This document shows, piece by piece, positions 1 through 54,417 of a stretch of DNA of 54,417 nucleotides. Made by a program: the position numbers and the translations under genes. Every line of letters begins with the position of its first letter. Positions within the stretch are counted from its first letter, which is position 1. Origin of the DNA: a virus; IMG/VR virus record IMGVR_UViG_3300049893_000864, positions 1 to 54,417 of that record, one strand, 5' to 3'. The notes beneath the pieces are model-generated. The model had not been told where the DNA came from, did no database searches, and saw only the letters and a list, made by a program, of their open reading frames with translations.

Positions 1-295
1 CGGGCACTCCCCATGCACCATCGCCGCCAACGCCCCCAGCACCAGCAACCACTGATGTACCATCAATGTAAACATGGACAATACTACCAGCAACAAAACT
101 ACCAATCAACAATGCAGGATTATTTGCATTTGAAGAATGAACCACAGTGTTAAGTATACTTAAGAATACCTCTACTGGATAAGCCGGTGATCCACATTGA
201 GAATAAAGATCATATTGATCTAATGTTGTATTTGACAAACTCAAATATCTCACCGGATGGTGAATTGTTTGAATTTGATGTTGTGGAAAAGGCAT
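1..295 (-). CDS. Tail fibre tip / adhesin-like protein, N-terminal part only
   Basis: The frame opens with ATG at 295 and runs off the left edge, giving 98 residues. It starts MPFPQHQIQTIHHPVRYLSL and ends in a Gly/Ala-rich stretch (GAGGVGGDG), a composition typical of phage fibre-tip adhesins with glycine-rich loops. It lies 17 bases downstream of the collagen-like fibre gene on the same strand, so both are probably made from the late transcript and assemble together. No clear Shine-Dalgarno precedes the ATG. The receptor-binding role is inferred from composition and position only. The C-terminus is outside the window. Confidence 0.6.
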   Translation of the reverse strand, partial: MPFPQHQIQTIHHPVRYLSLSNTTLDQYDLYSQCGSPAYPVEVFLSILNTVVHSSNANNPALLIGSFVAGSIVHVYIDGTSVVAGAGGVGGDGAWGVP

Positions 296-312
296 AATTA
301 GTTTTCAGTTCA

Positions 313-1782
313 TTAGGTTAAATTGGTTCCAGAAATAACCCATTCAGATGTTCCTGCTCCGGTGGCTACTTTTACGGCAGTAGCAATACCATATGCAGTC
401 AATGTTCTTGATCCAGATGTAGCAGGAACACCAGCTAGATACATAGGATCATTACATGCAATTGTAAGTATACCTGCACCACGTTGATTGATAAAAGTTA
501 TCGCAGTTCCAAGGTCATAAGCAACAGATGAATGAGCCGGAATTGTAAAGGTGCGAGCAGTTGTATCTGATGTTGGATGAAGAATAATCTTACCAGCATC
601 AGATGCAACTAGAGTATATGCAGTTGATTGAGAGTTCAAACTCATAGAAGCTGCACCACTATATCCAGATGATCCAGATGATCCAGAGAATCCACTATAT
701 CCAGAAATTCCACTCCAACCGCTAATGCCTGAGAATCCAGAGTAACCAGATTTACCAGAGAATCCAGAATATCCACTGATACCAGAGAATCCAGAGTAAC
801 CAGAGACACTACTGAATCCGCTGATGCCTGAATAACCAGACACACCACTCCAACCGCTAATGCCTGAGAATCCAGAGTAACCAGAAGCACCTGCACCAGA
901 AAATCCAGAGTAACCAGAAATACCTGACCCACTGAATCCACTGTAGCCAGAAATGCCACTCCATCCAGAGATTCCGCTAAATCCCGAATAACCACTAACA
1001 CCAGAATAACCAGATGCGGCAGCGGCACCGGGTAGACCACTAAAACCAGAGAATCCTGAGATACCTGAACCAGAGAATCCTGAGATACCTGAACCAGAGA
1101 ATCCTGAGATACCACTGAATCCAGAAATACCAGAGTAACCAGAAATACCACTCCAACCAGAGAATCCAGAAATACCAGAGTAACCAGAAATACCAGAGAA
1201 TCCAGAGATTCCACTGAATCCAGAGATTCCACTGAATCCAGAATATCCAGATTGTCCAGCAAAAGTGATTGAAAACCAAACATAAGTTGGATCAGCAAAT
1301 GGATTGTTTCCAGAATAATCTATTACTGTTCCAAACCCTATAGTTGTTAACGAATCAACAACTGTTATTGATGTAATTGGAAATAATAGGAAAGATTCAA
1401 CGTCCCAAATCTTGTAAATCTTAATCCAACCATAAACAGGACCACCATTAGCTATTAATGAATTCTTAAAGGCTGTATTGAGACTTCCGCCATATAATGA
1501 ATCAATATTGGCTTGAATACCAGTCCAATCTTTTTGATTTCCACCACCAACACCAACAAAAACTCCTGTTACATTATATCCCTGTATTGTATCAAACTCA
1601 TACTTGAAATCAAATGTACCACCAGAAGGTACTTTTGAAATTACTTCATTAACTGCGCCAACTAAACTAGATGTAACTGCTCCTGAAAGAGATGCAGGGT
1701 CTCCCACATTAGAAGAAATGTCATTTGTTTTAGTGCGCCATACCTCAAAGGTATCGCTACGAGCGACTGTTGGTTGAGTCAT
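313..1782 (-). CDS. Collagen-like tail fibre protein with SG[YFI]SG repeats
   Basis: The protein has 489 residues. Residues 1-176 form a globular N-terminal part beginning with a fibre-type motif (DTFEVWRTKTND), probably the virion anchor. Residues about 177-376 are almost wholly a Gly-X-Y-like repeat of GFSG/GYSG/GISG/GWSG units, expected to form a long fibrous shaft. Residues 377-489 form a compact C-terminal domain of a type often seen at the ends of phage fibre proteins (GKIILHPTSDTTARTFTIPA and TSEWVISGTNLT), probably a trimerisation or tip domain. A late promoter motif lies 37 bases upstream inside the preceding gene. The fibre role is strong from architecture and location; attachment to a specific baseplate partner is inferred. 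Confidence 0.85.
   Translation of the reverse strand: MTQPTVARSDTFEVWRTKTNDISSNVGDPASLSGAVTSSLVGAVNEVISKVPSGGTFDFKYEFDTIQGYNVTGVFVGVGGGNQKDWTGIQANIDSLYGGSLNTAFKNSLIANGGPVYGWIKIYKIWDVESFLLFPITSITVVDSLTTIGFGTVIDYSGNNPFADPTYVWFSITFAGQSGYSGFSGISGFSGISGFSGISGYSGISGFSGWSGISGYSGISGFSGISGFSGSGISGFSGSGISGFSGFSGLPGAAAASGYSGVSGYSGFSGISGWSGISGYSGFSGSGISGYSGFSGAGASGYSGFSGISGWSGVSGYSGISGFSSVSGYSGFSGISGYSGFSGKSGYSGFSGISGWSGISGYSGFSGSSGSSGYSGAASMSLNSQSTAYTLVASDAGKIILHPTSDTTARTFTIPAHSSVAYDLGTAITFINQRGAGILTIACNDPMYLAGVPATSGSRTLTAYGIATAVKVATGAGTSEWVISGTNLT
655..1254 (-). repeat. Coding tandem repeat for G-[FYIW]-S-G units
   Basis: About 200 codons of near-tandem 9-12 base units (TCTGGATATTCTGG-like on the minus strand) encode the collagen-like shaft. 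The units differ mainly by Tyr/Phe/Ile/Trp replacement and by synonymous changes. Short exact internal duplications are visible, for example two adjacent copies around 1060-1105. The repeat is likely to vary in length by slippage or recombination. Confidence 0.9.
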
Positions 1783-1783
1783 G

Positions 1784-1999
1784 TTAAACCTTTAGCTTTT
1801 GGTTAGTTACCAATAGATTATTTATGCGGTCCATCCACACTTGCAACTCTTTAACTTGAGTTTCAAGTTGTTGAATTCGTTGATCCTTAGTTTCAATAGA
1901 CCGTTTATGTTTTCTATACGCACGTAGTCCATCAGGATCAACATGATGGACTACATTACCATTCTTCTTCCAAGTAGGATAATCTTTTACAGGTTGCAT
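1784..1999 (-). CDS. Small coiled-coil protein between baseplate and fibre genes
   Basis: The 71-residue protein has a charged, probably coiled-coil second half (IETKDQRIQQLETQVKELQ). Its ATG overlaps the stop codon of the giant upstream gene (TAATG), so translation is probably coupled, and its stop lies just before the collagen-like fibre gene. Size and position suggest an adaptor or fibre-assembly factor, but I do not recognise the family. The late promoter of the fibre gene lies inside its 3' half. Confidence 0.75.
   Translation of the reverse strand: MQPVKDYPTWKKNGNVVHHVDPDGLRAYRKHKRSIETKDQRIQQLETQVKELQVWMDRINNLLVTNQKLKV
1819..1826 (-). promoter_or_regulatory. T4-type late promoter motif CATAAATA
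   Basis: CATAAATA on the minus strand lies 37 bases before the fibre ATG at 1782, inside the 71-residue gene. It differs from the T4 late consensus TATAAATA at the first base only. The same octamer occurs before other virion genes in this window. Confidence 0.6.
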
Positions 2000-4900
2000 T
2001 ACGCTAGAGCCATAATTCTGAGATTCTTGATACGAGGAACTGCTGCTTCATTACTTGATCTCATTACAATCTTGATTTGTACTTGATTGAATGATGTGAT
2101 ATTATCAGCAACAAAACGTTCTTCAACAAATGTTACATTGTTTTGGCTTGCCGTCATTGTTGGTGATGCTGTCATTGCAGTCCAAGGAACATCATTCAAT
2201 GAACGGAAGTCATTAGTTGATAGTGTTCTATAGAATACAGTCATTGTTGCAACATCAAAGATGTTAACATCAGCCAAAATATGAAGCGATGATGCTGCTT
2301 CTTCAAGGGTCATTGGAGTTGTAATATATTCAGCTAATGAAGAACTTCCAAACGGTGCATTATCACTCTTATGATTTGTAAGTACGAGAATATCAACTTC
2401 ATCTTGATAGGAAGAAATAATTGCTCCACTTGCACTTACATGGAAGCGATACAATGTAGTACCAATGAATTCCATTTCAGTCACTTCACATACCAAAGTA
2501 TCATTATCACCACCAACATCATCAACTCTAAATGACATACCGACCTTGAGTTTTGCCCAAAGTTCGCTTAACTTGTCATTTGTTGTATTGGTTCCCCATG
2601 AAGTATCACCTTCAATATATCCAACCGTTGGATCGGTTGTTGATGGTACAAAATTGAGAGTAACCGCCGCAGTGTTAGAATAGTCAAATACTGATTCTTC
2701 TGCCACATTAAGAACTGGATCATTAATGATATTACGAACTGCGATCAATGATGCACGATCCTTATCAAACACTGGAGAAATATGACTGTTTGTAGAAGTC
2801 ATAGTCAATTCAACAATCATCGTCTTTCCATTGTTTTGGAAATCTGATGTGATTTGTTGAGGCTTCGTGAAGTCTACATTTTCCTTGTTAACTACAACAA
2901 ATTCATCACTCAATAGTTGAGTATCTGGATCAAATGTTTTCATTGACAAGGTATAGTCAGTATTCTCAAACAATGCAATATCAAAGTTAGGAACAATAGT
3001 TGAGAACAACATTTGGTTACTTGCTTGAACAGAAGAACCACCAAATCTATGTTGAACATCAGTTAAACCAGTTGTTGCGACTTCAACACCTTCACCATTA
3101 TCATCTTTCATTACAAACTCAAAATAAGAAGGCGTTGCTTTTGTAACATCGTATGTGCCACTCAAATATGTACCGCTCAAATATGTACCCAATGCTCCAC
3201 CAACAAAGAATCCCGGATCATCAAAAAGAATACGTGCTTTATCACCAACAACATATCCATTGTTAGGATACAATACTCTAATCGTACTTGATCCATTTAC
3301 TGCAATCATTGGATTTTCAACAAGACCATCATCAGGTAGGTCTGGATTTACGAATGATACCTTACCAGCCGTATTTACAACGAAATCGGCTCTTTCAAGT
3401 TCAAAGGTCAAATCTTCATATTGAGATGGTTCCCAAACACTTCCATTTTGAGATTTGAACAATGATCCAATCGTAGTAATATCTGGTTGAACAGTCAGCA
3501 ATTCGGTTGTGCCTTGTTTTTGTTCACCCATTCTGGCTACGAATACCTTGTATACAACTGAATCTGGTGCCATAACTACAAGAGCATAATCCTTACCCGG
3601 TTCTAGGTATACCAATGAATCAAATGTAAACCTAGTATAGAATCCAATATTGAAAGTAGAACGTTGTGTGACATCATCTGAGAATAATGTCTTCGTTGCC
3701 AATACTTTTGTTGCATCTGGATAACCATTAACTGTTGGACGCAATTCAACTGTTAGATTCTTGCCTGCTTCAACTGCTGATACCCAAATTTTAGCGGCAG
3801 ATACAAATACTCCTTGAGGATATGCAGATTTTGATACAGTGAATGTTTGAGCCAATGGATCATGCCGTCCTGAAACTTGGACTTGATCTGTAACTTCTCT
3901 TGTACTAATAACTGAAATTTTCTTCTCTACAGTAGTAGTATTGATAGCTTGAACTGTACCAGCAGCATAATAGTTTGCATTAGCTTTAGAAGTTGCAGTA
4001 TCGTATTTTTCACCAGACTTACAGAATCGAATATCGACAAATCCAGTAGGGAATTTCAAGTCATCACTATATGGGAACCAAAATAGTCCGGCAGTATTTC
4101 CAAGAGTATCAGTCATAGGACCGGCAGAATAAACACTACCTGTTGCAAATGTAGCGATAAAAGTTCCAGCAAGAGAATCATTGATAATATCAATACCATG
4201 AACACCAAGACTAATTGTTTGAACGGCTGAATTTGAAGGGTGAACAATGTAAAGACGTACTTTACCATTACCAATACTTACCTTCTTCACAACCAATCCT
4301 AGAATTGCGAGTGTGGTTGAATTTCTTGCAACACTACAACGATCAATAAAGAACCTCTTAGTTTTCGCAAAGTTTTCAAAACAACGGACATCACCTGTTG
4401 CAGTATGAGTTCCAGAATATTCCCAAGGATCATCTATTGTGTGAATAGGAATAGTACCACCATCATCGAGAACATCAACATACATCATTTTATTATGTGC
4501 ATCAAAAAATAGCTTGTTATCAACATACATATCATATCTTGTTCTTGGAGCAAGACCATTTGCAAAGAACAAGATTGGGCGTGTACGAATATACTGAGCA
4601 ACCTTTAGGGATGAAACACTCTCTGTTACTGTAGATGTAATAGTATCGTTTTTTGATACATACTTTTGAGTACCATTTGCTTGTCCAGTTAGAACAATAT
4701 TGTAAGAACCACGTAAACCAGACTCACCAAGAGTTTGGTTCCAGAATTGATAGGTAGCAAAGTTGTTGTAAATGAAGTCCCATGCAGTACCGGCAGTCCA
4801 TCTTAATCCAACAGGATTAATTCCTCCAGTAAATACCTCTGGATGTTGTTTCCATACTTCTGTTAGATTTTGAGCCATTCCACCACCGAGAACACCACTA

Positions 4901-7900
4901 GAAACACTTCCTAGTTGTGATCCCCATTGACCCAATCCAGTAGCAGTCCACGACCATTTCCATTGATTCCATGTAGTTGAAACAATAGTTCCAACTTCAC
5001 CAATGTATGCAGAATAATCGACAATACTCTTGGTTGAGTTGGTGCCAGTTTCAATCCATGTATCACTGTTTGGGAAAAGTTTCAATTTGCCTTCAAAAGT
5101 GATGACAGAATATGGGTTTACTGGTTCATCGTGTGTAGCTACAATTTGCGAAATAAATGGGGTTGTGGTATAATTAAGAGTGACCCTTCCATTCTTATCA
5201 ATCTTGTAGTTGTTGTTCAGACGTTGAATATCAGTCTGCAAGAATTCTTTCAAGTTCAAATGATCTTGAACGAATAATGGACGAAGTTCACCGGCAACCG
5301 GATCAATAGTTGATGAGAAGTCTGGATGACTTGTAGATGATACAGAATAGTCTTTGAATGAATCAACCATAATACCCAATTTGAAACGATCAAGACCATT
5401 TTCGTCAATGACACGTTCATCAATTGCTTTCTTTTCAAGCAATGAAAGTTGGATGTAATATTCTACACTCTTCAAACGACGATCAAGCTTGCTAATATCC
5501 TCCATTGTATAGCGTTGATGAGGAATCTTAGTAATAGCATGACTTTGAGGATCAACATATCCCGGCATAACTGCAACATCAGCCAATGCCATACTATCAT
5601 TCGGAACAACTGGGAATGGAAGATTAAAGCTTGGTGTACCTTGAACAACATCAAAATTGTTGTTGTTATGGGTCAAATGAACAATATCCCGGCGAGGTTC
5701 AAAGTAAGAATAGTTGAATTGAACTGAGTTGTTGAACAACATTGGTTCAGTCAAGTCTGCACCGTATGCTGGATCAAATCCACCATTGGTATCAACACTA
5801 GGTCTGAAGTCAAAGCTATCCCTTAATAGTGGAGATATTCTTGTAGGATCAACCCCAATATATGAATCTACGCTAAAGTAGTCACCCGGACTATGTTTGA
5901 AATATGAAAAGACAATACGAATGGTGTTGTTAGGTACTGTTTTTAGTCTCTTGATAAAGGCCAAATCATACTTCGTAGCACCTTGACCGTTGTTCAAGAT
6001 GAAGTCATTGGTGATGTCGATCCATGTTCCATTTTCATCAAAAACATCATAATTTTGACCAGTCAGAGTTCCCGGACCATCTTGTTTATAGACACGAATC
6101 AATTCGAAAACGTCTGGATAACCCAATGAATATTCTTGTCTTAACAAAGTATCAATATTACGAATATCGACATAGGTAGCAGTTAAGGTCTTTGTTTTCT
6201 CACGAGCCGCCGAATCTGTTTTTATAACCACAGCATTCATTGATACATCTGTAATGTCTGTAAATGGTAGAGTCAAAACAAATTCACCAGCAGCATCTGC
6301 TGCGGCAGCAGATGCAGGATTTTTAGTAATGTCCTCAAGTTGAATAGTTTTACCACCATTAGTAATGGTTAACGTATATTCGGTTGGCTTCAAAATCCAC
6401 CAAGGATCAAGGTTGTCATATCTTACAGCAACCAAAAAGCTTGATTGATTAGATGGATTGTCAAATACTTCACCAATTGCAGTTAATGTCAATTGGTTAG
6501 TATCAACACCAGTTGGAGTGAAAAGAAGTTTGCGTTGTACTGCATAAGACATTGTTTGAGAAACATCACCTTCATCACGAATGTTTCTGACAAATGAACG
6601 TGGCAATCTTTGCAGCAATGCGTCTGATGCTACAAAATTGTTGTATACAGCATATACCTTTTTACCTGTTACATCAGCACCAAATGCCTCTACAACTTCC
6701 ATTGATACATTGCTGTACGTATTATACGCTACTGTCTTTTTGAATTGAGTATCTTGACCAACAATAATAGTTTGACCATGCTGGAGTGCTTCTAGGAAGT
6801 TTGTTCCAATACCAGCAATGGTATTAGGTGCTTCAGAGAAATCAACATTAACAAGACCGGGTAATTCAACTACAGTAGTTGTAACATCACCACTAAACAT
6901 ATGATTACCAGATGGGGCATATCTCAATGAGCGAGCATGGGCTTCCCATGTCCAACCTCTATATAGGTTGACATCGAATACTTCTGTACGGTAAGAAGCT
7001 TCTGGTGTACCAAAAGCACCACGAGGATCATCAAATTTATACGCAATGTTTCGGATTCTGCAAGTACCAATCACAACAGGATCGGCAGAAGGAGCAGCAA
7101 TCGTTAATGATCCATTAGAATATCCAGTACCACCAGAAATTATTTTGATTTCTTGAATTTGAGTAGATTGATTAACAACAGCAACAAATTGTGCGCCAGT
7201 ACCACCAGAGGCAGTAATAGTAGGCGGATTATTTGGATCATACCCTTTACCAAAAGCAGTAATGGTAATTGATGTAATTACACCAGTATTAACGGTATAT
7301 GTAGCAGTTGCAGTATTACCCGATGGGTCCCAAGTTGAATTATCAAAAGAATCCCATAACATAACATCAATGACTAGGTTTTCTGAAACGTTTGGAATAC
7401 CACGAACATTATCCAGTTCAACATATGAACCGGCTTCATAATACATAGCTTCATTCTTATGATCGAATGTTAATGCTTTGTCAGTAACAACATCGGTAGA
7501 TGATAGTCTTTCAACTTCATATCCCTTAACATATGCCTTACCTTTAGACACATTGTAGACCATCTTTTTGGCATTATTGCGATCATCTTCAATCAAGGTT
7601 TGTTCATCAACATTAGTACCAGTGTTAAAGTGAGACTTACCTGCCAATATCCATTTCGTTGATCCATCATTATATTCAAAGACAACCAATGGTGTTATAA
7701 CAGGAGCAGTTCCACCGGAAATACCATCCTTGGTACAAACAAATAGATGTTCGACATCATCTGCATCTTGTAATGTAACATAGTCACCGACTAAGAATGA
7801 TTTGTTTGCGACCCATGTTCTATTATTAGAACGATATTCTTTGGCTGTTACATTAAATGGTGTGATTTCATAGTCACCAGATTCATCATATGTACGTTGA

Positions 7901-8778
7901 GCAATCATTTTCATGATTTCAGCGTACTGAGTCTTGTTGTTTTGATAGATGATATTACCGTCCTTGATTTGCATCAAGTCGATAAATGACTCTAGGTTTG
8001 CAGTATTGTAATCGCTAGTTCCAAGAACACGTTGTTCTAAGAGAAGTTCAATCTTGAAACGATGTGCGCCGGGCGCACCATAATTTGGACTGCCAAGAGC
8101 ATTATCATATAAGGTATCATCATCATTTTCGGTAATAATACTCTTGACAATATTCAAACCAACTCTTGTTGTTGGAGTATTGCTGTACTTACTAACAATC
8201 AATGATTGTGTATTGACGGTCGCAAAAATTCCATCGGTGAAGAATAATCCATTACCAATATACACAGAAGCAGCCGGACCTTCATGTATCACTACATTAT
8301 CAGAACTGATAGTTTTGAATGTTGATACGTTATTAATTTCAAGGAGCGAATTTGCTGCAATAACCATATCACCATCATCATTGGCAGAAGTATACTTAAT
8401 GAAAATGGTTGGAGGATCAGCTTCTGTACTTGCTGCATATGATACAATGATAGCCTTACAATTATCTTCATCAACAATTTCTTGACCAATGATAGAATCA
8501 GTCAACAAACTATCTGTCAATGTATTGTTCTGATTAACATCGGTAAGTTTAACGTATCGAAGGGTATTGTCAAAGTAGACATTACCCGGAATGACCATTG
8601 AACCATCTTTGAAAAGATGACGACCTACTCTTGAAACTTGTTCCTGAAGGATAGTTTGAAGTTGGTTAAGTTCTCTTACTTGAACTGGTCTGCCGGGTGT
8701 AAAGAGTACCTTGTAGAAGTCCTTAGATGAATCATAATCATCGAAATAAGGCGCTACATTGAAATTGTTTGTTGTCAT
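1999..8778 (-). CDS. Giant baseplate/tail structural protein (DUF4815-type N-terminus)
   Basis: The protein has 2259 residues. The N-terminus (FNVAPYFDDYD, RPVQVRELNQLQTILQEQVS, HLFKDGSMVIPG) is the conserved start of very large DUF4815-type virion proteins of T4-like phages. Around residues 500-575 it has GGxGY beta motifs (ITASGGTGAQF, ISGGTGYSNG) shared with the neighbouring gp8-like and gp7-like proteins. The long middle and C-terminal parts are beta-rich, with no enzymatic motif that I recognise. It follows gp8, where T4 carries gp9/gp10, so it probably forms peripheral baseplate or fibre-network structure. The start is supported by TAGGAAAGTAT before ATG and by a late promoter at 8803. 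Confidence 0.85.
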   Translation of the reverse strand: MTTNNFNVAPYFDDYDSSKDFYKVLFTPGRPVQVRELNQLQTILQEQVSRVGRHLFKDGSMVIPGNVYFDNTLRYVKLTDVNQNNTLTDSLLTDSIIGQEIVDEDNCKAIIVSYAASTEADPPTIFIKYTSANDDGDMVIAANSLLEINNVSTFKTISSDNVVIHEGPAASVYIGNGLFFTDGIFATVNTQSLIVSKYSNTPTTRVGLNIVKSIITENDDDTLYDNALGSPNYGAPGAHRFKIELLLEQRVLGTSDYNTANLESFIDLMQIKDGNIIYQNNKTQYAEIMKMIAQRTYDESGDYEITPFNVTAKEYRSNNRTWVANKSFLVGDYVTLQDADDVEHLFVCTKDGISGGTAPVITPLVVFEYNDGSTKWILAGKSHFNTGTNVDEQTLIEDDRNNAKKMVYNVSKGKAYVKGYEVERLSSTDVVTDKALTFDHKNEAMYYEAGSYVELDNVRGIPNVSENLVIDVMLWDSFDNSTWDPSGNTATATYTVNTGVITSITITAFGKGYDPNNPPTITASGGTGAQFVAVVNQSTQIQEIKIISGGTGYSNGSLTIAAPSADPVVIGTCRIRNIAYKFDDPRGAFGTPEASYRTEVFDVNLYRGWTWEAHARSLRYAPSGNHMFSGDVTTTVVELPGLVNVDFSEAPNTIAGIGTNFLEALQHGQTIIVGQDTQFKKTVAYNTYSNVSMEVVEAFGADVTGKKVYAVYNNFVASDALLQRLPRSFVRNIRDEGDVSQTMSYAVQRKLLFTPTGVDTNQLTLTAIGEVFDNPSNQSSFLVAVRYDNLDPWWILKPTEYTLTITNGGKTIQLEDITKNPASAAAADAAGEFVLTLPFTDITDVSMNAVVIKTDSAAREKTKTLTATYVDIRNIDTLLRQEYSLGYPDVFELIRVYKQDGPGTLTGQNYDVFDENGTWIDITNDFILNNGQGATKYDLAFIKRLKTVPNNTIRIVFSYFKHSPGDYFSVDSYIGVDPTRISPLLRDSFDFRPSVDTNGGFDPAYGADLTEPMLFNNSVQFNYSYFEPRRDIVHLTHNNNNFDVVQGTPSFNLPFPVVPNDSMALADVAVMPGYVDPQSHAITKIPHQRYTMEDISKLDRRLKSVEYYIQLSLLEKKAIDERVIDENGLDRFKLGIMVDSFKDYSVSSTSHPDFSSTIDPVAGELRPLFVQDHLNLKEFLQTDIQRLNNNYKIDKNGRVTLNYTTTPFISQIVATHDEPVNPYSVITFEGKLKLFPNSDTWIETGTNSTKSIVDYSAYIGEVGTIVSTTWNQWKWSWTATGLGQWGSQLGSVSSGVLGGGMAQNLTEVWKQHPEVFTGGINPVGLRWTAGTAWDFIYNNFATYQFWNQTLGESGLRGSYNIVLTGQANGTQKYVSKNDTITSTVTESVSSLKVAQYIRTRPILFFANGLAPRTRYDMYVDNKLFFDAHNKMMYVDVLDDGGTIPIHTIDDPWEYSGTHTATGDVRCFENFAKTKRFFIDRCSVARNSTTLAILGLVVKKVSIGNGKVRLYIVHPSNSAVQTISLGVHGIDIINDSLAGTFIATFATGSVYSAGPMTDTLGNTAGLFWFPYSDDLKFPTGFVDIRFCKSGEKYDTATSKANANYYAAGTVQAINTTTVEKKISVISTREVTDQVQVSGRHDPLAQTFTVSKSAYPQGVFVSAAKIWVSAVEAGKNLTVELRPTVNGYPDATKVLATKTLFSDDVTQRSTFNIGFYTRFTFDSLVYLEPGKDYALVVMAPDSVVYKVFVARMGEQKQGTTELLTVQPDITTIGSLFKSQNGSVWEPSQYEDLTFELERADFVVNTAGKVSFVNPDLPDDGLVENPMIAVNGSSTIRVLYPNNGYVVGDKARILFDDPGFFVGGALGTYLSGTYLSGTYDVTKATPSYFEFVMKDDNGEGVEVATTGLTDVQHRFGGSSVQASNQMLFSTIVPNFDIALFENTDYTLSMKTFDPDTQLLSDEFVVVNKENVDFTKPQQITSDFQNNGKTMIVELTMTSTNSHISPVFDKDRASLIAVRNIINDPVLNVAEESVFDYSNTAAVTLNFVPSTTDPTVGYIEGDTSWGTNTTNDKLSELWAKLKVGMSFRVDDVGGDNDTLVCEVTEMEFIGTTLYRFHVSASGAIISSYQDEVDILVLTNHKSDNAPFGSSSLAEYITTPMTLEEAASSLHILADVNIFDVATMTVFYRTLSTNDFRSLNDVPWTAMTASPTMTASQNNVTFVEERFVADNITSFNQVQIKIVMRSSNEAAVPRIKNLRIMALA

Positions 8779-8802
8779 ATACTTTCCTAGATTACATCGT
8801 AT

Positions 8803-8810
8803 TATTTATG
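8803..8810 (-). promoter_or_regulatory. T4-type late promoter motif CATAAATA
   Basis: CATAAATA on the minus strand lies 24 bases before the ATG of the giant structural gene and just past the stop of the gp8 gene. It leaves room for a short leader containing TAGGAAAG as ribosome binding site. Confidence 0.65.
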
Positions 8811-8811
8811 A

Positions 8812-10278
8812 TCAAAACTCAAATACGATCTTAAGTTCCTCAATTTGCGATTCATTTCTACCAATGGCATGACGATTCTCGAAATAGATGATTTCACCGG
8901 AATTATGTTCTACATCAGGTAGTGTAATTGCGATAATATTAGCAGTATTATTCGTCTCATCACTCAAATTACCTGTACCTGTATGGAAAACTCCAGCACC
9001 ATGATAACTATCACTATTTTCTGTAGCAGTTCTAATCAAACGAACAAAATTACCACCGCTAACGAATTTATCAACCATTATACCAGCAGCATAGACGTTT
9101 ATATCGCCATCAACAGTTGAAATCACTGTGGGTGTAGTATCATGCAAAACAGCATCAACAACAAATGATGAAATTGTACTTACTTCCAATTTTAGTGTTG
9201 GTCGCCCATATGTTGTTGTAAGTGGTAAAGCTGTATTACGTTGTAGTGGATTTACAACAATACCAATCTGGCAATACTGATTCATGATTGGGAAATTACC
9301 ATTTTCATCCTCTGAAAATACCAAATGAACAATTACATTATGACCACACAAATCACGAATAGGATCACTACCTAAACCACCCTTTGGTTGGATGATTGGT
9401 TTACAGATTGCACCAGAACCACCCCCACTGAAGTTTACAGCCGAAACATATGTATATCCTTGACCGGGATCAGCCACATGAATTTGGAGAATCTTACCAC
9501 TACCATCTGTTTTAGCATAACCAATGAAACCAACACCATCACCATTTAAAGTAACGTGTATCTCATTTCCAGCTTGGTCAGGTGGTTGGGTTCTATCTGG
9601 ATTTTTATTTTGCAAATACCCGCTTCCCCCACTATCAATGATAATTGAATTAATCGCACCATCATCACATGCATTTTGGGCACTATATTGATCAACAACA
9701 GCCTGTCCCCCAACATCGTTTTGATAAGTTCTAATAGGTACGTAGTCAAGAGTAGAAAAACTAGATAAATCACTAGCAGTAAACGTAGCAATTCTCTTCC
9801 ATGCATAACCATCATTTGCCCACGCTACATTATATGAATCGTAATCCAAGCTTGGTGAGTTAGGATTAACAGTCGATGGACCATCATTATTATTGATTAG
9901 ACAAACATATACCCAACTGTCCTCATCAACTACATAGAAATTAGCATCAATCAAAGAGTTAATAGTGATGTCATCTCCACCTATATTTTTTCCAACTACA
10001 CCATCACCATAATCATGACGATATGTATTGTAGTAACTACCATCAACCCATATCCGATTCTTGATACCATTTACCATATCACTTGATGCGATCTTTTTCA
10101 TGGCAATCATATTCTGCCAAATGTCAGATGTAGATTGAAGGTTTTCAGTTGGAGAAGGAACTGGTTCCCATTCTATCGGATGACCAATAAAAGCATAGTA
10201 ATAATCATTTCCATTATTTTGGGAAATGAATGAATTTGCATTATGCAAACGAAAGTTGTTAGTTACAATTCCGGCCAC
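8812..10278 (-). CDS. 8: Baseplate wedge protein, gp8-like
   Basis: The 488-residue protein starts FRLHNANSFI and contains YYYAFIGHPIEWE, the N-terminal pattern of gp8 wedge proteins in the wider T4 group. It is longer than T4 gp8 (334 residues). Extra beta motifs of the GGSGY type (IIDSGGSGYLQN, ADPGQGYTYV) probably account for much of the excess. The start is GTG at 10278, supported by AGGAG seven bases upstream; no nearby ATG competes. It lies downstream of the gp7-like gene in T4 gene order. In T4, gp8 joins gp7 and gp10 in the wedge; that role is inferred here. Confidence 0.75.
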   Translation of the reverse strand: MAGIVTNNFRLHNANSFISQNNGNDYYYAFIGHPIEWEPVPSPTENLQSTSDIWQNMIAMKKIASSDMVNGIKNRIWVDGSYYNTYRHDYGDGVVGKNIGGDDITINSLIDANFYVVDEDSWVYVCLINNNDGPSTVNPNSPSLDYDSYNVAWANDGYAWKRIATFTASDLSSFSTLDYVPIRTYQNDVGGQAVVDQYSAQNACDDGAINSIIIDSGGSGYLQNKNPDRTQPPDQAGNEIHVTLNGDGVGFIGYAKTDGSGKILQIHVADPGQGYTYVSAVNFSGGGSGAICKPIIQPKGGLGSDPIRDLCGHNVIVHLVFSEDENGNFPIMNQYCQIGIVVNPLQRNTALPLTTTYGRPTLKLEVSTISSFVVDAVLHDTTPTVISTVDGDINVYAAGIMVDKFVSGGNFVRLIRTATENSDSYHGAGVFHTGTGNLSDETNNTANIIAITLPDVEHNSGEIIYFENRHAIGRNESQIEELKIVFEF

Positions 10279-10299
10279 AATATACTCCTAAGTTTTGTG

Positions 10300-10307
10300 T
10301 ATTTATT
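10300..10307 (-). promoter_or_regulatory. Late promoter-like motif AATAAATA
   Basis: AATAAATA on the minus strand lies 22 bases before the GTG start of the gp8-like gene, with TTAGGAG between. It is one mismatch from the T4 late consensus and positioned like the other late motifs here. Confidence 0.5.
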
Positions 10308-13300
10308 ACAAACGAATGATACCGCTATATCCACTATAGCCGCTATATCCACTATAGCCACTACCAAAAAAACTACTATAGCCGCTATATCCACTATAGC
10401 CGCTACTAAAACCCCAAACCCATTCGTTTGTTAGTTGATAATCTGTTACTCCTGAATAACCACTATAACCACTTGAATTTGACCAAGTAAGATAAGTGCT
10501 TACTACTTTTTGTTTATGTTGACTATTATCCCAAACATCATTGTCAATTTGTTCTACTGTAACATCTGCAAATTGATCAATAGTTGCTACTGGTTCATAA
10601 TTGACCCAATATAAATTGCTTAATGGATCATCTGACCTATATTGATAACCATAATATTGTTGATATAATTGGAAGCGTTGCGGTGAAAATCGTTGCATGT
10701 CCTGCACTTCAAGACTTCCATGCTGATAACCAAGATAAAGCTTAAAAACATCATTAATTGGATTACCATAAGGGTCTTTTCTCGTAAACAAGTCAACCAT
10801 AAGTTGATCCAACATCAAGCTTTGTAGGTCTTGTTTTCCAAGTAATTTGTAACCTGCTGGATGAAGCATAAGCTTGATAACATCCTTATAATCCAATAAG
10901 GACATCGCATCCCATTTATTAGGATCATCCGATAGTACCGATACAGTCTTGATAGAATATGAGAAATCCTGATATTCATGACCATCTTGTAATCTAATAG
11001 TTGGATTGCTCAACATACCAAAATTGGTGTTAAATACTGAAGATTCATTGAACAAATTGTTGTTATGAGCCAACAAATTTGCCCGTGAATATCTAAGGTA
11101 TTTAGCAGTAGCACCACTTGTTAAGCCTACTAAATCTGCATCATTGATTGCAAAGCTAAACTCGTGAAGAAAGTATACAAATGATGGTTTAACTGATGAT
11201 TCATCAACAATAAGGAATCCATCTTCCGTTATGAAGGTATAACTATCAGTAGCATTTTCAATTTCAAGCGTATTAGTTGCTAGATTAAAATCCTCAACAT
11301 ATCCATGAGGACCGGCAGTATAAGCCACTCCAGAATATCCACTATAACCGCTGTAAGCAGAACCACCACTGTATCCAGAAACACCACTGTATCCAGAATA
11401 CCATACATCATAATTATAGTTTGCGTCATATACCAATTCACCACGCTTCAAATCTCCATTTCCAAATTCAGCAATACCTGTGATACATGGTAATACCATT
11501 GGTGTAATATCGTAGTTAATGCCATTGTTAACAATCTCAATAGATTTGATCTTACCTATACTATTAGAGTAAGCTAGGACTCTACCAGAATATCCACTTG
11601 AACTTGTGATTTGCGTTAGTGGAATCTTATCGTATCCAGTTCCTTTTTTCGATTGAATAACTCTTGTAATGATACCAGAATATCCACTTTCACCAAACTT
11701 CATATTTACTGGTGATAAATGACCAGTTCCAGAATATCCTACATCTAATAGGATAACTAATTTGAATGTAGTATAATCTTCATTGCTAAATGGATTAGCA
11801 GATGATGATGATAATTTTGGTCCTACTGTAATATCGTATGCATATGGACCATCGTTTCCAATTGAAACTATAGGCCATTCAATGTATATAGATGGATCAT
11901 TTAGTTTCTCTATCCTCAACTTATAGTCACATTCAATGTTGTTGTTAACTAATATGAAATAAGGTTCAAATGCTTCCGAATAAAATGCGTATATATTCGT
12001 AATTATATGAGTGAATAACTCTTGATCCCCGCCTCCACCAGAACCCTTCCAATACCCATTATTACCATTCATAGTTGGATCGGCTGATGGTGTATACCAA
12101 GTTGTACGATCTAAATCATCAGAATCTAGTACAAAAGGAACCCCCGAATATCCACTTACAGCAGTGATAACTCCACTAACACCAAATACATCAAATCCAA
12201 TACCTGAATATCCTTCTAGTTCAACATAAGGATTGATGTAATTTGATCCACCATCAAGAACCTCAACCTTCTTGATCCTATATGTTAAATTGACAGTAGG
12301 GGCACCACCAGAATAGCCACTATAACCAGATACAAATTGAGTTGGAAGATGGAAATACGGAGTTGAAGTTACAAATTCTCCTCGGCCACTAAATCCAGAA
12401 TAACCACTATGATTGGAAATATCTACACCAGAATATCCAGAAGCAATCGTTCCTCTAACCTTTGTTAACACCAATCCAGAAGTATCTGAGTCCTTTTCTT
12501 CAATCAAGAACCTATATGTTCCGTCTGATAGGGTATTATATCCTGTTGCTCCAGCATCAAGAATTCCATGTTCATTGGCAGAATCAACATCAAATGTAAA
12601 GTATGGTAATCCTGACGTAATTCCAGAGTAACCACTGAATCCAGAGTAACCACTGAATCCAGATGAATTGAAAACTGTCCTAATTACTGGATCAACATAA
12701 TTTGATCCACCATCAAGGATAGTCATTGTCAATGCTGTACCTAACTTACCAAGAGTTCCAGAAGCACCAACTCCATTGACTTGAACATCAATATCAGAAC
12801 ACTCCATATCAGCGGCAGTTAGAAGTGGAACTGGTACTGGCACATTAACTAAGTGTCTAGCCCGAACTTCACCCTTCGTAAAATAGTAGATTCCAGACTT
12901 AGTGAACATAATGCTTGCGTAACCAAGTTCACTTGTACCACTAACAAGAACCTTAACCAATTTAGTTGAAGCATCAGTTACAACGAAATAGATTTCATTG
13001 CCATACCTATCTGTTATACCAAACAGTTTTAAGACATCATCTGTTGTCCAACCATAACCACCATCAATTACTTCAATGGTATCAATTTCCAAAACAACTT
13101 GTCCAGTTGCACCATCTCCATCTACTACAATAACACCCTCTGCACCAGAACCAACACCATCAATATCTACGTATTCAACAAGGTCTCCGTTGTTGTAATT
13201 TGCTCCGGGAAGTTCAACTATGGTTTCTTCAATTCCACCAGTAGAAGTTTCTCCAACCACACATGTAAACCTTGTACCAGAACCATCAACAGTATATACC

Positions 13301-14016
13301 GTATCACCAGAACTATATAGACTACCACCATCGAGAACTTCAACATAAGCAATAACCTTGATCAACGTTAAATCAATATCTCCATCATTGAGATGAATTG
13401 TTATTGGATATGCCTTGTTAAAGGTATGATTACCATTGTTACGAATGGTAAGTTTCCAATAGTTTGAACTATCAATTAGATCGATGAACACTACATTATC
13501 TACAAATGCCTGAGACTTAGTTTCCGGTTGCGAGATTACATCACCTTCAAGAATTGTTGCATCAAAATCCAATTCTGTCGTAGATACAATCATCTGAATT
13601 GATGAAAAGAAGTCATTATCAGAACCACGGATGATATGATTCTTACCATAATCTAATGATGCATCAATATTGTAGAACTTGTCGAAGATATATTTGAATG
13701 AGTTTTCTGTACCCTTTGCCAAATACAACTCTCTCATGAATTTCAAAAATAGCCGCTCATCAAACGGAACTAACGTATTCTCCATACCAGTTGGTAGAAT
13801 ACGTTTTTCAATCTGCTCAATTGATTCTTCATCAGTTCTATCAACATCAAATCTATCATCTAATTTGCGAAGAACATCCAAAGGATACCCTTCTTGTTCC
13901 AAGAATTGATAGTATGCCTTTAGGAATTTGGCAAAGTTGGGAGCCTCATAATTGATAGCATCAGGTATCTGCCTGATTACAACTGAGGATACTTTAGGTT
14001 TGACTGATAATGTCAT
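10306..14016 (-). CDS. 7: Baseplate wedge protein, gp7-like, with scattered SGYSG insertions
   Basis: The protein has 1236 residues, close to the size of T4 gp7 (1032). The N-terminus (VIRQIPDAINYEAPNFAKFL) resembles the start of gp7-type wedge initiators in T4-like phages. The gene lies between gp6 and gp8, as in T4, and its start overlaps the gp6 stop by 4 bases. Unusually, SGYSG or (SGYSG)n tracts interrupt it at a dozen or more places and form its C-terminus (GSGYSGYSGYSGYSG then IIRL). GGSxY beta motifs (VLDGGSNYINP, ILDGGSNYVDP) recur between them. The core probably joins wedge proteins gp8, gp10 and gp53; the inserts look like exposed loops. Assignment rests on synteny and the N-terminus. 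Confidence 0.75.
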   Translation of the reverse strand: MTLSVKPKVSSVVIRQIPDAINYEAPNFAKFLKAYYQFLEQEGYPLDVLRKLDDRFDVDRTDEESIEQIEKRILPTGMENTLVPFDERLFLKFMRELYLAKGTENSFKYIFDKFYNIDASLDYGKNHIIRGSDNDFFSSIQMIVSTTELDFDATILEGDVISQPETKSQAFVDNVVFIDLIDSSNYWKLTIRNNGNHTFNKAYPITIHLNDGDIDLTLIKVIAYVEVLDGGSLYSSGDTVYTVDGSGTRFTCVVGETSTGGIEETIVELPGANYNNGDLVEYVDIDGVGSGAEGVIVVDGDGATGQVVLEIDTIEVIDGGYGWTTDDVLKLFGITDRYGNEIYFVVTDASTKLVKVLVSGTSELGYASIMFTKSGIYYFTKGEVRARHLVNVPVPVPLLTAADMECSDIDVQVNGVGASGTLGKLGTALTMTILDGGSNYVDPVIRTVFNSSGFSGYSGFSGYSGITSGLPYFTFDVDSANEHGILDAGATGYNTLSDGTYRFLIEEKDSDTSGLVLTKVRGTIASGYSGVDISNHSGYSGFSGRGEFVTSTPYFHLPTQFVSGYSGYSGGAPTVNLTYRIKKVEVLDGGSNYINPYVELEGYSGIGFDVFGVSGVITAVSGYSGVPFVLDSDDLDRTTWYTPSADPTMNGNNGYWKGSGGGGDQELFTHIITNIYAFYSEAFEPYFILVNNNIECDYKLRIEKLNDPSIYIEWPIVSIGNDGPYAYDITVGPKLSSSSANPFSNEDYTTFKLVILLDVGYSGTGHLSPVNMKFGESGYSGIITRVIQSKKGTGYDKIPLTQITSSSGYSGRVLAYSNSIGKIKSIEIVNNGINYDITPMVLPCITGIAEFGNGDLKRGELVYDANYNYDVWYSGYSGVSGYSGGSAYSGYSGYSGVAYTAGPHGYVEDFNLATNTLEIENATDSYTFITEDGFLIVDESSVKPSFVYFLHEFSFAINDADLVGLTSGATAKYLRYSRANLLAHNNNLFNESSVFNTNFGMLSNPTIRLQDGHEYQDFSYSIKTVSVLSDDPNKWDAMSLLDYKDVIKLMLHPAGYKLLGKQDLQSLMLDQLMVDLFTRKDPYGNPINDVFKLYLGYQHGSLEVQDMQRFSPQRFQLYQQYYGYQYRSDDPLSNLYWVNYEPVATIDQFADVTVEQIDNDVWDNSQHKQKVVSTYLTWSNSSGYSGYSGVTDYQLTNEWVWGFSSGYSGYSGYSSFFGSGYSGYSGYSGYSGIIRL
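10319..10407 (-). repeat. SGYSG-coding tandem repeat at the C-terminus of the gp7-like gene
   Basis: Tandem copies of TATAGTGGATATAGCGG-type units encode (SGYSG)n in two blocks separated by SSFFG, at the extreme C-terminus of the wedge protein. The codons differ from those of the fibre gene repeat (TATTCTGGA type), so this is not a simple copy of that tract. Confidence 0.85.
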
Positions 14017-15842
14017 TGTGCGATAGTAGATTGAATTAGATTGATTTTGGTATCTTCATCATTGATTTTCAAAATGTTGCTCTGTGCGCTGAATAAATTC
14101 TTGCCGAGAGGAATCATGTAAAGGTTAACTTGATCACCAGAAAAAGCTGTAACGTTCAATGATTGAATAGATACAATACCATTGACGTAATCCACTGTTC
14201 CAACGTTCTTCAATTCAGCAAATGTTCCATCAGTTAGAGTATGACCAATTATCATGTTATTACCAACGTTCTTCAAAATGATGTCTACACCATAACCCAT
14301 ATCGAATTTATCACTGAAAATCGATCCATCTTTCTGTTGAATTTGATTGTTGAAAACGATGGTATAAAGTCTACTCTTATTCACTTCTACCTTCATATCC
14401 TTATACACAACCAAATTGGTATCATTTCCGATAATCGAATTATGTACGCTATCAATCATTGCCTCAAACTTGGAAATCATTAATGGGTTGCCAAATTCCG
14501 ATAGAGTATTGTCACTATAATTGGAAATGGCAGTTCGAATCAATTCTTCAAGATTAATGTTCTTAGCAATAGAAGATGGAGTGAAATAGACATTAGATGT
14601 TACCTTAACGTTTAAGTATTCTGGTTCAACAAAGATCACCCTCATATTCATGACTGACTTCTCTTTCAACAATGTTCTAATTTGTTGCTTTTCAATCTCA
14701 GTTAGGAAGTTTTGGGTAGTTGGCTCAATACAAATGAAAACTGAGTTATATTGGATAGGAACATTTTCTTCTCCACCCCAAACCCGAATAGATTTGATAT
14801 TGTAGAAGTTGTCCATAATCAAACGTTTGTAGTCGAATGCCGTCACCGCCCGGTTTTGAACTGGATAGTTCATAGAAGCATTATAGCGAATAGTTTCAAT
14901 ATCTTCAGGGTCTTTACCACCAGAAGATGCACGACCAGTTGGATTGCTATCATCTATAACCAGTGTTGTTGATGTTCCATTGGGAACTACCTGCATTCCA
15001 TTATCGATTATTTGCTCGGCTAAAACAAAAACTCTTGCTCCATTGCCAATCTTTCCATTAGTAGTCATATATTCAACTGTAACCACCTGTCCCGGAGTTG
15101 GAATAGCACCAGTTGTAGTTCCATTTCCAAAGAAAATTTCAGTCTTGTCATTCTCAGCTTCTTGAGTGAAGAAAACTTGATTATCTTCTTGGATATTCAT
15201 CAGGGTTGATGAGTGGTGGTAAATGTTAGAATTGAATGAATTACCAGTATCATAAACCCGCATAACAATTGATGATACATCAACTTTTGCATTTGGAATG
15301 AGATACTTCAAAGTATGATCAATAACACCCGGATCATCTTCTGATGGGATCATATTCCATGAGAAGGTGAAGAACTCACCTTCGATCAACTCAACATTTG
15401 AAAACGTACATTCGTCGTTAGAGATAGTTGCATAATAGTCATTAGCAGTAACAAAAGTCATCTGCTTATTGTTGATGCTTGTGTTAAATTTAGTTCCACG
15501 CCTCATTCTTAATGAAGTGCCAATATTATCTCCTATAATATCATTGACCTCAACATCTACATATGCTCTTGCACCAAACCATCCTTGTGGGCGATAGCCA
15601 AGTCCTTTAGCGTGACTCAATACACTTGCTCTCTTGATAGCAGTATCAAGGAACATTTCATTGGCGACCATGTTAGCATACACTGAATTGTAGTGTGTGT
15701 TATATGCAAGAACATCGAGCAGATAACTTAATCCTGATGCTTCAAAATCATAGTCCGTGAAGTCAGAATGACTTCGCATCCACTCCTTCAAATTGGCCTT
15801 GATGTCCTCAAAGTTTAATGGGGCTACGTTTAGGGTTGTCAT
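14013..15842 (-). CDS. 6: Baseplate wedge protein gp6
   Basis: The 609-residue protein (T4 gp6: 660) begins LNFEDIKANLKEWMRSHSDF and continues GLSYLLDVLAYNTHYN, the conserved N-terminus of gp6/P2 J-type wedge proteins. In T4, gp6 dimers form the ring that links wedges around the hub. The start overlaps the gp25 stop by four bases and its stop overlaps the gp7-like start by four bases, so the three genes are translationally coupled. No SGYSG insert is present, unlike its neighbour. Confidence 0.92.
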   Translation of the reverse strand: MTTLNVAPLNFEDIKANLKEWMRSHSDFTDYDFEASGLSYLLDVLAYNTHYNSVYANMVANEMFLDTAIKRASVLSHAKGLGYRPQGWFGARAYVDVEVNDIIGDNIGTSLRMRRGTKFNTSINNKQMTFVTANDYYATISNDECTFSNVELIEGEFFTFSWNMIPSEDDPGVIDHTLKYLIPNAKVDVSSIVMRVYDTGNSFNSNIYHHSSTLMNIQEDNQVFFTQEAENDKTEIFFGNGTTTGAIPTPGQVVTVEYMTTNGKIGNGARVFVLAEQIIDNGMQVVPNGTSTTLVIDDSNPTGRASSGGKDPEDIETIRYNASMNYPVQNRAVTAFDYKRLIMDNFYNIKSIRVWGGEENVPIQYNSVFICIEPTTQNFLTEIEKQQIRTLLKEKSVMNMRVIFVEPEYLNVKVTSNVYFTPSSIAKNINLEELIRTAISNYSDNTLSEFGNPLMISKFEAMIDSVHNSIIGNDTNLVVYKDMKVEVNKSRLYTIVFNNQIQQKDGSIFSDKFDMGYGVDIILKNVGNNMIIGHTLTDGTFAELKNVGTVDYVNGIVSIQSLNVTAFSGDQVNLYMIPLGKNLFSAQSNILKINDEDTKINLIQSTIAQ

Positions 15843-16234
15843 CTAATTCGTTCCAGTTTAACAGTTACTTGTATGATTTGGTTTGGTTTTTCATTGATTA
15901 CAAATGCAATTGTTATGTTAACACCACCCATGAAATCCGGTTGATCGTCTACCACTACATTCGTAACTGTAATTCGTGGTTCCCAACGCTCAAGTTCTTG
16001 TTTCAATAATTTTGATGCCATTATTCTCGTAAATGGCGTTATCAACTCAAATAGGATGTTTTCAACATCTGATCCAAATAACGGGTTGAAAAGCTTCTCA
16101 CCCTTCCTTGTTCTAAGGATGTTTCTTATTGCTCCTTTGATTGCATCCTCATCAAATCGTCTTACAACGTCCAATGAGTTTGGATGCTTCAAAAATTGCT
16201 CATTTAAGTCTGAGTAAATGAATGTCTTTGCCAT
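15839..16234 (-). CDS. 25: Baseplate wedge protein gp25
   Basis: The 131-residue protein matches gp25 (T4: 132) in length and pattern, including IRNILRTRKGEKLFNPLFGS and the ERWEPRITVTNV region of the gp25/GpW family. In T4, gp25 joins gp53 and gp6 at the inner wedge and nucleates sheath assembly. It is followed directly by gp6. An AAGGA lies 11 bases before the ATG, overlapping a late-promoter-like GATAAATA. Confidence 0.93.
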   Translation of the reverse strand: MAKTFIYSDLNEQFLKHPNSLDVVRRFDEDAIKGAIRNILRTRKGEKLFNPLFGSDVENILFELITPFTRIMASKLLKQELERWEPRITVTNVVVDDQPDFMGGVNITIAFVINEKPNQIIQVTVKLERIR

Positions 16235-16240
16235 ACGTTC

Positions 16241-16248
16241 TATTTATC
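16241..16248 (-). promoter_or_regulatory. Possible late promoter motif GATAAATA before gp25
   Basis: GATAAATA on the minus strand lies 6 bases before the gp25 ATG. If used as a T4-type late promoter, transcription would start almost at the start codon. The match may therefore be fortuitous, since it overlaps the probable ribosome binding site. Confidence 0.3.
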
Positions 16249-16249
16249 C

Positions 16250-19090
16250 TTATGCGACCGATAGCTTACGATCAAACATTCTTTGAAGGGTTGAATCACC
16301 TGATCTTGGATCACCAGCACCAACATACTTGTCATTTGATTGATTAACGTTTGTAGTTGGTGCATTAACAATCGTATTGTTCTGAGTAGGGGCAGTTTTT
16401 GACGATACTGTAGGAACAATCGCTTGTGGATTCTTCATTGGTGAAGGAGCAACAGTTGGAGTACCACTTACACTTGGAGTTGTCAATGATGAACTAGATG
16501 CAGCAACAGGTGTTGGAGCAACTGCATCTGATCTTCCTGTATCAAACTCACCTAATGGCGAAACATTCTTTTCAGGCTCGCCTTGACTACCACCAGAATT
16601 TTTAGATGCTGATGGACTTACAGATTCTTGATTTCCGCCAATAGGTGTTGGAGTTGACATTGATTTCTTATCATCTCCTCCAAGGTCTTGAATTCTACCA
16701 TTTCTTAGGCTAACATTGAATCCTTCATGATTTCTCATTGTTGCCATCAATGCTTCACGTTCTTCTGATGAATATTCAGACATTTTCTTATCAGCACCAA
16801 CGGCATTGATCATCACCTTTTGATATACTTTGGTGTTATTCTCATTCGGCGGTGCCCATTTATGAACAGCTTCACTCAAAGTCAACTTTTGATAGGTTGG
16901 ACCAAAGAACAAATCTTCTTGAGCCTTCTTACCAATTGCAAGAGATGGAAATACGGCAAAACCGCCCTTATCACCACCAACAGCACCATGTTTTGCAGCC
17001 CAGCTATTAGCACCATTATAACGAATGTTACCCGGATTGTTGTTACGCCACGCAACTGTACCAGTTTTACGAATGGTCTTTCCACCCCATGTTTTAACAA
17101 CAATGTAACCTTTACCAGATTCAACGACTGACTCAATAGTGTTCAAATCATCACCAGTTTCGTTTTCTTTTGGAATGATTGCACTAGCAATACTACTACC
17201 ACTTGTCGCCGCCGGTTTCTTCAGATCAGAAGCAGTTTTTGATGATAAATTAATTCGATTGTAGTTAGAAACTACTCCTATACCAGCACCAATAGCGCCG
17301 CCAACAGCACCGCCAACCGCTGCACCAACTGGACCAAGGAACATGCCAACAGATGCACCTAATCCTGCTCCAGAAAGTGCAGAACTTGCAATATCAGTAG
17401 TAGCCGCTTTATTGTTAGCTACACGTTTTTCTTCTTCTGTGGCACCTGATTTATTAGCTTCTTCTTCATAATGCTCAGTAGCTTTATCTAATGCCCATCC
17501 ACCAGCTATACCTAATGCTGCACCAAATAAACCACCACCAACTCTACCAATTTTTTTGAGCCAACTACCCTTACCAGTTGGTTTTGGTTCAACTGGTTGA
17601 CCAGTCTTAGGATCAACTTTTGTTGGTACTTCACCAGCACCGCCCGGAATCGATGGTTCTACAGTTGGACCTCTTGGAGTCCTACGAACTCCCGGTGCAT
17701 CACCGCCCGGAATCGATGGTTCTACAGTTGGACCTCTTGGAGTCCTACGAACTCCCGGTGCATCACCGCCCGGAATCGATGGTTCTACAGTTGGACCTCT
17801 TGGAGTCCTACGAACTCCCGGTGCATCACCAGACGGTGTTCTTCCAGCATTCCTAGTTTCACGTATTCTAGTAGCCCGATCAATCATTCTACCACCAAAG
17901 TTAGTTAATGCTTTGATACCAAATAACTTTCCAAGCATCATCAAAAGTTTACCACCCATCGTTAAGATAGCTGGTACAATCATCATAATAGCAGCTAGAA
18001 TTTTTGATAGGAATCCATCTTCCTTTTTAGTAACTTCCTTACGAGTATTCTTCTCAATTTTCTTGAGAAGATCAAGCATCTTTTCATTCTCACGATTCTT
18101 CTTCAAGATAGTTTCAGTTTGAGACGTTTTTGCTACTGGAGATTCGCTACTACGCTTAAGCCTATTTGCTACAGATTCCTTAAATCTGGCCCATAATGAA
18201 GGTTTCTTTGGTGAAGTTTTAGTAGTCTCTTGGTCTCTTTTAATATCTTGAAGAACTGATTCCTGACCTTCTTGTTGTCCTTCTTCAGCACCTTCAGGAG
18301 AAGATTGTTCTGATCTTTTGTTTTGATCCTTATCCTCTTCTTTTTCCTTTGCTGCCCGTTGTTCTTTGCTATACTGAATAACACCCTTAGTAAACAAAGC
18401 TGCTCCAGCAGCAAGACCAAACAAACTCTTGTGTTGATGCGCTCCCATCAAAAAGGCACCACCTGCGGCTATTGCTGCATTCTTGCCTATTTGCCTTGCA
18501 ATCGATCCCTTCTTTTCAGGCGGTCTTTCAGTTGTAGGTTTCTTATTCTGTTTCCTAATTCCAGATGGCCCTTCATTTGGATTAAAGACTTCTGGGGTTT
18601 CAGGTGAAGATGATTCAGGTAATGGAGCATTACTACTGACTTTATCATCCAGTAATCCAAGAATATCTACCATGACATATTCAGGATCACCATTAGGTGA
18701 CATGAAGTAATTTTTCAAATTATCATATTGTTCTTCCTTCAATGAAGCAAAATTTTGGAAGTGACGAAGAATACCATTCGGTCCTTTATACAACTTATCT
18801 TCCCAAATACTCATCATGTTAACAATAAGTTGTTCCATCATGTTTCGCTTACTGCCCATCTTGAACTTCTTAAAGACAGCAGAATCCATCATATGAAGTG
18901 TTAAGTACTTCTTCACATTCTTTCTGAAGTACGCTTCATATGCTTTTTCAAGCATAGTCTTAGCCAAACCGATTTGTAGTTTACGGTTTGGTTTCATGAA
19001 TTCACCATCTAACCAATCAAAGAAATCAGTAAATTCCTTGCTGGTATAGGTTTCCTTCACTTTCTTAGGCGATTTCTTTGTATTGGTCAT
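16250..19090 (-). CDS. Tape-measure-like tail protein with peptidoglycan-cleaving domain
   Basis: The protein has 946 residues. 1-150 is helical and charged; 150-200 is Pro/Ser-rich; 204-235 is hydrophobic; 325-352 is a probable coiled coil; 360-400 is strongly hydrophobic; 421-484 is three identical 21-residue repeats (GGDAPGVRRTPRGPTVEPSI); 510-535 and 570-607 are Gly/Ala-rich hydrophobic; about 675-790 carries AWRNNNPGNIRYNG and GGFAVFPSLAIG, a virion lysozyme/transglycosylase-like domain; the rest is Ser/Thr/Pro-rich. Position directly after a gp26-like chaperone and its frameshift partner, plus long hydrophobic segments, fits a tape measure (gp29 equivalent) that also opens the cell wall. 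The spike gene here lacks lysozyme, which agrees. The catalytic residue was not identified. Confidence 0.75.
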   Translation of the reverse strand: MTNTKKSPKKVKETYTSKEFTDFFDWLDGEFMKPNRKLQIGLAKTMLEKAYEAYFRKNVKKYLTLHMMDSAVFKKFKMGSKRNMMEQLIVNMMSIWEDKLYKGPNGILRHFQNFASLKEEQYDNLKNYFMSPNGDPEYVMVDILGLLDDKVSSNAPLPESSSPETPEVFNPNEGPSGIRKQNKKPTTERPPEKKGSIARQIGKNAAIAAGGAFLMGAHQHKSLFGLAAGAALFTKGVIQYSKEQRAAKEKEEDKDQNKRSEQSSPEGAEEGQQEGQESVLQDIKRDQETTKTSPKKPSLWARFKESVANRLKRSSESPVAKTSQTETILKKNRENEKMLDLLKKIEKNTRKEVTKKEDGFLSKILAAIMMIVPAILTMGGKLLMMLGKLFGIKALTNFGGRMIDRATRIRETRNAGRTPSGDAPGVRRTPRGPTVEPSIPGGDAPGVRRTPRGPTVEPSIPGGDAPGVRRTPRGPTVEPSIPGGAGEVPTKVDPKTGQPVEPKPTGKGSWLKKIGRVGGGLFGAALGIAGGWALDKATEHYEEEANKSGATEEEKRVANNKAATTDIASSALSGAGLGASVGMFLGPVGAAVGGAVGGAIGAGIGVVSNYNRINLSSKTASDLKKPAATSGSSIASAIIPKENETGDDLNTIESVVESGKGYIVVKTWGGKTIRKTGTVAWRNNNPGNIRYNGANSWAAKHGAVGGDKGGFAVFPSLAIGKKAQEDLFFGPTYQKLTLSEAVHKWAPPNENNTKVYQKVMINAVGADKKMSEYSSEEREALMATMRNHEGFNVSLRNGRIQDLGGDDKKSMSTPTPIGGNQESVSPSASKNSGGSQGEPEKNVSPLGEFDTGRSDAVAPTPVAASSSSLTTPSVSGTPTVAPSPMKNPQAIVPTVSSKTAPTQNNTIVNAPTTNVNQSNDKYVGAGDPRSGDSTLQRMFDRKLSVA
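17638..17826 (-). repeat. Three perfect 63-bp direct repeats in the tape-measure-like gene
   Basis: Copies at 17638-17700, 17701-17763 and 17764-17826 are identical base for base. Each encodes 21 residues containing GVRRTPRGPTVEPSIP. Perfect identity including third positions implies recent in-frame expansion. Confidence 0.97.
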
Positions 19091-19259
19091 TCCTGTGTTC
19101 TTGCTCTTCTTCTTTCAACCGTTGAATCAACAAGGTAACATAAACATCACGCTCCCACGGCATCATTCCCTCAAGTTCTTCAAGTCTCATATTGTGAAAG
19201 TACATCAAATTGAAGTTGGTTCTTACATAATCCTCTAATGTATCATGGGATGATACCAT
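19065..19259 (-). CDS. Small tail chaperone extension (second frame of gp26-like gene)
   Basis: The 64-residue frame contains MPWERDVYVTLLIQRLKEEE, a hydrophobic/acidic pattern like the T part of tail-assembly chaperone pairs. Its ATG (19259) overlaps the TGA of the gp26-like gene, and the frame is open further upstream, across the slippery site. It may be made as a fusion by -1 frameshift (about 297 residues in total), by coupled reinitiation at TGATG, or both. It ends inside the start of the tape-measure-like gene (26-base overlap). The chaperone role is inferred from layout and the frameshift signal. Confidence 0.75.
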   Translation of the reverse strand: MVSSHDTLEDYVRTNFNLMYFHNMRLEELEGMMPWERDVYVTLLIQRLKEEEQEHRNDQYKEIA

Positions 19260-19271
19260 CAATCGAAAAAA
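19240..19271 (-). promoter_or_regulatory. Probable programmed -1 ribosomal frameshift signal
   Basis: The slippery heptamer T-TTT-TTC (19265-19271) sits in the correct zero-frame phase at the penultimate codons of the gp26-like gene. An 8-base spacer is followed by a perfect hairpin, GTATCAT-CCC-ATGATAC (19240-19256). A -1 slip reads FF-RLMVSSHD into the overlapping small frame and bypasses the TGA. Heptamer, phase, spacer and hairpin are all directly visible; use in the cell is inferred. Confidence 0.8.
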
Positions 19272-19957
19272 TTGTCGATGCCCTCTGTTCTGATGTTAAT
19301 GTCACTCCCACATGATTTACATTTCGCTACATCCTCATATATGATCTTTGGCAATGAATCGATCCATTCACCAATCATAGCAACTTGGCCTTCGGTTAGG
19401 TTATCGAGCCAATCCATTAATTCTGCATGAGTCAAATCCTCTGCGGCAAATACCTTATCCTTCATTGTAATCGACTCAATCATACCAGCAGTTACGGCTA
19501 GTGCAGCATTCTGTTCAGTTGCATCCTTTAGATACCGCACGGTATTAATCGTTGGATGTCTCATAGTCACAATAGTAGTTGTATCGACCTTGATATGTTC
19601 AGACTTCGGTTCAGAAGTGATCTTCGTTTTACTCAAGTCGATAATGTATGGTTGTTCATGATTGCATGATGAACAATTAATCGTAGCTTCAATCTGTGAT
19701 CCAATCGATTGTTCTCTTACCTTAATGAACAAAAATTCAGTATCCGCAATTGGAAGCTTGGCTATATTCACTTTGCCAAATGTGCATAGTTCTAGCACTT
19801 GTGCAATAGCCGTTGAGATTTCCTCAATGTTGTTACCTTCCCTTGCAAGAAGCATGATCTTTTCTTCCCGCATAACGAAAGGACGGTATTTGATCTTCTG
19901 TCCTGAAACTGGAAGTGTCAAATTGTAAGTAGGTAGGGTTGGTGCTGGTAAAGGCAT
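19259..19957 (-). CDS. 26: gp26-like baseplate hub / tail assembly chaperone
   Basis: The 232-residue protein starts LPTYNLTLPVSGQKIKYRPF and continues MREEKIMLLAREGN, the pattern of the T4 gp26 baseplate family. It carries two CxxC pairs (INCSSCNHEQ and AKCKSCGSDI), suggesting one zinc site. The family is near T4 gp26 in length (208). The start has GGAG before ATG. The last codons form a -1 slippery sequence leading into the next frame, directly upstream of the tape-measure-like gene, as in lambda G/GT or P2 E/E'. It probably coats or folds the tape measure rather than staying in the virion; that part is inference. Confidence 0.85.
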   Translation of the reverse strand: MPLPAPTLPTYNLTLPVSGQKIKYRPFVMREEKIMLLAREGNNIEEISTAIAQVLELCTFGKVNIAKLPIADTEFLFIKVREQSIGSQIEATINCSSCNHEQPYIIDLSKTKITSEPKSEHIKVDTTTIVTMRHPTINTVRYLKDATEQNAALAVTAGMIESITMKDKVFAAEDLTHAELMDWLDNLTEGQVAMIGEWIDSLPKIIYEDVAKCKSCGSDINIRTEGIDNFFD

Positions 19958-19967
19958 ATTATCTCCA

Positions 19968-20537
19968 TTAAGAAGTAACGAGTTCTTCAGTCATTTTTTC
20001 GTATGCAAATGTAATTGGTATGGTCGAAACATTTCCACCTGATGATGCACCAAATGAAACATCACCAATCATTTTCGGCCATGCATTTACTATGGTTACA
20101 TCATATTTACGCTGATCCATTTTGTTCAGTGCGTAAATAGTTATTTTTGGTGCTACATAATCATCAAAGAAGCTAATTCCATGACCCTCAGTTGAGTAAA
20201 TTGCTTTCCACCACTTTGTAAAGTAGTCACGAACCAAGTTCTTTTCGTCCAAGTAGAAAGTCAAGGTAACAGGATCATAACTGATACCATACGGCATTTC
20301 GAATGGTGCTTCTTCTAGTCTAATTGGGGAACTCAAAAGATTGCGGGCAGGAAAACTAACAGACGCACAGTATAATTCAACCATATTAATGTGTTCTTGA
20401 GGAAGAACTGTTGGTGGGTGAAAGAATACCTCATATCTGGTATCAAACTGTGCCCTGTACTTCTTATTGATAGCCTCAGTAAATTTACCCAACGATGAAG
20501 TTGGTTGGGAATTATTAGATGGACCTGATAGCGGCAT
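19968..20537 (-). CDS. Tail-tube-fold (gp19-family) protein
   Basis: The 189-residue protein shows the spacing of tube proteins: YCASVSFPARNLLSSPI, then MPYGISYDPVTLTFYLDE, RDYFTKWWKAI, a central FDDYV segment and a final YDVTIVNAWPKMIGDVSF. T4 gp19 has 163 residues. As it stands beside gp26-like and tape-measure genes rather than the sheath gene, it may be a tube-initiator or hub-proximal ring rather than the main tube subunit. It follows the next gene with a 1-base gap and has AAGGAAAG upstream. Confidence 0.65.
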   Translation of the reverse strand: MPLSGPSNNSQPTSSLGKFTEAINKKYRAQFDTRYEVFFHPPTVLPQEHINMVELYCASVSFPARNLLSSPIRLEEAPFEMPYGISYDPVTLTFYLDEKNLVRDYFTKWWKAIYSTEGHGISFFDDYVAPKITIYALNKMDQRKYDVTIVNAWPKMIGDVSFGASSGGNVSTIPITFAYEKMTEELVTS

Positions 20538-20538
20538 G

Positions 20539-21135
20539 TTATCTTACTTTCCTTGTTGAATCTCGCCAAACGGCTGATGATGTTGCTTTCTGGAATCCTT
20601 CCAATGGTAACATCGTAACCACCGGCCAATCAATAGACGGAATGTGAACGAACTTACTTCTAACATGACTGAATAGATACCGCTTCACACAAGGTTGAAC
20701 TTCACGCAATCGAGATACATGTCCAATCATTTCCCATGAAAAACGAAGGTACTGAACGTTTCCATCACCTTTTGTAGTAACAGCAAAAGCCATTAACTTA
20801 TCGAGTAAGTTTAATCGCATGGTATAACTTAGGTAATGAAGATTCAAACCAATGAAACTGTAACCATCCATGTTGAATGGGAGAACCAACGGGAACTTGT
20901 CATAGTATGGCAACTTCTCTTTAGTCAATGGATCATACATGAATGCATACATGTGACCGGGCATTACATCAGTACTCAAAGTAGCTTTCTTGTCATTCAA
21001 TAATGAACGATAGTTGATTTGTGCAGAACCGATCAATTCTTGGACTTTTGTCCTGAACCACTGAGCAGACCTCCGTGGTGAGTATTGACGATCTTGACGA
21101 ATCGTTTCAGCAATAGATAAAGGCTTGATAGGCAT
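20539..21135 (-). CDS. Conserved tail/baseplate-associated protein of unknown function
   Basis: The 198-residue protein contains MPGHMYAFMYDPLTKEKLPY and YDKFPLVLPFNMDGYSFIG followed by NLHYLSYTMRLNLLDKL, a pattern I associate with conserved T4-like structural genes, without a known function. It is first in the minus-strand virion block behind a late promoter at 21162 and is followed by the tube-fold gene. No membrane segment or enzymatic motif is visible. Confidence 0.6.
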   Translation of the reverse strand: MPIKPLSIAETIRQDRQYSPRRSAQWFRTKVQELIGSAQINYRSLLNDKKATLSTDVMPGHMYAFMYDPLTKEKLPYYDKFPLVLPFNMDGYSFIGLNLHYLSYTMRLNLLDKLMAFAVTTKGDGNVQYLRFSWEMIGHVSRLREVQPCVKRYLFSHVRSKFVHIPSIDWPVVTMLPLEGFQKATSSAVWRDSTRKVR

Positions 21136-21161
21136 AATGGATTTTCTGTTGAGTCATAATC

Positions 21162-21169
21162 TATTTATG
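21162..21169 (-). promoter_or_regulatory. T4-type late promoter motif CATAAATA
   Basis: CATAAATA on the minus strand lies 26 bases before the ATG at 21135, in the gap between the accessory block and the virion block. It probably drives the virion operon 21135 down to gp25/gp6. Confidence 0.65.
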
Positions 21170-21204
21170 CTTCTTAAAACGCTATTTTTGGGGAATTTTG
21201 GACG

Positions 21205-21230
21205 AAAAAAATGGGCCATTTCTGGCCCAT
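21205..21230 (-). terminator. Rho-independent terminator
   Basis: The minus strand has ATGGGCCA-GAAA-TGGCCCAT followed by TTTTTT. It separates the 21254-21664 gene from the late promoter and virion operon downstream, so accessory transcripts should stop here. Confidence 0.85.
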
Positions 21231-21253
21231 AAGGAAAAATTTAGGATTTGAAA

Positions 21254-21664
21254 TTAGTTTGTGTAGGATTTTACTCCATACTTTTTCAATTCATCTTTTA
21301 CCCGCTTTACTTGGGTTTCAAGATCAGTCAACTCACGTTTCAGTTCCTTGATTTTTAGGATTGAACTATCATCGACTTGAAATATTTCAATTTTCTCAAT
21401 GCGTCCACCACCACCCCAAGTCCAAAAACGATCAAGAGAAACTGCATGCCTGATAACATCATCAAGTTTGCCGGTTACGTGGCCGAGAAGTGGTTCATGG
21501 TGATGACCAGCAAAATCAGGATTATCATCCTCTCCATAAATCATCCACGTTCCAGTTTCATCCCGTGAATGTTTTCCTAGAAGTGTTTTTCCACTGTACG
21601 TAACCGTAGTAAATTGATCGTATGGCGTTTTGCCGTTAATCAGTCTTTCTTTCGTCGGTGTCAT
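21254..21664 (-). CDS. Hypothetical protein with C-terminal coiled coil
   Basis: The 136-residue protein starts at ATG 21664 behind GGAGAAGATA; an ATG 12 bases upstream has no spacing for a binding site. The C-terminal 40 residues (IKELKRELTDLETQVKRVKD) should form a coiled coil. The N-terminal half has HSRDETGTWMIYGEDDN and a His cluster (GHHHEP), but no family is recognised. It overlaps the end of the previous gene and is followed by a terminator, closing the 26846-21254 operon. Confidence 0.7.
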   Translation of the reverse strand: MTPTKERLINGKTPYDQFTTVTYSGKTLLGKHSRDETGTWMIYGEDDNPDFAGHHHEPLLGHVTGKLDDVIRHAVSLDRFWTWGGGGRIEKIEIFQVDDSSILKIKELKRELTDLETQVKRVKDELKKYGVKSYTN

Positions 21665-21941
21665 TATCTTCTCCATTATCTAATTTCCAAGTTTTCTCTA
21701 TAACCGTAACACCCGGTTTCTTCACTCCATGTTGTTCTCTCCATACCCCAATGAACCCAAGATTCTTTCCACATTTTATACAGATAGCATCACACGACAT
21801 TGTTTCACGGACTTCTTCATGTTTGCAAAACCACGTATTTGCCCATGAAATGAATACCGACAACATGACATATAAAATGATCGATGTAAGAATGATACTG
21901 GCAACAATATCCCCAAGGCTGATCGGAATTACAAACTCCAT
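21636..21941 (-). CDS. Membrane-anchored protein with Cys-rich domain
   Basis: The 101-residue protein has one N-terminal membrane helix (about residues 10-32). After it come CKHEE and a CDAICIKCGK cluster that could bind zinc, then a charged tail. AAGGAGATACCA precedes the ATG. It may hold a zinc module at the inner membrane. The family is not recognised. Confidence 0.65.
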   Translation of the reverse strand: MEFVIPISLGDIVASIILTSIILYVMLSVFISWANTWFCKHEEVRETMSCDAICIKCGKNLGFIGVWREQHGVKKPGVTVIEKTWKLDNGEDNDTDERKTD

Positions 21942-21951
21942 TGGTATCTCC

Positions 21952-22446
21952 TTATTCTATGTCTTGCATTTTTTCGCCGCCTAACAATACATCATAGGTG
22001 ATGGAAAATATTCTGTTTACTTCATCAAATAGTGGTTCAATTTTACTTTTGTCTGGATAGTTATCGCACAACGTAATATGTGGGCGATATTTCGGAAACG
22101 TAGGTTCACAACCAGTCAACTTTATAAGTTGTTCTCGTTCATAGATGTGCCAGTTTTCCGGGCGCTCTAGGAGCAATACCAAAACATCCTTTCCAGTTTT
22201 GCTCTTGAAAAAAGTAAGGCCGGATGGTCTAACAATGACATTGTTATTGTCAAGAACAGGAGTTTCGTTAGGAACCTTCGGTGAATACATTACAGTTAAA
22301 TGTGGTTCGTATTCATTACTACTGAGTGGTGGCAAATTCAACCACCTAGTCAAGTAACGAATCAACCAAAGGAATCCAATAGTTGGAATTACATTTCGAT
22401 AAACATAACAACCATTAGTTCCAGTGTAAGTATTATTCTTATTCAT
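21952..22446 (-). CDS. 2H phosphoesterase, candidate Acb1-like anti-CBASS enzyme
   Basis: The 164-residue protein carries the two HxTx motifs that define 2H phosphoesterases: H49-L-T51 in YEPHLTVMYS and H123-I-T125 in YRPHITLCDN. The spacing (74 residues) and length are close to those of T4 Acb1 (152 residues), which hydrolyses cyclic nucleotide messengers of CBASS immunity. Other 2H enzymes (RNA ligase/phosphodiesterase LigT, ADP-ribose cyclic phosphodiesterase) share the same motifs, so the substrate cannot be fixed from sequence. AGGTAAAAG precedes the ATG. It lies in an operon of small accessory and membrane proteins. Confidence 0.75.
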   Translation of the reverse strand: MNKNNTYTGTNGCYVYRNVIPTIGFLWLIRYLTRWLNLPPLSSNEYEPHLTVMYSPKVPNETPVLDNNNVIVRPSGLTFFKSKTGKDVLVLLLERPENWHIYEREQLIKLTGCEPTFPKYRPHITLCDNYPDKSKIEPLFDEVNRIFSITYDVLLGGEKMQDIE

Positions 22447-22453
22447 CTTTTAC

Positions 22454-22633
22454 CTATGCGGTAGTAGACAACTCTCTAACTTGCTCCGCTACTTCATCGT
22501 TGTCAATTTGAAGAAAATCATCCATCTCTGGATTATATGCTTCTACCCTATTATCACTATGATAGTACAGAAACACGCCTTTGTTCGTTTCCAAACGGGT
22601 TACGACAATATCATTCTTTTTCACAAGTTTCAT
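22454..22633 (-). CDS. Small hypothetical protein
   Basis: The 59-residue acidic protein starts MKLVKKNDIVVTRLET if the ATG overlapping the upstream TGA (ATGA, 22633) is used; an in-frame ATG at 22648 would add five residues. The beta-rich first half (IVVTRLETNKGVFLYYHSD) could be a small barrel, and no family is recognised. Confidence 0.55.
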   Translation of the reverse strand: MKLVKKNDIVVTRLETNKGVFLYYHSDNRVEAYNPEMDDFLQIDNDEVAEQVRELSTTA

Positions 22634-22908
22634 TTGTTTCGATTCCATAGCATCTTACACAAAGAATATCCGACCGGAGTTGCAATCAGCAAACCCCAAC
22701 CACCAAGCAACATAGCACTGAAAAAATCATGGGTAACGAGAGAAACGATTGTACCAACAAATCCCGGCAAGGTAAACACTGCAAACATGAACGATCCATA
22801 GATCAAAGCGATCTTTCGATCTTCACTGAGTTTTGTTGATGCAACAATGAGTGCAGTTGCCATCAATACACCAAAATACCAAAACCAAAACGTTACGTCT
22901 ACAAGCAT
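22630..22908 (-). CDS. Small integral membrane protein (three helices)
   Basis: The 92-residue protein has hydrophobic segments at about 4-23, 33-58 and 62-85 and a basic C-terminus (KMLWNRNK), so three membrane helices are likely. GGGAG precedes the ATG. It sits among other membrane proteins that may modify the cell envelope. The function is unknown. Confidence 0.65.
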   Translation of the reverse strand: MLVDVTFWFWYFGVLMATALIVASTKLSEDRKIALIYGSFMFAVFTLPGFVGTIVSLVTHDFFSAMLLGGWGLLIATPVGYSLCKMLWNRNK

Positions 22909-22909
22909 T

Positions 22910-23290
22910 TTACTTACTCCCTAATGCAAGCACAATCAACCCAAGATAGGTTAGCATGTGCAGATATTGATCGAATCCCAACAACCACCAGAATTGTTCA
23001 CTGGTAGTTGGACCCCAATTCAGCTTTCTATTGATATTTAGCTTGGCCCAATCAACATGATAGTGAATCATACCATCCAGAATGGAGAAAAGTACTGCTG
23101 TGCCAAAAGACACAATCGGTGCGAAGAAGAATACGATCAACGTACCAAGACCATGCAGAAAAGCGTGAAGGACACCACCGGGATGACCGTAGGTGCCCTT
23201 ATTCTTGTACTGGTATGGTCCCTGCATCAGGAAGTCAACGATGAAGTGTTTCGTGAAGAACAGAAGAAACAGCAAAAGTATTGAGTTCAT
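22910..23290 (-). CDS. DUF3307-like membrane protein
   Basis: The 126-residue protein has KHFIVDFLMQGPYQYKNKG near the N-terminus, HAFLHGLGT and HYHVDWAKLNIN, then FDQYLHML. Conserved His/Asp residues between hydrophobic helices match the DUF3307 family, found in bacteria and phages and of unknown function. Three or four membrane helices are likely. It abuts the next gene by one base. Confidence 0.7.
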   Translation of the reverse strand: MNSILLLFLLFFTKHFIVDFLMQGPYQYKNKGTYGHPGGVLHAFLHGLGTLIVFFFAPIVSFGTAVLFSILDGMIHYHVDWAKLNINRKLNWGPTTSEQFWWLLGFDQYLHMLTYLGLIVLALGSK

Positions 23291-23330
23291 TATTAATCCA
23301 AGGTAGCAGTGTTGGCAAGATGACTACTGT

Positions 23331-23516
23331 CTAGAAAACAATCACTTTAGTACTTCTAAAATCAAGCAACTTACAACGCTTGCACTTCCGTTTTTGTAGG
23401 AATAATCTCCCAATGACTGTAGGATTATGTTTATTGTTCTCATTCTCACGCAAAACATCGTTTTCTGCATGAAGTGACCAATCAGACCAATCGTGAAACA
23501 ATGTACCTCTACACAT
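23331..23516 (-). CDS. Small CxxC protein
   Basis: The 61-residue protein begins MCRGTLFHDWSDWSLH and has a KCKRCKLLDFR motif, so Cys2 and the CxxC might bind zinc. The start at 23516 is chosen because GGAGGAG lies five bases upstream; a longer frame exists but has no ribosome binding site. No family is recognised. Confidence 0.6.
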   Translation of the reverse strand: MCRGTLFHDWSDWSLHAENDVLRENENNKHNPTVIGRLFLQKRKCKRCKLLDFRSTKVIVF

Positions 23517-23518
23517 GT

Positions 23519-23824
23519 TTACTCCTCCGCTCCCCAAGTACGGTGCTTTTCAGCAACCCATTCGTTACCACCATATTCATCGATCTGCCATTTAACATCA
23601 GCAGGGATTTCAACAATCCGCAATTCCGCAGCCCGACCGTTTGCTTCCTCACCAAGTGTTTCCACAATTTCAACAAGCAGCGGATCATCCCGCTTCCAAT
23701 ACCAAGAATACTCAGGAACCGGCAACCCGGCATCAACCAACTTTTGTTTGTAAAGTTTTGCCGCTTTCTCAGACAGAGAAAAACCACCATAACAAGCATT
23801 GATTACAACCTTACGAGTTTTCAT
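23519..23824 (-). CDS. Conserved phage protein (INACYGGFSLS family)
   Basis: The 101-residue protein carries KVVINACYGGFSLSEKA, DDPLLVEIVETLGEEANGR and EKHRTW, a pattern widespread in phages of many hosts, with no function known to me. The ATG at 23824 overlaps the upstream TGA (ATGA) and has GGAG five bases before it. Confidence 0.75.
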   Translation of the reverse strand: MKTRKVVINACYGGFSLSEKAAKLYKQKLVDAGLPVPEYSWYWKRDDPLLVEIVETLGEEANGRAAELRIVEIPADVKWQIDEYGGNEWVAEKHRTWGAEE

Positions 23825-24003
23825 TTCCACTCCAATCTTTTCAATTCCTCTTCATAATACCGTTGTACTTCCCGAGCGCCGAGATTATTGTTTTCATCGG
23901 TCAATACTCGCACCCTAGCCCGCAACTTTTTTGCCTTCTCTCTTTCTTGCATGAGAAGAACAATCAATTCTTGCTTGGAAAGCTTCTTAAAATCGAGAGC
24001 CAT
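23821..24003 (-). CDS. Small coiled-coil protein
   Basis: The 60-residue basic protein starts MALDFKKLSKQELIVLL and continues as a predicted coiled coil rich in Arg, Lys and Glu. GGAGTATGTA precedes the ATG, which overlaps the upstream stop (TAATG). It could be a DNA-binding or adaptor peptide, and the family is unknown. Confidence 0.6.
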   Translation of the reverse strand: MALDFKKLSKQELIVLLMQEREKAKKLRARVRVLTDENNNLGAREVQRYYEEELKRLEWK

Positions 24004-24314
24004 TACATACTCCAATACAGTTCAGTAGAAGGATCACAACAACGAGGCGTATTAGCCTTGACTTTGATCGGATCACCAAAGATCGTTTTCTTGTCCAGTT
24101 CCTTCTCGATTTCCTTGTAGAAAGTACGAGCGTCGGCAATCGCATAATCCGCAGGATCGGGCATTGCAACACCGGATGCACGACACTGATACTCAAGATT
24201 CGTCAGATGGCGAGTCAACGCTGCTTTCGCAGCACCGAGAGTCTTGTAGCATTCCTTACCCTTTGCACCCTTAACGATTACCGTAGAGTGAACATTGTAG
24301 ACGACGTACATCAT
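24003..24314 (-). CDS. Conserved phage hypothetical protein
   Basis: The 103-residue protein starts with a short beta region (YVVYNVHSTVIVKGAKGKE) and KTLGAAKAALTRHL, a pattern like other small phage proteins, and ends CCDPSTELYWSM. The ATG overlaps the upstream TGA. No catalytic motif is seen. Confidence 0.65.
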   Translation of the reverse strand: MMYVVYNVHSTVIVKGAKGKECYKTLGAAKAALTRHLTNLEYQCRASGVAMPDPADYAIADARTFYKEIEKELDKKTIFGDPIKVKANTPRCCDPSTELYWSM

Positions 24315-24559
24315 GATTGTTTACCATCTCGCATAATGCGATCAACAAAATCGAAATATGATGTCCAACCAACGGCCATCAATATCGCCCCGCATAATCC
24401 AAGCACAAATCCCACAAACAAACCGGCGATATAACCGACAAAGCTTGCGACAAAGCATACAGCAAAGCCGATCAGTGCAGACCACGCAAGAGCGTAGATA
24501 AATGTCAGCGCACCGCCAATGCTGTAATAGATCAATTCATTTCTTAGCTTTGACATCAT
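24311..24559 (-). CDS. Small integral membrane protein
   Basis: The 82-residue protein is mostly one or two long hydrophobic helical hairpins (residues 12-68) rich in Gly, Ala and Phe, flanked by charged ends (MMSKLRNE and RIMRDGKQS). Start and stop overlap both neighbours by four bases. The function is unknown. Confidence 0.65.
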   Translation of the reverse strand: MMSKLRNELIYYSIGGALTFIYALAWSALIGFAVCFVASFVGYIAGLFVGFVLGLCGAILMAVGWTSYFDFVDRIMRDGKQS

Positions 24560-24777
24560 TGTGACCGCTTTCTAATCAAAGGTTTCGCATCATCAGTATC
24601 CCAAGTACTATGAATCATGTATCCGACGACCCAAGTCAGCGGGCCGATCAAACCAGCATACAACCCTATGAAAAGATCAAACAGAAATAGATCATAATCC
24701 CTTATCCACCAGTAGATATAACCAGCAACGCCTGACAAGTACAATGCTACGATCAACAAAATTACCGTAAAGTCCAT
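24556..24777 (-). CDS. Small integral membrane protein
   Basis: The 73-residue protein has two or three membrane helices (about 4-24, 29-47 and possibly 48-56) and a charged C-terminus (KPLIRKRSQ). AGGTGATGAA precedes the ATG. It is coupled to the next membrane protein gene by overlap. No family is recognised. Confidence 0.65.
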   Translation of the reverse strand: MDFTVILLIVALYLSGVAGYIYWWIRDYDLFLFDLFIGLYAGLIGPLTWVVGYMIHSTWDTDDAKPLIRKRSQ

Positions 24778-24781
24778 TTCA

Positions 24782-25180
24782 TCACCTAGTAAGTTCGCAG
24801 CCGATAATATCGGACAGCGTGATTGAAGATTGTCCCGACTGATCTACGATCATCGCCGGAGAAAAGAACACAGCAAATCGCATTTTACCGATCATTGCAG
24901 ACTGCGCTTGCTGAAAGCATTGTGCGATCACCTGCGAATCTTTGGCGTAGATGCTGACTTGCACAGTATTACTATAACTGACGCCAACCAGTGCCGTGAG
25001 GATAGTGCGGTCAAACGCTTTCGGAAAAGGAATGCCAAAAGCACCATCAGTGAGGCTCTTAACATACGTAACATTTTGAAACTCCACTTCGTAAGTATTG
25101 ACTCCAACCAAATGCGGATTGAACGCACTACAAGCGCCGGAAAGTGCCATCAAAGCGGCACAGAGAAAAGAACGAATCAT
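24782..25180 (-). CDS. Exported, possibly lipid-modified protein
   Basis: The 132-residue protein starts MIRSFLCAALMALSGACSAF, a signal peptide followed by a cysteine in a lipobox-like but imperfect context (LSGAC). The start at 25180 is chosen from GGAGG upstream and the ATGA overlap with the preceding gene; a longer frame reads into that gene. The mature part is beta-rich with two further Cys. It may be a periplasmic or outer-membrane factor such as a superinfection blocker; this is a guess. Confidence 0.6.
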   Translation of the reverse strand: MIRSFLCAALMALSGACSAFNPHLVGVNTYEVEFQNVTYVKSLTDGAFGIPFPKAFDRTILTALVGVSYSNTVQVSIYAKDSQVIAQCFQQAQSAMIGKMRFAVFFSPAMIVDQSGQSSITLSDIIGCELTR

Positions 25181-25389
25181 CAAAACGCCTCCAGCAAAGA
25201 AGTAAGTAGAAAGAAAACAGATGCAGCAAGAGCAATCGAAACTACAACAGACGTTGCTGCGATAACCGCTGCCCATCCCGGCTCACGATAACTGAGTATC
25301 GTTATATCCCGCATGATCCATGTGAAGCAACCAGCGCCCAATACAACACATAGCGGGACGAATAGAAGGTGAATCCAATCAAAGTCCAT
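25180..25389 (-). CDS. Small membrane protein
   Basis: The 69-residue protein starts MDFDWIHLL and has two membrane helices (about 6-24 and 39-65). GGAGTGTCTT precedes the ATG at 25389. Its stop overlaps the start of the exported-protein gene, so the two are co-translated and may act together at the envelope. Confidence 0.6.
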   Translation of the reverse strand: MDFDWIHLLFVPLCVVLGAGCFTWIMRDITILSYREPGWAAVIAATSVVVSIALAASVFFLLTSLLEAF

Positions 25390-25520
25390 AAGACACTCCA
25401 ATTTTTACAAGCGCCACCAAGATCGCAGCGCACGAAAAGTACAAAGAAAAAAACAAAATTAGCTGCTCGCCAAATACGCTTTGCACTGCAAGTGATCGAA
25501 TAGTATGCGATTAAAGATCG

Positions 25521-25548
25521 CAAAAGGTAAGGGCCGACGAATCGGCCC
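25521..25548 (-). terminator. Probable hairpin terminator
   Basis: On the minus strand TCGGCCCGATT precedes a stem GGGCCGA-TTCG-TCGGCCC and then TTACCTTTT. The T run is interrupted, so termination may be partial. It lies between the 25773-25573 gene and the membrane-protein genes. The 25390-25572 gap otherwise shows no gene and no clear promoter. Confidence 0.55.
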
Positions 25549-25572
25549 GAATGGTCAGAGTGCGTGATGCGA

Positions 25573-25773
25573 TCAAGCGTGAAACCCGCTCCTGTAATCC
25601 GCCACGGGAACGAACTCGCCAACCTGCAATTGCGACACGATGTAATCGAGCGTTGAACTAATCATTAGCGACCCATCAGGATGCCGCAGGGTAGCATAAA
25701 CTTCGTCCCGTCCGGGTTCCGAAGGGCGACGAAATTCGCCAATGTAACAACCGAGAGGAAAGGTTCGTTTCAT
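25573..25773 (-). CDS. Small hypothetical protein
   Basis: The 66-residue protein starts MKRTFPLGCYIGEFRRPSEP at ATG 25773 behind GGAGTGTTAAC. The rest looks like a small beta domain (DEVYATLRHPDGSLMI). No family is recognised. Confidence 0.55.
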   Translation of the reverse strand: MKRTFPLGCYIGEFRRPSEPGRDEVYATLRHPDGSLMISSTLDYIVSQLQVGEFVPVADYRSGFHA

Positions 25774-25926
25774 GTTAACACTCCGTCCGATCATTGAGAA
25801 AACACCATACCTTCAACCGCAGTGGATACAACCTCCAGATTGTCATGGGTACACGACTCAACCAGTCCGCAAAAAATTCTTTGATTCGTTTCATGATTTT
25901 CTCTTGTATTTACCGTATATGATGGG

Positions 25927-26247
25927 TTATTTGATCCGTGCGTGGCCGGAGATTCGTGCGTCGCCAGAGACCCATGCGCTGCCGGAGATTCGTGCGTCGC
26001 CAGAGACCTGTGCGTTGCCGTAGACCCATGCGCTGCCGTAGACCCATGCATCGCCGTAAATCCGTGCGTTACCGGAGACCCCTGCGTCGCCAGAGACCCA
26101 GCATTCTCCCTCTTGCGAGAGATTTTTCTCGGTCTCAACCCATCCACCGAGGTCTCCTGCCCGCACTCCAATTGAAGGAATATCCTTCAAGGCACGGATA
26201 CGACAAAGACCCTGCTCGCTTCTGTTGTCAGTCAGTTCGTATTTCAT
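25927..26247 (-). CDS. Beta-helix repeat protein (VxGxAxV type)
   Basis: The 106-residue protein starts MKYELTDNRSEQGLCRIRAL and has GDLGGWVETEKNLSQEG, the standard head of a common phage/prophage family. It then carries about nine GDAWVYGSAWV-type six-residue rungs to the end, which should form a small left-handed beta helix. The ATG at 26247 has AGGG upstream. The DNA of the repeats is itself repetitive, which leaves long open frames on both strands. The function is unknown; it is a structural or binding scaffold, not an acyltransferase on present evidence. Confidence 0.8.
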   Translation of the reverse strand: MKYELTDNRSEQGLCRIRALKDIPSIGVRAGDLGGWVETEKNLSQEGECWVSGDAGVSGNARIYGDAWVYGSAWVYGNAQVSGDARISGSAWVSGDARISGHARIK

Positions 26248-26249
26248 GA

Positions 26250-26483
26250 TCAACCCTGCCCAAAAGCGCCGACCGAAATGCCGGTATGCCTGACCATATC
26301 CTCGGCAGCGGCCAGATCAGGGTCATCCTTGCCGAACGATCCGGCGAGCCTGTATCCGATCCACAGGTCATCCTCGGCAATGGCGTAGATAAACAACCCT
26401 TCCCACAGTTTACCGATGTCCCGATACGTGGCATGATGGAACGTACCAGAATCGAGCATCGTGCGAAGTTCGGTCAACGTCAT
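26250..26483 (-). CDS. Small acidic hypothetical protein
   Basis: The 77-residue acidic protein (MTLTELRTMLDSGTFHHATY) has an ATG with AGGAG upstream. Sequence such as LWEGLFIYAIAEDDLWIGYR suggests a small alpha/beta domain. It sits three bases before the beta-helix gene in one operon. Confidence 0.65.
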   Translation of the reverse strand: MTLTELRTMLDSGTFHHATYRDIGKLWEGLFIYAIAEDDLWIGYRLAGSFGKDDPDLAAAEDMVRHTGISVGAFGQG

Positions 26484-26498
26484 GATTTTCTCCTGTAT

Positions 26499-26846
26499 TT
26501 ACCGCACCGAGTTGATATAGCCGTAAGGCAGATTGTTGAGATATTCGAAATAACCGACATCATCGGTGCCATCGGCATCCATCAGATACAGCACGGCAGC
26601 CGCACGGTCGCAGTGGCAAACATCCATTACCGAAGCGACGCTCGCCTCGAAACAACGGATGCCCTCTTGCTCACGCTCAGACTCGATCCGCACCGTGCGG
26701 GCGAGTGAACCCAACAGCGAATCCCACTCCGCTTGCTTGTCATCAGGCGATGCGCTTGACCACCATTGCCGCCAGTCATCCGACGGGCGAAAACCGAATG
26801 CATCCTTGTGCAAGTCAGAAACGAGATGGTCGCAGTAGGTATACAT
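26499..26846 (-). CDS. Conserved phage protein (DLHKDAFGFRP family)
   Basis: The 115-residue protein carries DLHKDAFGFRPSDDWRQWW followed by a helical acidic domain, a pattern found in many phages with no assigned role. It is the first gene behind the perfect-consensus promoter at 26874. AAAGGG precedes the ATG. It heads the run of small genes that continues to 21254. Confidence 0.75.
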   Translation of the reverse strand: MYTYCDHLVSDLHKDAFGFRPSDDWRQWWSSASPDDKQAEWDSLLGSLARTVRIESEREQEGIRCFEASVASVMDVCHCDRAAAVLYLMDADGTDDVGYFEYLNNLPYGYINSVR

Positions 26847-26873
26847 GATTGCCCTTTGTCAGTGTATGTGTGC

Positions 26874-26902
26874 ATTATAGCACAAGGCGGAATAAATGTC
26901 AA
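26874..26902 (-). promoter_or_regulatory. Early sigma70 promoter P1 (TTGACA-17-TATAAT)
   Basis: Both hexamers are perfect consensus, the spacer is 17 bases and TGC precedes the -10 (extended -10). It drives 26499-26846 and probably the operon down to 21254. Confidence 0.92.
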
Positions 26903-27013
26903 CACCCTCGCTCCCAGAGGGAGAAAGGGTGGAATTTTGATCGAATTGATGTCAGTGCGCTACGTCATTCTCTCGCTTCATTCGTTGCCATGCCAACTTC
27001 TCGGATAGGGTCA

Positions 27014-27268
27014 TCAATCGTCATCGCCATCGTCATCGCCATCGTCAGCGGGCCAGTAGATACCGAGGGACTCGTATGTGCATTCGTCGGGCACATTCAA
27101 AACATCGTAATGGAATCCATCGCCGTCGCAACCGCAGTAATCAGGCCCGTATATTTCGCCCCTGTCATATCGTGCTTCTTGCTTTTTGATCCAATCCTCG
27201 TTGAATGTGTATTGAATCGCATACGACCCGTCGCCACAATCCTGCACCAGTAAATACAGCTTTCTCAC
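27014..27268 (-). CDS. Conserved acidic phage protein (LYLLVQDCGDGSYAI family)
   Basis: The 84-residue protein contains KLYLLVQDCGDGSYAIQYTF, a conserved phage pattern, and ends in an Asp-rich tail. The start is set at GTG 27268, seven bases after GGAG; GTG 27274 lies too close to it. It is the last gene of the run that starts at 28222. The tail could mimic nucleic acid or simply be solvent-exposed. Confidence 0.7.
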   Translation of the reverse strand: MRKLYLLVQDCGDGSYAIQYTFNEDWIKKQEARYDRGEIYGPDYCGCDGDGFHYDVLNVPDECTYESLGIYWPADDGDDDGDDD

Positions 27269-27293
27269 TTCCACTCTCCAGAGGGTTGTTCAA

Positions 27294-27410
27294 TCAGGTT
27301 TTGAGTAAGTCTACCATGATTTGTTCAGACATTGGTTGAACACTGCAAATTTCATTTGCAAGCTGTTCAGGAAAGAATTTTCTAATTCTGTCAATTGCAG
27401 TTTGATCCAT
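27294..27410 (-). CDS. Very small hypothetical protein
   Basis: The 38-residue frame (MDQTAIDRIRKFFPEQLANE and on to DLLKT) is helical. Its ATG overlaps the stop of the upstream gene (TAATG) and AAGGAAG lies about ten bases before it. This coupling and the tight fit before the next gene support it as real despite its size. Confidence 0.55.
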   Translation of the reverse strand: MDQTAIDRIRKFFPEQLANEICSVQPMSEQIMVDLLKT

Positions 27411-27745
27411 TACAAAACTTCCTTAAGAACACGCCAATCTACAAGCATATTATTATCAAATGTGATTTCAACAGGAATACCCTTGAGTTGTGTCACATCA
27501 CAAACCTTGGCATCCTGCATGATTTGATTCACCTTACGCATAGTCTTGGCGAATCCTGCATCACGATCAGCTTCGGTCCACTTGCAATGTTTGTCACACT
27601 TAATATCAAGTGACCAGCCTTCAGAAATAGTAGTTCCAACTCCCCAACCATCAGCAGAAAATTCAAGACTCAAACCAAATTGGCAATCTTGATAACCAAC
27701 ATAACCAAACTTTACTCCTGAAATCTTACCGAGCCTTTTTTCCAT
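27410..27745 (-). CDS. Conserved phage protein (ISGVKFGYVGYQD family)
   Basis: The 111-residue protein has ISGVKFGYVGYQDCQFGLSL, HCKWTEADRDAGFAKTMRKV and LKGIPVEITFDNNMLVDWR, all hallmarks of a family found in very many phages and prophages. The start at 27745 overlaps the upstream stop and has GGAGAAG; a longer frame with ATG at 27757 is less well supported. The function is unknown. Confidence 0.8.
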   Translation of the reverse strand: MEKRLGKISGVKFGYVGYQDCQFGLSLEFSADGWGVGTTISEGWSLDIKCDKHCKWTEADRDAGFAKTMRKVNQIMQDAKVCDVTQLKGIPVEITFDNNMLVDWRVLKEVL

Positions 27746-27990
27746 TATCTTCTCCATTGTTTGCCGCAATCCTCGCACACACGTTCCTCAATGCGGATCG
27801 GATACCGCATTCTGCCGGCATCGTGATATTCATTGTGAACGATTCTGACGTTATCGTGCGGACACATGCTGCGAATTTCAACGTCAACGGCAATCATCTG
27901 ACGTGCCAATTCGCCCATCTGACGTTCCAATGAACGTTGCGCTTTCTTAAGCGCAGCCTTTGCCGCACGAGCCTCATTGAGACTACGCAT
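27745..27990 (-). CDS. Small zinc-finger coiled-coil protein
   Basis: The 81-residue protein starts MRSLNEARAAKAALKKAQRS, a helical basic half, followed by CPHDNV and CEDCGKQW, a CPxxD...CxxC zinc finger typical of small phage proteins. GGAGGTCGAT precedes the ATG at 27990, which overlaps the end of the previous gene by eight bases. Confidence 0.7.
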   Translation of the reverse strand: MRSLNEARAAKAALKKAQRSLERQMGELARQMIAVDVEIRSMCPHDNVRIVHNEYHDAGRMRYPIRIEERVCEDCGKQWRR

Positions 27991-28222
27991 ATCGACCTCC
28001 GAACAATTCGAACTGAATGTCACCGATTTGATTCGCCAGCACCCGGTCGAGCTTCATCGACAACAGAGTATGCCCGACCAATGACCAGAAAAGGCAAACG
28101 TGCATGCTCGCATCCGAGTCACACACGGCCAAGGCCGACAGGTACTCACTATTCGCCGCCTCAAAGGGATGGCGATTATCGAAGTCCAGTCGGGCGGCAG
28201 TAGTCAGAATGGGGGAAGTCAT
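27983..28222 (-). CDS. Small hypothetical protein
   Basis: The 79-residue protein starts MTSPILTTAARLDFDNRHPF and is mostly helical. AGGTAAATC precedes the ATG and it is the first gene behind promoter P2. No family is recognised. Confidence 0.65.
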   Translation of the reverse strand: MTSPILTTAARLDFDNRHPFEAANSEYLSALAVCDSDASMHVCLFWSLVGHTLLSMKLDRVLANQIGDIQFELFGGRYA

Positions 28223-28254
28223 GATTTACCTAGTGATTGAATTACGATGATTGC

Positions 28255-28283
28255 ATTATCGCATAAAGGCGATTATTTGTCAA
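28255..28283 (-). promoter_or_regulatory. Early sigma70 promoter P2 (TTGACA-17-GATAAT)
   Basis: Consensus -35, 17-base spacer and extended TGC-GATAAT. It drives the five-gene run 28222 to 27014. Its -35 lies 14 bases past the end of the 28425 small gene. Confidence 0.9.
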
Positions 28284-28296
28284 GCCTATCGGTGGC

Positions 28297-28425
28297 TCAC
28301 TTCCGATTCCGACGAACCGGAGCCGAACGGAATTGCCTACGGAATTGCCAGCACGACATTGCCGCCAGCGTAGCGAACGGTGCGATCACGACTAGCAGGA
28401 TCAGGATCATGATTGAGAAGTTCAT
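28297..28425 (-). CDS. Tiny single-helix membrane protein
   Basis: The 42-residue frame (MNFSIMILILLVVIAPFATL then a basic tail WQFRRQFRSAPVRRNRK) is one membrane helix with a positive-inside C-terminus. CCGGAGTGATCAA precedes the ATG and it has its own promoter P3. It may act at the inner membrane, for example as a small inhibitor or holin-like peptide; the function is not known. Confidence 0.65.
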   Translation of the reverse strand: MNFSIMILILLVVIAPFATLAAMSCWQFRRQFRSAPVRRNRK

Positions 28426-28456
28426 TTGATCACTCCGGTTGATTTACGATGATTGC

Positions 28457-28485
28457 ATCATCGCACAAGGGCGATTATTTGTCAA
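28457..28485 (-). promoter_or_regulatory. Early sigma70 promoter P3 (TTGACA-17-GATGAT)
   Basis: Consensus -35 with a weaker -10 (GATGAT) and TGC extension. The -35 region supplies the last codons and stop (GVDK-stop) of the upstream 28475-28702 gene. Confidence 0.82.
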
Positions 28486-28702
28486 CCCCTAGTGCGACAC
28501 GCTTGCTCGCATAGTAATCGTTTCTGATCCGCCGATATTCGAGATCAACATCCGATTCGAACTTGTCGGACGGGACATCATAGGCCCATGCAATCAGGCC
28601 GGAATCGTCAATGCCCAAATCATTCGACCCAGACATGTAAGAGGAAAACATTTGCCGAGCTGCACGGGCGACTACCTCGGTGTATGTACGATAGGGCTTC
28701 AT
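28475..28702 (-). CDS. Small acidic hypothetical protein ending in GVDK
   Basis: The 75-residue protein (MKPYRTYTEVVARAARQMFS) is acidic with a helical N-terminus. GGAATCGTAA precedes the ATG and P4 drives it. Its C-terminus GVDK and stop are read from the GGGGTTGACAAATAA of promoter P3, a feature shared with two other genes in the island. Confidence 0.65.
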   Translation of the reverse strand: MKPYRTYTEVVARAARQMFSSYMSGSNDLGIDDSGLIAWAYDVPSDKFESDVDLEYRRIRNDYYASKRVALGVDK

Positions 28703-28732
28703 TTACGATTCCGATTGATTTACGATGATTGC

Positions 28733-28761
28733 ATTATCGCACAAGGGCGATTATTTGTCAA
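28733..28761 (-). promoter_or_regulatory. Early sigma70 promoter P4 (TTGACA-17-GATAAT)
   Basis: Consensus -35, 17-base spacer and TGC-GATAAT. It lies directly after a terminator and drives 28475-28702. Confidence 0.9.
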
Positions 28762-28766
28762 CCCCA

Positions 28767-28801
28767 CAAAAGCAAGAGGCCCGCAGTGCACTGCGGGCCT
28801 C
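28767..28801 (-). terminator. Rho-independent terminator with 11-bp perfect stem
   Basis: The minus strand reads GAGGCCCGCAG-TGCA-CTGCGGGCCTC then TTGCTTTTG. It ends the transcript of 29392-28909 just before promoter P4. The interval 28802-28908 between gene stop and hairpin holds only a short repeat of GTGAGCCACCGAT, also seen near 28290. Confidence 0.85.
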
Positions 28802-28908
28802 AACGACTCTCTAAGATTAACTAAACTGAAAAAGTTACATTAGCCCATCGGTGGCTCACCTCCGTGCGCCTATCTTAATTTGCTAATGATTAGCCTACAC
28901 TAGCGTAA

Positions 28909-29082
28909 TTACTTGCGAGTGCAAGTAATCGCACCACCAAGAACTAACGCTGCCGCCCATGTCCCGATGTTGTACGGAATTGCCAGCATTGGAAACAGCG
29001 TATTTAGCGCCCAAATTGTGGCAATCGGGCCGATTGCGATCAGCAAGATGATCAGCACGATTGCCAAGGTTGTTGCCTTCAT
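28909..29082 (-). CDS. Small two-helix membrane protein
   Basis: The 57-residue frame (MKATTLAIVLIILLIAIGPI to CTRK) has two membrane helices (about 5-23 and 26-52). AGGGGGTCGCA precedes the ATG at 29082. It is the second gene of the P5 transcript and is followed by a strong terminator. The function is unknown. Confidence 0.7.
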   Translation of the reverse strand: MKATTLAIVLIILLIAIGPIATIWALNTLFPMLAIPYNIGTWAAALVLGGAITCTRK

Positions 29083-29098
29083 TGCGACCCCCTATCGA

Positions 29099-29392
29099 TT
29101 AAAAGTCATCGCCATAATAACCGTAATCCTCGTCGGTGCCCCATCCTGCACTCGCCAGCACGTCGGCATCGGCCTCGGCATCCGAGTTGAACGGATCGAA
29201 CTCGCCGTCGCCCGCATCCATCACTACCTCGTAATTCACCAGCAGCGATTCCGCCAGCACTCGTTTGTACCGGCCCAGTTCATCGGAATACAACCCGTAG
29301 AATTCTCCACGATGATCCGATCCCTCGGCAAGGATTTCCCACTCCATGCCATCACCATCGACGACGATGGTGCCAAGTACGCATTTGCCCAT
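29099..29392 (-). CDS. Acidic hypothetical protein
   Basis: The 97-residue protein is very rich in Asp/Glu, with a C-terminus (GWGTDEDYGYYGDDF) that could mimic DNA. The start at ATG 29392 is set by CGGAGCAACAA and by promoter P5, whose predicted transcript starts at about 29416; an upstream in-frame ATG at 29434 would lie outside the transcript. Acidic early phage proteins are often inhibitors of host DNA-binding factors; that is inference only. Confidence 0.65.
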   Translation of the reverse strand: MGKCVLGTIVVDGDGMEWEILAEGSDHRGEFYGLYSDELGRYKRVLAESLLVNYEVVMDAGDGEFDPFNSDAEADADVLASAGWGTDEDYGYYGDDF

Positions 29393-29422
29393 TTGTTGCT
29401 CCGGTTGATTTACGATGATTGC

Positions 29423-29451
29423 ATTATCGCACAAGGGCGATTATTTGTCAA
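29423..29451 (-). promoter_or_regulatory. Early sigma70 promoter P5 (TTGACA-17-GATAAT)
   Basis: Consensus -35, 17-base spacer and TGC-GATAAT. It drives 29099-29392 and 28909-29082. Confidence 0.9.
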
Positions 29452-29460
29452 GTGGTCCGA

Positions 29461-29703
29461 TCAGGACTGATCGTATACCCATTCGCCCAATTGCGAGGCA
29501 AGTTCCGCCTCACGAGCGGGCCGAGCGTCCCGAATGTACGTTGCGAAGTCAAGGGAAACTTCCACCGTCGGCGCTGCCGTGTTGTCGAACGGGCCGAGGA
29601 CATTCTCGACCGTATCGACCATCGATTGCATCATCGACAGACACCCGCACAGCACGATGAACAATTCACCCGTTTCCCGCATCATGAATGTCCGAACAAA
29701 CAT
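29461..29703 (-). CDS. Small hypothetical protein
   Basis: The 80-residue acidic protein (MFVRTFMMRETGELFIVLCG) has GGAGTACAAAAA before its ATG and promoter P6. A helical first half with CGCLSMMQSM may be partly buried. No family is recognised. Confidence 0.6.
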   Translation of the reverse strand: MFVRTFMMRETGELFIVLCGCLSMMQSMVDTVENVLGPFDNTAAPTVEVSLDFATYIRDARPAREAELASQLGEWVYDQS

Positions 29704-29735
29704 TTTTTGTACTCCGATTGATTTACGATGATTGC

Positions 29736-29764
29736 ATTATCGCACAAGGGCGATTATTTGTCAA
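29736..29764 (-). promoter_or_regulatory. Early sigma70 promoter P6 (TTGACA-17-GATAAT)
   Basis: Consensus -35, 17-base spacer and TGC-GATAAT. It drives 29461-29703 and overlaps the space just after the first kinase-like gene. Confidence 0.9.
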
Positions 29765-29767
29765 CCC

Positions 29768-30412
29768 CTAGAATCCCAGCGGGTCAGTCACGACCAATTG
29801 ATTGCCACGGCGAACCATCACATTACCATCGTGAAAGTCGAGATGGCGACCCGTAACACCGGCAATCTTGATAACCAATTGCATCATCTCAAGTTCACTT
29901 GCCGACGGCGTATAACTAGTACCGTAGGCACCATAATTGAACAAGTCCAGCATCGCCCGCTGGACACGCAAAAAATGAGTATACAGAGGGTGCTGAGGCT
30001 TGCGAGAATCCCAGTAGTTGCCATAACCCACAAGCGACTCCAACCGTTCCATCACGGCGATATACACATAACCTCGCACCGATCCGGTATCATCCACAAA
30101 CTCAACAACCCGAATTTCATGGATGCGAGGCAGCATGGGATTACACTTCGCCGTGCCGGTAGAATACACTTCCACGATCCAATTGAAGTAGCCATCGGTC
30201 GCCCGAGCGTTGCCGATCTTGAAAACCACGTTGCTATCTTTTTTGGCCCATGCTGAACCGAAGCAACCGTTTCCGAGCATTTTGAATTTGCTCTTTTTCA
30301 TTTGGCCCATGTAATACTCGTAGAAATCGGTGTTTACGTGGCAAGGCAAATGGACACGGTGTACCGACGTACACTTTTCGATCAGCGATTCAAGGGCGGC
30401 GGAAATTGCCAT
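29768..30412 (-). CDS. Protein-kinase-like protein A
   Basis: The 214-residue protein shows kinase-fold landmarks in order: glycine loop GNGCFGSAW (47-55), candidate ATP lysine K65 (VVFKIG), hinge-like VMERLE (120-125), catalytic loop H190-x-D192-xxxx-N197 (RHLDFHDGNVMV) and a metal-binding DxG equivalent TDPLG (D210). It ends four residues after that Asp, so the activation segment and C-lobe helices that usually follow are missing. It is paralogous to the next gene upstream. Early expression from P7 recalls T7 gp0.7, which modifies host transcription. Catalytic activity is uncertain because of the short C-lobe. Confidence 0.72.
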   Translation of the reverse strand: MAISAALESLIEKCTSVHRVHLPCHVNTDFYEYYMGQMKKSKFKMLGNGCFGSAWAKKDSNVVFKIGNARATDGYFNWIVEVYSTGTAKCNPMLPRIHEIRVVEFVDDTGSVRGYVYIAVMERLESLVGYGNYWDSRKPQHPLYTHFLRVQRAMLDLFNYGAYGTSYTPSASELEMMQLVIKIAGVTGRHLDFHDGNVMVRRGNQLVVTDPLGF

Positions 30413-30447
30413 GATGTTTCGGATTGATGTTGAATTACGATGTTTGC

Positions 30448-30476
30448 ATTATGCCGGATATTCGATTATTTGTCAA
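30448..30476 (-). promoter_or_regulatory. Early sigma70 promoter P7 (TTGACA-17-CATAAT)
   Basis: Consensus -35, 17-base spacer and CATAAT. It drives kinase-like gene A. Confidence 0.88.
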
Positions 30477-30499
30477 CCCCTCCGTAAGTGATTGATCTA

Positions 30500-30529
30500 C
30501 AAAAGAAAAGGGCAGGGTCACACCCTGCC
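30500..30529 (-). terminator. Rho-independent terminator
   Basis: The minus strand reads GGCAGGG-TGTGA-CCCTGCC then CTTTTCTTTT. It ends the transcript of kinase-like gene B just before promoter P7. Confidence 0.88.
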
Positions 30530-30539
30530 AGCTGTCAGA

Positions 30540-31307
30540 TTATGCTACCGGATCAGTAATGACCAGTTGACCATCGGCCCGCATCATCACGTTGCCCCCA
30601 TGAATGTCATTGCCTCGCCGGGTCCGCTTGATAACCGAGACAATCAATTGTACTGCCGCATCGAACGCTTTTTTGTGCTGCTGCATTGACTTCTCAATCA
30701 CAGCCTTGATTTTCTTATTCTGTGGGGCAACTACATCCTGCACTCCCATAAAACCGAGTTTCATCGGTGCAACAGCCCGCACTTTTGGCTTGCGAGGCTT
30801 GCGATTACGGCGAACCCGATCAACCTCGCTATCGATATGCCCGATAACGTCCATCGGATCATAGTCGGGAAATTCAGCGAGCCGTTCCATCACGACTACG
30901 TATCCCGACTCACGCTGGCCGTGAACGATACTGATGGAATGAATGATCGGCAGAAACGGATTGGATTTCGATTTCGGATCGGAAAAGACAGCATAAACCC
31001 AATTCAGGTATCCATCATTCTCATCCGCTCCACCGACCTTGTATACAAGGTTGTTGGATTTGTTCAGATACGCAGTCCCGAACACACCACTACCAAGTCG
31101 TTTGAATTTGAGTTTTCGAATCGTTGAATGGATAGCGTCAGCACCGTACTTTTCCAGCGGGACGTTGAAGTGTTCGATACCATCCCAGAGGAATTCCCGC
31201 CCGCCACGACGTGCCGAGTCGTAAGACCGATCATCTCGCCAATCATATATCTCGCCCCGCTCAATCCTACACTCGGTGCATGAACAATAATTCGAAACGG
31301 TACGCAC
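30540..31307 (-). CDS. Protein-kinase-like protein B
   Basis: The 255-residue protein has a small N-terminal Cys cluster (CSCTEC, residues 8-13), glycine loop LGSGVFGTAY (71-80), lysine K90 (LVYKVG), hinge VVVMERL, an Arg/Lys-rich insert (164-202), catalytic loop D234-xxxx-N239 (GNDIHGGNVMM) and a terminal TDPVA (D252). The usual His of HRD is Gly here. Like its paralogue it stops right after the metal-binding Asp. It starts with GTG at 31307 behind AGGAAC. It probably arose by duplication with protein A; the inserts differ, so targets may differ. Confidence 0.72.
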   Translation of the reverse strand: MRTVSNYCSCTECRIERGEIYDWRDDRSYDSARRGGREFLWDGIEHFNVPLEKYGADAIHSTIRKLKFKRLGSGVFGTAYLNKSNNLVYKVGGADENDGYLNWVYAVFSDPKSKSNPFLPIIHSISIVHGQRESGYVVVMERLAEFPDYDPMDVIGHIDSEVDRVRRNRKPRKPKVRAVAPMKLGFMGVQDVVAPQNKKIKAVIEKSMQQHKKAFDAAVQLIVSVIKRTRRGNDIHGGNVMMRADGQLVITDPVA

Positions 31308-31342
31308 GTTTGTTCCTATGGTTATTTGGATACGATGGAAGC

Positions 31343-31371
31343 ATTATGCCAGAGGGAGCATTATTTGTCAA
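31343..31371 (-). promoter_or_regulatory. Early sigma70 promoter P8 (TTGACA-17-CATAAT)
   Basis: Consensus -35, 17-base spacer and TGG-CATAAT extended -10. It drives kinase-like gene B. Confidence 0.9.
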
Positions 31372-31396
31372 CCCCTCTGTAAGTCATTGATTGTAA

Positions 31397-31424
31397 ACAA
31401 AAATAAAGGGGCCATTGGCCCCTT
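31397..31424 (-). terminator. Rho-independent terminator
   Basis: The minus strand reads AAGGGGCC-AAT-GGCCCCTT then TATTTTTG. It ends the transcript of the 43-residue gene. Confidence 0.88.
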
Positions 31425-31451
31425 CTCTTGCCGGTAGGTTTTCCGGCGACC

Positions 31452-31583
31452 TTATTGTTTTGTTTCCTCGATTGCGTGAAGGAATTGGTAGTAGTCAACG
31501 AAGTCGAAGCTTCCACCATTTGCGATCACTCGCAGCATGTACGCTGCCAGATCAATCGCTTGCGCTTGAGTTAACTTGCTCAT
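31452..31583 (-). CDS. Tiny helical protein
   Basis: The 43-residue frame (MSKLTQAQAIDLAAYMLRVI to EETKQ) is helical and acidic. AAGGGG precedes the ATG. It has its own promoter (P9) and terminator, which argues that it is a real, independently expressed gene. The function is unknown. Confidence 0.72.
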   Translation of the reverse strand: MSKLTQAQAIDLAAYMLRVIANGGSFDFVDYYQFLHAIEETKQ

Positions 31584-31621
31584 TCGTTTACCCCTTGTTC
31601 GTTTACGTTTACGATGATTGC

Positions 31622-31650
31622 ATTATGCCCTAGTCTCGATTATTTGTCAA
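31622..31650 (-). promoter_or_regulatory. Early sigma70 promoter P9 (TTGACA-17-CATAAT)
   Basis: Consensus -35, 17-base spacer and CATAAT. It drives the 43-residue gene. Confidence 0.88.
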
Positions 31651-31677
31651 CCCCTCTGTAAGTGCCTGATTATAGAC

Positions 31678-31702
31678 AAAAAAAACCCAGCGTTGCGCTG
31701 GG
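31678..31702 (-). terminator. Rho-independent terminator
   Basis: The minus strand reads CCCAGCG-CAA-CGCTGGG followed by eight T. It ends the transcript of the 31749-31940 gene. Confidence 0.9.
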
Positions 31703-31748
31703 CTAATGCCGATTCGGCGATTGTCAATCTGACCGACTACGTTTTGTT

Positions 31749-31940
31749 CTAGACAATCGTTTTAGCAGAAGAGTGGATGCGAAGGACGCATTCGATATAC
31801 TTTGCCACAAATTCATCACTCAACGGGCCGGGAATCTTATCCATCTCATCAATTGCCACGTTCATCAGCAATTGACATTCCAGAATGCCACGCTCGGCAC
31901 GGGACAAAATATTCAGCACGTCGGTTTCGTACTTTTTCAT
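31749..31940 (-). CDS. Small helical hypothetical protein
   Basis: The 63-residue protein (MKKYETDVLNILSRAERGIL) is helical. AAGGATCATTCAA precedes the ATG, P10 drives it, and a strong terminator follows, making another single-gene unit. No family is recognised. Confidence 0.68.
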   Translation of the reverse strand: MKKYETDVLNILSRAERGILECQLLMNVAIDEMDKIPGPLSDEFVAKYIECVLRIHSSAKTIV

Positions 31941-31968
31941 TTGAATGATCCTTGTTTACGATGGTGCT

Positions 31969-31997
31969 ATACTAGCACCATCGGGATTTATTGTCAA
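31969..31997 (-). promoter_or_regulatory. Early sigma70 promoter P10 (TTGACA-17-TAGTAT)
   Basis: Consensus -35 and 17-base spacer, but a weaker -10 (TAGTAT). The TGA inside its TTGACA is the stop codon of the upstream GP88-like gene. Confidence 0.75.
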
Positions 31998-32722
31998 GCG
32001 GTCACTACCGCAACGGGAAACTTCACGAATCCCGTTTGATCTTTTTTCGCCTTGCCCTTTGCTTTCAGTCCGACGATAACGGGCCGAGGATCAAGGAAAC
32101 GCAAATCCGATTCGTCCCCATCGATAACCAGCAGACCATTATACGATTGCGGCAGACCATTGCCGAAAACCACGGCGACCGACATGCTGTTGTTGATCGC
32201 ATTCGTAACGTCAACGTCATTACCGTCGGCGGCAGAAAAAGTCAGATGGTAGTTAAGCGGCACATTGCGACCGGCAATCTTCGTATAATCGTAGAATTGC
32301 ACATCGGGAAACGCCGTCATGATGTTGCGAAACTCCACGCCATTGCGATAAACCCGAATCTTTTCAAATGCAATGTCTGACGTGCCGTTTAGACGAAAAA
32401 CCGGAGTCAGACCAAGCTTGGCAGATTGGCGCAGCGCCAATTCCACATCCTGAACCAATTGCGAAAGAAACAACGCACGTTGTTCGAAAAACATGCGAGT
32501 CTTGCGGATGCGAGCCTCTTGAATCGCATTAGTGTTTTCACCACGCTTGAACATACCGCCACGTCCGGCAATATTCAGACACGCAGCAGCGCAACCCGGA
32601 GTCGCTTTCGGGCACGTTTGATAGCCCGACAGCGTAGACGGCGCAAGGTGCAGAATGTAGGTATTGAAACCACGCACCATGCCCTTAACCGTTTTCGGAT
32701 TGCCAGTAGAGAGAAGCTTCAT
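31994..32722 (-). CDS. GP88-family phage protein with conserved Cys triad
   Basis: The 242-residue protein matches the phage GP88-type family: KGMVRGFNTYILHLAP, LSGYQTCPKATPGCAAACLN, IAGRGG, ARIRKTRMF and FRLNGTSDIAFE. Cys37, Cys44 and Cys48 (CX6CX3C) could hold a metal cluster, but the biochemical role of the family is not known to me. It has its own promoter P11. The ribosome binding site is weak (CGGA). The stop codon lies inside P10. Confidence 0.75.
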   Translation of the reverse strand: MKLLSTGNPKTVKGMVRGFNTYILHLAPSTLSGYQTCPKATPGCAAACLNIAGRGGMFKRGENTNAIQEARIRKTRMFFEQRALFLSQLVQDVELALRQSAKLGLTPVFRLNGTSDIAFEKIRVYRNGVEFRNIMTAFPDVQFYDYTKIAGRNVPLNYHLTFSAADGNDVDVTNAINNSMSVAVVFGNGLPQSYNGLLVIDGDESDLRFLDPRPVIVGLKAKGKAKKDQTGFVKFPVAVVTA

Positions 32723-32755
32723 TTGTTTGTCCGGTTGATTGGATACGATGGAAGC

Positions 32756-32784
32756 ATTATGCCACAGAGGGGATTATTTGTCAA
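32756..32784 (-). promoter_or_regulatory. Early sigma70 promoter P11 (TTGACA-17-CATAAT)
   Basis: Consensus -35, 17-base spacer and TGG-CATAAT. It drives the GP88-like gene. The TGA of TTGACA ends the upstream 32781-33005 gene. Confidence 0.9.
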
Positions 32785-33005
32785 CCCCTCGGTAAATCAC
32801 TGATTTCATTGAGATTATCAGGCATTGCCCCATGATAATCAATATACTCTGACAATTGATCGGAATCATATGCATCGATTCTCGTGAGATTGATACCGAT
32901 CAATTCCATTATTCTTGATGGCGAGAATCTATGATCCTCTGCTACCAATTGACCGTCGATGTAAAAACCTTGCCAATCATCGGCAACTACTAATGTGTAT
33001 GTCAT
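32781..33005 (-). CDS. Small acidic protein on a probably leaderless mRNA
   Basis: The 74-residue protein (MTYTLVVADDWQGFYIDGQL) is a small alpha/beta domain. The ATG begins seven bases after the -10 hexamer of P12, exactly where transcription should start, and no ribosome binding site can fit. No later in-frame start keeps the apparent domain. It should therefore be translated from a leaderless transcript. The last codons (PRG-stop) are read from promoter P11. Confidence 0.7.
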   Translation of the reverse strand: MTYTLVVADDWQGFYIDGQLVAEDHRFSPSRIMELIGINLTRIDAYDSDQLSEYIDYHGAMPDNLNEISDLPRG

Positions 33006-33011
33006 GGAAGC

Positions 33012-33040
33012 ATTATGCCACAGAGGGGATTATTTGTCAA
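33012..33040 (-). promoter_or_regulatory. Early sigma70 promoter P12 (TTGACA-17-CATAAT)
   Basis: Consensus -35, 17-base spacer and TGG-CATAAT. The expected start site coincides with the A of the 33005 ATG. Confidence 0.88.
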
Positions 33041-33070
33041 CCCCCTCTGTAAGTGTCTGATTTACAACGT

Positions 33071-33472
33071 CTATTCCAATGCCCGACGGTATTGTTGCTC
33101 GATGGGCCATGCTGCACGACGTTGATATGCAATCAATTTGCGTGGAGTCGTGGCGATGAAACCCAATTTAAATGCGCTATCGTCGCCCATCAAACCATCC
33201 CATTTACGAAAGAGAATTTTCTCATACCCGAATTGGGTAGCGGTCACGTCAACTACATAACCTTGCACGACACAAAACGCATGTCCACTGTTGATATTGA
33301 CAACAACATCGGGCACACCCGCCGCCTGTAACATTGACTGCAATTTGTATGCACACACGGCACACATGCAGCACATGTCCGACCATGCTCCATACCTGCG
33401 CCAATGAGCCTCGGCCCATTGGCGCACAACCGTAGCGACGCCTCGGACGAATTGCTGTGTTGATTTATTCAT
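33071..33472 (-). CDS. Possible cysteine peptidase / transglutaminase-like protein
   Basis: The 133-residue protein has a Cys cluster (MCCMCAVCAYKLQSML; Cys34, 35, 37, 40), then GHAFCVVQGYVVDVTATQFG with His64 and Asp75. The order Cys, His, Asp with the HAF...VDVTATQF signature resembles papain/transglutaminase-like folds. If real, Cys40 or Cys37 at the start of a helix would be the nucleophile. No detailed family match is made, and a zinc-binding role of the cysteines is an alternative. It is the second frame behind P13, coupled to a 20-residue leader frame. Confidence 0.6.
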   Translation of the reverse strand: MNKSTQQFVRGVATVVRQWAEAHWRRYGAWSDMCCMCAVCAYKLQSMLQAAGVPDVVVNINSGHAFCVVQGYVVDVTATQFGYEKILFRKWDGLMGDDSAFKLGFIATTPRKLIAYQRRAAWPIEQQYRRALE

Positions 33473-33527
33473 CGTTGCGATCCTTCTCCACAGAGTAACC
33501 GTTGTAGCTGACCATCAGTTCAATCAT
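33465..33527 (-). CDS. Possible 20-residue leader peptide
   Basis: A short frame (MIELMVSYNGYSVEKDRNDE) starts behind AAGGACATTGAA in the P13 transcript. Its stop overlaps the ATG of the Cys/His/Asp protein by eight bases. It may couple or attenuate translation of that gene, or simply serve as a ribosome loading site. Confidence 0.5.
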   Translation of the reverse strand: MIELMVSYNGYSVEKDRNDE

Positions 33528-33555
33528 TTCAATGTCCTTGTGTTAGTGTGAGGCT

Positions 33556-33584
33556 ATTATAGCCTCGTCCCGATTAAATGTCAA
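33556..33584 (-). promoter_or_regulatory. Early sigma70 promoter P13 (TTGACA-17-TATAAT)
   Basis: Both hexamers are perfect, with a 17-base spacer. The upstream gene 33574-33765 ends inside it: GACATTTAA gives its last residues and stop. Confidence 0.92.
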
Positions 33585-33765
33585 TAGCCTCACACACGCT
33601 CGCCCGCTCAATGGTAAACGTCCATTCACACTTGCCCATGTACGTGTACGCCTCTTCGTTGGCCTTGCGGTAATGTTCCGCAACCGCATACGATTCGCAC
33701 GGTAGCACGAAAAATTCCTTACTTTCAGGCGCATCGCACTTGCCAATCAGCAGATAAATGAACAT
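33574..33765 (-). CDS. Small conserved-looking phage protein
   Basis: The 63-residue protein (MFIYLLIGKCDAPESKEFFV) has a beta-alpha pattern with LPCESYAVAEHYRKANEEAY. GGGACATAAGCA precedes the ATG and P14 drives it. Its C-terminus EAIDI-stop overlaps the -35 and spacer of P13. No function is recognised. Confidence 0.65.
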   Translation of the reverse strand: MFIYLLIGKCDAPESKEFFVLPCESYAVAEHYRKANEEAYTYMGKCEWTFTIERASVCEAIDI

Positions 33766-33794
33766 TGCTTATGTCCCTGTGTTAGTGTGAGTGC

Positions 33795-33823
33795 ATTATA
33801 GCAGTCGCCCGATTTATTGTCAA
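33795..33823 (-). promoter_or_regulatory. Early sigma70 promoter P14 (TTGACA-17-TATAAT)
   Basis: Both hexamers are perfect, with a 17-base spacer and TGC extension. The TGA in TTGACA is the stop of the upstream 33820-34095 gene. Confidence 0.92.
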
Positions 33824-34095
33824 GCGACTGCGTTGCTTTCGTCGGCAAACCCGAGCATTTTGCTGAAGTAATCCGGTGCCCGATTCCGTACAAGCGCACG
33901 GAAATCCGCATCACTCAATTCCGGTTGCACTTGTGCAACCAGCACGGCCCGTGCGAAAGTTTCCAGCACGTCAGCCTTTATCGAGTACAGATAGTGATAT
34001 TCGCCCTGCTCTTGCACCTGCTTATTCAGTGCAGCAATCTTTGATTGAAACCACTTCTCCCGAACGGCTGGGTCATTGTGTTCAAGCTTGACCAT
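33820..34095 (-). CDS. Helical hypothetical protein
   Basis: The 91-residue protein (MVKLEHNDPAVREKWFQSKI) is predicted helical throughout and acidic at its end. The ATG lies two bases after the stop of the preceding gene with GGGTTAATC upstream. Its stop codon is provided by promoter P14. No family is recognised. Confidence 0.65.
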   Translation of the reverse strand: MVKLEHNDPAVREKWFQSKIAALNKQVQEQGEYHYLYSIKADVLETFARAVLVAQVQPELSDADFRALVRNRAPDYFSKMLGFADESNAVA

Positions 34096-34097
34096 GA

Positions 34098-34292
34098 TTA
34101 ACCCAGCAGTTCATAAGTGATCGCACCGAACTCCGATTCGTGATCGAAGTATGCGAGCGTCTCGCCTCGACTATCAACAATCAAAACCGAGTCACCCTCG
34201 CCCGACTTAACGGATTGCTCCCGAGGGTTCATCACGTTGGCAACATCACGTTGCCAATCCCAATAATTTGTGTATTCCCGAGAGTTAAGCAT
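34098..34292 (-). CDS. Small hypothetical protein
   Basis: The 64-residue protein (MLNSREYTNYWDWQRDVANV) has a helical N-terminus and a beta hairpin end (SVLIVDSRGETLAYFDHES). AAAGGATCAATC precedes the ATG. It is the first of two genes behind P15. Confidence 0.65.
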   Translation of the reverse strand: MLNSREYTNYWDWQRDVANVMNPREQSVKSGEGDSVLIVDSRGETLAYFDHESEFGAITYELLG

Positions 34293-34324
34293 GCTTGATT
34301 GATCCTTTACGATTGAATGGGTGC

Positions 34325-34353
34325 ATTATAGCACCTATTCGATTATTTGTCAA
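34325..34353 (-). promoter_or_regulatory. Early sigma70 promoter P15 (TTGACA-17-TATAAT)
   Basis: Both hexamers are perfect, with a 17-base spacer and TGC extension. It drives 34292-33820. Confidence 0.92.
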
Positions 34354-34380
34354 CCCCCTCGTAAGTGCCTGATTTTAGGC

Positions 34381-34406
34381 AATAAAAAGGGCCGCATGCG
34401 GCCCTT
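34381..34406 (-). terminator. Rho-independent terminator
   Basis: The minus strand has an uninterrupted palindrome AAGGGCCGCA/TGCGGCCCTT followed by TTTATT. It ends the 34433-34675 transcript. Confidence 0.85.
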
Positions 34407-34432
34407 GCTGGTAGGATTGATCCAGCTACCCT

Positions 34433-34675
34433 TTACATGCCCATCGCTCGCACTTGCTTGCGAAGCTTGATTTGTGCGGGGGTGTGTTCAACCTTGATAG
34501 TCTGTCCATCTTTCACGCACCACGCAATGTCGTGCGAGTAGACCGATCCAATCTCAGTCTCGAACCCGTACACTTTTGCGATTCGGGTATTGCCTCGGGC
34601 GTTGTCGAAAATTTCTGCTGTCCAACCATTACTGAGAATGACTTGATCGCCCTTTTTCAGTTCGTTTGTGAACAT
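34433..34675 (-). CDS. Conserved phage protein (GDQVILSNGWTA family)
   Basis: The 80-residue protein has LKKGDQVILSNGWTAEIFDN, ARGNTRIAKVYGFETEIGSV and YSHDIAW, a pattern shared by many phages and resembling a small SH3-like barrel. AAGGACATAGCG precedes the ATG. It has its own promoter P16 and terminator. The function is unknown. Confidence 0.78.
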   Translation of the reverse strand: MFTNELKKGDQVILSNGWTAEIFDNARGNTRIAKVYGFETEIGSVYSHDIAWCVKDGQTIKVEHTPAQIKLRKQVRAMGM

Positions 34676-34703
34676 CGCTATGTCCTTGTGTTAGTGTGAG
34701 TGC

Positions 34704-34733
34704 ATTATAAAGCAAAAAGGGGATTGTTGTCAA
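34704..34733 (-). promoter_or_regulatory. Early sigma70 promoter P16 (TTGACA-18-TATAAT)
   Basis: Both hexamers are perfect; the spacer is 18 bases, one longer than in the other copies, and has no TG extension. Confidence 0.85.
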
Positions 34734-34754
34734 TCCCCTTTGTAAGTCCTTGTT

Positions 34755-34907
34755 TTACCAGCCGATTCGCCGCTTGATTGCATTCACCCTTCGTTTAGCG
34801 CCGAGGACTTCGAACAATCCTAGCGGCTTTCGCTTGCCCGCTTGTGCTATTCGCAGTGCCCGCTTCGCTCGGTCTAGTTGCCCTTTAAGTATCTTCGCCT
34901 TGTTCAA
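34755..34907 (-). CDS. Small basic protein
   Basis: The 50-residue Arg/Lys-rich helical protein (KAKILKGQLDRAKRALRIAQ) could bind nucleic acid. The likely start is TTG at 34907, which overlaps the TGA of the upstream gene and has AAAGGTGG before it. An ATG at 34946 would add 13 residues inside the previous gene. Confidence 0.55.
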   Translation of the reverse strand: MNKAKILKGQLDRAKRALRIAQAGKRKPLGLFEVLGAKRRVNAIKRRIGW

Positions 34908-35191
34908 ACGGCCACCTTTGTCATCTTGATGAACTTGACAGCCCATGCACTAAGGTTGTATTCCTTGCCCGTGCGCTTGCTTGTCATCTTCACGAAACCA
35001 TCGTTCGCCGGTTTCAGTTGGCGAGTGATCATGCGATCACCCACCTTAAGCCGCTTGGGTGCGGCACGTTTCACCAGTTCGACCAGTTCACGGTCCCGGA
35101 CGAATTCCGGGAGTCGCATCACTTCAAACTCCAGCGCCGGTTGTACTTGACGCAAATGATCGAAGTTCGCAGTAAATTCCGCTGCTTTCAT
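34904..35191 (-). CDS. Basic hypothetical protein
   Basis: The 95-residue protein is basic in its second half (LKVGDRMITRQLKPANDGFV, SKRTGKEYNLSAWAVKFIK), which could be a beta-barrel with nucleic-acid affinity. It lies two bases after the upstream gene in the P17 operon. No family is recognised. Confidence 0.65.
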   Translation of the reverse strand: MKAAEFTANFDHLRQVQPALEFEVMRLPEFVRDRELVELVKRAAPKRLKVGDRMITRQLKPANDGFVKMTSKRTGKEYNLSAWAVKFIKMTKVAV

Positions 35192-35193
35192 GA

Positions 35194-35367
35194 TTAAAAC
35201 CCCAATGCCTTGTGAATCGGGAGGAAACGACCAGTGCCTTCTTCACGAAACGCACCATTGACCACTTCGTATTCCACACACTTGCTCGGACGCTTCATCG
35301 CCATCTTCATACCACGAAGCCCCTTACCCACTGCCAAATTCAACGTCTTTTCCTTGCGCTTACGCAT
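35194..35367 (-). CDS. Small basic protein
   Basis: The 57-residue frame starts MRKRKEKTLNLAVGKGLRGM and ends with REEGTGRFLPIHKALGF. It is strongly basic. AAAAGGAGCAACAA precedes the ATG. It is the first gene behind P17, so it is very likely real. Confidence 0.7.
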   Translation of the reverse strand: MRKRKEKTLNLAVGKGLRGMKMAMKRPSKCVEYEVVNGAFREEGTGRFLPIHKALGF

Positions 35368-35394
35368 TTGTTGCTCCTTTTTGACTGTGAATGT

Positions 35395-35423
35395 ATTATA
35401 CCACCGTGGGGATTATTTGTCAA
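35395..35423 (-). promoter_or_regulatory. Early sigma70 promoter P17 (TTGACA-17-TATAAT)
   Basis: Both hexamers are perfect, with a 17-base spacer and TGG extension. It drives 35367-34755. Confidence 0.92.
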
Positions 35424-35427
35424 CCCC

Positions 35428-35601
35428 TTACAGGCAATTCACAATACGAGGGAAAATATGAAAGCCAAGATGGTTCCTATCACTCTCGAACTTCGCTTGT
35501 TCAGCGGCGAGGGTCGCAGTTGCGTACAAACCAAAATTTACTTCTTCGTCAAAATCATCGTAACCGACAAGTTCGTACACAACCAAATTACGCTTATTCA
35601 T
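35428..35601 (-). CDS. Small hypothetical protein
   Basis: The 57-residue protein starts MNKRNLVVYELVGYDDFDEE and continues FGLYATATLAAEQAKFES, a beta-beta-alpha pattern common in small phage proteins. The start at 35601 has AAAAGGATCAAC upstream; longer reading would run into the preceding basic gene. Confidence 0.65.
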   Translation of the reverse strand: MNKRNLVVYELVGYDDFDEEVNFGLYATATLAAEQAKFESDRNHLGFHIFPRIVNCL

Positions 35602-35710
35602 GTTGATCCTTTTGAAGTTGAACCTTCGCCGCCCGACGTTGCGCCTTGCGGGTCTTACCATGTGCGCCCGCCTTGCGCTTGACGACAAATTTTACTAGAT
35701 AGTTACGCAT
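35594..35710 (-). CDS. Tiny basic protein
   Basis: The 38-residue frame (MRNYLVKFVVKRKAGAHGKT and basic tail ending KDQHE) is Arg/Lys-rich. AAGGTGCAAC precedes the ATG at 35710. It overlaps the next start by eight bases. It is reached from P18 through a 124-base leader that can fold. Confidence 0.6.
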   Translation of the reverse strand: MRNYLVKFVVKRKAGAHGKTRKAQRRAAKVQLQKDQHE

Positions 35711-35736
35711 GTTGCACCTTATTACAGAACATAAGA

Positions 35737-35829
35737 GATTCACGAAGGTTCGCCTATATTGAATCAATAGGGTGTGGCAGTGACACACTCATCTTGGCCT
35801 TCGCCTTGATGCCTACTTCAACGTGAATC
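35737..35829 (-). promoter_or_regulatory. Possible structured 5' leader
   Basis: GATTCACG and CGTGAATC form an 8-bp outer stem starting about five bases after the predicted P18 start. Inside is a second possible stem (GTGTG with CACAC). The leader of the small basic gene is unusually long for this island, so it may be a regulatory element. The fold is by eye only. Confidence 0.4.
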
Positions 35830-35840
35830 AATATGGGAGT

Positions 35841-35869
35841 ATTATGCCTTAATTCGGATTATTTGTCAA
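35841..35869 (-). promoter_or_regulatory. Early sigma70 promoter P18 (TTGACA-17-CATAAT)
   Basis: Consensus -35, 17-base spacer and CATAAT. It drives 35710-35428 after a long leader. Confidence 0.88.
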
Positions 35870-35898
35870 CCCCCTCGCAAGTACCTGATTTTAGGCAA

Positions 35899-35936
35899 CA
35901 AAAAAGGGTGCTGGCGATAAAGCGCCTGCACCCTTT
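35899..35936 (-). terminator. Rho-independent terminator of the candidate ncRNA
   Basis: The minus strand reads AAAGGGTGC-A-GGCG, loop, CGCC-A-GCACCCTTT then TTTTG. It is a 13-bp stem with one mismatch and a T run, lying just upstream of promoter P18. Confidence 0.9.
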
Positions 35937-36321
35937 CTTGCCCTTCCTCGCACAGCTTGCGATTGTGTGGGTCAGTTGTGAGTTACCAGATGTTCCACGC
36001 TTTCGCTCCCATCCAGCCTCACCTAGAGAACGGCCCCATTCGTCCGCCGGGTCTGCAAACCACTTCAGCCTTGATTCTCTTGCAGGAGAACCACGACCTA
36101 GCCCTATTCATAACTCTTTTTTATTTACTTCCCTAGACTACTTTTTATCATCAACTACGTTCGGGCATTCGCCCTTGCCGATCCTTAGTGCGTATGTTCT
36201 TCGTCAGTGTGAAGTAACCGCTAAAAGCACACCCTCATCAGTTATGGCTTGCCTTCCGCCAAATGCCGCCTACGCAACGGAAACTGGACTTAACCTGCCA
36301 GCACTCAGGTTGTTTCTCAAT
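35899..36321 (-). ncRNA. Candidate structured non-coding RNA (about 420 nt)
   Basis: Promoter P19 and the terminator at 35899-35936 bound a transcript with no plausible reading frame. Many local hairpins are visible on the minus strand: AACCTG/CAGGTT, TTCCG/CGGAA, GTGTG/CACAC, GGGC-GAAT-GCCC, TTCTC/GAGAA, TCGCA/TGCGA. Purine-rich joiners such as GGGAGCGAAAGCG lie between them. It does not match tmRNA, RNase P RNA or a group I intron core as far as I can check by eye. Every other promoter in the island serves a protein gene, so this unit stands out. The class is unknown. Confidence 0.7.
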
Positions 36322-36327
36322 GGTTGT

Positions 36328-36356
36328 ATTATGCCTTAATTCCTATTTATTGTCAA
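36328..36356 (-). promoter_or_regulatory. Early sigma70 promoter P19 (TTGACA-17-CATAAT)
   Basis: Consensus -35, 17-base spacer and TGG-less CATAAT (AAGGCATAAT). It points into the gene-free stretch and should transcribe the candidate ncRNA. Confidence 0.88.
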
Positions 36357-36623
36357 TAGGTGCAGCTTGGGGTTTGAAGTTTCGAACCTTCAGCTACCAA
36401 GTCTAGTCGCACACTTGTTCGCATTCCGCTCTTGCCCTTGCAAGCCTAGACTCTACACCCTTGTTAGGGCAGGATTGCTCTAGTCAGCTTCGCTCGATGC
36501 GCTCAAGCTTAATGTGCCGCTTGCCATGCCAAGCTACCTGCACCTAACTTGATTGTCAATAGGGGCAGCTTGGGGCTTTCGCCGGGTCAAGCCTTCAACC
36601 CCAAGCTACCTGCACACATTACA
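36357..36623 (-). ncRNA. Second structured, repeat-built region (possible RNA element)
   Basis: Two related elements lie in tandem after the 36626-36979 gene. Element A (36565-36613) is a hairpin with AGCTTGGGG/CCCCAAGCT ends. Element B (36357-36546) has ends that pair over two 7-bp blocks (TAGGTGC/GCACCTA and AGCTTGG/CCAAGCT) and encloses further stems: AGTCTAG/CTAGACT, CCCT-AACA-AGGG, CTTGC-AAGG-GCAAG, TGAAG/CTTCA. Each is followed by CCTATTGACAAT; after B this is the -35 of P19. No reading frame, promoter or terminator of its own was found, so it could be the 3' part of the upstream transcript. Confidence 0.55.
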
Positions 36624-36625
36624 CC

Positions 36626-36979
36626 TTAGTCCGCTTGTGCCCACAAGTACAGACCAACGTTCGCATTCTTCGTAAACCCGACCTTGATGTTGTCCTTTCG
36701 CATTTGGAAACACATGGTCAGGTTGCCGTTCACGGGCAGCAGTTCGTAACCCTTCTTGAGGAACACGTCAACTACTGAAGCTTCGGCCTGATGCTGCGCT
36801 TGCCACGATCCTTCGTGCCAAACGGCATCGAAACCCGTCGCAGCTTCACCCTTAACTTCGGCACCGAGACTCAGAAGAGTATCCGCAATATCCATGAGTT
36901 GTTGCTCGGTCTTAACTTCGGCACTCGGTGCCTTTTGTTCGATCAGTTGCTTCGTCACTTTCGTTCCTTGTTCGTTCAT
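36626..36979 (-). CDS. Hypothetical protein
   Basis: The 117-residue protein ends NLTMCFQMRKDNIKVGFTKN and WAQAD and has an acidic helical first half. With ATG 36979 the predicted P20 transcript leaves a leader of two or three bases. GTG at 36958 has AAGGA at good spacing and is the likelier start (110 residues). It precedes the structured region with no terminator between. Confidence 0.65.
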   Translation of the reverse strand: MNEQGTKVTKQLIEQKAPSAEVKTEQQLMDIADTLLSLGAEVKGEAATGFDAVWHEGSWQAQHQAEASVVDVFLKKGYELLPVNGNLTMCFQMRKDNIKVGFTKNANVGLYLWAQAD

Positions 36980-36988
36980 CGTTTGAGT

Positions 36989-37017
36989 ATTATGCCATAA
37001 AGGGGATTATTTGTCAA
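36989..37017 (-). promoter_or_regulatory. Early sigma70 promoter P20 (TTGACA-17-CATAAT)
   Basis: Consensus -35, 17-base spacer and TGG-CATAAT. It drives 36626-36979. Confidence 0.88.
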
Positions 37018-37042
37018 CCCCCTTCGTAAGTCCTTGTTTTGC

Positions 37043-37306
37043 TTACTTAATCAGGCCCAGACTTGCTTCAAGCGAGTCAAACAGTCGCTGGCATTCTACC
37101 ACCAACGACAGCAGTTCTTCGCCGCTGGAAGAGGATTCTTCTGCATTTGCGGCCACTTGGCCCTTGAGGTTCGCTTGAGAGAACTGGAACACTTCATTGA
37201 TTAGCGCCTGTGCTTCCATTACCAGATCAAGAGCATCTGTCAGATTGTCACACGCCTGATCCATTTTCTCCACCTGTTCCCGGATTGCTTCTGCCTTCTT
37301 ATTCAT
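37043..37306 (-). CDS. Helical acidic protein
   Basis: The 87-residue protein (MNKKAEAIREQVEKMDQACD) is all-helical and acidic with a Ser run (EESSSSGEE). The start at 37306 has AAAAGG eight bases upstream. It is the third gene of the P21 operon. The function is unknown. Confidence 0.68.
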   Translation of the reverse strand: MNKKAEAIREQVEKMDQACDNLTDALDLVMEAQALINEVFQFSQANLKGQVAANAEESSSSGEELLSLVVECQRLFDSLEASLGLIK

Positions 37307-37318
37307 GTTCATTACCTT

Positions 37319-37657
37319 TTAACCGATAGTGGCAAGTGTTGCCACAATATACGCTTCAATCTGAGCAGTTTCATCTTCAGTGAAGTTTTCGATGCCCACA
37401 CCGAGACGTGCGTTGACTGCCAGCTTGAGCAGCTTGTTCGCATCGTTAACCATGTCGGACACTCGCTTGAACGCTTCAATCACCGCTTGTGCGTCCGCTC
37501 GCACCATGTCATCCTTAGTGCCTTCCTCGTTGTCCTTCGTCGCCTCACTCATGATGCGATCAAGCGTATCACGATCCACCTTTGTCATATATCCCTTCGC
37601 CGTCTTATTGAGCGCATCTTCCACCCATGCGTCAAACGTAGTCAGTATTGTACTCAT
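37319..37657 (-). CDS. Helical acidic protein
   Basis: The 112-residue protein (MSTILTTFDAWVEDALNKTA) is helical and acidic. GGGCTAACA precedes the ATG; it lies two bases after the upstream gene. No family is recognised. Confidence 0.68.
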   Translation of the reverse strand: MSTILTTFDAWVEDALNKTAKGYMTKVDRDTLDRIMSEATKDNEEGTKDDMVRADAQAVIEAFKRVSDMVNDANKLLKLAVNARLGVGIENFTEDETAQIEAYIVATLATIG

Positions 37658-37659
37658 TG

Positions 37660-37992
37660 TTAGCCCATCGGGTTTACACGCCGAAGAATGCTATCAACGT
37701 TTTCGAATGCATCGAATTCTGCGTCAGCGTTGAGCGCCGGATCGACATGAAACGTGACATGCAAGGCTTCGTCTTGTTGATCGAACATACACGTAAATCC
37801 CATCGTTCCCATGTGCTCGATCTCTTTGTTGTTCAACGCTTCAATGATAAAACCAATGATAGCATCAAACACTCTTTGCCTTACGACTTCCTTGCGTTGA
37901 TGGAAGAAGTAAATGTTGTTGTCCGCAATGTAGTTTTGTGTGCGTTCCAGTTGTTCCATCGAACAAACAATGCGCCTGTTGCCTTCGTTCAT
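37660..37992 (-). CDS. Hypothetical protein
   Basis: The 110-residue protein (MNEGNRRIVCSMEQLERTQN) has a helical first half and a beta segment MGFTCMFDQQDEALHVTFHV. AAGGAACTAAGAT precedes the ATG. It is first in the three-gene P21 operon. Confidence 0.68.
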   Translation of the reverse strand: MNEGNRRIVCSMEQLERTQNYIADNNIYFFHQRKEVVRQRVFDAIIGFIIEALNNKEIEHMGTMGFTCMFDQQDEALHVTFHVDPALNADAEFDAFENVDSILRRVNPMG

Positions 37993-38027
37993 ATCTTAGT
38001 TCCTTCGTTCGTTGTACGATATGAAGT

Positions 38028-38056
38028 ATTATGTCACAATTCGGATTATTTGTCAA
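38028..38056 (-). promoter_or_regulatory. Early sigma70 promoter P21 (TTGACA-17-CATAAT)
   Basis: Consensus -35, 17-base spacer and CATAAT. Its GGGGTTGACAAATAA is read as the GVDK-stop end of the upstream zinc-ribbon gene. Confidence 0.88.
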
Positions 38057-38273
38057 CCCCCTTAGCTTCCTCATTCCTTGATCCCTTCGGTCGCCCTTTG
38101 GAGGCACTTCGTACACCAATACCTTTGAGCCTTTCGATTATTTCTTCGCTTATTGCATCTTGGAGACACGTCATACACCAATACACTGTTTTGTCCGAAT
38201 CAAGACACACTTCGATCACATAATCTTCGTCGCCACATTCTTGACACTTGGGAGTAACCTTCGTTTCGTTCAT
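38046..38273 (-). CDS. Zinc-ribbon protein, tandem copy 2
   Basis: The 75-residue protein carries CQECGDEDYVIEVCLDSD then VYWCMTCLQ, a two-CxxC zinc ribbon, followed by a basic tail ending GVDK read from promoter P21. It is clearly paralogous to the gene just upstream. The start is aligned with its paralogue (MNETKVTPK); ATGs at 38279 and 38288 are possible. Confidence 0.72.
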   Translation of the reverse strand: MNETKVTPKCQECGDEDYVIEVCLDSDKTVYWCMTCLQDAISEEIIERLKGIGVRSASKGRPKGSRNEEAKGVDK

Positions 38274-38280
38274 ATTCATA

Positions 38281-38421
38281 TCACTCATCTTCGCCCGCCG
38301 CCCTTTGGAGGCACTTCATACACCAGTACATTACTTCACCTGAATCGAATTCCACTTCGATCACATAATCTTCGTCGCCACACTCTTCGCACTTGGGTCT
38401 TACACTCGTTTTCTCGTTCAT
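38281..38421 (-). CDS. Zinc-ribbon protein, tandem copy 1
   Basis: The 46-residue protein (MNEKTSVRPKCEECGDEDYV then MYWCMKCLQRAAGEDE) is essentially one CxxC...CxxC ribbon. AAGGTGATGAAT gives the start at 38421. An inverted repeat 18 bases upstream may be an operator. Its paralogue follows eight bases downstream with an extra C-terminal tail. Confidence 0.7.
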   Translation of the reverse strand: MNEKTSVRPKCEECGDEDYVIEVEFDSGEVMYWCMKCLQRAAGEDE

Positions 38422-38438
38422 ATTCATCACCTTAAAGT

Positions 38439-38455
38439 TGTACAATTTTTGTACA
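38439..38455. promoter_or_regulatory. Perfect inverted repeat, possible operator
   Basis: TGTACAA-TTT-TTGTACA is a 7-bp perfect inverted repeat with a 3-base centre, 18 bases upstream of the first zinc-ribbon gene. It resembles a dimeric repressor site. No consensus early promoter was found in this gap (38422-38647), which also contains a CATGCACC/GGTGCATG hairpin at about 38625-38645. Confidence 0.5.
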
Positions 38456-38647
38456 GTTGTCATAGACAAACTTGCATTATTTTGAGGGTTTAACAAACCT
38501 TCCACGTAGGGTAGTACCAGAACGTGCAAAAACTCGAGTTTTGCCTTTTTTTTCCCTATGAGAAAAATCTAATTAATCTCGGTTTTGGCCTTTTCCTCGG
38601 GCTTTTCGCCAGCCCTTCGGTCACTTCATGCACCATTTGGGTGCATG

Positions 38648-38806
38648 TTAGCCTTGTCCGCTTGTGTAGTCCTCCACCGCCTTAACGCCCGCCCGAATCA
38701 GCGGCTTGATCCACTCGTACAGGTTGATTACACCAACGCTTACAACAATCGCAAGTAGCATGCTTACTGTCAATTGTGCCATACCCAAAAAGAATGCATC
38801 GATCAC
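38648..38806 (-). CDS. Small single-helix membrane protein
   Basis: The 52-residue protein starts at GTG 38806, behind GGGAG at seven bases and overlapping the upstream stop (GTGA). It has one long membrane helix (about 8-30) followed by an amphipathic segment (YEWIKPLIRAGVKAVED). A holin-like or small inhibitor role is possible but unproven. Confidence 0.62.
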   Translation of the reverse strand: MIDAFFLGMAQLTVSMLLAIVVSVGVINLYEWIKPLIRAGVKAVEDYTSGQG

Positions 38807-38985
38807 TTCGGTTCTCCCGTATCTTGTCGCCTCTTGGTGTCACTTGTGACCGCACGTTGACGATCACCTTGCCACGGTTGTTCGTGTACGAATGCGATCA
38901 CGCCCGCAAACACGATTGCACTACCTAGCCATAGGTATGCAGTCACCTTTGAAATGTATTCAGTCAAATCCTTGAACGCCTTCAT
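38803..38985 (-). CDS. Small membrane protein with basic tail
   Basis: The 60-residue protein has one membrane helix (about 16-33) and a basic cytosolic tail (QGDRQRAVTSDTKRRQDTGE). GGAGTGTGAAGCG precedes the ATG. It is coupled to the next membrane protein, so the two may form a pair. Confidence 0.62.
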   Translation of the reverse strand: MKAFKDLTEYISKVTAYLWLGSAIVFAGVIAFVHEQPWQGDRQRAVTSDTKRRQDTGEPK

Positions 38986-39034
38986 CGCTTCACACTCCTT
39001 CAGTGCATCTTATACGTTCGCCGCCTTGATGCGA

Positions 39035-39268
39035 TCAAACGTCACAGGGCTTACCATCATCGACCACCTTTTGCGCTTTATGTCGCACTACAATGCGGTC
39101 AACTAGATCATTGATTTGATCGAGCCTGTTATAGATGCGGTCAACCTCGATGTGTGTCTCGCCTTCAACGTTCTCTGCCATTGCATCCTTGATCGCACAG
39201 ATCGCATCATACAGATGCGATGCAGCTTCCCTTAGATACCTTACTTGTTTGCTTGGTGGTTGTGTCAT
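39035..39268 (-). CDS. Helical hypothetical protein
   Basis: The 77-residue protein (MTQPPSKQVRYLREAASHLY) is helical (AICAIKDAMAENVEGETHIE). GGGTGTATCGA precedes the ATG at 39268, which overlaps the upstream stop. No family is recognised. Confidence 0.62.
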   Translation of the reverse strand: MTQPPSKQVRYLREAASHLYDAICAIKDAMAENVEGETHIEVDRIYNRLDQINDLVDRIVVRHKAQKVVDDGKPCDV

Positions 39269-39501
39269 TCGATACACCCTCGTTGTTTGCCATCGATCAT
39301 TAGACGTGGCGTTAGTGTTCCAGAACTTCCGACGAGATACTCACACTTGGTTTGTGGATCAATGCGGACGTCCACTTCGCCCGAGCGTGTGAACAGCAAG
39401 TATAGTAGATAACACAAAAAGACAAGCAATCCCGCCAAGATGATTGGGATGATTACCGAAAATGCATTATCCATAAAATCAAAAAATCGATTGGTATTCA
39501 T
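39265..39501 (-). CDS. Membrane-anchored DUF6440-like protein
   Basis: The 78-residue protein has one membrane helix (about 14-37) and a small C-terminal domain DPQTKCEYLVGSSGTLTPRL, resembling DUF6440-type domains seen in phages and bacteria. CGAGGTAAACT precedes the ATG. The function is unknown. Confidence 0.62.
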   Translation of the reverse strand: MNTNRFFDFMDNAFSVIIPIILAGLLVFLCYLLYLLFTRSGEVDVRIDPQTKCEYLVGSSGTLTPRLMIDGKQRGCIE

Positions 39502-39516
39502 AGTTTACCTCGTTGT

Positions 39517-39774
39517 TTAGACTTGACCCGCTTCTAAATCCCATTGCACTGCCGCCGACTTGATTTCTTCAAGAGAGCAACTTGCTCGCAGGATTTGTTC
39601 ATGTACCGCACGGTTGATCCGCTTACCGTCAAACGTGGTAATATCAACATCACCCTTTTGCCGCCAATCCGGTTGTTCAATCACCACTTCAATTGATGGT
39701 TCCGGTTGATCGTTCCACTTCACGGAAATAAACGCACCAACCTTCACAACCTTCGACAGTTCCTTCTTATTCAT
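39517..39774 (-). CDS. Hypothetical protein
   Basis: The 85-residue protein (MNKKELSKVVKVGAFISVKW) looks beta-rich with a helical end. GGAGTGTCTAT precedes the ATG and promoter P22 drives it and the following genes. No family is recognised. Confidence 0.65.
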   Translation of the reverse strand: MNKKELSKVVKVGAFISVKWNDQPEPSIEVVIEQPDWRQKGDVDITTFDGKRINRAVHEQILRASCSLEEIKSAAVQWDLEAGQV

Positions 39775-39800
39775 ATAGACACTCCTTCACGTAACGCCAT

Positions 39801-39829
39801 AGTATAGCATAATTAGCATTATTTGTCAA
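39801..39829 (-). promoter_or_regulatory. Early sigma70 promoter P22 (TTGACA-17-TATACT)
   Basis: Consensus -35, 17-base spacer and TATACT. Its GGGGTTGACAAATAA supplies the GVDK-stop end of the upstream gene. It is the last of the array in this direction. Confidence 0.85.
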
Positions 39830-40052
39830 CCCCTTCGGCATCGGGTGTAGTGATTGAATCAAGCGCCGCCGCTATGTTTGCGGTGTTTCCATCTTTTATG
39901 TATCGATAGTGTATCACTTGATGCGCTCGGCGCAGCGTTAGTACGATCAAATGATTCATACATACGTCCCAAAACTCTGGTTCATCTTCGTCGTAGAAGA
40001 TTGATGCCCACTCTTTTGCTTCTTCAATCAACTCTTTGCACTGTCTATTCAT
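39819..40052 (-). CDS. Helical protein, tandem paralogue 2, ending in GVDK
   Basis: The 77-residue protein shares KELIEEAKEWASIFYDEDEP and ALDSITT with the gene upstream, so the pair arose by tandem duplication. The ATG at 40052 has GGGAGGAAGAAG before it. The C-terminal GVDK-stop comes from promoter P22. The function is unknown. Confidence 0.7.
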   Translation of the reverse strand: MNRQCKELIEEAKEWASIFYDEDEPEFWDVCMNHLIVLTLRRAHQVIHYRYIKDGNTANIAAALDSITTPDAEGVDK

Positions 40053-40275
40053 CTTCTTCCTCCCGACTGCTAGTGATTGAATCAATCGCCACTGTTAGAC
40101 TTGGTGCGTTCTCACCTTGCGCTATGTTTCGATCAATTACGTACTTCACATGTTGCAGTGTTAGTTCGATCACACACTTGGCGACTTCATCAATAAACTC
40201 TGGTTCATCCTTATCGTAGAAAACTGATGCCCACTCTTTTGCTTCTTCAATCAACTGCTTTTGCACTTCGTTCAT
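40045..40275 (-). CDS. Helical protein, tandem paralogue 1
   Basis: The 76-residue protein (MNEVQKQLIEEAKEWASVFY) is helical and acidic. It is about half identical to the following gene over the whole length, with the same ending AIDSITS. AGAGGATCAAA precedes the ATG. It lies ten bases after the gp4 gene, probably in its transcript. Confidence 0.7.
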   Translation of the reverse strand: MNEVQKQLIEEAKEWASVFYDKDEPEFIDEVAKCVIELTLQHVKYVIDRNIAQGENAPSLTVAIDSITSSREEEDE

Positions 40276-40285
40276 TTTGATCCTC

Positions 40286-40744
40286 TCATTCTGGCCTTTT
40301 CCCTAGTGCTATACCTAAATCGTATTCATCGAATATGATGAATTCCCAGTTTTGCTTCTTCGCCCACTTTTCTGCTGCTTCCCATTTTGCTTGATTGACC
40401 GCATATTCCGCTGCTTCATTCAAGTATCGTTTAGTCAATCTTGATCGCATCACCGGCACCTTTCGTTTAACCCACGGTTTGACTTCCACTAATGCTGTTC
40501 TTATTCGATTATCTTTGTCTTTCCACTTCATTACGAAATCCACAAAATACCTATGCGGCTTATTATCCAATGGCGATATGTATGGTATTGCCATTTCTTC
40601 AGATGCCCAGTTTATTACATTTGGTGATTCGTCCAACCATATCATTAGCTTTAGTTCCCAAGAACTGCGATATACGATATTATTTGTTGAACCCACATAT
40701 TTCGACGGGTTCTTTGGTTTGAATTTTCCCTGATGGAATTTCAT
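40286..40744 (-). CDS. 4: Head completion nuclease gp4 (T4 gene 4/50)
   Basis: The 152-residue protein contains KFKPKNPSKYVGSTNNIVYR, SSWELKLMIWLDESPNVINW and ASEEMAIPYISPLDNKPHRY, closely following the T4 gp4 head-completion family (150 residues). The FVDFVM...ALVEVKPW pair matches the D...ExK core of PD-(D/E)xK nucleases. In T4 it is needed to finish packaged heads and so to join tails. It is transcribed away from the plus-strand hub genes across a divergent 73-base gap. Confidence 0.9.
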   Translation of the reverse strand: MKFHQGKFKPKNPSKYVGSTNNIVYRSSWELKLMIWLDESPNVINWASEEMAIPYISPLDNKPHRYFVDFVMKWKDKDNRIRTALVEVKPWVKRKVPVMRSRLTKRYLNEAAEYAVNQAKWEAAEKWAKKQNWEFIIFDEYDLGIALGKRPE

Positions 40745-40765
40745 TTTTCTCGTTCCGAAAATGCA

Positions 40766-40773
40766 TATAAATA
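40766..40773 (+). promoter_or_regulatory. T4-type late promoter, perfect TATAAATA
   Basis: TATAAATA lies 45 bases before the ATG of the plus-strand baseplate operon, in the divergent gap with gp4. It is the only full match to the T4 late consensus in front of a gene here. Confidence 0.8.
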
Positions 40774-40817
40774 ATGTACCTAGTGTATGTATTTAACAAC
40801 AACCGATTGGAAAGAAA

Positions 40818-41873
40818 ATGGCATCAAAGTTTCAGCCTAAGTTTAAAGACCAAACAGGACTAACTGGAGCATTTAGATTTGGTCCACCATCACCGGAATT
40901 TGGTGATGCACTTGCTTCACCAACAAACGGTGGCTACACCACGTACAAGTATCCTAGTGATATTGAGAATACTATGAGCAATGTGATGCTGTTTATGTTC
41001 AATTCTATTGAAGATGATCTTGAGATAAAGGGTACAGTTGCTGGATTGCCTCTAAATTGGGATGATTTAGTTGGGGCGGTTGTTGGAGAAGTTCCTATAC
41101 GGAATCGTGCATATCAAGCATTACACCAACAAGGTGAGTTAGACAAGATTATTGGTGCTATCAATAAAATCGACAAGTTGAATTTGGCTGGGTTGAAAAT
41201 GCGAAAATATAAGAGAATCAATAGAGCAGCTTTGTTACCAATGCCGACGGTTCAGGTAAGTTCTAATGCAAGATGGCAGGATATTGATGTCACTAGCGCC
41301 GTAGGTATGTTAGCAAATATTATGTTAAGCGACAAAAGCGGTGGTGATAAGCTTGTTGATACAATGCGTGACATGGGTACAGGATTCATGCATTTTGGTA
41401 TCGATAAAGCTACCGGAACAGAGGGACTTGGTAGTGCATTAACAAAGAGCGTAGGTAATTCGTATCAGGATCAAGCTTTCCAAGGCATGACACGTAGGCA
41501 ATTTCGATTTATTTGGAATTTAGCGCCGAAAAATCAAAAAGAAATGGACAACTTGCAGCAATTAATTGCATTATTTCGATTTCATGCTCACCCTAGTTTT
41601 TACGTTGACCAGAATAATTCCGGTAATTACTTGGTATTTCCAGAACAAATTGACGTTGAAATGTATACCAAGGACGAAAATGACTCATTTATCCAAAATG
41701 GTTGGGTGCCGAAAATTAGTTCATCTGTGATCGAATCGGTTGAAATTGACTACGCACCGAACAATCAATGGTCTTTCATTAAGAATGCGGGCGCACCTAC
41801 CCACTACACACTTACAGTTGCGATCAAGGAAGTATTGCCATTGACCAAAGCTGACATTGCGAGAGGCTTCTAA
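40818..41873 (+). CDS. Baseplate tail-tube cap / junction protein, gp48 or gp54-like
   Basis: The 351-residue protein has LLPMPTVQVSSNARWQDIDV and a C-terminal domain FRFIWNLAPKNQKEMDNLQQ, SFYVDQNNSGNYLVFPEQID, VIESVEIDYAPNNQWSF and GAPTHYTLTVAIKE, the shared C-terminal pattern of T4 gp48 and gp54 (364 and 320 residues). These seal the hub and start tube assembly. Which of the two it equals cannot be settled here. GGAAAGAAA precedes the ATG and its stop overlaps the gp53 start (TAATG). Confidence 0.82.
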   Translation: MASKFQPKFKDQTGLTGAFRFGPPSPEFGDALASPTNGGYTTYKYPSDIENTMSNVMLFMFNSIEDDLEIKGTVAGLPLNWDDLVGAVVGEVPIRNRAYQALHQQGELDKIIGAINKIDKLNLAGLKMRKYKRINRAALLPMPTVQVSSNARWQDIDVTSAVGMLANIMLSDKSGGDKLVDTMRDMGTGFMHFGIDKATGTEGLGSALTKSVGNSYQDQAFQGMTRRQFRFIWNLAPKNQKEMDNLQQLIALFRFHAHPSFYVDQNNSGNYLVFPEQIDVEMYTKDENDSFIQNGWVPKISSSVIESVEIDYAPNNQWSFIKNAGAPTHYTLTVAIKEVLPLTKADIARGF

Positions 41874-42664
41874 TGGGACTCTTTACAGGCTATCCCGGCA
41901 TCGTTTATCCGTTAACCGACGAAAATGGTGTTGTATTACCATATACCTTAACTGACGTTACTACACGGGTTAAAATCGCCATGAGTCCTGAAGCGGTAAA
42001 GCAAATGACCTTTGCTTACCAGATTAAGGATGGCGAAACACCCGAATCGATTGCATTTGCTCAGTATGGTCAAGTTGGCTTGTATTGGACTATTATGCAC
42101 GTCAACAACATTTTCGACTACCTCAATGATTGGTGTATGTCTGCTGACAACTTGACTGCATTTTGCGAGGACAAATATGGCTTTACTGGCGACGAACCTA
42201 ACTACTTGAAAGTCATGTATTGGGCAGATGCTAATGGCAACTATGTTTTAAATGGCGATTCAGTTGATCCAAATGCAATCGGTGTTAGTGGATATTCAGG
42301 ATTGTTTACATATGGTTATTCTGGACTATCAGGCACGTCAGGCTATTCTGGCTATTCAGGACAGTCTGGTACATCAGGCTATTCCGGTTATTCTGGATAC
42401 GTTCACATTGACGGATTCAGCGGGCATAGCGGGTCTGGAATGAGTCCAAACACAACTGCGTCGCTATTAGAAGCCATGACGTTAGCTTATGTCAACTCCA
42501 CAACTGAAATATTAGATTGGTTCGATACATTACACCCAGTTACATACTTTGAATACGAATCGATTTTGAATGAGAAGAAACGTGAGATTCGATTGATTCG
42601 CAAGGAAAACCTTCGTAACTACGTGATTGCGTTCAACAATCAATTAGCTAGGACTATTCCGTAA
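41873..42664 (+). CDS. 53: Baseplate wedge protein gp53 with SGYSG insertion
   Basis: The 263-residue protein (T4 gp53: 196) starts with a wedge domain, then KDGETPESIAFAQYGQVGLY and WTIMHVNNIFDYLNDW, the LysM-like core of gp53. Residues 139-188 are an SGYSG-rich insert (GYSGLSGTSGYSGYSGQSGT). The conserved C-terminal helix (YESILNEKKREIRLI) then resumes. The insert accounts for most of the extra length. In T4, gp53 bridges wedge and hub. Start and stop both overlap neighbours by TAATG. Confidence 0.88.
   Translation: MGLFTGYPGIVYPLTDENGVVLPYTLTDVTTRVKIAMSPEAVKQMTFAYQIKDGETPESIAFAQYGQVGLYWTIMHVNNIFDYLNDWCMSADNLTAFCEDKYGFTGDEPNYLKVMYWADANGNYVLNGDSVDPNAIGVSGYSGLFTYGYSGLSGTSGYSGYSGQSGTSGYSGYSGYVHIDGFSGHSGSGMSPNTTASLLEAMTLAYVNSTTEILDWFDTLHPVTYFEYESILNEKKREIRLIRKENLRNYVIAFNNQLARTIP
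42287..42436 (+). repeat. SGYSG-coding tract inside gp53
   Basis: About 50 codons encode SGYSG/SGTSG/SGQSG units between the LysM-like core and the C-terminal helix of gp53. The codons (GGCTATTCTGG/GGATATTCAGG) are mixed. Confidence 0.85.
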
Positions 42665-43971
42665 TGCCTGACCTACAAGAACATATACAGTCTGCTGGTG
42701 ACATTATTTGGGATCACTGTGCGCTATCTAATGCTGCACAAACTAGACTAGATATTCTTTCGCTTGTTGCCGAAATGCATATCTTCGAAGATATGTTTAG
42801 TCATACCATGCATGGGTCTGCATACATCATCGATACACAAGATGTATTTGGCACCTTTCCTATCATCGGTCAAGAAATCCTCTATGTTAAGTTCAACACT
42901 CCAAAGCTTGAGTCCTTTGAAAAAGCATTTAGAGTTGTAAAGGTTGCCGAACGTTCAGTAGAAGGTAACAAGCAGGTATATCGCTTGTTCTTTGTTTCAC
43001 TTGATGGTTACTTTGATGTTTGCTTTACAGAAAACCGTTCATTGATTGGAACACCAGACCATATCATTGCTGACGTGCATGATAAAATGTGGAACTCATT
43101 CAATCTTGATAGTGACTTCAAGGGTGCATATAAACCAAAGCATCTGTTCAAGACTCCATCCAATGTATTGCGATTGGTATCTCCACAATGGAGTCCAATC
43201 AAGTGTATCAAATGGGCTGAACAACGTGCAGTAAACAAGTATGGCTCAAACGATTGGGTCTACTTTGAAACCTTTAAAGGCATTCACTTTTTGTCATTGA
43301 CTGAACACCTGTTTCAAGATGACAATCTATTCACTGAAAATGATAACATCACCATCGATGGGTTTGTGTACGATCATGCTCCAACAGATGCCGTTGACCT
43401 AGAATCCAGATACCGCAAGATTCATAAGCTTGAATACGTAACTACAAGCGATCAGCTTTCACAGATCATGAATCGTGCATACGGTCAAAAGGTCTACAAC
43501 CACGACCTATTCAACAAGAAGCTTTCGTTTGAAGTATGGCGCAAAGATGATGTATTTGGAACCGAAATCATCAATACTGATGATCTGATTTGGGCCGATG
43601 ACCCGTTCTTCAAAATCACTGATGACGCATATACTACAGTTGCTAACACATACCCAAAACGTCATAACGACATCACAGAGGATAAGGAAGTCTTAATGGA
43701 AAAGACTCGCCTCTCAATGCTTGGTAAGTTAGAGGCACAAAAGCTAAATGTAGAAGTATGGGGTCGAACTGATTTAACGGTCGGCAACAAGGTTCTCATT
43801 TACATTGGTAATTACACTCAACGCAAAGCTGACTTGATTGAAGGCGATGACCTTAGATCAACAGCTTCATATCTTATTACTGCTATTCATCACAGATTAT
43901 CACCATCACAACACAAAATGAGTTTCCAGTGCATTCGTGAGTCTACATTGAAACCATTGAACCCATTGTAA
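42664..43971 (+). CDS. 27: Baseplate hub protein, gp27-like
   Basis: The 435-residue protein (T4 gp27: 391) starts with a hub domain: LDILSLVAEMHIFEDMFSHT, HGSAYIIDTQDVFGTFPIIG and QEILYVKFNTP. Later it has KPKHLFKTPSNVLRLVSPQW and GLHFLSLT-like KGIHFLSLTEH. The order gp53, gp27-like, gp5-like and the central-spike partner support the hub role: a trimer linking tube and spike. Identification rests on context and pattern. The C-terminal region has SYLITAIHHRLSPSQHKMSF. Confidence 0.8.
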   Translation: MPDLQEHIQSAGDIIWDHCALSNAAQTRLDILSLVAEMHIFEDMFSHTMHGSAYIIDTQDVFGTFPIIGQEILYVKFNTPKLESFEKAFRVVKVAERSVEGNKQVYRLFFVSLDGYFDVCFTENRSLIGTPDHIIADVHDKMWNSFNLDSDFKGAYKPKHLFKTPSNVLRLVSPQWSPIKCIKWAEQRAVNKYGSNDWVYFETFKGIHFLSLTEHLFQDDNLFTENDNITIDGFVYDHAPTDAVDLESRYRKIHKLEYVTTSDQLSQIMNRAYGQKVYNHDLFNKKLSFEVWRKDDVFGTEIINTDDLIWADDPFFKITDDAYTTVANTYPKRHNDITEDKEVLMEKTRLSMLGKLEAQKLNVEVWGRTDLTVGNKVLIYIGNYTQRKADLIEGDDLRSTASYLITAIHHRLSPSQHKMSFQCIRESTLKPLNPL

Positions 43972-43979
43972 GGTTAAAT

Positions 43980-45059
43980 ATGCTCTATTTCGGCGTCGTT
44001 GAAGATCGGATGGACCCTGAACATTTGGGTCGGTGTCGTGTTCGTATCGTAGGCGTACACTCAGAAGATAAGGTAGCTTTGCCAACCAAGGATTTGCCTT
44101 GGGCGTGGCCTATTATGCCTCTCAATAGTGCATCGGTCAGTGGTGTTGGTGAAACTCCATTAGGCCCGGTTGCGGGTTCATGGGTCGCTATCATGTTTCG
44201 TGATCCACAAGACATGCAACAACCTATTATGATCGGCACGGTTGGCGGCAAACCATCAGAACGTCCACCAGCAGGATCAACCTTTGCAGACCCTAATGCC
44301 GAGTGGCCTCGTACTGGATACTACCAAAAAAATCAACCAGACACAAATAAACTAGCACGAGCCGAACATATTGAAGATACAATTGTGGCAAAAAAGGCTG
44401 CTAATCGCATGCCACCACGACCCATTCTAAATAGCGGACCACCTTTAGGTGTTTGGACACAACCACCTGCACCATACTTTCCAATCTACCCGTATAATCA
44501 CGTTACAGAAACCGAATCAGGACATGTGCGTGAATATGACGATACACCTACGTCAGAAAGAATTCATCATTATCATAAAGCAGGAACCTTTGAAGAAATT
44601 GATCCAAATGGTTCTGTCGTGCGACGGATTGTAGGAAATGGATACGAAATCATCGACCATGATGGATTTGTGTCGATAGATGGATGTTGCGTAATTCACG
44701 TATCAAAGGATGCTGCTATTCAAGTAGCAGGAGCAGCGCATGTAACAGCGGTTAAAAACGTCAACGTGCAATCGCTCAACGCAAAGGTAAATGTGACTGC
44801 ACCAGAAAAGATCACATTAACAGCAGGATCAGACCTGCAATTAATCTGCAAGAACCTATTGGTTGATGCCAGCGGCAACATTTCAATGAAGGCTAGTGGA
44901 AAGATGGACGTTAGTGTATCTGGTGAAATGAAGCTACAAGCTTCAACAATCTACGAAGAATGTGGTGCCGATCCAACTGATGTTGATCGTAACACTTGGA
45001 CAACATTTGATACTAGCCAACTATGGCAATCACCATTGTATAGGTTTAGATTCGCATAA
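43980..45059 (+). CDS. 5: Central spike protein, gp5-like, without lysozyme domain
   Basis: The 359-residue protein begins with an OB-fold domain (MLYFGVVEDRMDPEHLGRCR then VRIVGVHSEDK and WVAIMFRDPQDMQQPIMIGT), as in gp5/VgrG. The C-terminal half is a repetitive beta-helix (IHVSKDAAIQVAGAAHVTAV, DASGNISMKASGKMDVSVSG). Between them is a linker around residues 100-190 with no lysozyme motif, whereas T4 gp5 (575 residues) has a lysozyme there. The cell-wall-cleaving function seems moved to the tape-measure-like protein. AAGGTTAAAT precedes the ATG. Confidence 0.88.
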   Translation: MLYFGVVEDRMDPEHLGRCRVRIVGVHSEDKVALPTKDLPWAWPIMPLNSASVSGVGETPLGPVAGSWVAIMFRDPQDMQQPIMIGTVGGKPSERPPAGSTFADPNAEWPRTGYYQKNQPDTNKLARAEHIEDTIVAKKAANRMPPRPILNSGPPLGVWTQPPAPYFPIYPYNHVTETESGHVREYDDTPTSERIHHYHKAGTFEEIDPNGSVVRRIVGNGYEIIDHDGFVSIDGCCVIHVSKDAAIQVAGAAHVTAVKNVNVQSLNAKVNVTAPEKITLTAGSDLQLICKNLLVDASGNISMKASGKMDVSVSGEMKLQASTIYEECGADPTDVDRNTWTTFDTSQLWQSPLYRFRFA

Positions 45060-45062
45060 GAG

Positions 45063-45085
45063 AAAAGGGGCCGAAGCCCCTTTTT
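45063..45085. terminator. Bidirectional terminator between convergent genes
   Basis: AAGGGGC-CGAA-GCCCCTTTTT on the plus strand, with a complementary GGGGC-TTCG-GCCCCTTTTC on the minus strand, separates the plus-strand spike gene from the minus-strand gp32 gene. Confidence 0.9.
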
Positions 45086-45094
45086 CTTTGCTTA

Positions 45095-45949
45095 TTATTC
45101 TTCTGTTTCTTCTGCGAGAGATCGGAAGTAATCCATGTTATCTTCATCAGCAGCAGGTGCCTTATCAACCTTCTTGCCAGAAGTTCTTACTGGACGAGAT
45201 TCCCCATCATCAGTAGCCTTGGCAGGTGATTCGTCCACGACAGCAACGGCCCTCTTGAACTTAACATTCAATTCGTCAAACGTCTTGAATGTGGTCGGAT
45301 CAATATGACCTTGAAGATCGTGAAGTTGTCCAAGGATTTCCTTTTGCTTCTTCGCAGGAATTGCGCTTACAACATCAAACTCTGACTTATCAAAGTTGGC
45401 GAAACCATCAACCTTGCGAATCTTGAGTTTGAAGTTTGCACCTTCAGTCATGTCAAAGATGTCAACCGGCTTTTCATCCACAAACTCGGCTGGCGGTTCC
45501 ATAGTATCAAGCAACTTCTGCATGATCTTCTTGCCAAACTTGAATTTGAATACCTTGCCTTCGTTATCCGTATTCTTCGGATCACTGACTACTAGCACGT
45601 TAGCAATGAATGCCTCCCGACGCTTGCGCTTGCGAACAATATCCTTGTTTGATTCAATACCGGAATTCCAAAGAACACCGTTTGCTTGACAAACTGGACA
45701 CTCTCCACCAATCGTGGTAGGACACTTCTCAATGAACCAACGACCTGATGCACCTTGAAACCCGTGATCATAGACCCTGACAAATGGAAGATCATCTTCG
45801 GTCTTTCCGGGTAGGAAACGGATAATTGCATAACCGTTGCCAGCCTTGTCAAGTTCAGCCCTCCAGAAGTTTTCGTCATCTTGACGATCACCACCACCAG
45901 ATTGCTTCATTGCCTTCATTGCTTCGAGAATTTTATTGAAATTCGACAT
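45095..45949 (-). CDS. 32: Single-stranded DNA-binding protein gp32
   Basis: The 284-residue protein (T4 gp32: 301) has a basic N-terminus, GYAIIRFLPGKTEDDLPFVR, and the zinc module H62...C76-x7-C84-xx-C87 (EKCPTTIGGECPVCQ), as in T4 gp32. The C-terminus is acidic (AADEDNMDYFRSLAEETEE), the part that recruits replication partners. It covers ssDNA in replication, recombination and repair. It follows gp33 and gp59 on the same strand, as in T4, with only two small genes between. Confidence 0.93.
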   Translation of the reverse strand: MSNFNKILEAMKAMKQSGGGDRQDDENFWRAELDKAGNGYAIIRFLPGKTEDDLPFVRVYDHGFQGASGRWFIEKCPTTIGGECPVCQANGVLWNSGIESNKDIVRKRKRREAFIANVLVVSDPKNTDNEGKVFKFKFGKKIMQKLLDTMEPPAEFVDEKPVDIFDMTEGANFKLKIRKVDGFANFDKSEFDVVSAIPAKKQKEILGQLHDLQGHIDPTTFKTFDELNVKFKRAVAVVDESPAKATDDGESRPVRTSGKKVDKAPAADEDNMDYFRSLAEETEE

Positions 45950-46024
45950 CTGTAAACTCCGTTAAACGTTATTAAACGATTGTAATCATAATCAAACATT
46001 CCTCATCAAAACATCATCATATAT

Positions 46025-46270
46025 TTAGCACGAATATGTCCATTTATCACCAACATAACTACACCCACTCAACCAAATCTCTTCAAGAATACCAGCACCA
46101 AATCTCTTAATGGCAGCATCCTTAGTCATCAAAATATCATTTGATGGCATTCGCAATTCCAAGGGATTTCGTTCTTCTCTTACTAAACCAGTGCGAACAC
46201 TATAAATAAAATACTTTGATAGCCTATCATAGTATGATAACTGATTACCGTCAAGTTTGGCAGTATACAT
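46025..46270 (-). CDS. Small hypothetical protein
   Basis: The 81-residue protein (MYTAKLDGNQLSYYDRLSKY) has AGGAAATAAC before the ATG. It lies between gp59 and gp32. No motif is recognised. About 75 bases before gp32 hold no other gene. Confidence 0.62.
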   Translation of the reverse strand: MYTAKLDGNQLSYYDRLSKYFIYSVRTGLVREERNPLELRMPSNDILMTKDAAIKRFGAGILEEIWLSGCSYVGDKWTYSC

Positions 46271-46271
46271 G

Positions 46272-46454
46272 TTATTTCCTCAACAGGTATTTTACTTCTT
46301 CTGCTAATTGAGGATCGAAGTCCTCTGCGTCATCAAGAAGGCTATCATCGAAAAACTTACGATTGATTGCATTCTTACGGGCACGAAAATCATGCGCCGA
46401 AACCTTACCATCAACTTCTTCATCTTGACGATGGGTATTACGCTTGTTGCTCAT
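46272..46454 (-). CDS. Small charged protein
   Basis: The 60-residue protein (MSNKRNTHRQDEEVDGKVSA) has a basic first half and an acidic second half and overlaps the end of gp59 by 17 bases. AGGTTTCAA precedes the ATG. No family is recognised. Confidence 0.6.
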   Translation of the reverse strand: MSNKRNTHRQDEEVDGKVSAHDFRARKNAINRKFFDDSLLDDAEDFDPQLAEEVKYLLRK

Positions 46455-47067
46455 TTGAAACCTCTAACTCCTGTATTGAAGGTTGAATCCGATATGGATC
46501 ATACTTTACGAATGGTGCATACTTCGTTAAGAACATTAACTGGTCTGCAACAAACGGGTCTTTCTTGGCAATATCCATCATGGTATCAAAATATACTGGA
46601 CCCATTTCATTGATGATTATTGCCGTCTCTGGCGTGATGACCTTGCGGACATACATCTGCCAAATTGGTGGGTAATTACCACCGGGCGTAAGATCAAACA
46701 ACGTCGAAAGCGGTTTTTGATACTCTTGCATCAATTCAATGATGTTTGAAACGTCGTCCGCCACAACCTTAGTGATACTTTCCCTAATTCTAGTCCATTT
46801 AAGGAATGAACCATTAGCATTATCAAATGCTTGATATAACCATTTGTCATCACCATGAACAAAATTGGCTATACAAAACTGACCGGCTTTCTTTCTACCT
46901 ATTAACTTATTCGCCCAATATACAAATCGACCTTTATCATTTCTGTTTTCAAATGCTTGAATAGTAACATTCACACGACCACCATAATCAAACACATTGT
47001 AGCGTGGTGAATGGAAATGCAGATCAAGCGCATGATATATCTTGAAGAACTCCCATCCAGTTAACAT
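46438..47067 (-). CDS. 59: Helicase loader gp59-like
   Basis: The 209-residue protein (T4 gp59: 217) has GWEFFKIYHALDLHFHSPRY, NVFDYGGRVNV, RFVYWANKL and FCIANFVHGDDKWLYQAFDN, the pattern of gp59 in the wider T4 group. In T4 it loads the gp41 helicase onto forked DNA through gp32. The gene order 33-59-32 supports the call. GAGGCGTAA precedes the ATG. Confidence 0.85.
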   Translation of the reverse strand: MLTGWEFFKIYHALDLHFHSPRYNVFDYGGRVNVTIQAFENRNDKGRFVYWANKLIGRKKAGQFCIANFVHGDDKWLYQAFDNANGSFLKWTRIRESITKVVADDVSNIIELMQEYQKPLSTLFDLTPGGNYPPIWQMYVRKVITPETAIIINEMGPVYFDTMMDIAKKDPFVADQLMFLTKYAPFVKYDPYRIQPSIQELEVSNEQQA

Positions 47068-47301
47068 TTACGCCTCGATTGGTAACTTTCCTTCTTGTTT
47101 CAACAGTCCGATTTCCATACCTTCTAGTTTGATCTGATCTTTGAGCGCACCTTTTATTAAGGGAACAACTTCTTCTACAGCAATTGAATTAGATTCACAA
47201 AAATGGATGATTGCATCAATCAAGCTAACCTCATGTTCCTCGGCCAATTTGCGAATCGTTTTGGTGAACATGTATGGTGTCATAAATTTATCGGCTGCCA
47301 T
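47068..47301 (-). CDS. 33: Late transcription co-activator gp33-like
   Basis: The 77-residue helical protein (TKTIRKLAEEHEVSLIDAII, HFCESNSIAVEEVV, GLLKQEGKLPIEA) matches the short gp33 form of T4-like phages (T4: 112). gp33 links the sliding clamp to RNA polymerase carrying the late sigma gp55. It is directly upstream of gp59, the T4 order. Its presence agrees with the TATAAATA-type promoters in this window. Confidence 0.8.
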   Translation of the reverse strand: MAADKFMTPYMFTKTIRKLAEEHEVSLIDAIIHFCESNSIAVEEVVPLIKGALKDQIKLEGMEIGLLKQEGKLPIEA

Positions 47302-47566
47302 ACTTATCCTTAATTTCCCTTAGGTATTTAAGCACACTCCAAATCGCAAGGTCTTGACTTGTAGCATCACGACGATATTCAGTCCAATCAGAACCATGAT
47401 ACGCTTCTATATTTGCCCATACTTCAAGCTTGCCAGTTTCACTGTTAACCATAACAAAGTTTCCATATCCTAGCATACTTTGCAAATAGTCAACAGCAAT
47501 CTCATGACTTTGTTTTCTTGTTAACTCAATCATTTCAACATTAACGGTCTCATGTCGAATTTTCAT
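47288..47566 (-). CDS. Hypothetical protein
   Basis: The 92-residue protein has EIAVDYLQSMLGYGNFVMVN and TGKLEVWANIEA, an alpha/beta pattern with no recognised function. It overlaps gp33 by 14 bases, so it is in the same operon. Confidence 0.65.
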   Translation of the reverse strand: MKIRHETVNVEMIELTRKQSHEIAVDYLQSMLGYGNFVMVNSETGKLEVWANIEAYHGSDWTEYRRDATSQDLAIWSVLKYLREIKDKYGSR

Positions 47567-47757
47567 TTTTTCGCTTTCAAGTTTGCCTTACACACAAATT
47601 TTGGATACTTTGGATTACGTTCATCGAGAATTGCGACGAATTCCACACCATCAATATACTTCACTGCAAAGGGAGTGAACACCTTAACAACATCACCTGA
47701 TGGTTCCAGTTCATATTCAACGGTTGTTAGGTGGTTGCCTTTATAAAATATTTGCAT
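47563..47757 (-). CDS. Small hypothetical protein
   Basis: The 64-residue protein (MQIFYKGNHLTTVEYELEPS) looks like a small beta domain with a Lys-rich end. AGGTACAATGT precedes the ATG, and the gene overlaps both neighbours. No family is recognised. Confidence 0.6.
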   Translation of the reverse strand: MQIFYKGNHLTTVEYELEPSGDVVKVFTPFAVKYIDGVEFVAILDERNPKYPKFVCKANLKAKK

Positions 47758-48068
47758 ACATTGTACCTATCTAATAGTTCATGATATAAGTTCCACCCAC
47801 GCCTATCTTTCTCATTCATGGAATATTGCTTGGCTACTTCATCATCATAAATGAACCTATTGATTTCAGATTCAACCTCTAGGAATTCATCATGAACACA
47901 ATTTCGCCACAATCCAACTGAATTGTTCATTCTGGCATTCTCAAATAACTTTGCTTTTCGCTTGAACAACTCAGAACCCTTTTTAGTAAAAAGTTTAAGT
48001 CCAGCCTCCGGTTTCGGAACAATAGATGAAGTACCAGACATGGCAGTTACCACTGTTATCTGATGCAT
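47727..48068 (-). CDS. Hypothetical protein
   Basis: The 113-residue protein is basic and helical in the middle (LFTKKGSELFKRKAKLFENA) with DEFLEVESEINRFIYDDEVA. The ATG overlaps the upstream TGA (TGATG). No family is recognised. Confidence 0.62.
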   Translation of the reverse strand: MHQITVVTAMSGTSSIVPKPEAGLKLFTKKGSELFKRKAKLFENARMNNSVGLWRNCVHDEFLEVESEINRFIYDDEVAKQYSMNEKDRRGWNLYHELLDRYNVCKYFIKATT

Positions 48069-48373
48069 CAGTTAGCCCCCGGAATAAGAGAAGCAAGTAC
48101 AAGGCCAGAAGTAGCCTGAATGTACTTGTTTACCGTATTTTCAGATGGATGTAGAATACGACCCATCAAGCCGCTACGATGCAACTCGATACGATCTAAC
48201 TTGTCATCCGCCAAAAACGAAAAGGGAATCAACTGTCCAGCAGCTTGACCGGACTGTATTCCCTGAATTATGAAGATGCGAGGATTATCCAAAGTGATAG
48301 CCTTGTCATCTTCTGATACGAATCGACCAATGATGTCCTCACCAGTCATAGTCTTATATACACGAATTTCCAT
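48068..48373 (-). CDS. Lsm/Hfq-like phage protein
   Basis: The 101-residue protein starts MEIRVYKTMTGEDIIGRFVS then EDDKAITLDNPRIFII, the strand pattern of Sm-like folds often found in T4-like phages. It might bind RNA, but this family is not characterised to my knowledge. The start at 48373 has AAAGGTAAACAA before it. Confidence 0.65.
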   Translation of the reverse strand: MEIRVYKTMTGEDIIGRFVSEDDKAITLDNPRIFIIQGIQSGQAAGQLIPFSFLADDKLDRIELHRSGLMGRILHPSENTVNKYIQATSGLVLASLIPGAN

Positions 48374-48384
48374 TTGTTTACCTT

Positions 48385-48687
48385 TCACGAAGCAAAACGA
48401 TTTTCCGACCCAGTAATGATTTCGCACTTGTAAACACCACTACCAAGATCACCAATTCTTGCAACACCACGGAAGTCTACCATTACACTAGACGATCCTG
48501 TTACAATTTCAGAGGGATGTCCGCAGTCAGACAATATACTATCTCCTAGTCTAGCAGTCCCACGATTATTTGTCAAATCATCACTTGATGCAGTTGTGAT
48601 TTCTCCGCCTACCTTTTTGGGTGGATTATGCGAAGGATGATAACATGTACCAAAGGTTCTATCTCCTAATCTAGCGACTCCTCTCAT
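48385..48687 (-). CDS. PAAR-type spike tip protein
   Basis: The 100-residue protein has three related blocks (RGVARLGDRTFGTCYHPSH, RGTARLGDSILSDCGHPSEI, RGVARIGD), with Cys/His residues that can hold a metal ion, as in PAAR proteins and T4 gp5.4. It would sharpen the tip of the gp5-like spike. AGGTGTTAAT precedes the ATG at 48687. It follows the 215-residue Ala/Ser-rich gene. Confidence 0.82.
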   Translation of the reverse strand: MRGVARLGDRTFGTCYHPSHNPPKKVGGEITTASSDDLTNNRGTARLGDSILSDCGHPSEIVTGSSSVMVDFRGVARIGDLGSGVYKCEIITGSENRFAS

Positions 48688-48688
48688 A

Positions 48689-49336
48689 TTAACACCTGAA
48701 TGCTCCAATATTATTGACTTGTGCCGCAAAATTAACAGCGGAACCACTTGAAGATGAAATAACACTCAACTGTGCTGCTCCACCAATTCGGCCAAATACA
48801 TCGCTTTGTAAGCCTTTAATAATTGCTGGAGTCATTGGTGCTGTTGGACCCAATCCACTCATTAAGGATTTTGCTGCTGACATTGCATGACCACTACCAG
48901 CAGTTGAAGGATTTGCAATCATTGCAGCAATTGTCGATGTTGGTAGTTTTGCCAATGAAGCAGCAGCACCAACACAAGTGACGGCCTTAACTGCCGTCAT
49001 CATCGATTGAATTCCAGTAACCATTTTGTCAATAGCTGCATTAACAGCAGTATACATGTTGTTAGCTGTCTGCACAATTGATGCAAGCATAGTAAGACCA
49101 GCATCGGTAATCGACCCAACAAATCCTCTGATTGTAGAGATTATGCTAGAGACACCATCACTAATCTTTGTAAGAGCGGCTTTTATATCGCTCCCGGCAC
49201 CACTCACTCCAGAAAGTCCGGCAAATGTTCCCATGATAGCACAGTTGTTGCCTAAATTCATTGCAAATGATACATGGGCATCCTCTAAGTCGGAAAAACC
49301 AGTAACGAGGGAAGTACTGAATGCTTGACATGCCAT
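48689..49336 (-). CDS. Ala/Ser-rich protein beside PAAR gene
   Basis: The 215-residue protein is rich in Ala, Ser, Gly and Met with hydrophobic helices (SIISTIRGFVGSITDAGLTM, VKAVTCVGAAASLAKL). It may be a spike-associated or delivered virion protein, since similar genes often adjoin PAAR genes. The function is unknown. AAGGATTCACT precedes the ATG. Confidence 0.65.
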   Translation of the reverse strand: MACQAFSTSLVTGFSDLEDAHVSFAMNLGNNCAIMGTFAGLSGVSGAGSDIKAALTKISDGVSSIISTIRGFVGSITDAGLTMLASIVQTANNMYTAVNAAIDKMVTGIQSMMTAVKAVTCVGAAASLAKLPTSTIAAMIANPSTAGSGHAMSAAKSLMSGLGPTAPMTPAIIKGLQSDVFGRIGGAAQLSVISSSSGSAVNFAAQVNNIGAFRC

Positions 49337-49345
49337 AGTGAATCC

Positions 49346-49837
49346 TTAAATGTGATAAAATGAATGGTTTCCAATTGCGGCGATGAACTCCATTTGATTT
49401 GCCCATTTTGGTCTCATATCTGAGCGGTGAAAATTTGTTGCCCTAATTGTGGGCTTCTCACGTCCGCTGATAAAATCCCGAGCCAATTTCATTGTATCCC
49501 TACTGAATCTAATTTGAGTTAAGCCTGTAAATTGAGACTTCTGAAAAACAATACCACAGATTGTATTGGGAAACAGTCTACTTTTCAAGCGATTCATTAC
49601 GACAGAAGCAACTGCTTTCTGTCCTTCAAGACTTTCGCCTCTAGCTTCATGCCAGATCACACTTGCTAAACATTGGTGTGCATCTGGACCCTTGTTTTTC
49701 TTGTCTACCTTTTTTTGCATTGATACATGTTGTTTCCATGCTGAAATTTCTTTGGCAGTGGGTTTCCACGTAATCACTGGTGCGACTGCTTTGAAACATA
49801 TCCCAAACATCATTATAACGATTAGGAGTAATTTCAT
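49346..49837 (-). CDS. SleB/CwlJ-type cell wall hydrolase with N-terminal signal
   Basis: The 163-residue protein starts MKLLLIVIMMFGICFKAV, a signal or anchor sequence, then CLASVIWHEARGESLEGQKA, VASVVMNRLKSRLFPNTICG and FTGL, the Hydrolase_2 (SleB) signature with the HEARGE glutamate. It may be the phage endolysin, exported through the Sec route, or a virion-associated enzyme given the PAAR neighbour. AAAGGACTATA precedes the ATG at 49837. The 155-base gap upstream has no further gene that I can support. Confidence 0.82.
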   Translation of the reverse strand: MKLLLIVIMMFGICFKAVAPVITWKPTAKEISAWKQHVSMQKKVDKKNKGPDAHQCLASVIWHEARGESLEGQKAVASVVMNRLKSRLFPNTICGIVFQKSQFTGLTQIRFSRDTMKLARDFISGREKPTIRATNFHRSDMRPKWANQMEFIAAIGNHSFYHI

Positions 49838-50035
49838 TATAGTCCTTTCGAAAACCCGGTAACGGTTCCGGGTTGACATGCGTTGTCAAAGTAGTTCCTA
49901 TAAGCGCCATGAGGAACTTTCACACGAACGGGATTGGTGTGGCTATGAATCAGAATAGTCTAGTATCTAAGACTGCTCACGATTATATACCTGCCAGTGG
50001 GTGCGAGATACATCGCTTGTTCCTACCCCGATTAC

Positions 50036-51175
50036 CTATTTAGCCATAACTTCTAATCGAGTTGACGCATGGCTAAAATCATAAATGGTATCAATTGGAT
50101 ACCGACGCAGTTCATGCTTCTTCCAGTATTGCTTATAGTTAGGTTCTTGACCCTTGAATTGTTGCATCAACAAGCTAAACAATGCATGACCATTGAACTT
50201 AACTGCGAAATCCTTAACTGAAAGGTGCTTGAACTTCTCGACAATCGCTTCGACTTGCGAACGATAGCCGGCCAATGCTTGCGTCACTTCACGTTCGATT
50301 GCTTCAACACGATCAACTTCCTTACCAATGCTGAACAGAAATGACTTCAGATCATCGATCTTTTCATCGAGAACCATTTCTGCAACATCACGCATACGAA
50401 GTTCAGTAACAGCATGGTGCCGCTTCAAATACCATTCGGTCTTTAACTTTACCCGAACATTACTCTCAGGCCACCAGATTACCCAACCTTCAACACCTTC
50501 AACATTTCGACCATGATCGAGAATGTCATCCAGTGACATATCGGTAATAACGTCGATTGGCTTTACACTAAACCGCTTTGCAAGACCAACCACATCATCC
50601 CAATTCATGTATGAGCCATCGAAATTGTTTCGAACAGCCAACAACACAAATTGTGGAGTGTCACCATAATCGATAACTATTTTGCTGTTAGGCGACGTGT
50701 ATTCAAAGATTGGAGTCCAATCGGTTTTAAGCAAGTACGACGACAATGCTATAACATTGTCATTTGCATTACGATTAGCATCCAATGCAACATCAGAATA
50801 AAATGACTTCTTCGTTTTGAAGAAAACGTGCGATTTACCCTGAGTCGAAACCAATACAGGTTGAATCATCGAACCATCACGTTTATCCATGATGATTACA
50901 GGACCGCCCGGCAAGTTATGTACTTGCGTTTCTTCACGCTCATTCACATTGAAAAACTTCTGGAATGGCGCAGATACGCAGTTACCATACTTATCAAAAA
51001 CAATACCACGACATTCACGGGTATATGGGTTCTTCCAAAAATCAGCATCAGCAACCATATACGAAACAATGGTGAAGATGAAATCCTCACCATTGAAGCG
51101 AACACCTTCACGCTTGAACTTTATCATGTCGTTGTATCGCAACGAATCTAAAGAATCAATATGTGAGGGAAACAT
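50036..51175 (-). CDS. rnlA: T4-type RNA ligase 1
   Basis: The 379-residue protein (T4 Rnl1: 374) has ECRGIVFDKYGNCVSAPFQK, FFNVNERE and the nucleotidyl-transfer motif MDKRDGSMI with K98. GVEGWVIWW and NVRVKLKTEWYLKRH are motifs IV and V. It seals tRNA cut by host anticodon nucleases such as PrrC. It sits after a second RNA ligase and the PseT gene, together a repair cassette. AAAGGTACAAA precedes the ATG. Confidence 0.95.
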   Translation of the reverse strand: MFPSHIDSLDSLRYNDMIKFKREGVRFNGEDFIFTIVSYMVADADFWKNPYTRECRGIVFDKYGNCVSAPFQKFFNVNEREETQVHNLPGGPVIIMDKRDGSMIQPVLVSTQGKSHVFFKTKKSFYSDVALDANRNANDNVIALSSYLLKTDWTPIFEYTSPNSKIVIDYGDTPQFVLLAVRNNFDGSYMNWDDVVGLAKRFSVKPIDVITDMSLDDILDHGRNVEGVEGWVIWWPESNVRVKLKTEWYLKRHHAVTELRMRDVAEMVLDEKIDDLKSFLFSIGKEVDRVEAIEREVTQALAGYRSQVEAIVEKFKHLSVKDFAVKFNGHALFSLLMQQFKGQEPNYKQYWKKHELRRYPIDTIYDFSHASTRLEVMAK

Positions 51176-51189
51176 TTTGTACCTTTCTG

Positions 51190-52182
51190 TTAATCAAACT
51201 TCAATAAGTATCGTGTAGAGATAGCCTTGAAGTGAATTTCCGGGTTGGTGACGCACTTGAATACAATACCTTCTCTTTCACATGAAGGATTGATAATTGA
51301 CTTTCCTTCTGCGAAGGAAATTACTTCTTCGGCACTTTGAAAGTCAAGATACCCAAGAAAAGGAACATGCTCAACATTGTGAAGTGTTGCAAATTCCAAG
51401 CGGTTAACTAGACTCCACGGTTTTTGGCTACAGATGTCCCAAATGTTGAACAAATAAAATTTGTGACCCTTTTGATTCAACCTATTTCCATTAATGCCTT
51501 CACCAACCAATTCACCTTGAAGTGCTAGTGGCGCACCATGTTTTTTGAGTAGATCAATCAATCCTTGTGCCTTTGCTACCAACCAAAATGTATTATCTTC
51601 AGTTTCCTTCAAATCAAGGTTACGGGAGCATACACCAATATAACTAGAATGGTCACGGTAAACTGTCATTGAACTACCATCAAGTTTTTCAGTTACTTCA
51701 AATCTGAGTCCCCTGAATGAATCAAATTCTCGCACAAGGTTTTGGATACGTTCTTCATCAGTCTTTCTAATGAAGGATGGGAAATAGCCCTTAGTTACAC
51801 CTGCCAATTGAGCAGGAAGTGGCTTTTCATACTTCTTGATACCAAGAGCATCGGTAACATCATCACCTTCATTGAAGGTTCCATTAAGAATGGAAATAGG
51901 CAGCACTAATCCCTGACTGACTTGCCCACGCAACGTCACAGTACGTAGCCGCTCACCCTTAACACCTTCGAATTCCCTAGGAACAGTTCCCTTGACAAGA
52001 AATGGAGCAATCTCCATTGGAATCCAAGAATCAATTTCAAAGTAGACTACAAGATCACCAACCTTGAATTCCCCTTTCTTAACCACTACTCGCCAACCGT
52101 CGATTGTAGCAACTTCAATCTTGTCTGCACCCTCAATAGGATTCAATTCAAGAATCTTACGAATAGAAGCTAACTTTCTCAT
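51190..52182 (-). CDS. RNA ligase, DRB0094/Rnl5-like, with N-terminal OB-type domain
   Basis: The 330-residue protein starts MRKLASIRKILELNPIEGAD and has ATIDGWRVVVKKGEF and GDLVVYFEIDSWIP, the N-terminal domain of the DRB0094-type ligase family. The ligase motif is EKLDGSS (Lys at about 166) and EREGIVFK near the end is motif IV. The start at 52182 has GGGTGAT upstream. The family seals nicked RNA. Having it beside Rnl1 gives two ligases of different type in one cassette. Confidence 0.88.
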   Translation of the reverse strand: MRKLASIRKILELNPIEGADKIEVATIDGWRVVVKKGEFKVGDLVVYFEIDSWIPMEIAPFLVKGTVPREFEGVKGERLRTVTLRGQVSQGLVLPISILNGTFNEGDDVTDALGIKKYEKPLPAQLAGVTKGYFPSFIRKTDEERIQNLVREFDSFRGLRFEVTEKLDGSSMTVYRDHSSYIGVCSRNLDLKETEDNTFWLVAKAQGLIDLLKKHGAPLALQGELVGEGINGNRLNQKGHKFYLFNIWDICSQKPWSLVNRLEFATLHNVEHVPFLGYLDFQSAEEVISFAEGKSIINPSCEREGIVFKCVTNPEIHFKAISTRYLLKFD

Positions 52183-52206
52183 TTTATCACCCAATATAAT
52201 TAATCA

Positions 52207-53112
52207 TTAAAACCTCACATAAGGGTTGCCGACTTGAAACACCTTCAAGCCGATTTCACGCCACATATCACAGACTTGTGGACGATCATCAATAACACCA
52301 ACAACGTTGTATCTTGGTGCTACATGCTCCCAAAACAATTCATTCTTGACAATTGCATCCTTCCTCATGTCGCCCTTGGTACGCATGATCAATTCATCGT
52401 ATGGAATGTAGTTCTTTTCGAGCCATTCCTTACTTTCATTGTAGCACACACCATCACGACCAGATAGAACAATGATATTTGCTCCAGCTAGGTTCATCGC
52501 ACAAACAAACCCTCGTACTGAGTTATCAACCTTATCCTCACCGACCTTCGCCCAATCATATGCCTTTCGATTTACCGTGTGAGCCAAAGTCCCGTCAAGG
52601 TCAACCATTACGGCAGACACAAGACTCGGATTTGGAACATAAACCTTTAGATCAGGAAATTCCTTACGGAAACGTTCGTATTGTTCAGCGATAACCTTCA
52701 TACCGACACCATTCGGTCGGCGGGCATCACGCTTGAAAGCTTCTTCAAGAGAAATAGGAAAAAGCTTAATGTCAACCTGATAACCAAGACCAGTAAGCTT
52801 GTCAATGAGCGCATCACGACGAACTTTATCAAGATTGGTATCAGCAATGATCAAATCAAGACCAAAGTCAGCCGCTTTCGCAATCTTCAGATCACATTGT
52901 TCAGTGACAAGGGGTTCATCTTTCCAGTTCCACAAATCCCACTGCACACCTTGACGACCAGTATATTGTTCAGCAGGAAAATTAGCCTGAATCATTTCCT
53001 CACGAACATAATCACGGCACACAACATCAATATATGGATTTCGCTTTTGTTCTTGTTCAGCCCAAAAGGTCTTACCAGATGCAGAAATACCGACACAAAT
53101 AGTTGCTTTCAT
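52207..53112 (-). CDS. pseT: Polynucleotide kinase / phosphatase PseT
   Basis: The 301-residue protein, the same length as T4 Pnkp, has an N-terminal P-loop GISASGKT (8-15) for the 5'-kinase and a C-terminal HAD motif VDLDGTLA (D171, D173) for the 3'-phosphatase. It heals the RNA ends that the ligases downstream join. It has its own consensus promoter (P23) and AAAGGACTATTCA before the ATG. Confidence 0.96.
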   Translation of the reverse strand: MKATICVGISASGKTFWAEQEQKRNPYIDVVCRDYVREEMIQANFPAEQYTGRQGVQWDLWNWKDEPLVTEQCDLKIAKAADFGLDLIIADTNLDKVRRDALIDKLTGLGYQVDIKLFPISLEEAFKRDARRPNGVGMKVIAEQYERFRKEFPDLKVYVPNPSLVSAVMVDLDGTLAHTVNRKAYDWAKVGEDKVDNSVRGFVCAMNLAGANIIVLSGRDGVCYNESKEWLEKNYIPYDELIMRTKGDMRKDAIVKNELFWEHVAPRYNVVGVIDDRPQVCDMWREIGLKVFQVGNPYVRF

Positions 53113-53138
53113 TGAATAGTCCTTTCACCAATTCGCAT

Positions 53139-53167
53139 ATTATACCAAATTTGGGTTTATTTGTCAA
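53139..53167 (-). promoter_or_regulatory. Early sigma70 promoter P23 (TTGACA-17-TATAAT)
   Basis: Both hexamers are perfect, with a 17-base spacer and TGG extension. It has the same TTGACAAATAA context as the accessory island array. It drives the RNA repair cassette 53112-50036. Confidence 0.92.
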
Positions 53168-53586
53168 TACCCTATTTCCAGAGTGATAGGTTCATTTTTC
53201 CCCACTGTAGCCTGTAGAATTTGCATCAAATCACCAAATGCAATCCTTGATTTCATGACCATATCTTCGCTTTTATCGTAGCCAACCAAGATACATCCAT
53301 CAGTATCTTCTGCGTATGATCCATTATGTATTCTGATTCCATCAAATCCCGGCACGTTAACAACTAACGGCATGATCTTCTTGAAGCGATTTGACATCGA
53401 AAGAATGACCTTGTATATACCGGCAGGAATAGCTGTCTTTCCTTTTATCTTCCATTGTGCGACAGGAACTCCGGGAAGTTCCCGGACAACATCTTCCAAA
53501 GTCCAACTAAAGTGTTTGCCATCAATAAGCAGTTCACCAATTGTTGATTTTGCGGATGACTTATTTCTTTTGATTGTTAATTTCAT
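53164..53586 (-). CDS. DUF5675-family protein
   Basis: The 140-residue protein starts MKLTIKRNKSSAKSTIGELL and has WTLEDVVRELPG, KGKTAIPAGIYKVIL and VPGFDGIRIHNGSYAEDTDG then CILVG, the DUF5675 pattern. An L,D-transpeptidase-like fold has been suggested for similar folds, but no function is established that I know. The start at 53586 has GGGAGGATTGGG upstream. It overlaps the SLOG gene by 26 bases. Confidence 0.75.
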   Translation of the reverse strand: MKLTIKRNKSSAKSTIGELLIDGKHFSWTLEDVVRELPGVPVAQWKIKGKTAIPAGIYKVILSMSNRFKKIMPLVVNVPGFDGIRIHNGSYAEDTDGCILVGYDKSEDMVMKSRIAFGDLMQILQATVGKNEPITLEIGY

Positions 53587-54049
53587 CCCAATCCTCCCAA
53601 ACATTGATAATTGGTTTCTTAACCTTATTGGCATATCTTATGCAATTTGCCGTTCCACCCTTGCTTCCATTCCATAATGCCAACACTAATGCACTATGAT
53701 CTACCATCCATTCATTGCGTAATTGCATCTTATATGGATGCCAATCACCTTCACATACAATTACAACTTCATCAGCCTTTTCCAAATAACTATGGTATGC
53801 TTCCTTCATGCGATCCGGCCATGTTCTTTCTTGACCCTTGAATGGTACAGCAGCAGTTAATGGAATTTGAAGATTCAATGCTGCGACGGCAATCGCCTGA
53901 TCCCAACCTAAAGCCATTCCAGATATAACTCTAGTAGGAGACATCTTAACCAAACAATATGTAGCGAAACAACAAAGTTTTTCCAAATCGAAATTGTCAT
54001 ATCCACCAAGCTTGTCAGGTCGATGACCAGTACCACAAATTGTACTCAT
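53561..54049 (-). CDS. SLOG/YspA-family nucleotide-binding protein
   Basis: The 162-residue protein has CGTGHRPDKLGG, VISGMALGWDQAIAVAAL, VPFKGQERTWP, RNEWMVDHS and NGSKGGTANCIRYA, the Rossmann-like SLOG pattern of the YpsA/YspA group. SLOG domains bind nucleotide ligands, including NAD-derived signals in defence systems, so a phage copy might sense or sequester such a ligand; this is inference. GGGGGTGTT precedes the ATG. Confidence 0.78.
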   Translation of the reverse strand: MSTICGTGHRPDKLGGYDNFDLEKLCCFATYCLVKMSPTRVISGMALGWDQAIAVAALNLQIPLTAAVPFKGQERTWPDRMKEAYHSYLEKADEVVIVCEGDWHPYKMQLRNEWMVDHSALVLALWNGSKGGTANCIRYANKVKKPIINVWEDWDEINNQKK

Positions 54050-54060
54050 AACACCCCCAA

Positions 54061-54086
54061 ATGAAAACGGGGCCGTTAAGCCCCGT
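54061..54086 (-). terminator. Rho-independent terminator
   Basis: The minus strand reads ACGGGGC-TTAACG-GCCCCGT then TTTCATTT, between the secreted protein gene and the SLOG gene. Confidence 0.85.
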
Positions 54087-54107
54087 CCGAACCCACCTCG
54101 GCTCTTT

Positions 54108-54305
54108 TTACTTCTTTGCTGCGGTTGGCGCAGCGGCAGGTGTAGCCTTTACAGCTTTAGCCTTCTTAGCCTTCTTCGCCTTCTTGTCAGCCTTTACGAC
54201 TGTCTTTGCTGCAACGGGAGCAGCAGGAGTAGGTGAAACAACTTGTGCGAAAGCGGCAGTTTGACCAAGTGCTAGACTCAATGCCAATGCCACGATCAAC
54301 TTCAT
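54108..54305 (-). CDS. Secreted Lys/Ala/Pro-rich small protein
   Basis: The 65-residue protein starts MKLIVALALSLALGQTAAFA, a clear Sec signal peptide with an AFA-Q cleavage site. The mature 45 residues are Ala, Lys, Pro and Val (KADKKAKKAKKAKAV), histone H1-like in composition. AGGAGAAGTATC gives the start at 54305. A late promoter at 54347 and a terminator after the gene make it a single late unit. A role in the periplasm at lysis or in DNA binding is speculative. Confidence 0.75.
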   Translation of the reverse strand: MKLIVALALSLALGQTAAFAQVVSPTPAAPVAAKTVVKADKKAKKAKKAKAVKATPAAAPTAAKK

Positions 54306-54346
54306 GATACTTCTCCTATAGGGGTTATGATGTAATACTGCTTTAT

Positions 54347-54354
54347 TATTTATG
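54347..54354 (-). promoter_or_regulatory. T4-type late promoter motif CATAAATA
   Basis: CATAAATA on the minus strand lies 41 bases before the ATG of the secreted protein, in the short gap after the end of the previous gene. Confidence 0.65.
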
Positions 54355-54370
54355 CATTTCTCACGCTCCA

Positions 54371-54417
54371 TTACTGGAGTTTTTGCGTAGCAACAGCAGC
54401 TACGAGATTTCCATCAG
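54371..54417 (-). CDS. C-terminal end of an unidentified protein
   Basis: A minus-strand frame enters from the right edge and ends DGNLVAAVATQKLQ-stop at 54371. Only about 15 residues are visible; the late promoter follows immediately. It is too short for a family call. Confidence 0.5.
   Translation of the reverse strand, partial: DGNLVAAVATQKLQ

Follow-up and report, generated by a model that had tools for sequence, protein, structure and literature searches.

The gene for a gp26-like protein in a viral genome fragment of 54,417 nt (IMG/VR record IMGVR_UViG_3300049893_000864, positions 1 to 54,417; this whole stretch is called the window below) ends in a −1 frameshift signal, which is confirmed as genuine. 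Programmed −1 frameshifting at this site very probably yields a short and a long form of a chaperone from one gene; that ribosomes slip here, how often they do so and that the products act in tail assembly are what we infer from the sequence. A programmed −1 frameshift had been suggested in the first-pass annotation of the window, and the suggestion is supported by conservation of the slippery heptamer, by a switch of reading frame in the pattern of variation and by the lack of start codons in a number of relatives.

Layout of the junction

The gp26-like gene (19259..19957, minus strand) encodes the short chaperone form (TAC-N) of 232 amino acids, and its ORF (19957-19259) ends with ...GGC ATC GAC AAT TTT TTC GAT TGA. 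The heptamer T TTT TTC is located in phase at 19265..19271 (minus strand), exactly where the first-pass annotation had placed it, and the other coordinates given there are also correct, all on the minus strand. The stop codon TGA of the 0 frame (19259..19261, minus strand) overlaps an ATG of the −1 frame (19259-19257) in the sequence TGATG. An 8-nt spacer, GATTGATG (19257-19264, minus strand), separates the heptamer from a perfect 7-bp stem, GTATCAT/ATGATAC, with a CCC loop (19240..19256, minus strand); both had been described before and are present in that form. A Shine-Dalgarno (SD)-like sequence, AGAGGG (19281..19286, minus strand), is found 9 nt 5' of the heptamer and is a likely stimulator; it was absent from the first-pass annotation.

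After the slip, the −1 frame (19065..19265, minus strand) continues for 66 codons (RLMVSSHDTLEDY...KEIA), is translated as RLMVSSHDTLEDYVRTNFNLMYFHNMRLEELEGMMPWERDVYVTLLIQRLKEEEQEHRNDQYKEIA and encodes a gp51-like C-terminal domain. As had been claimed, this frame is open and ends inside the start of the next gene: its TAA (19067-19065) is located within an ORF that starts with the ATG at 19090, which gives an overlap of 26 nt. The predicted fusion of 231 + 66 = 297 amino acids agrees with the size of about 297 residues proposed earlier. Both the in-phase heptamer and the open −1 frame of an X XXY YYZ-type −1 frameshift are, in this way, present in the window. The next ORF (16250..19090, minus strand) encodes 946 amino acids and is probably a tape measure gene with a muralytic-like domain, while the gene just upstream of the gp26-like gene (19968..20537, minus strand) specifies a gp19-like protein of the tail tube family.

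Conservation of the slippery heptamer

Relatives were collected from viral contigs by two profile scans, of which one searched for the gp51 part and the other for the gp26 part only; together they gave 160 loci, while a scan for related loci using the single window protein found none. Adding the window and four reference phages brought the examined set to 165 sequences, and 127 loci were left after clustering to <85% junction identity. The gp26 proteins of the relatives used are 26-39% identical to that of the window. The first four relatives (DSL-LC02, S-N03, BUCT-ZZ01 and Pelagibacter phage Mosig) have TTT TTC in the same place, followed by an open −1 frame. Alignment of the junction across relatives, which the first-pass annotation had put forward as a check, revealed that heptamer and −1 frame go together in these sequences: in every relative that has both parts (162/162), an in-phase T TTT TTN precedes the gp51 part, which is read in the −1 frame. 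The last base of the heptamer is C in 138, T in 20 and A in 4 of them.

All 127 loci of the <85% identity set carry an in-phase T TTT TTN at the gene end, while this heptamer occurs only 20 times in the 29,174 codons of the bodies of the same 127 gp26 relatives. The related T TTT TTH is present in phase four times in the 12,637 codons of the long ORFs of the window, and only the copy at the end of the gp26-like gene adjoins a stop codon. The first Phe codon is TTT in 127/127 loci as opposed to 72% in the gene body (log10 probability −18), and the codon before it is NNT in 127/127 as opposed to 64% expected from codon usage (log10 probability −25); both values assume independent sequences and are optimistic, as the relatives share ancestry. 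In four loci, the second codon of the heptamer is the Leu codon TTA, and it is therefore the nucleotides of the heptamer rather than the Phe-Phe pair that are conserved. Before the heptamer, variability by site follows the 3-base periodicity of frame 0; immediately after it, the periodicity is that of frame −1, third positions having values of 0.63, 0.53 and 0.56 vs 0.14-0.51 at first and second positions. Coding therefore passes from frame 0 to frame −1 at the heptamer.

Upstream and downstream elements

In 109/127 loci, the end of the SD-like element is 8-9 nt upstream of the heptamer; in 112/127, the distance is 7-9 nt. Its duplex with the anti-SD has an energy of −6.3 kcal/mol in the window and a class mean of −7.0 kcal/mol, compared to −5.0 kcal/mol at gp26 start sites. 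The Glu codon of the element is GAG in 64/90 cases vs 20/77 for other Glu-Gly pairs in the same genes (p = 4.6e-19, under the same optimistic assumption of independence). Judged by this codon choice, the element is under strong nucleotide selection. In the window, AGAGGG is about 21 nt away from the ATG of the −1 frame and, thus, too far to act as an SD sequence for it. No description of an SD-like stimulator at the gp26/gp51 junction was found in the literature searched.

The hairpin that the first-pass annotation had regarded as part of the signal is there as described, but it is no better than chance: a stem of at least 7 bp was obtained in 23% of the synonymous randomisations of the window (p = 0.23), and the local folding z value is only about −1.1 to 0. 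The window hairpin was consequently rejected as a separate line of evidence after synonymous randomisation. Taken as a class, the relatives fold more strongly at +5 to +45 than their synonymous randomisations do (mean z −1.77); significant downstream structure belongs to the class and not to the window. The folds of 60 relatives, inspected by eye for a common downstream stem, vary in structure, and no single shared hairpin was evident. In a group of loci (L008, L031, L038 and L064), the structure downstream of the heptamer is very strong (−20 to −24 kcal/mol in 60 nt), and a long outer stem immediately follows the slip site. For the window, the selected SD-like element upstream is likely to be the stimulator and is better supported in that role than the hairpin.

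Translation of the −1 domain and rival explanations

The −1 product has its profile match in the gp51 family: phrog_634 ('baseplate hub assembly catalyst'; E = 2.1e-20, profile positions 59-118 of 121). In the relatives, the domain is conserved and its frame open beginning with the very first codon past the slip. The 54-kb window, which is a fragment, was searched for a separate, fused gp51 gene, and none was found. A joined frameshift CDS at the junction of gp26 and gp51 is annotated in none of the GenBank records consulted (L001-L004, L166-L171, L173-L177 and L180-L187), which either lack gp51 or give it as a gene of its own whose start is late or arbitrary. All non-T4-type records of which the annotation was examined list gp26 and gp51 separately or omit gp51.

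Such annotations of a separate small gene are what would be seen if the gp51-like domain were made as a small protein of its own, through termination and reinitiation at TGATG (ATG 19259-19257) and with no fusion being formed. The TGATG overlap would allow this in the window, as would the TTG/ATG codons situated two to three codons inside the −1 frame. Against it, the 15 codons that follow the slip contain no ATG, GTG or TTG in 39/127 relatives (no ATG in 66/127), and the peptide R[IL]xLSHxSLExYY is retained even where the start codons are missing. Where ATGs are present in the −1 frame, they are not preceded by an SD sequence (mean −0.8 kcal/mol vs −1.5 kcal/mol at internal Met codons; 0.0 in the window). 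Reinitiation would also leave the frozen synonymous sites of the heptamer, and an SD-like element placed as for slippage, unexplained, and as the sole route to the domain it is very unlikely. In view of the TGATG overlap, some reinitiation may take place in the window in addition to frameshifting.

Marginally less probable again is that RNA polymerase rather than the ribosome slips on the T run, by which mixed transcripts would arise that encode the fusion. The run consists of six T residues, and of eight in some relatives, but it is closed by a C after six in 138/162, and a run of six is short for efficient transcriptional slippage; furthermore, only a ribosome would have a use for an SD-like element 9 nt upstream. 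The chance that two Phe codons next to a stop and an adjacent −1 frame are a coincidence, or that a sequencing error is involved, is negligible: chance did produce the three other in-phase copies of T TTT TTH in the long ORFs of the window, but the conservation of the junction in 162/162 sequences at the gp26 identities given above, and in independent complete genomes as well, already refutes this explanation. Programmed −1 frameshifting by the ribosome is, hence, the preferred reading.

Protein families, neighbouring genes and chaperone function

The gp26-like protein belongs to PF12322 (T4_baseplate; E = 3.3e-52, 177.8 bits vs a curated cut-off of 24.5) and matches phrog_150 with E = 1.8e-53. 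Its AF2 model, for which an alignment of the window and IMG/VR loci only was used, has a pLDDT of 92.7 and matches the models of gp26-type proteins of many myoviruses in BFVD. A Foldseek search of the PDB with this model gave no match at E ≤ 0.001, known tail chaperones included, and the gp26 sequence profile retrieved nothing from the PDB below E 0.2. The upstream gp19-like ORF matches PF06841 (E = 8.9e-07) and phrog_45 (E = 3.6e-30).

The 946-residue ORF was called tape-measure-like in the first-pass annotation. In the window, it has hydrophobic, Gly/Ala-rich stretches and only a weak match to an endolysin-type PHROG, while no tape-measure profile matched it; the relatives favour the name, as Melnitz and Vibrio phage F86 have ORFs in or near the same position that match tape-measure PHROGs (phrog_1535, E = 2.5e-8; phrog_3336, E = 1.5e-4). 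In the record of phiM12, an ORF close downstream is annotated as similar to tape measure proteins. The next ORF is, on these sequence matches, likely to encode the tape measure protein. It specifies three near-identical 21-residue repeats (GDAPGVRRTPRGPTVEPSIPG), and the internal muralytic-like domain is located at about residues 660-800. Runs of SGYSG/SGFSG repeats, resembling a shared collagen-like or shufflable insert, are present in three structural ORFs of the window (313-1782 and 10306-14016 on the minus strand and 41873-42664 on the plus strand).

The junction is, like that of lambda G/GT, located between the genes for the tail tube and the (in the window, presumed) tape measure protein, and by sequence it has the layout of a short N form and a long N+C form, of which T4-type gp51 is a natural N+C fusion. 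Because of this position and layout and the published identification of gp26 and gp51 as chaperones, the two products are likely to be a tail (tape-measure) assembly chaperone in a short and a long form, by analogy with lambda gpG/gpGT. The first-pass annotation had considered gp26 and its partner to be tape-measure chaperones; this agrees with the title of Vladimirov, Gautam and Davidson (2022) and the papers citing it, in which gp26 and gp51 are the tail assembly chaperones of T4-like phages, and the idea is consequently not new.

Distribution and the exception of T4

The same layout was found in syn9, P-HM1, P-SSM4, S-CAM8, phiM12, a vibriophage of the KVP40 species and Aeromonas phage phiWae14, as well as in Stenotrophomonas phage Bhz51 (Menderavirus), Aeromonas phage 65.2 (Emmerichvirinae), Vibrio phage F86 and Melnitz. 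Rhizobium phages (including RHph_N34) and Agrobacterium phages of the Pootjesviridae have it with T TTT TTG and T TTT TTT. In Ackermannviridae (L173, L174 and L176) and Vibrio phage K471 (L177), the −1 domain is kept, with ATT/CTT TTC before the stop and no canonical heptamer; two of these four have no ATG near the site. Going by the genomes compared, the layout is common to most of the T4 superfamily sampled, T4 itself not included. The lambda-like layout that had been claimed for a phage of the T4 superfamily, therefore, holds for the window and its relatives and does not extend to T4.

A slippery site is lacking in T4, SA35RD and Konradin, in which gene 51 is a separate, divergent gene encoding about 250 amino acids. 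T4 gp26 and T4-type gp51 are homologous (E = 7e-9). The N-terminal part of T4-type gp51 matches the gp26 profile (E = 5e-10) and its C-terminal part matches the −1 domain (E = 1.6e-4); by these matches, T4-type gp51 is a natural one-frame fusion of a gp26-like N-terminal part and the −1 domain. In a tree of gp26 and the N-terminal part of gp51, the T4-type gp26 and gp51 sequences cluster (95/92), the root not being fixed. The grouping is consistent with a duplication in that lineage, for which the direction is the one that we infer. On balance we lean toward SD-assisted frameshifting on U UUU UUC as the ancestral state of the gp26/gp51 pair, T4 being derived and a duplication having replaced frameshifting.

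Comparison with known systems

In E. coli dnaX, the heptamer is accompanied by an SD-like stimulator about 10 nt before it and by a hairpin on its downstream side. The window shares with it the heptamer, the upstream SD-like element and a downstream hairpin; dnaX differs in that its heptamer is A AAA AAG, it is a cellular gene, and its frameshift product is shorter instead of longer.

In lambda G/GT and P2 E/E', as here, a −1 frameshift ends a short chaperone ORF between the tail tube and tape measure genes, and a short form is made together with a rarer long form. The window gene differs from these in that it belongs to PF12322, with no sequence relation seen, and in having a U UUU UUC heptamer and, 9 nt before it, a conserved SD-like element as the likely stimulator. 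T4 gp26 and gp51 belong to the same protein families as the window products, the C-terminal domain of T4-type gp51 being the one read here in the −1 frame; unlike in the window, gene 26 of T4 has no slippery site and gene 51 stands apart as a divergent gene. A chaperone frameshift has also been described for Pseudomonas phage Adele and the Vandenendeviridae (PMC12846349), a phage family different from that of the window.

As worded in its title, the work of Vladimirov et al. (2022) proposes a mechanism other than frameshifting for T4-like chaperones. Passages in papers that cite it state that some T4-like phages have separate short and fused genes (PMC10885494) and that TAC-N genes of T4-like phages have known poly-T slippery sites, for which Vladimirov et al. 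are given as the source (PMC12846349). Part of the layout distribution has, thus, probably been published already. The first-pass annotation named no documented frameshift in gp26; the latter paper implies that poly-T sites of this kind are known in T4-like phages. The SD-like stimulator is the part for which no earlier description was found in the literature searched.

Proposed mechanism

Most ribosomes would reach the stop codon of the gp26-like gene and produce the short chaperone of 232 amino acids. A fraction would pause over AAT TTT TTC as AGAGGG pairs with the anti-SD of the ribosome; downstream RNA structure may also contribute to pausing in many relatives. The two Phe tRNAs would move back one base on U UUU UUC, and the slipped ribosomes would read the −1 frame and add 66 residues to give the long form of 297 amino acids. 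By analogy with lambda gpG/gpGT, short and long forms would coat the tape measure protein specified by the following gene and assist in recruiting tail-tube subunits.

Significance

The window adds a new, distant member to the known frameshifted tail chaperones. A section of the review by Atkins et al. (2016; PMC5009743) describes the G/GT-type frameshift as widely conserved in long-tailed phages 'except T4'. Here, five or more groups of the T4 superfamily have the layout, KVP40-type and Aeromonas 65-type phages from T4's own family among them, and the T4-type genomes are the exception. According to passages in Sullivan et al. (2010; PMC3037559), gp51 of cyanophages and marine vibriophages lacks the first ~200 residues; frameshifting from gp26 would account for this observation, and an ancestral frameshift, if true, would explain it for these phages. 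The gp26/gp51 site may also serve as a compact phage test case for SD-stimulated −1 frameshifting.
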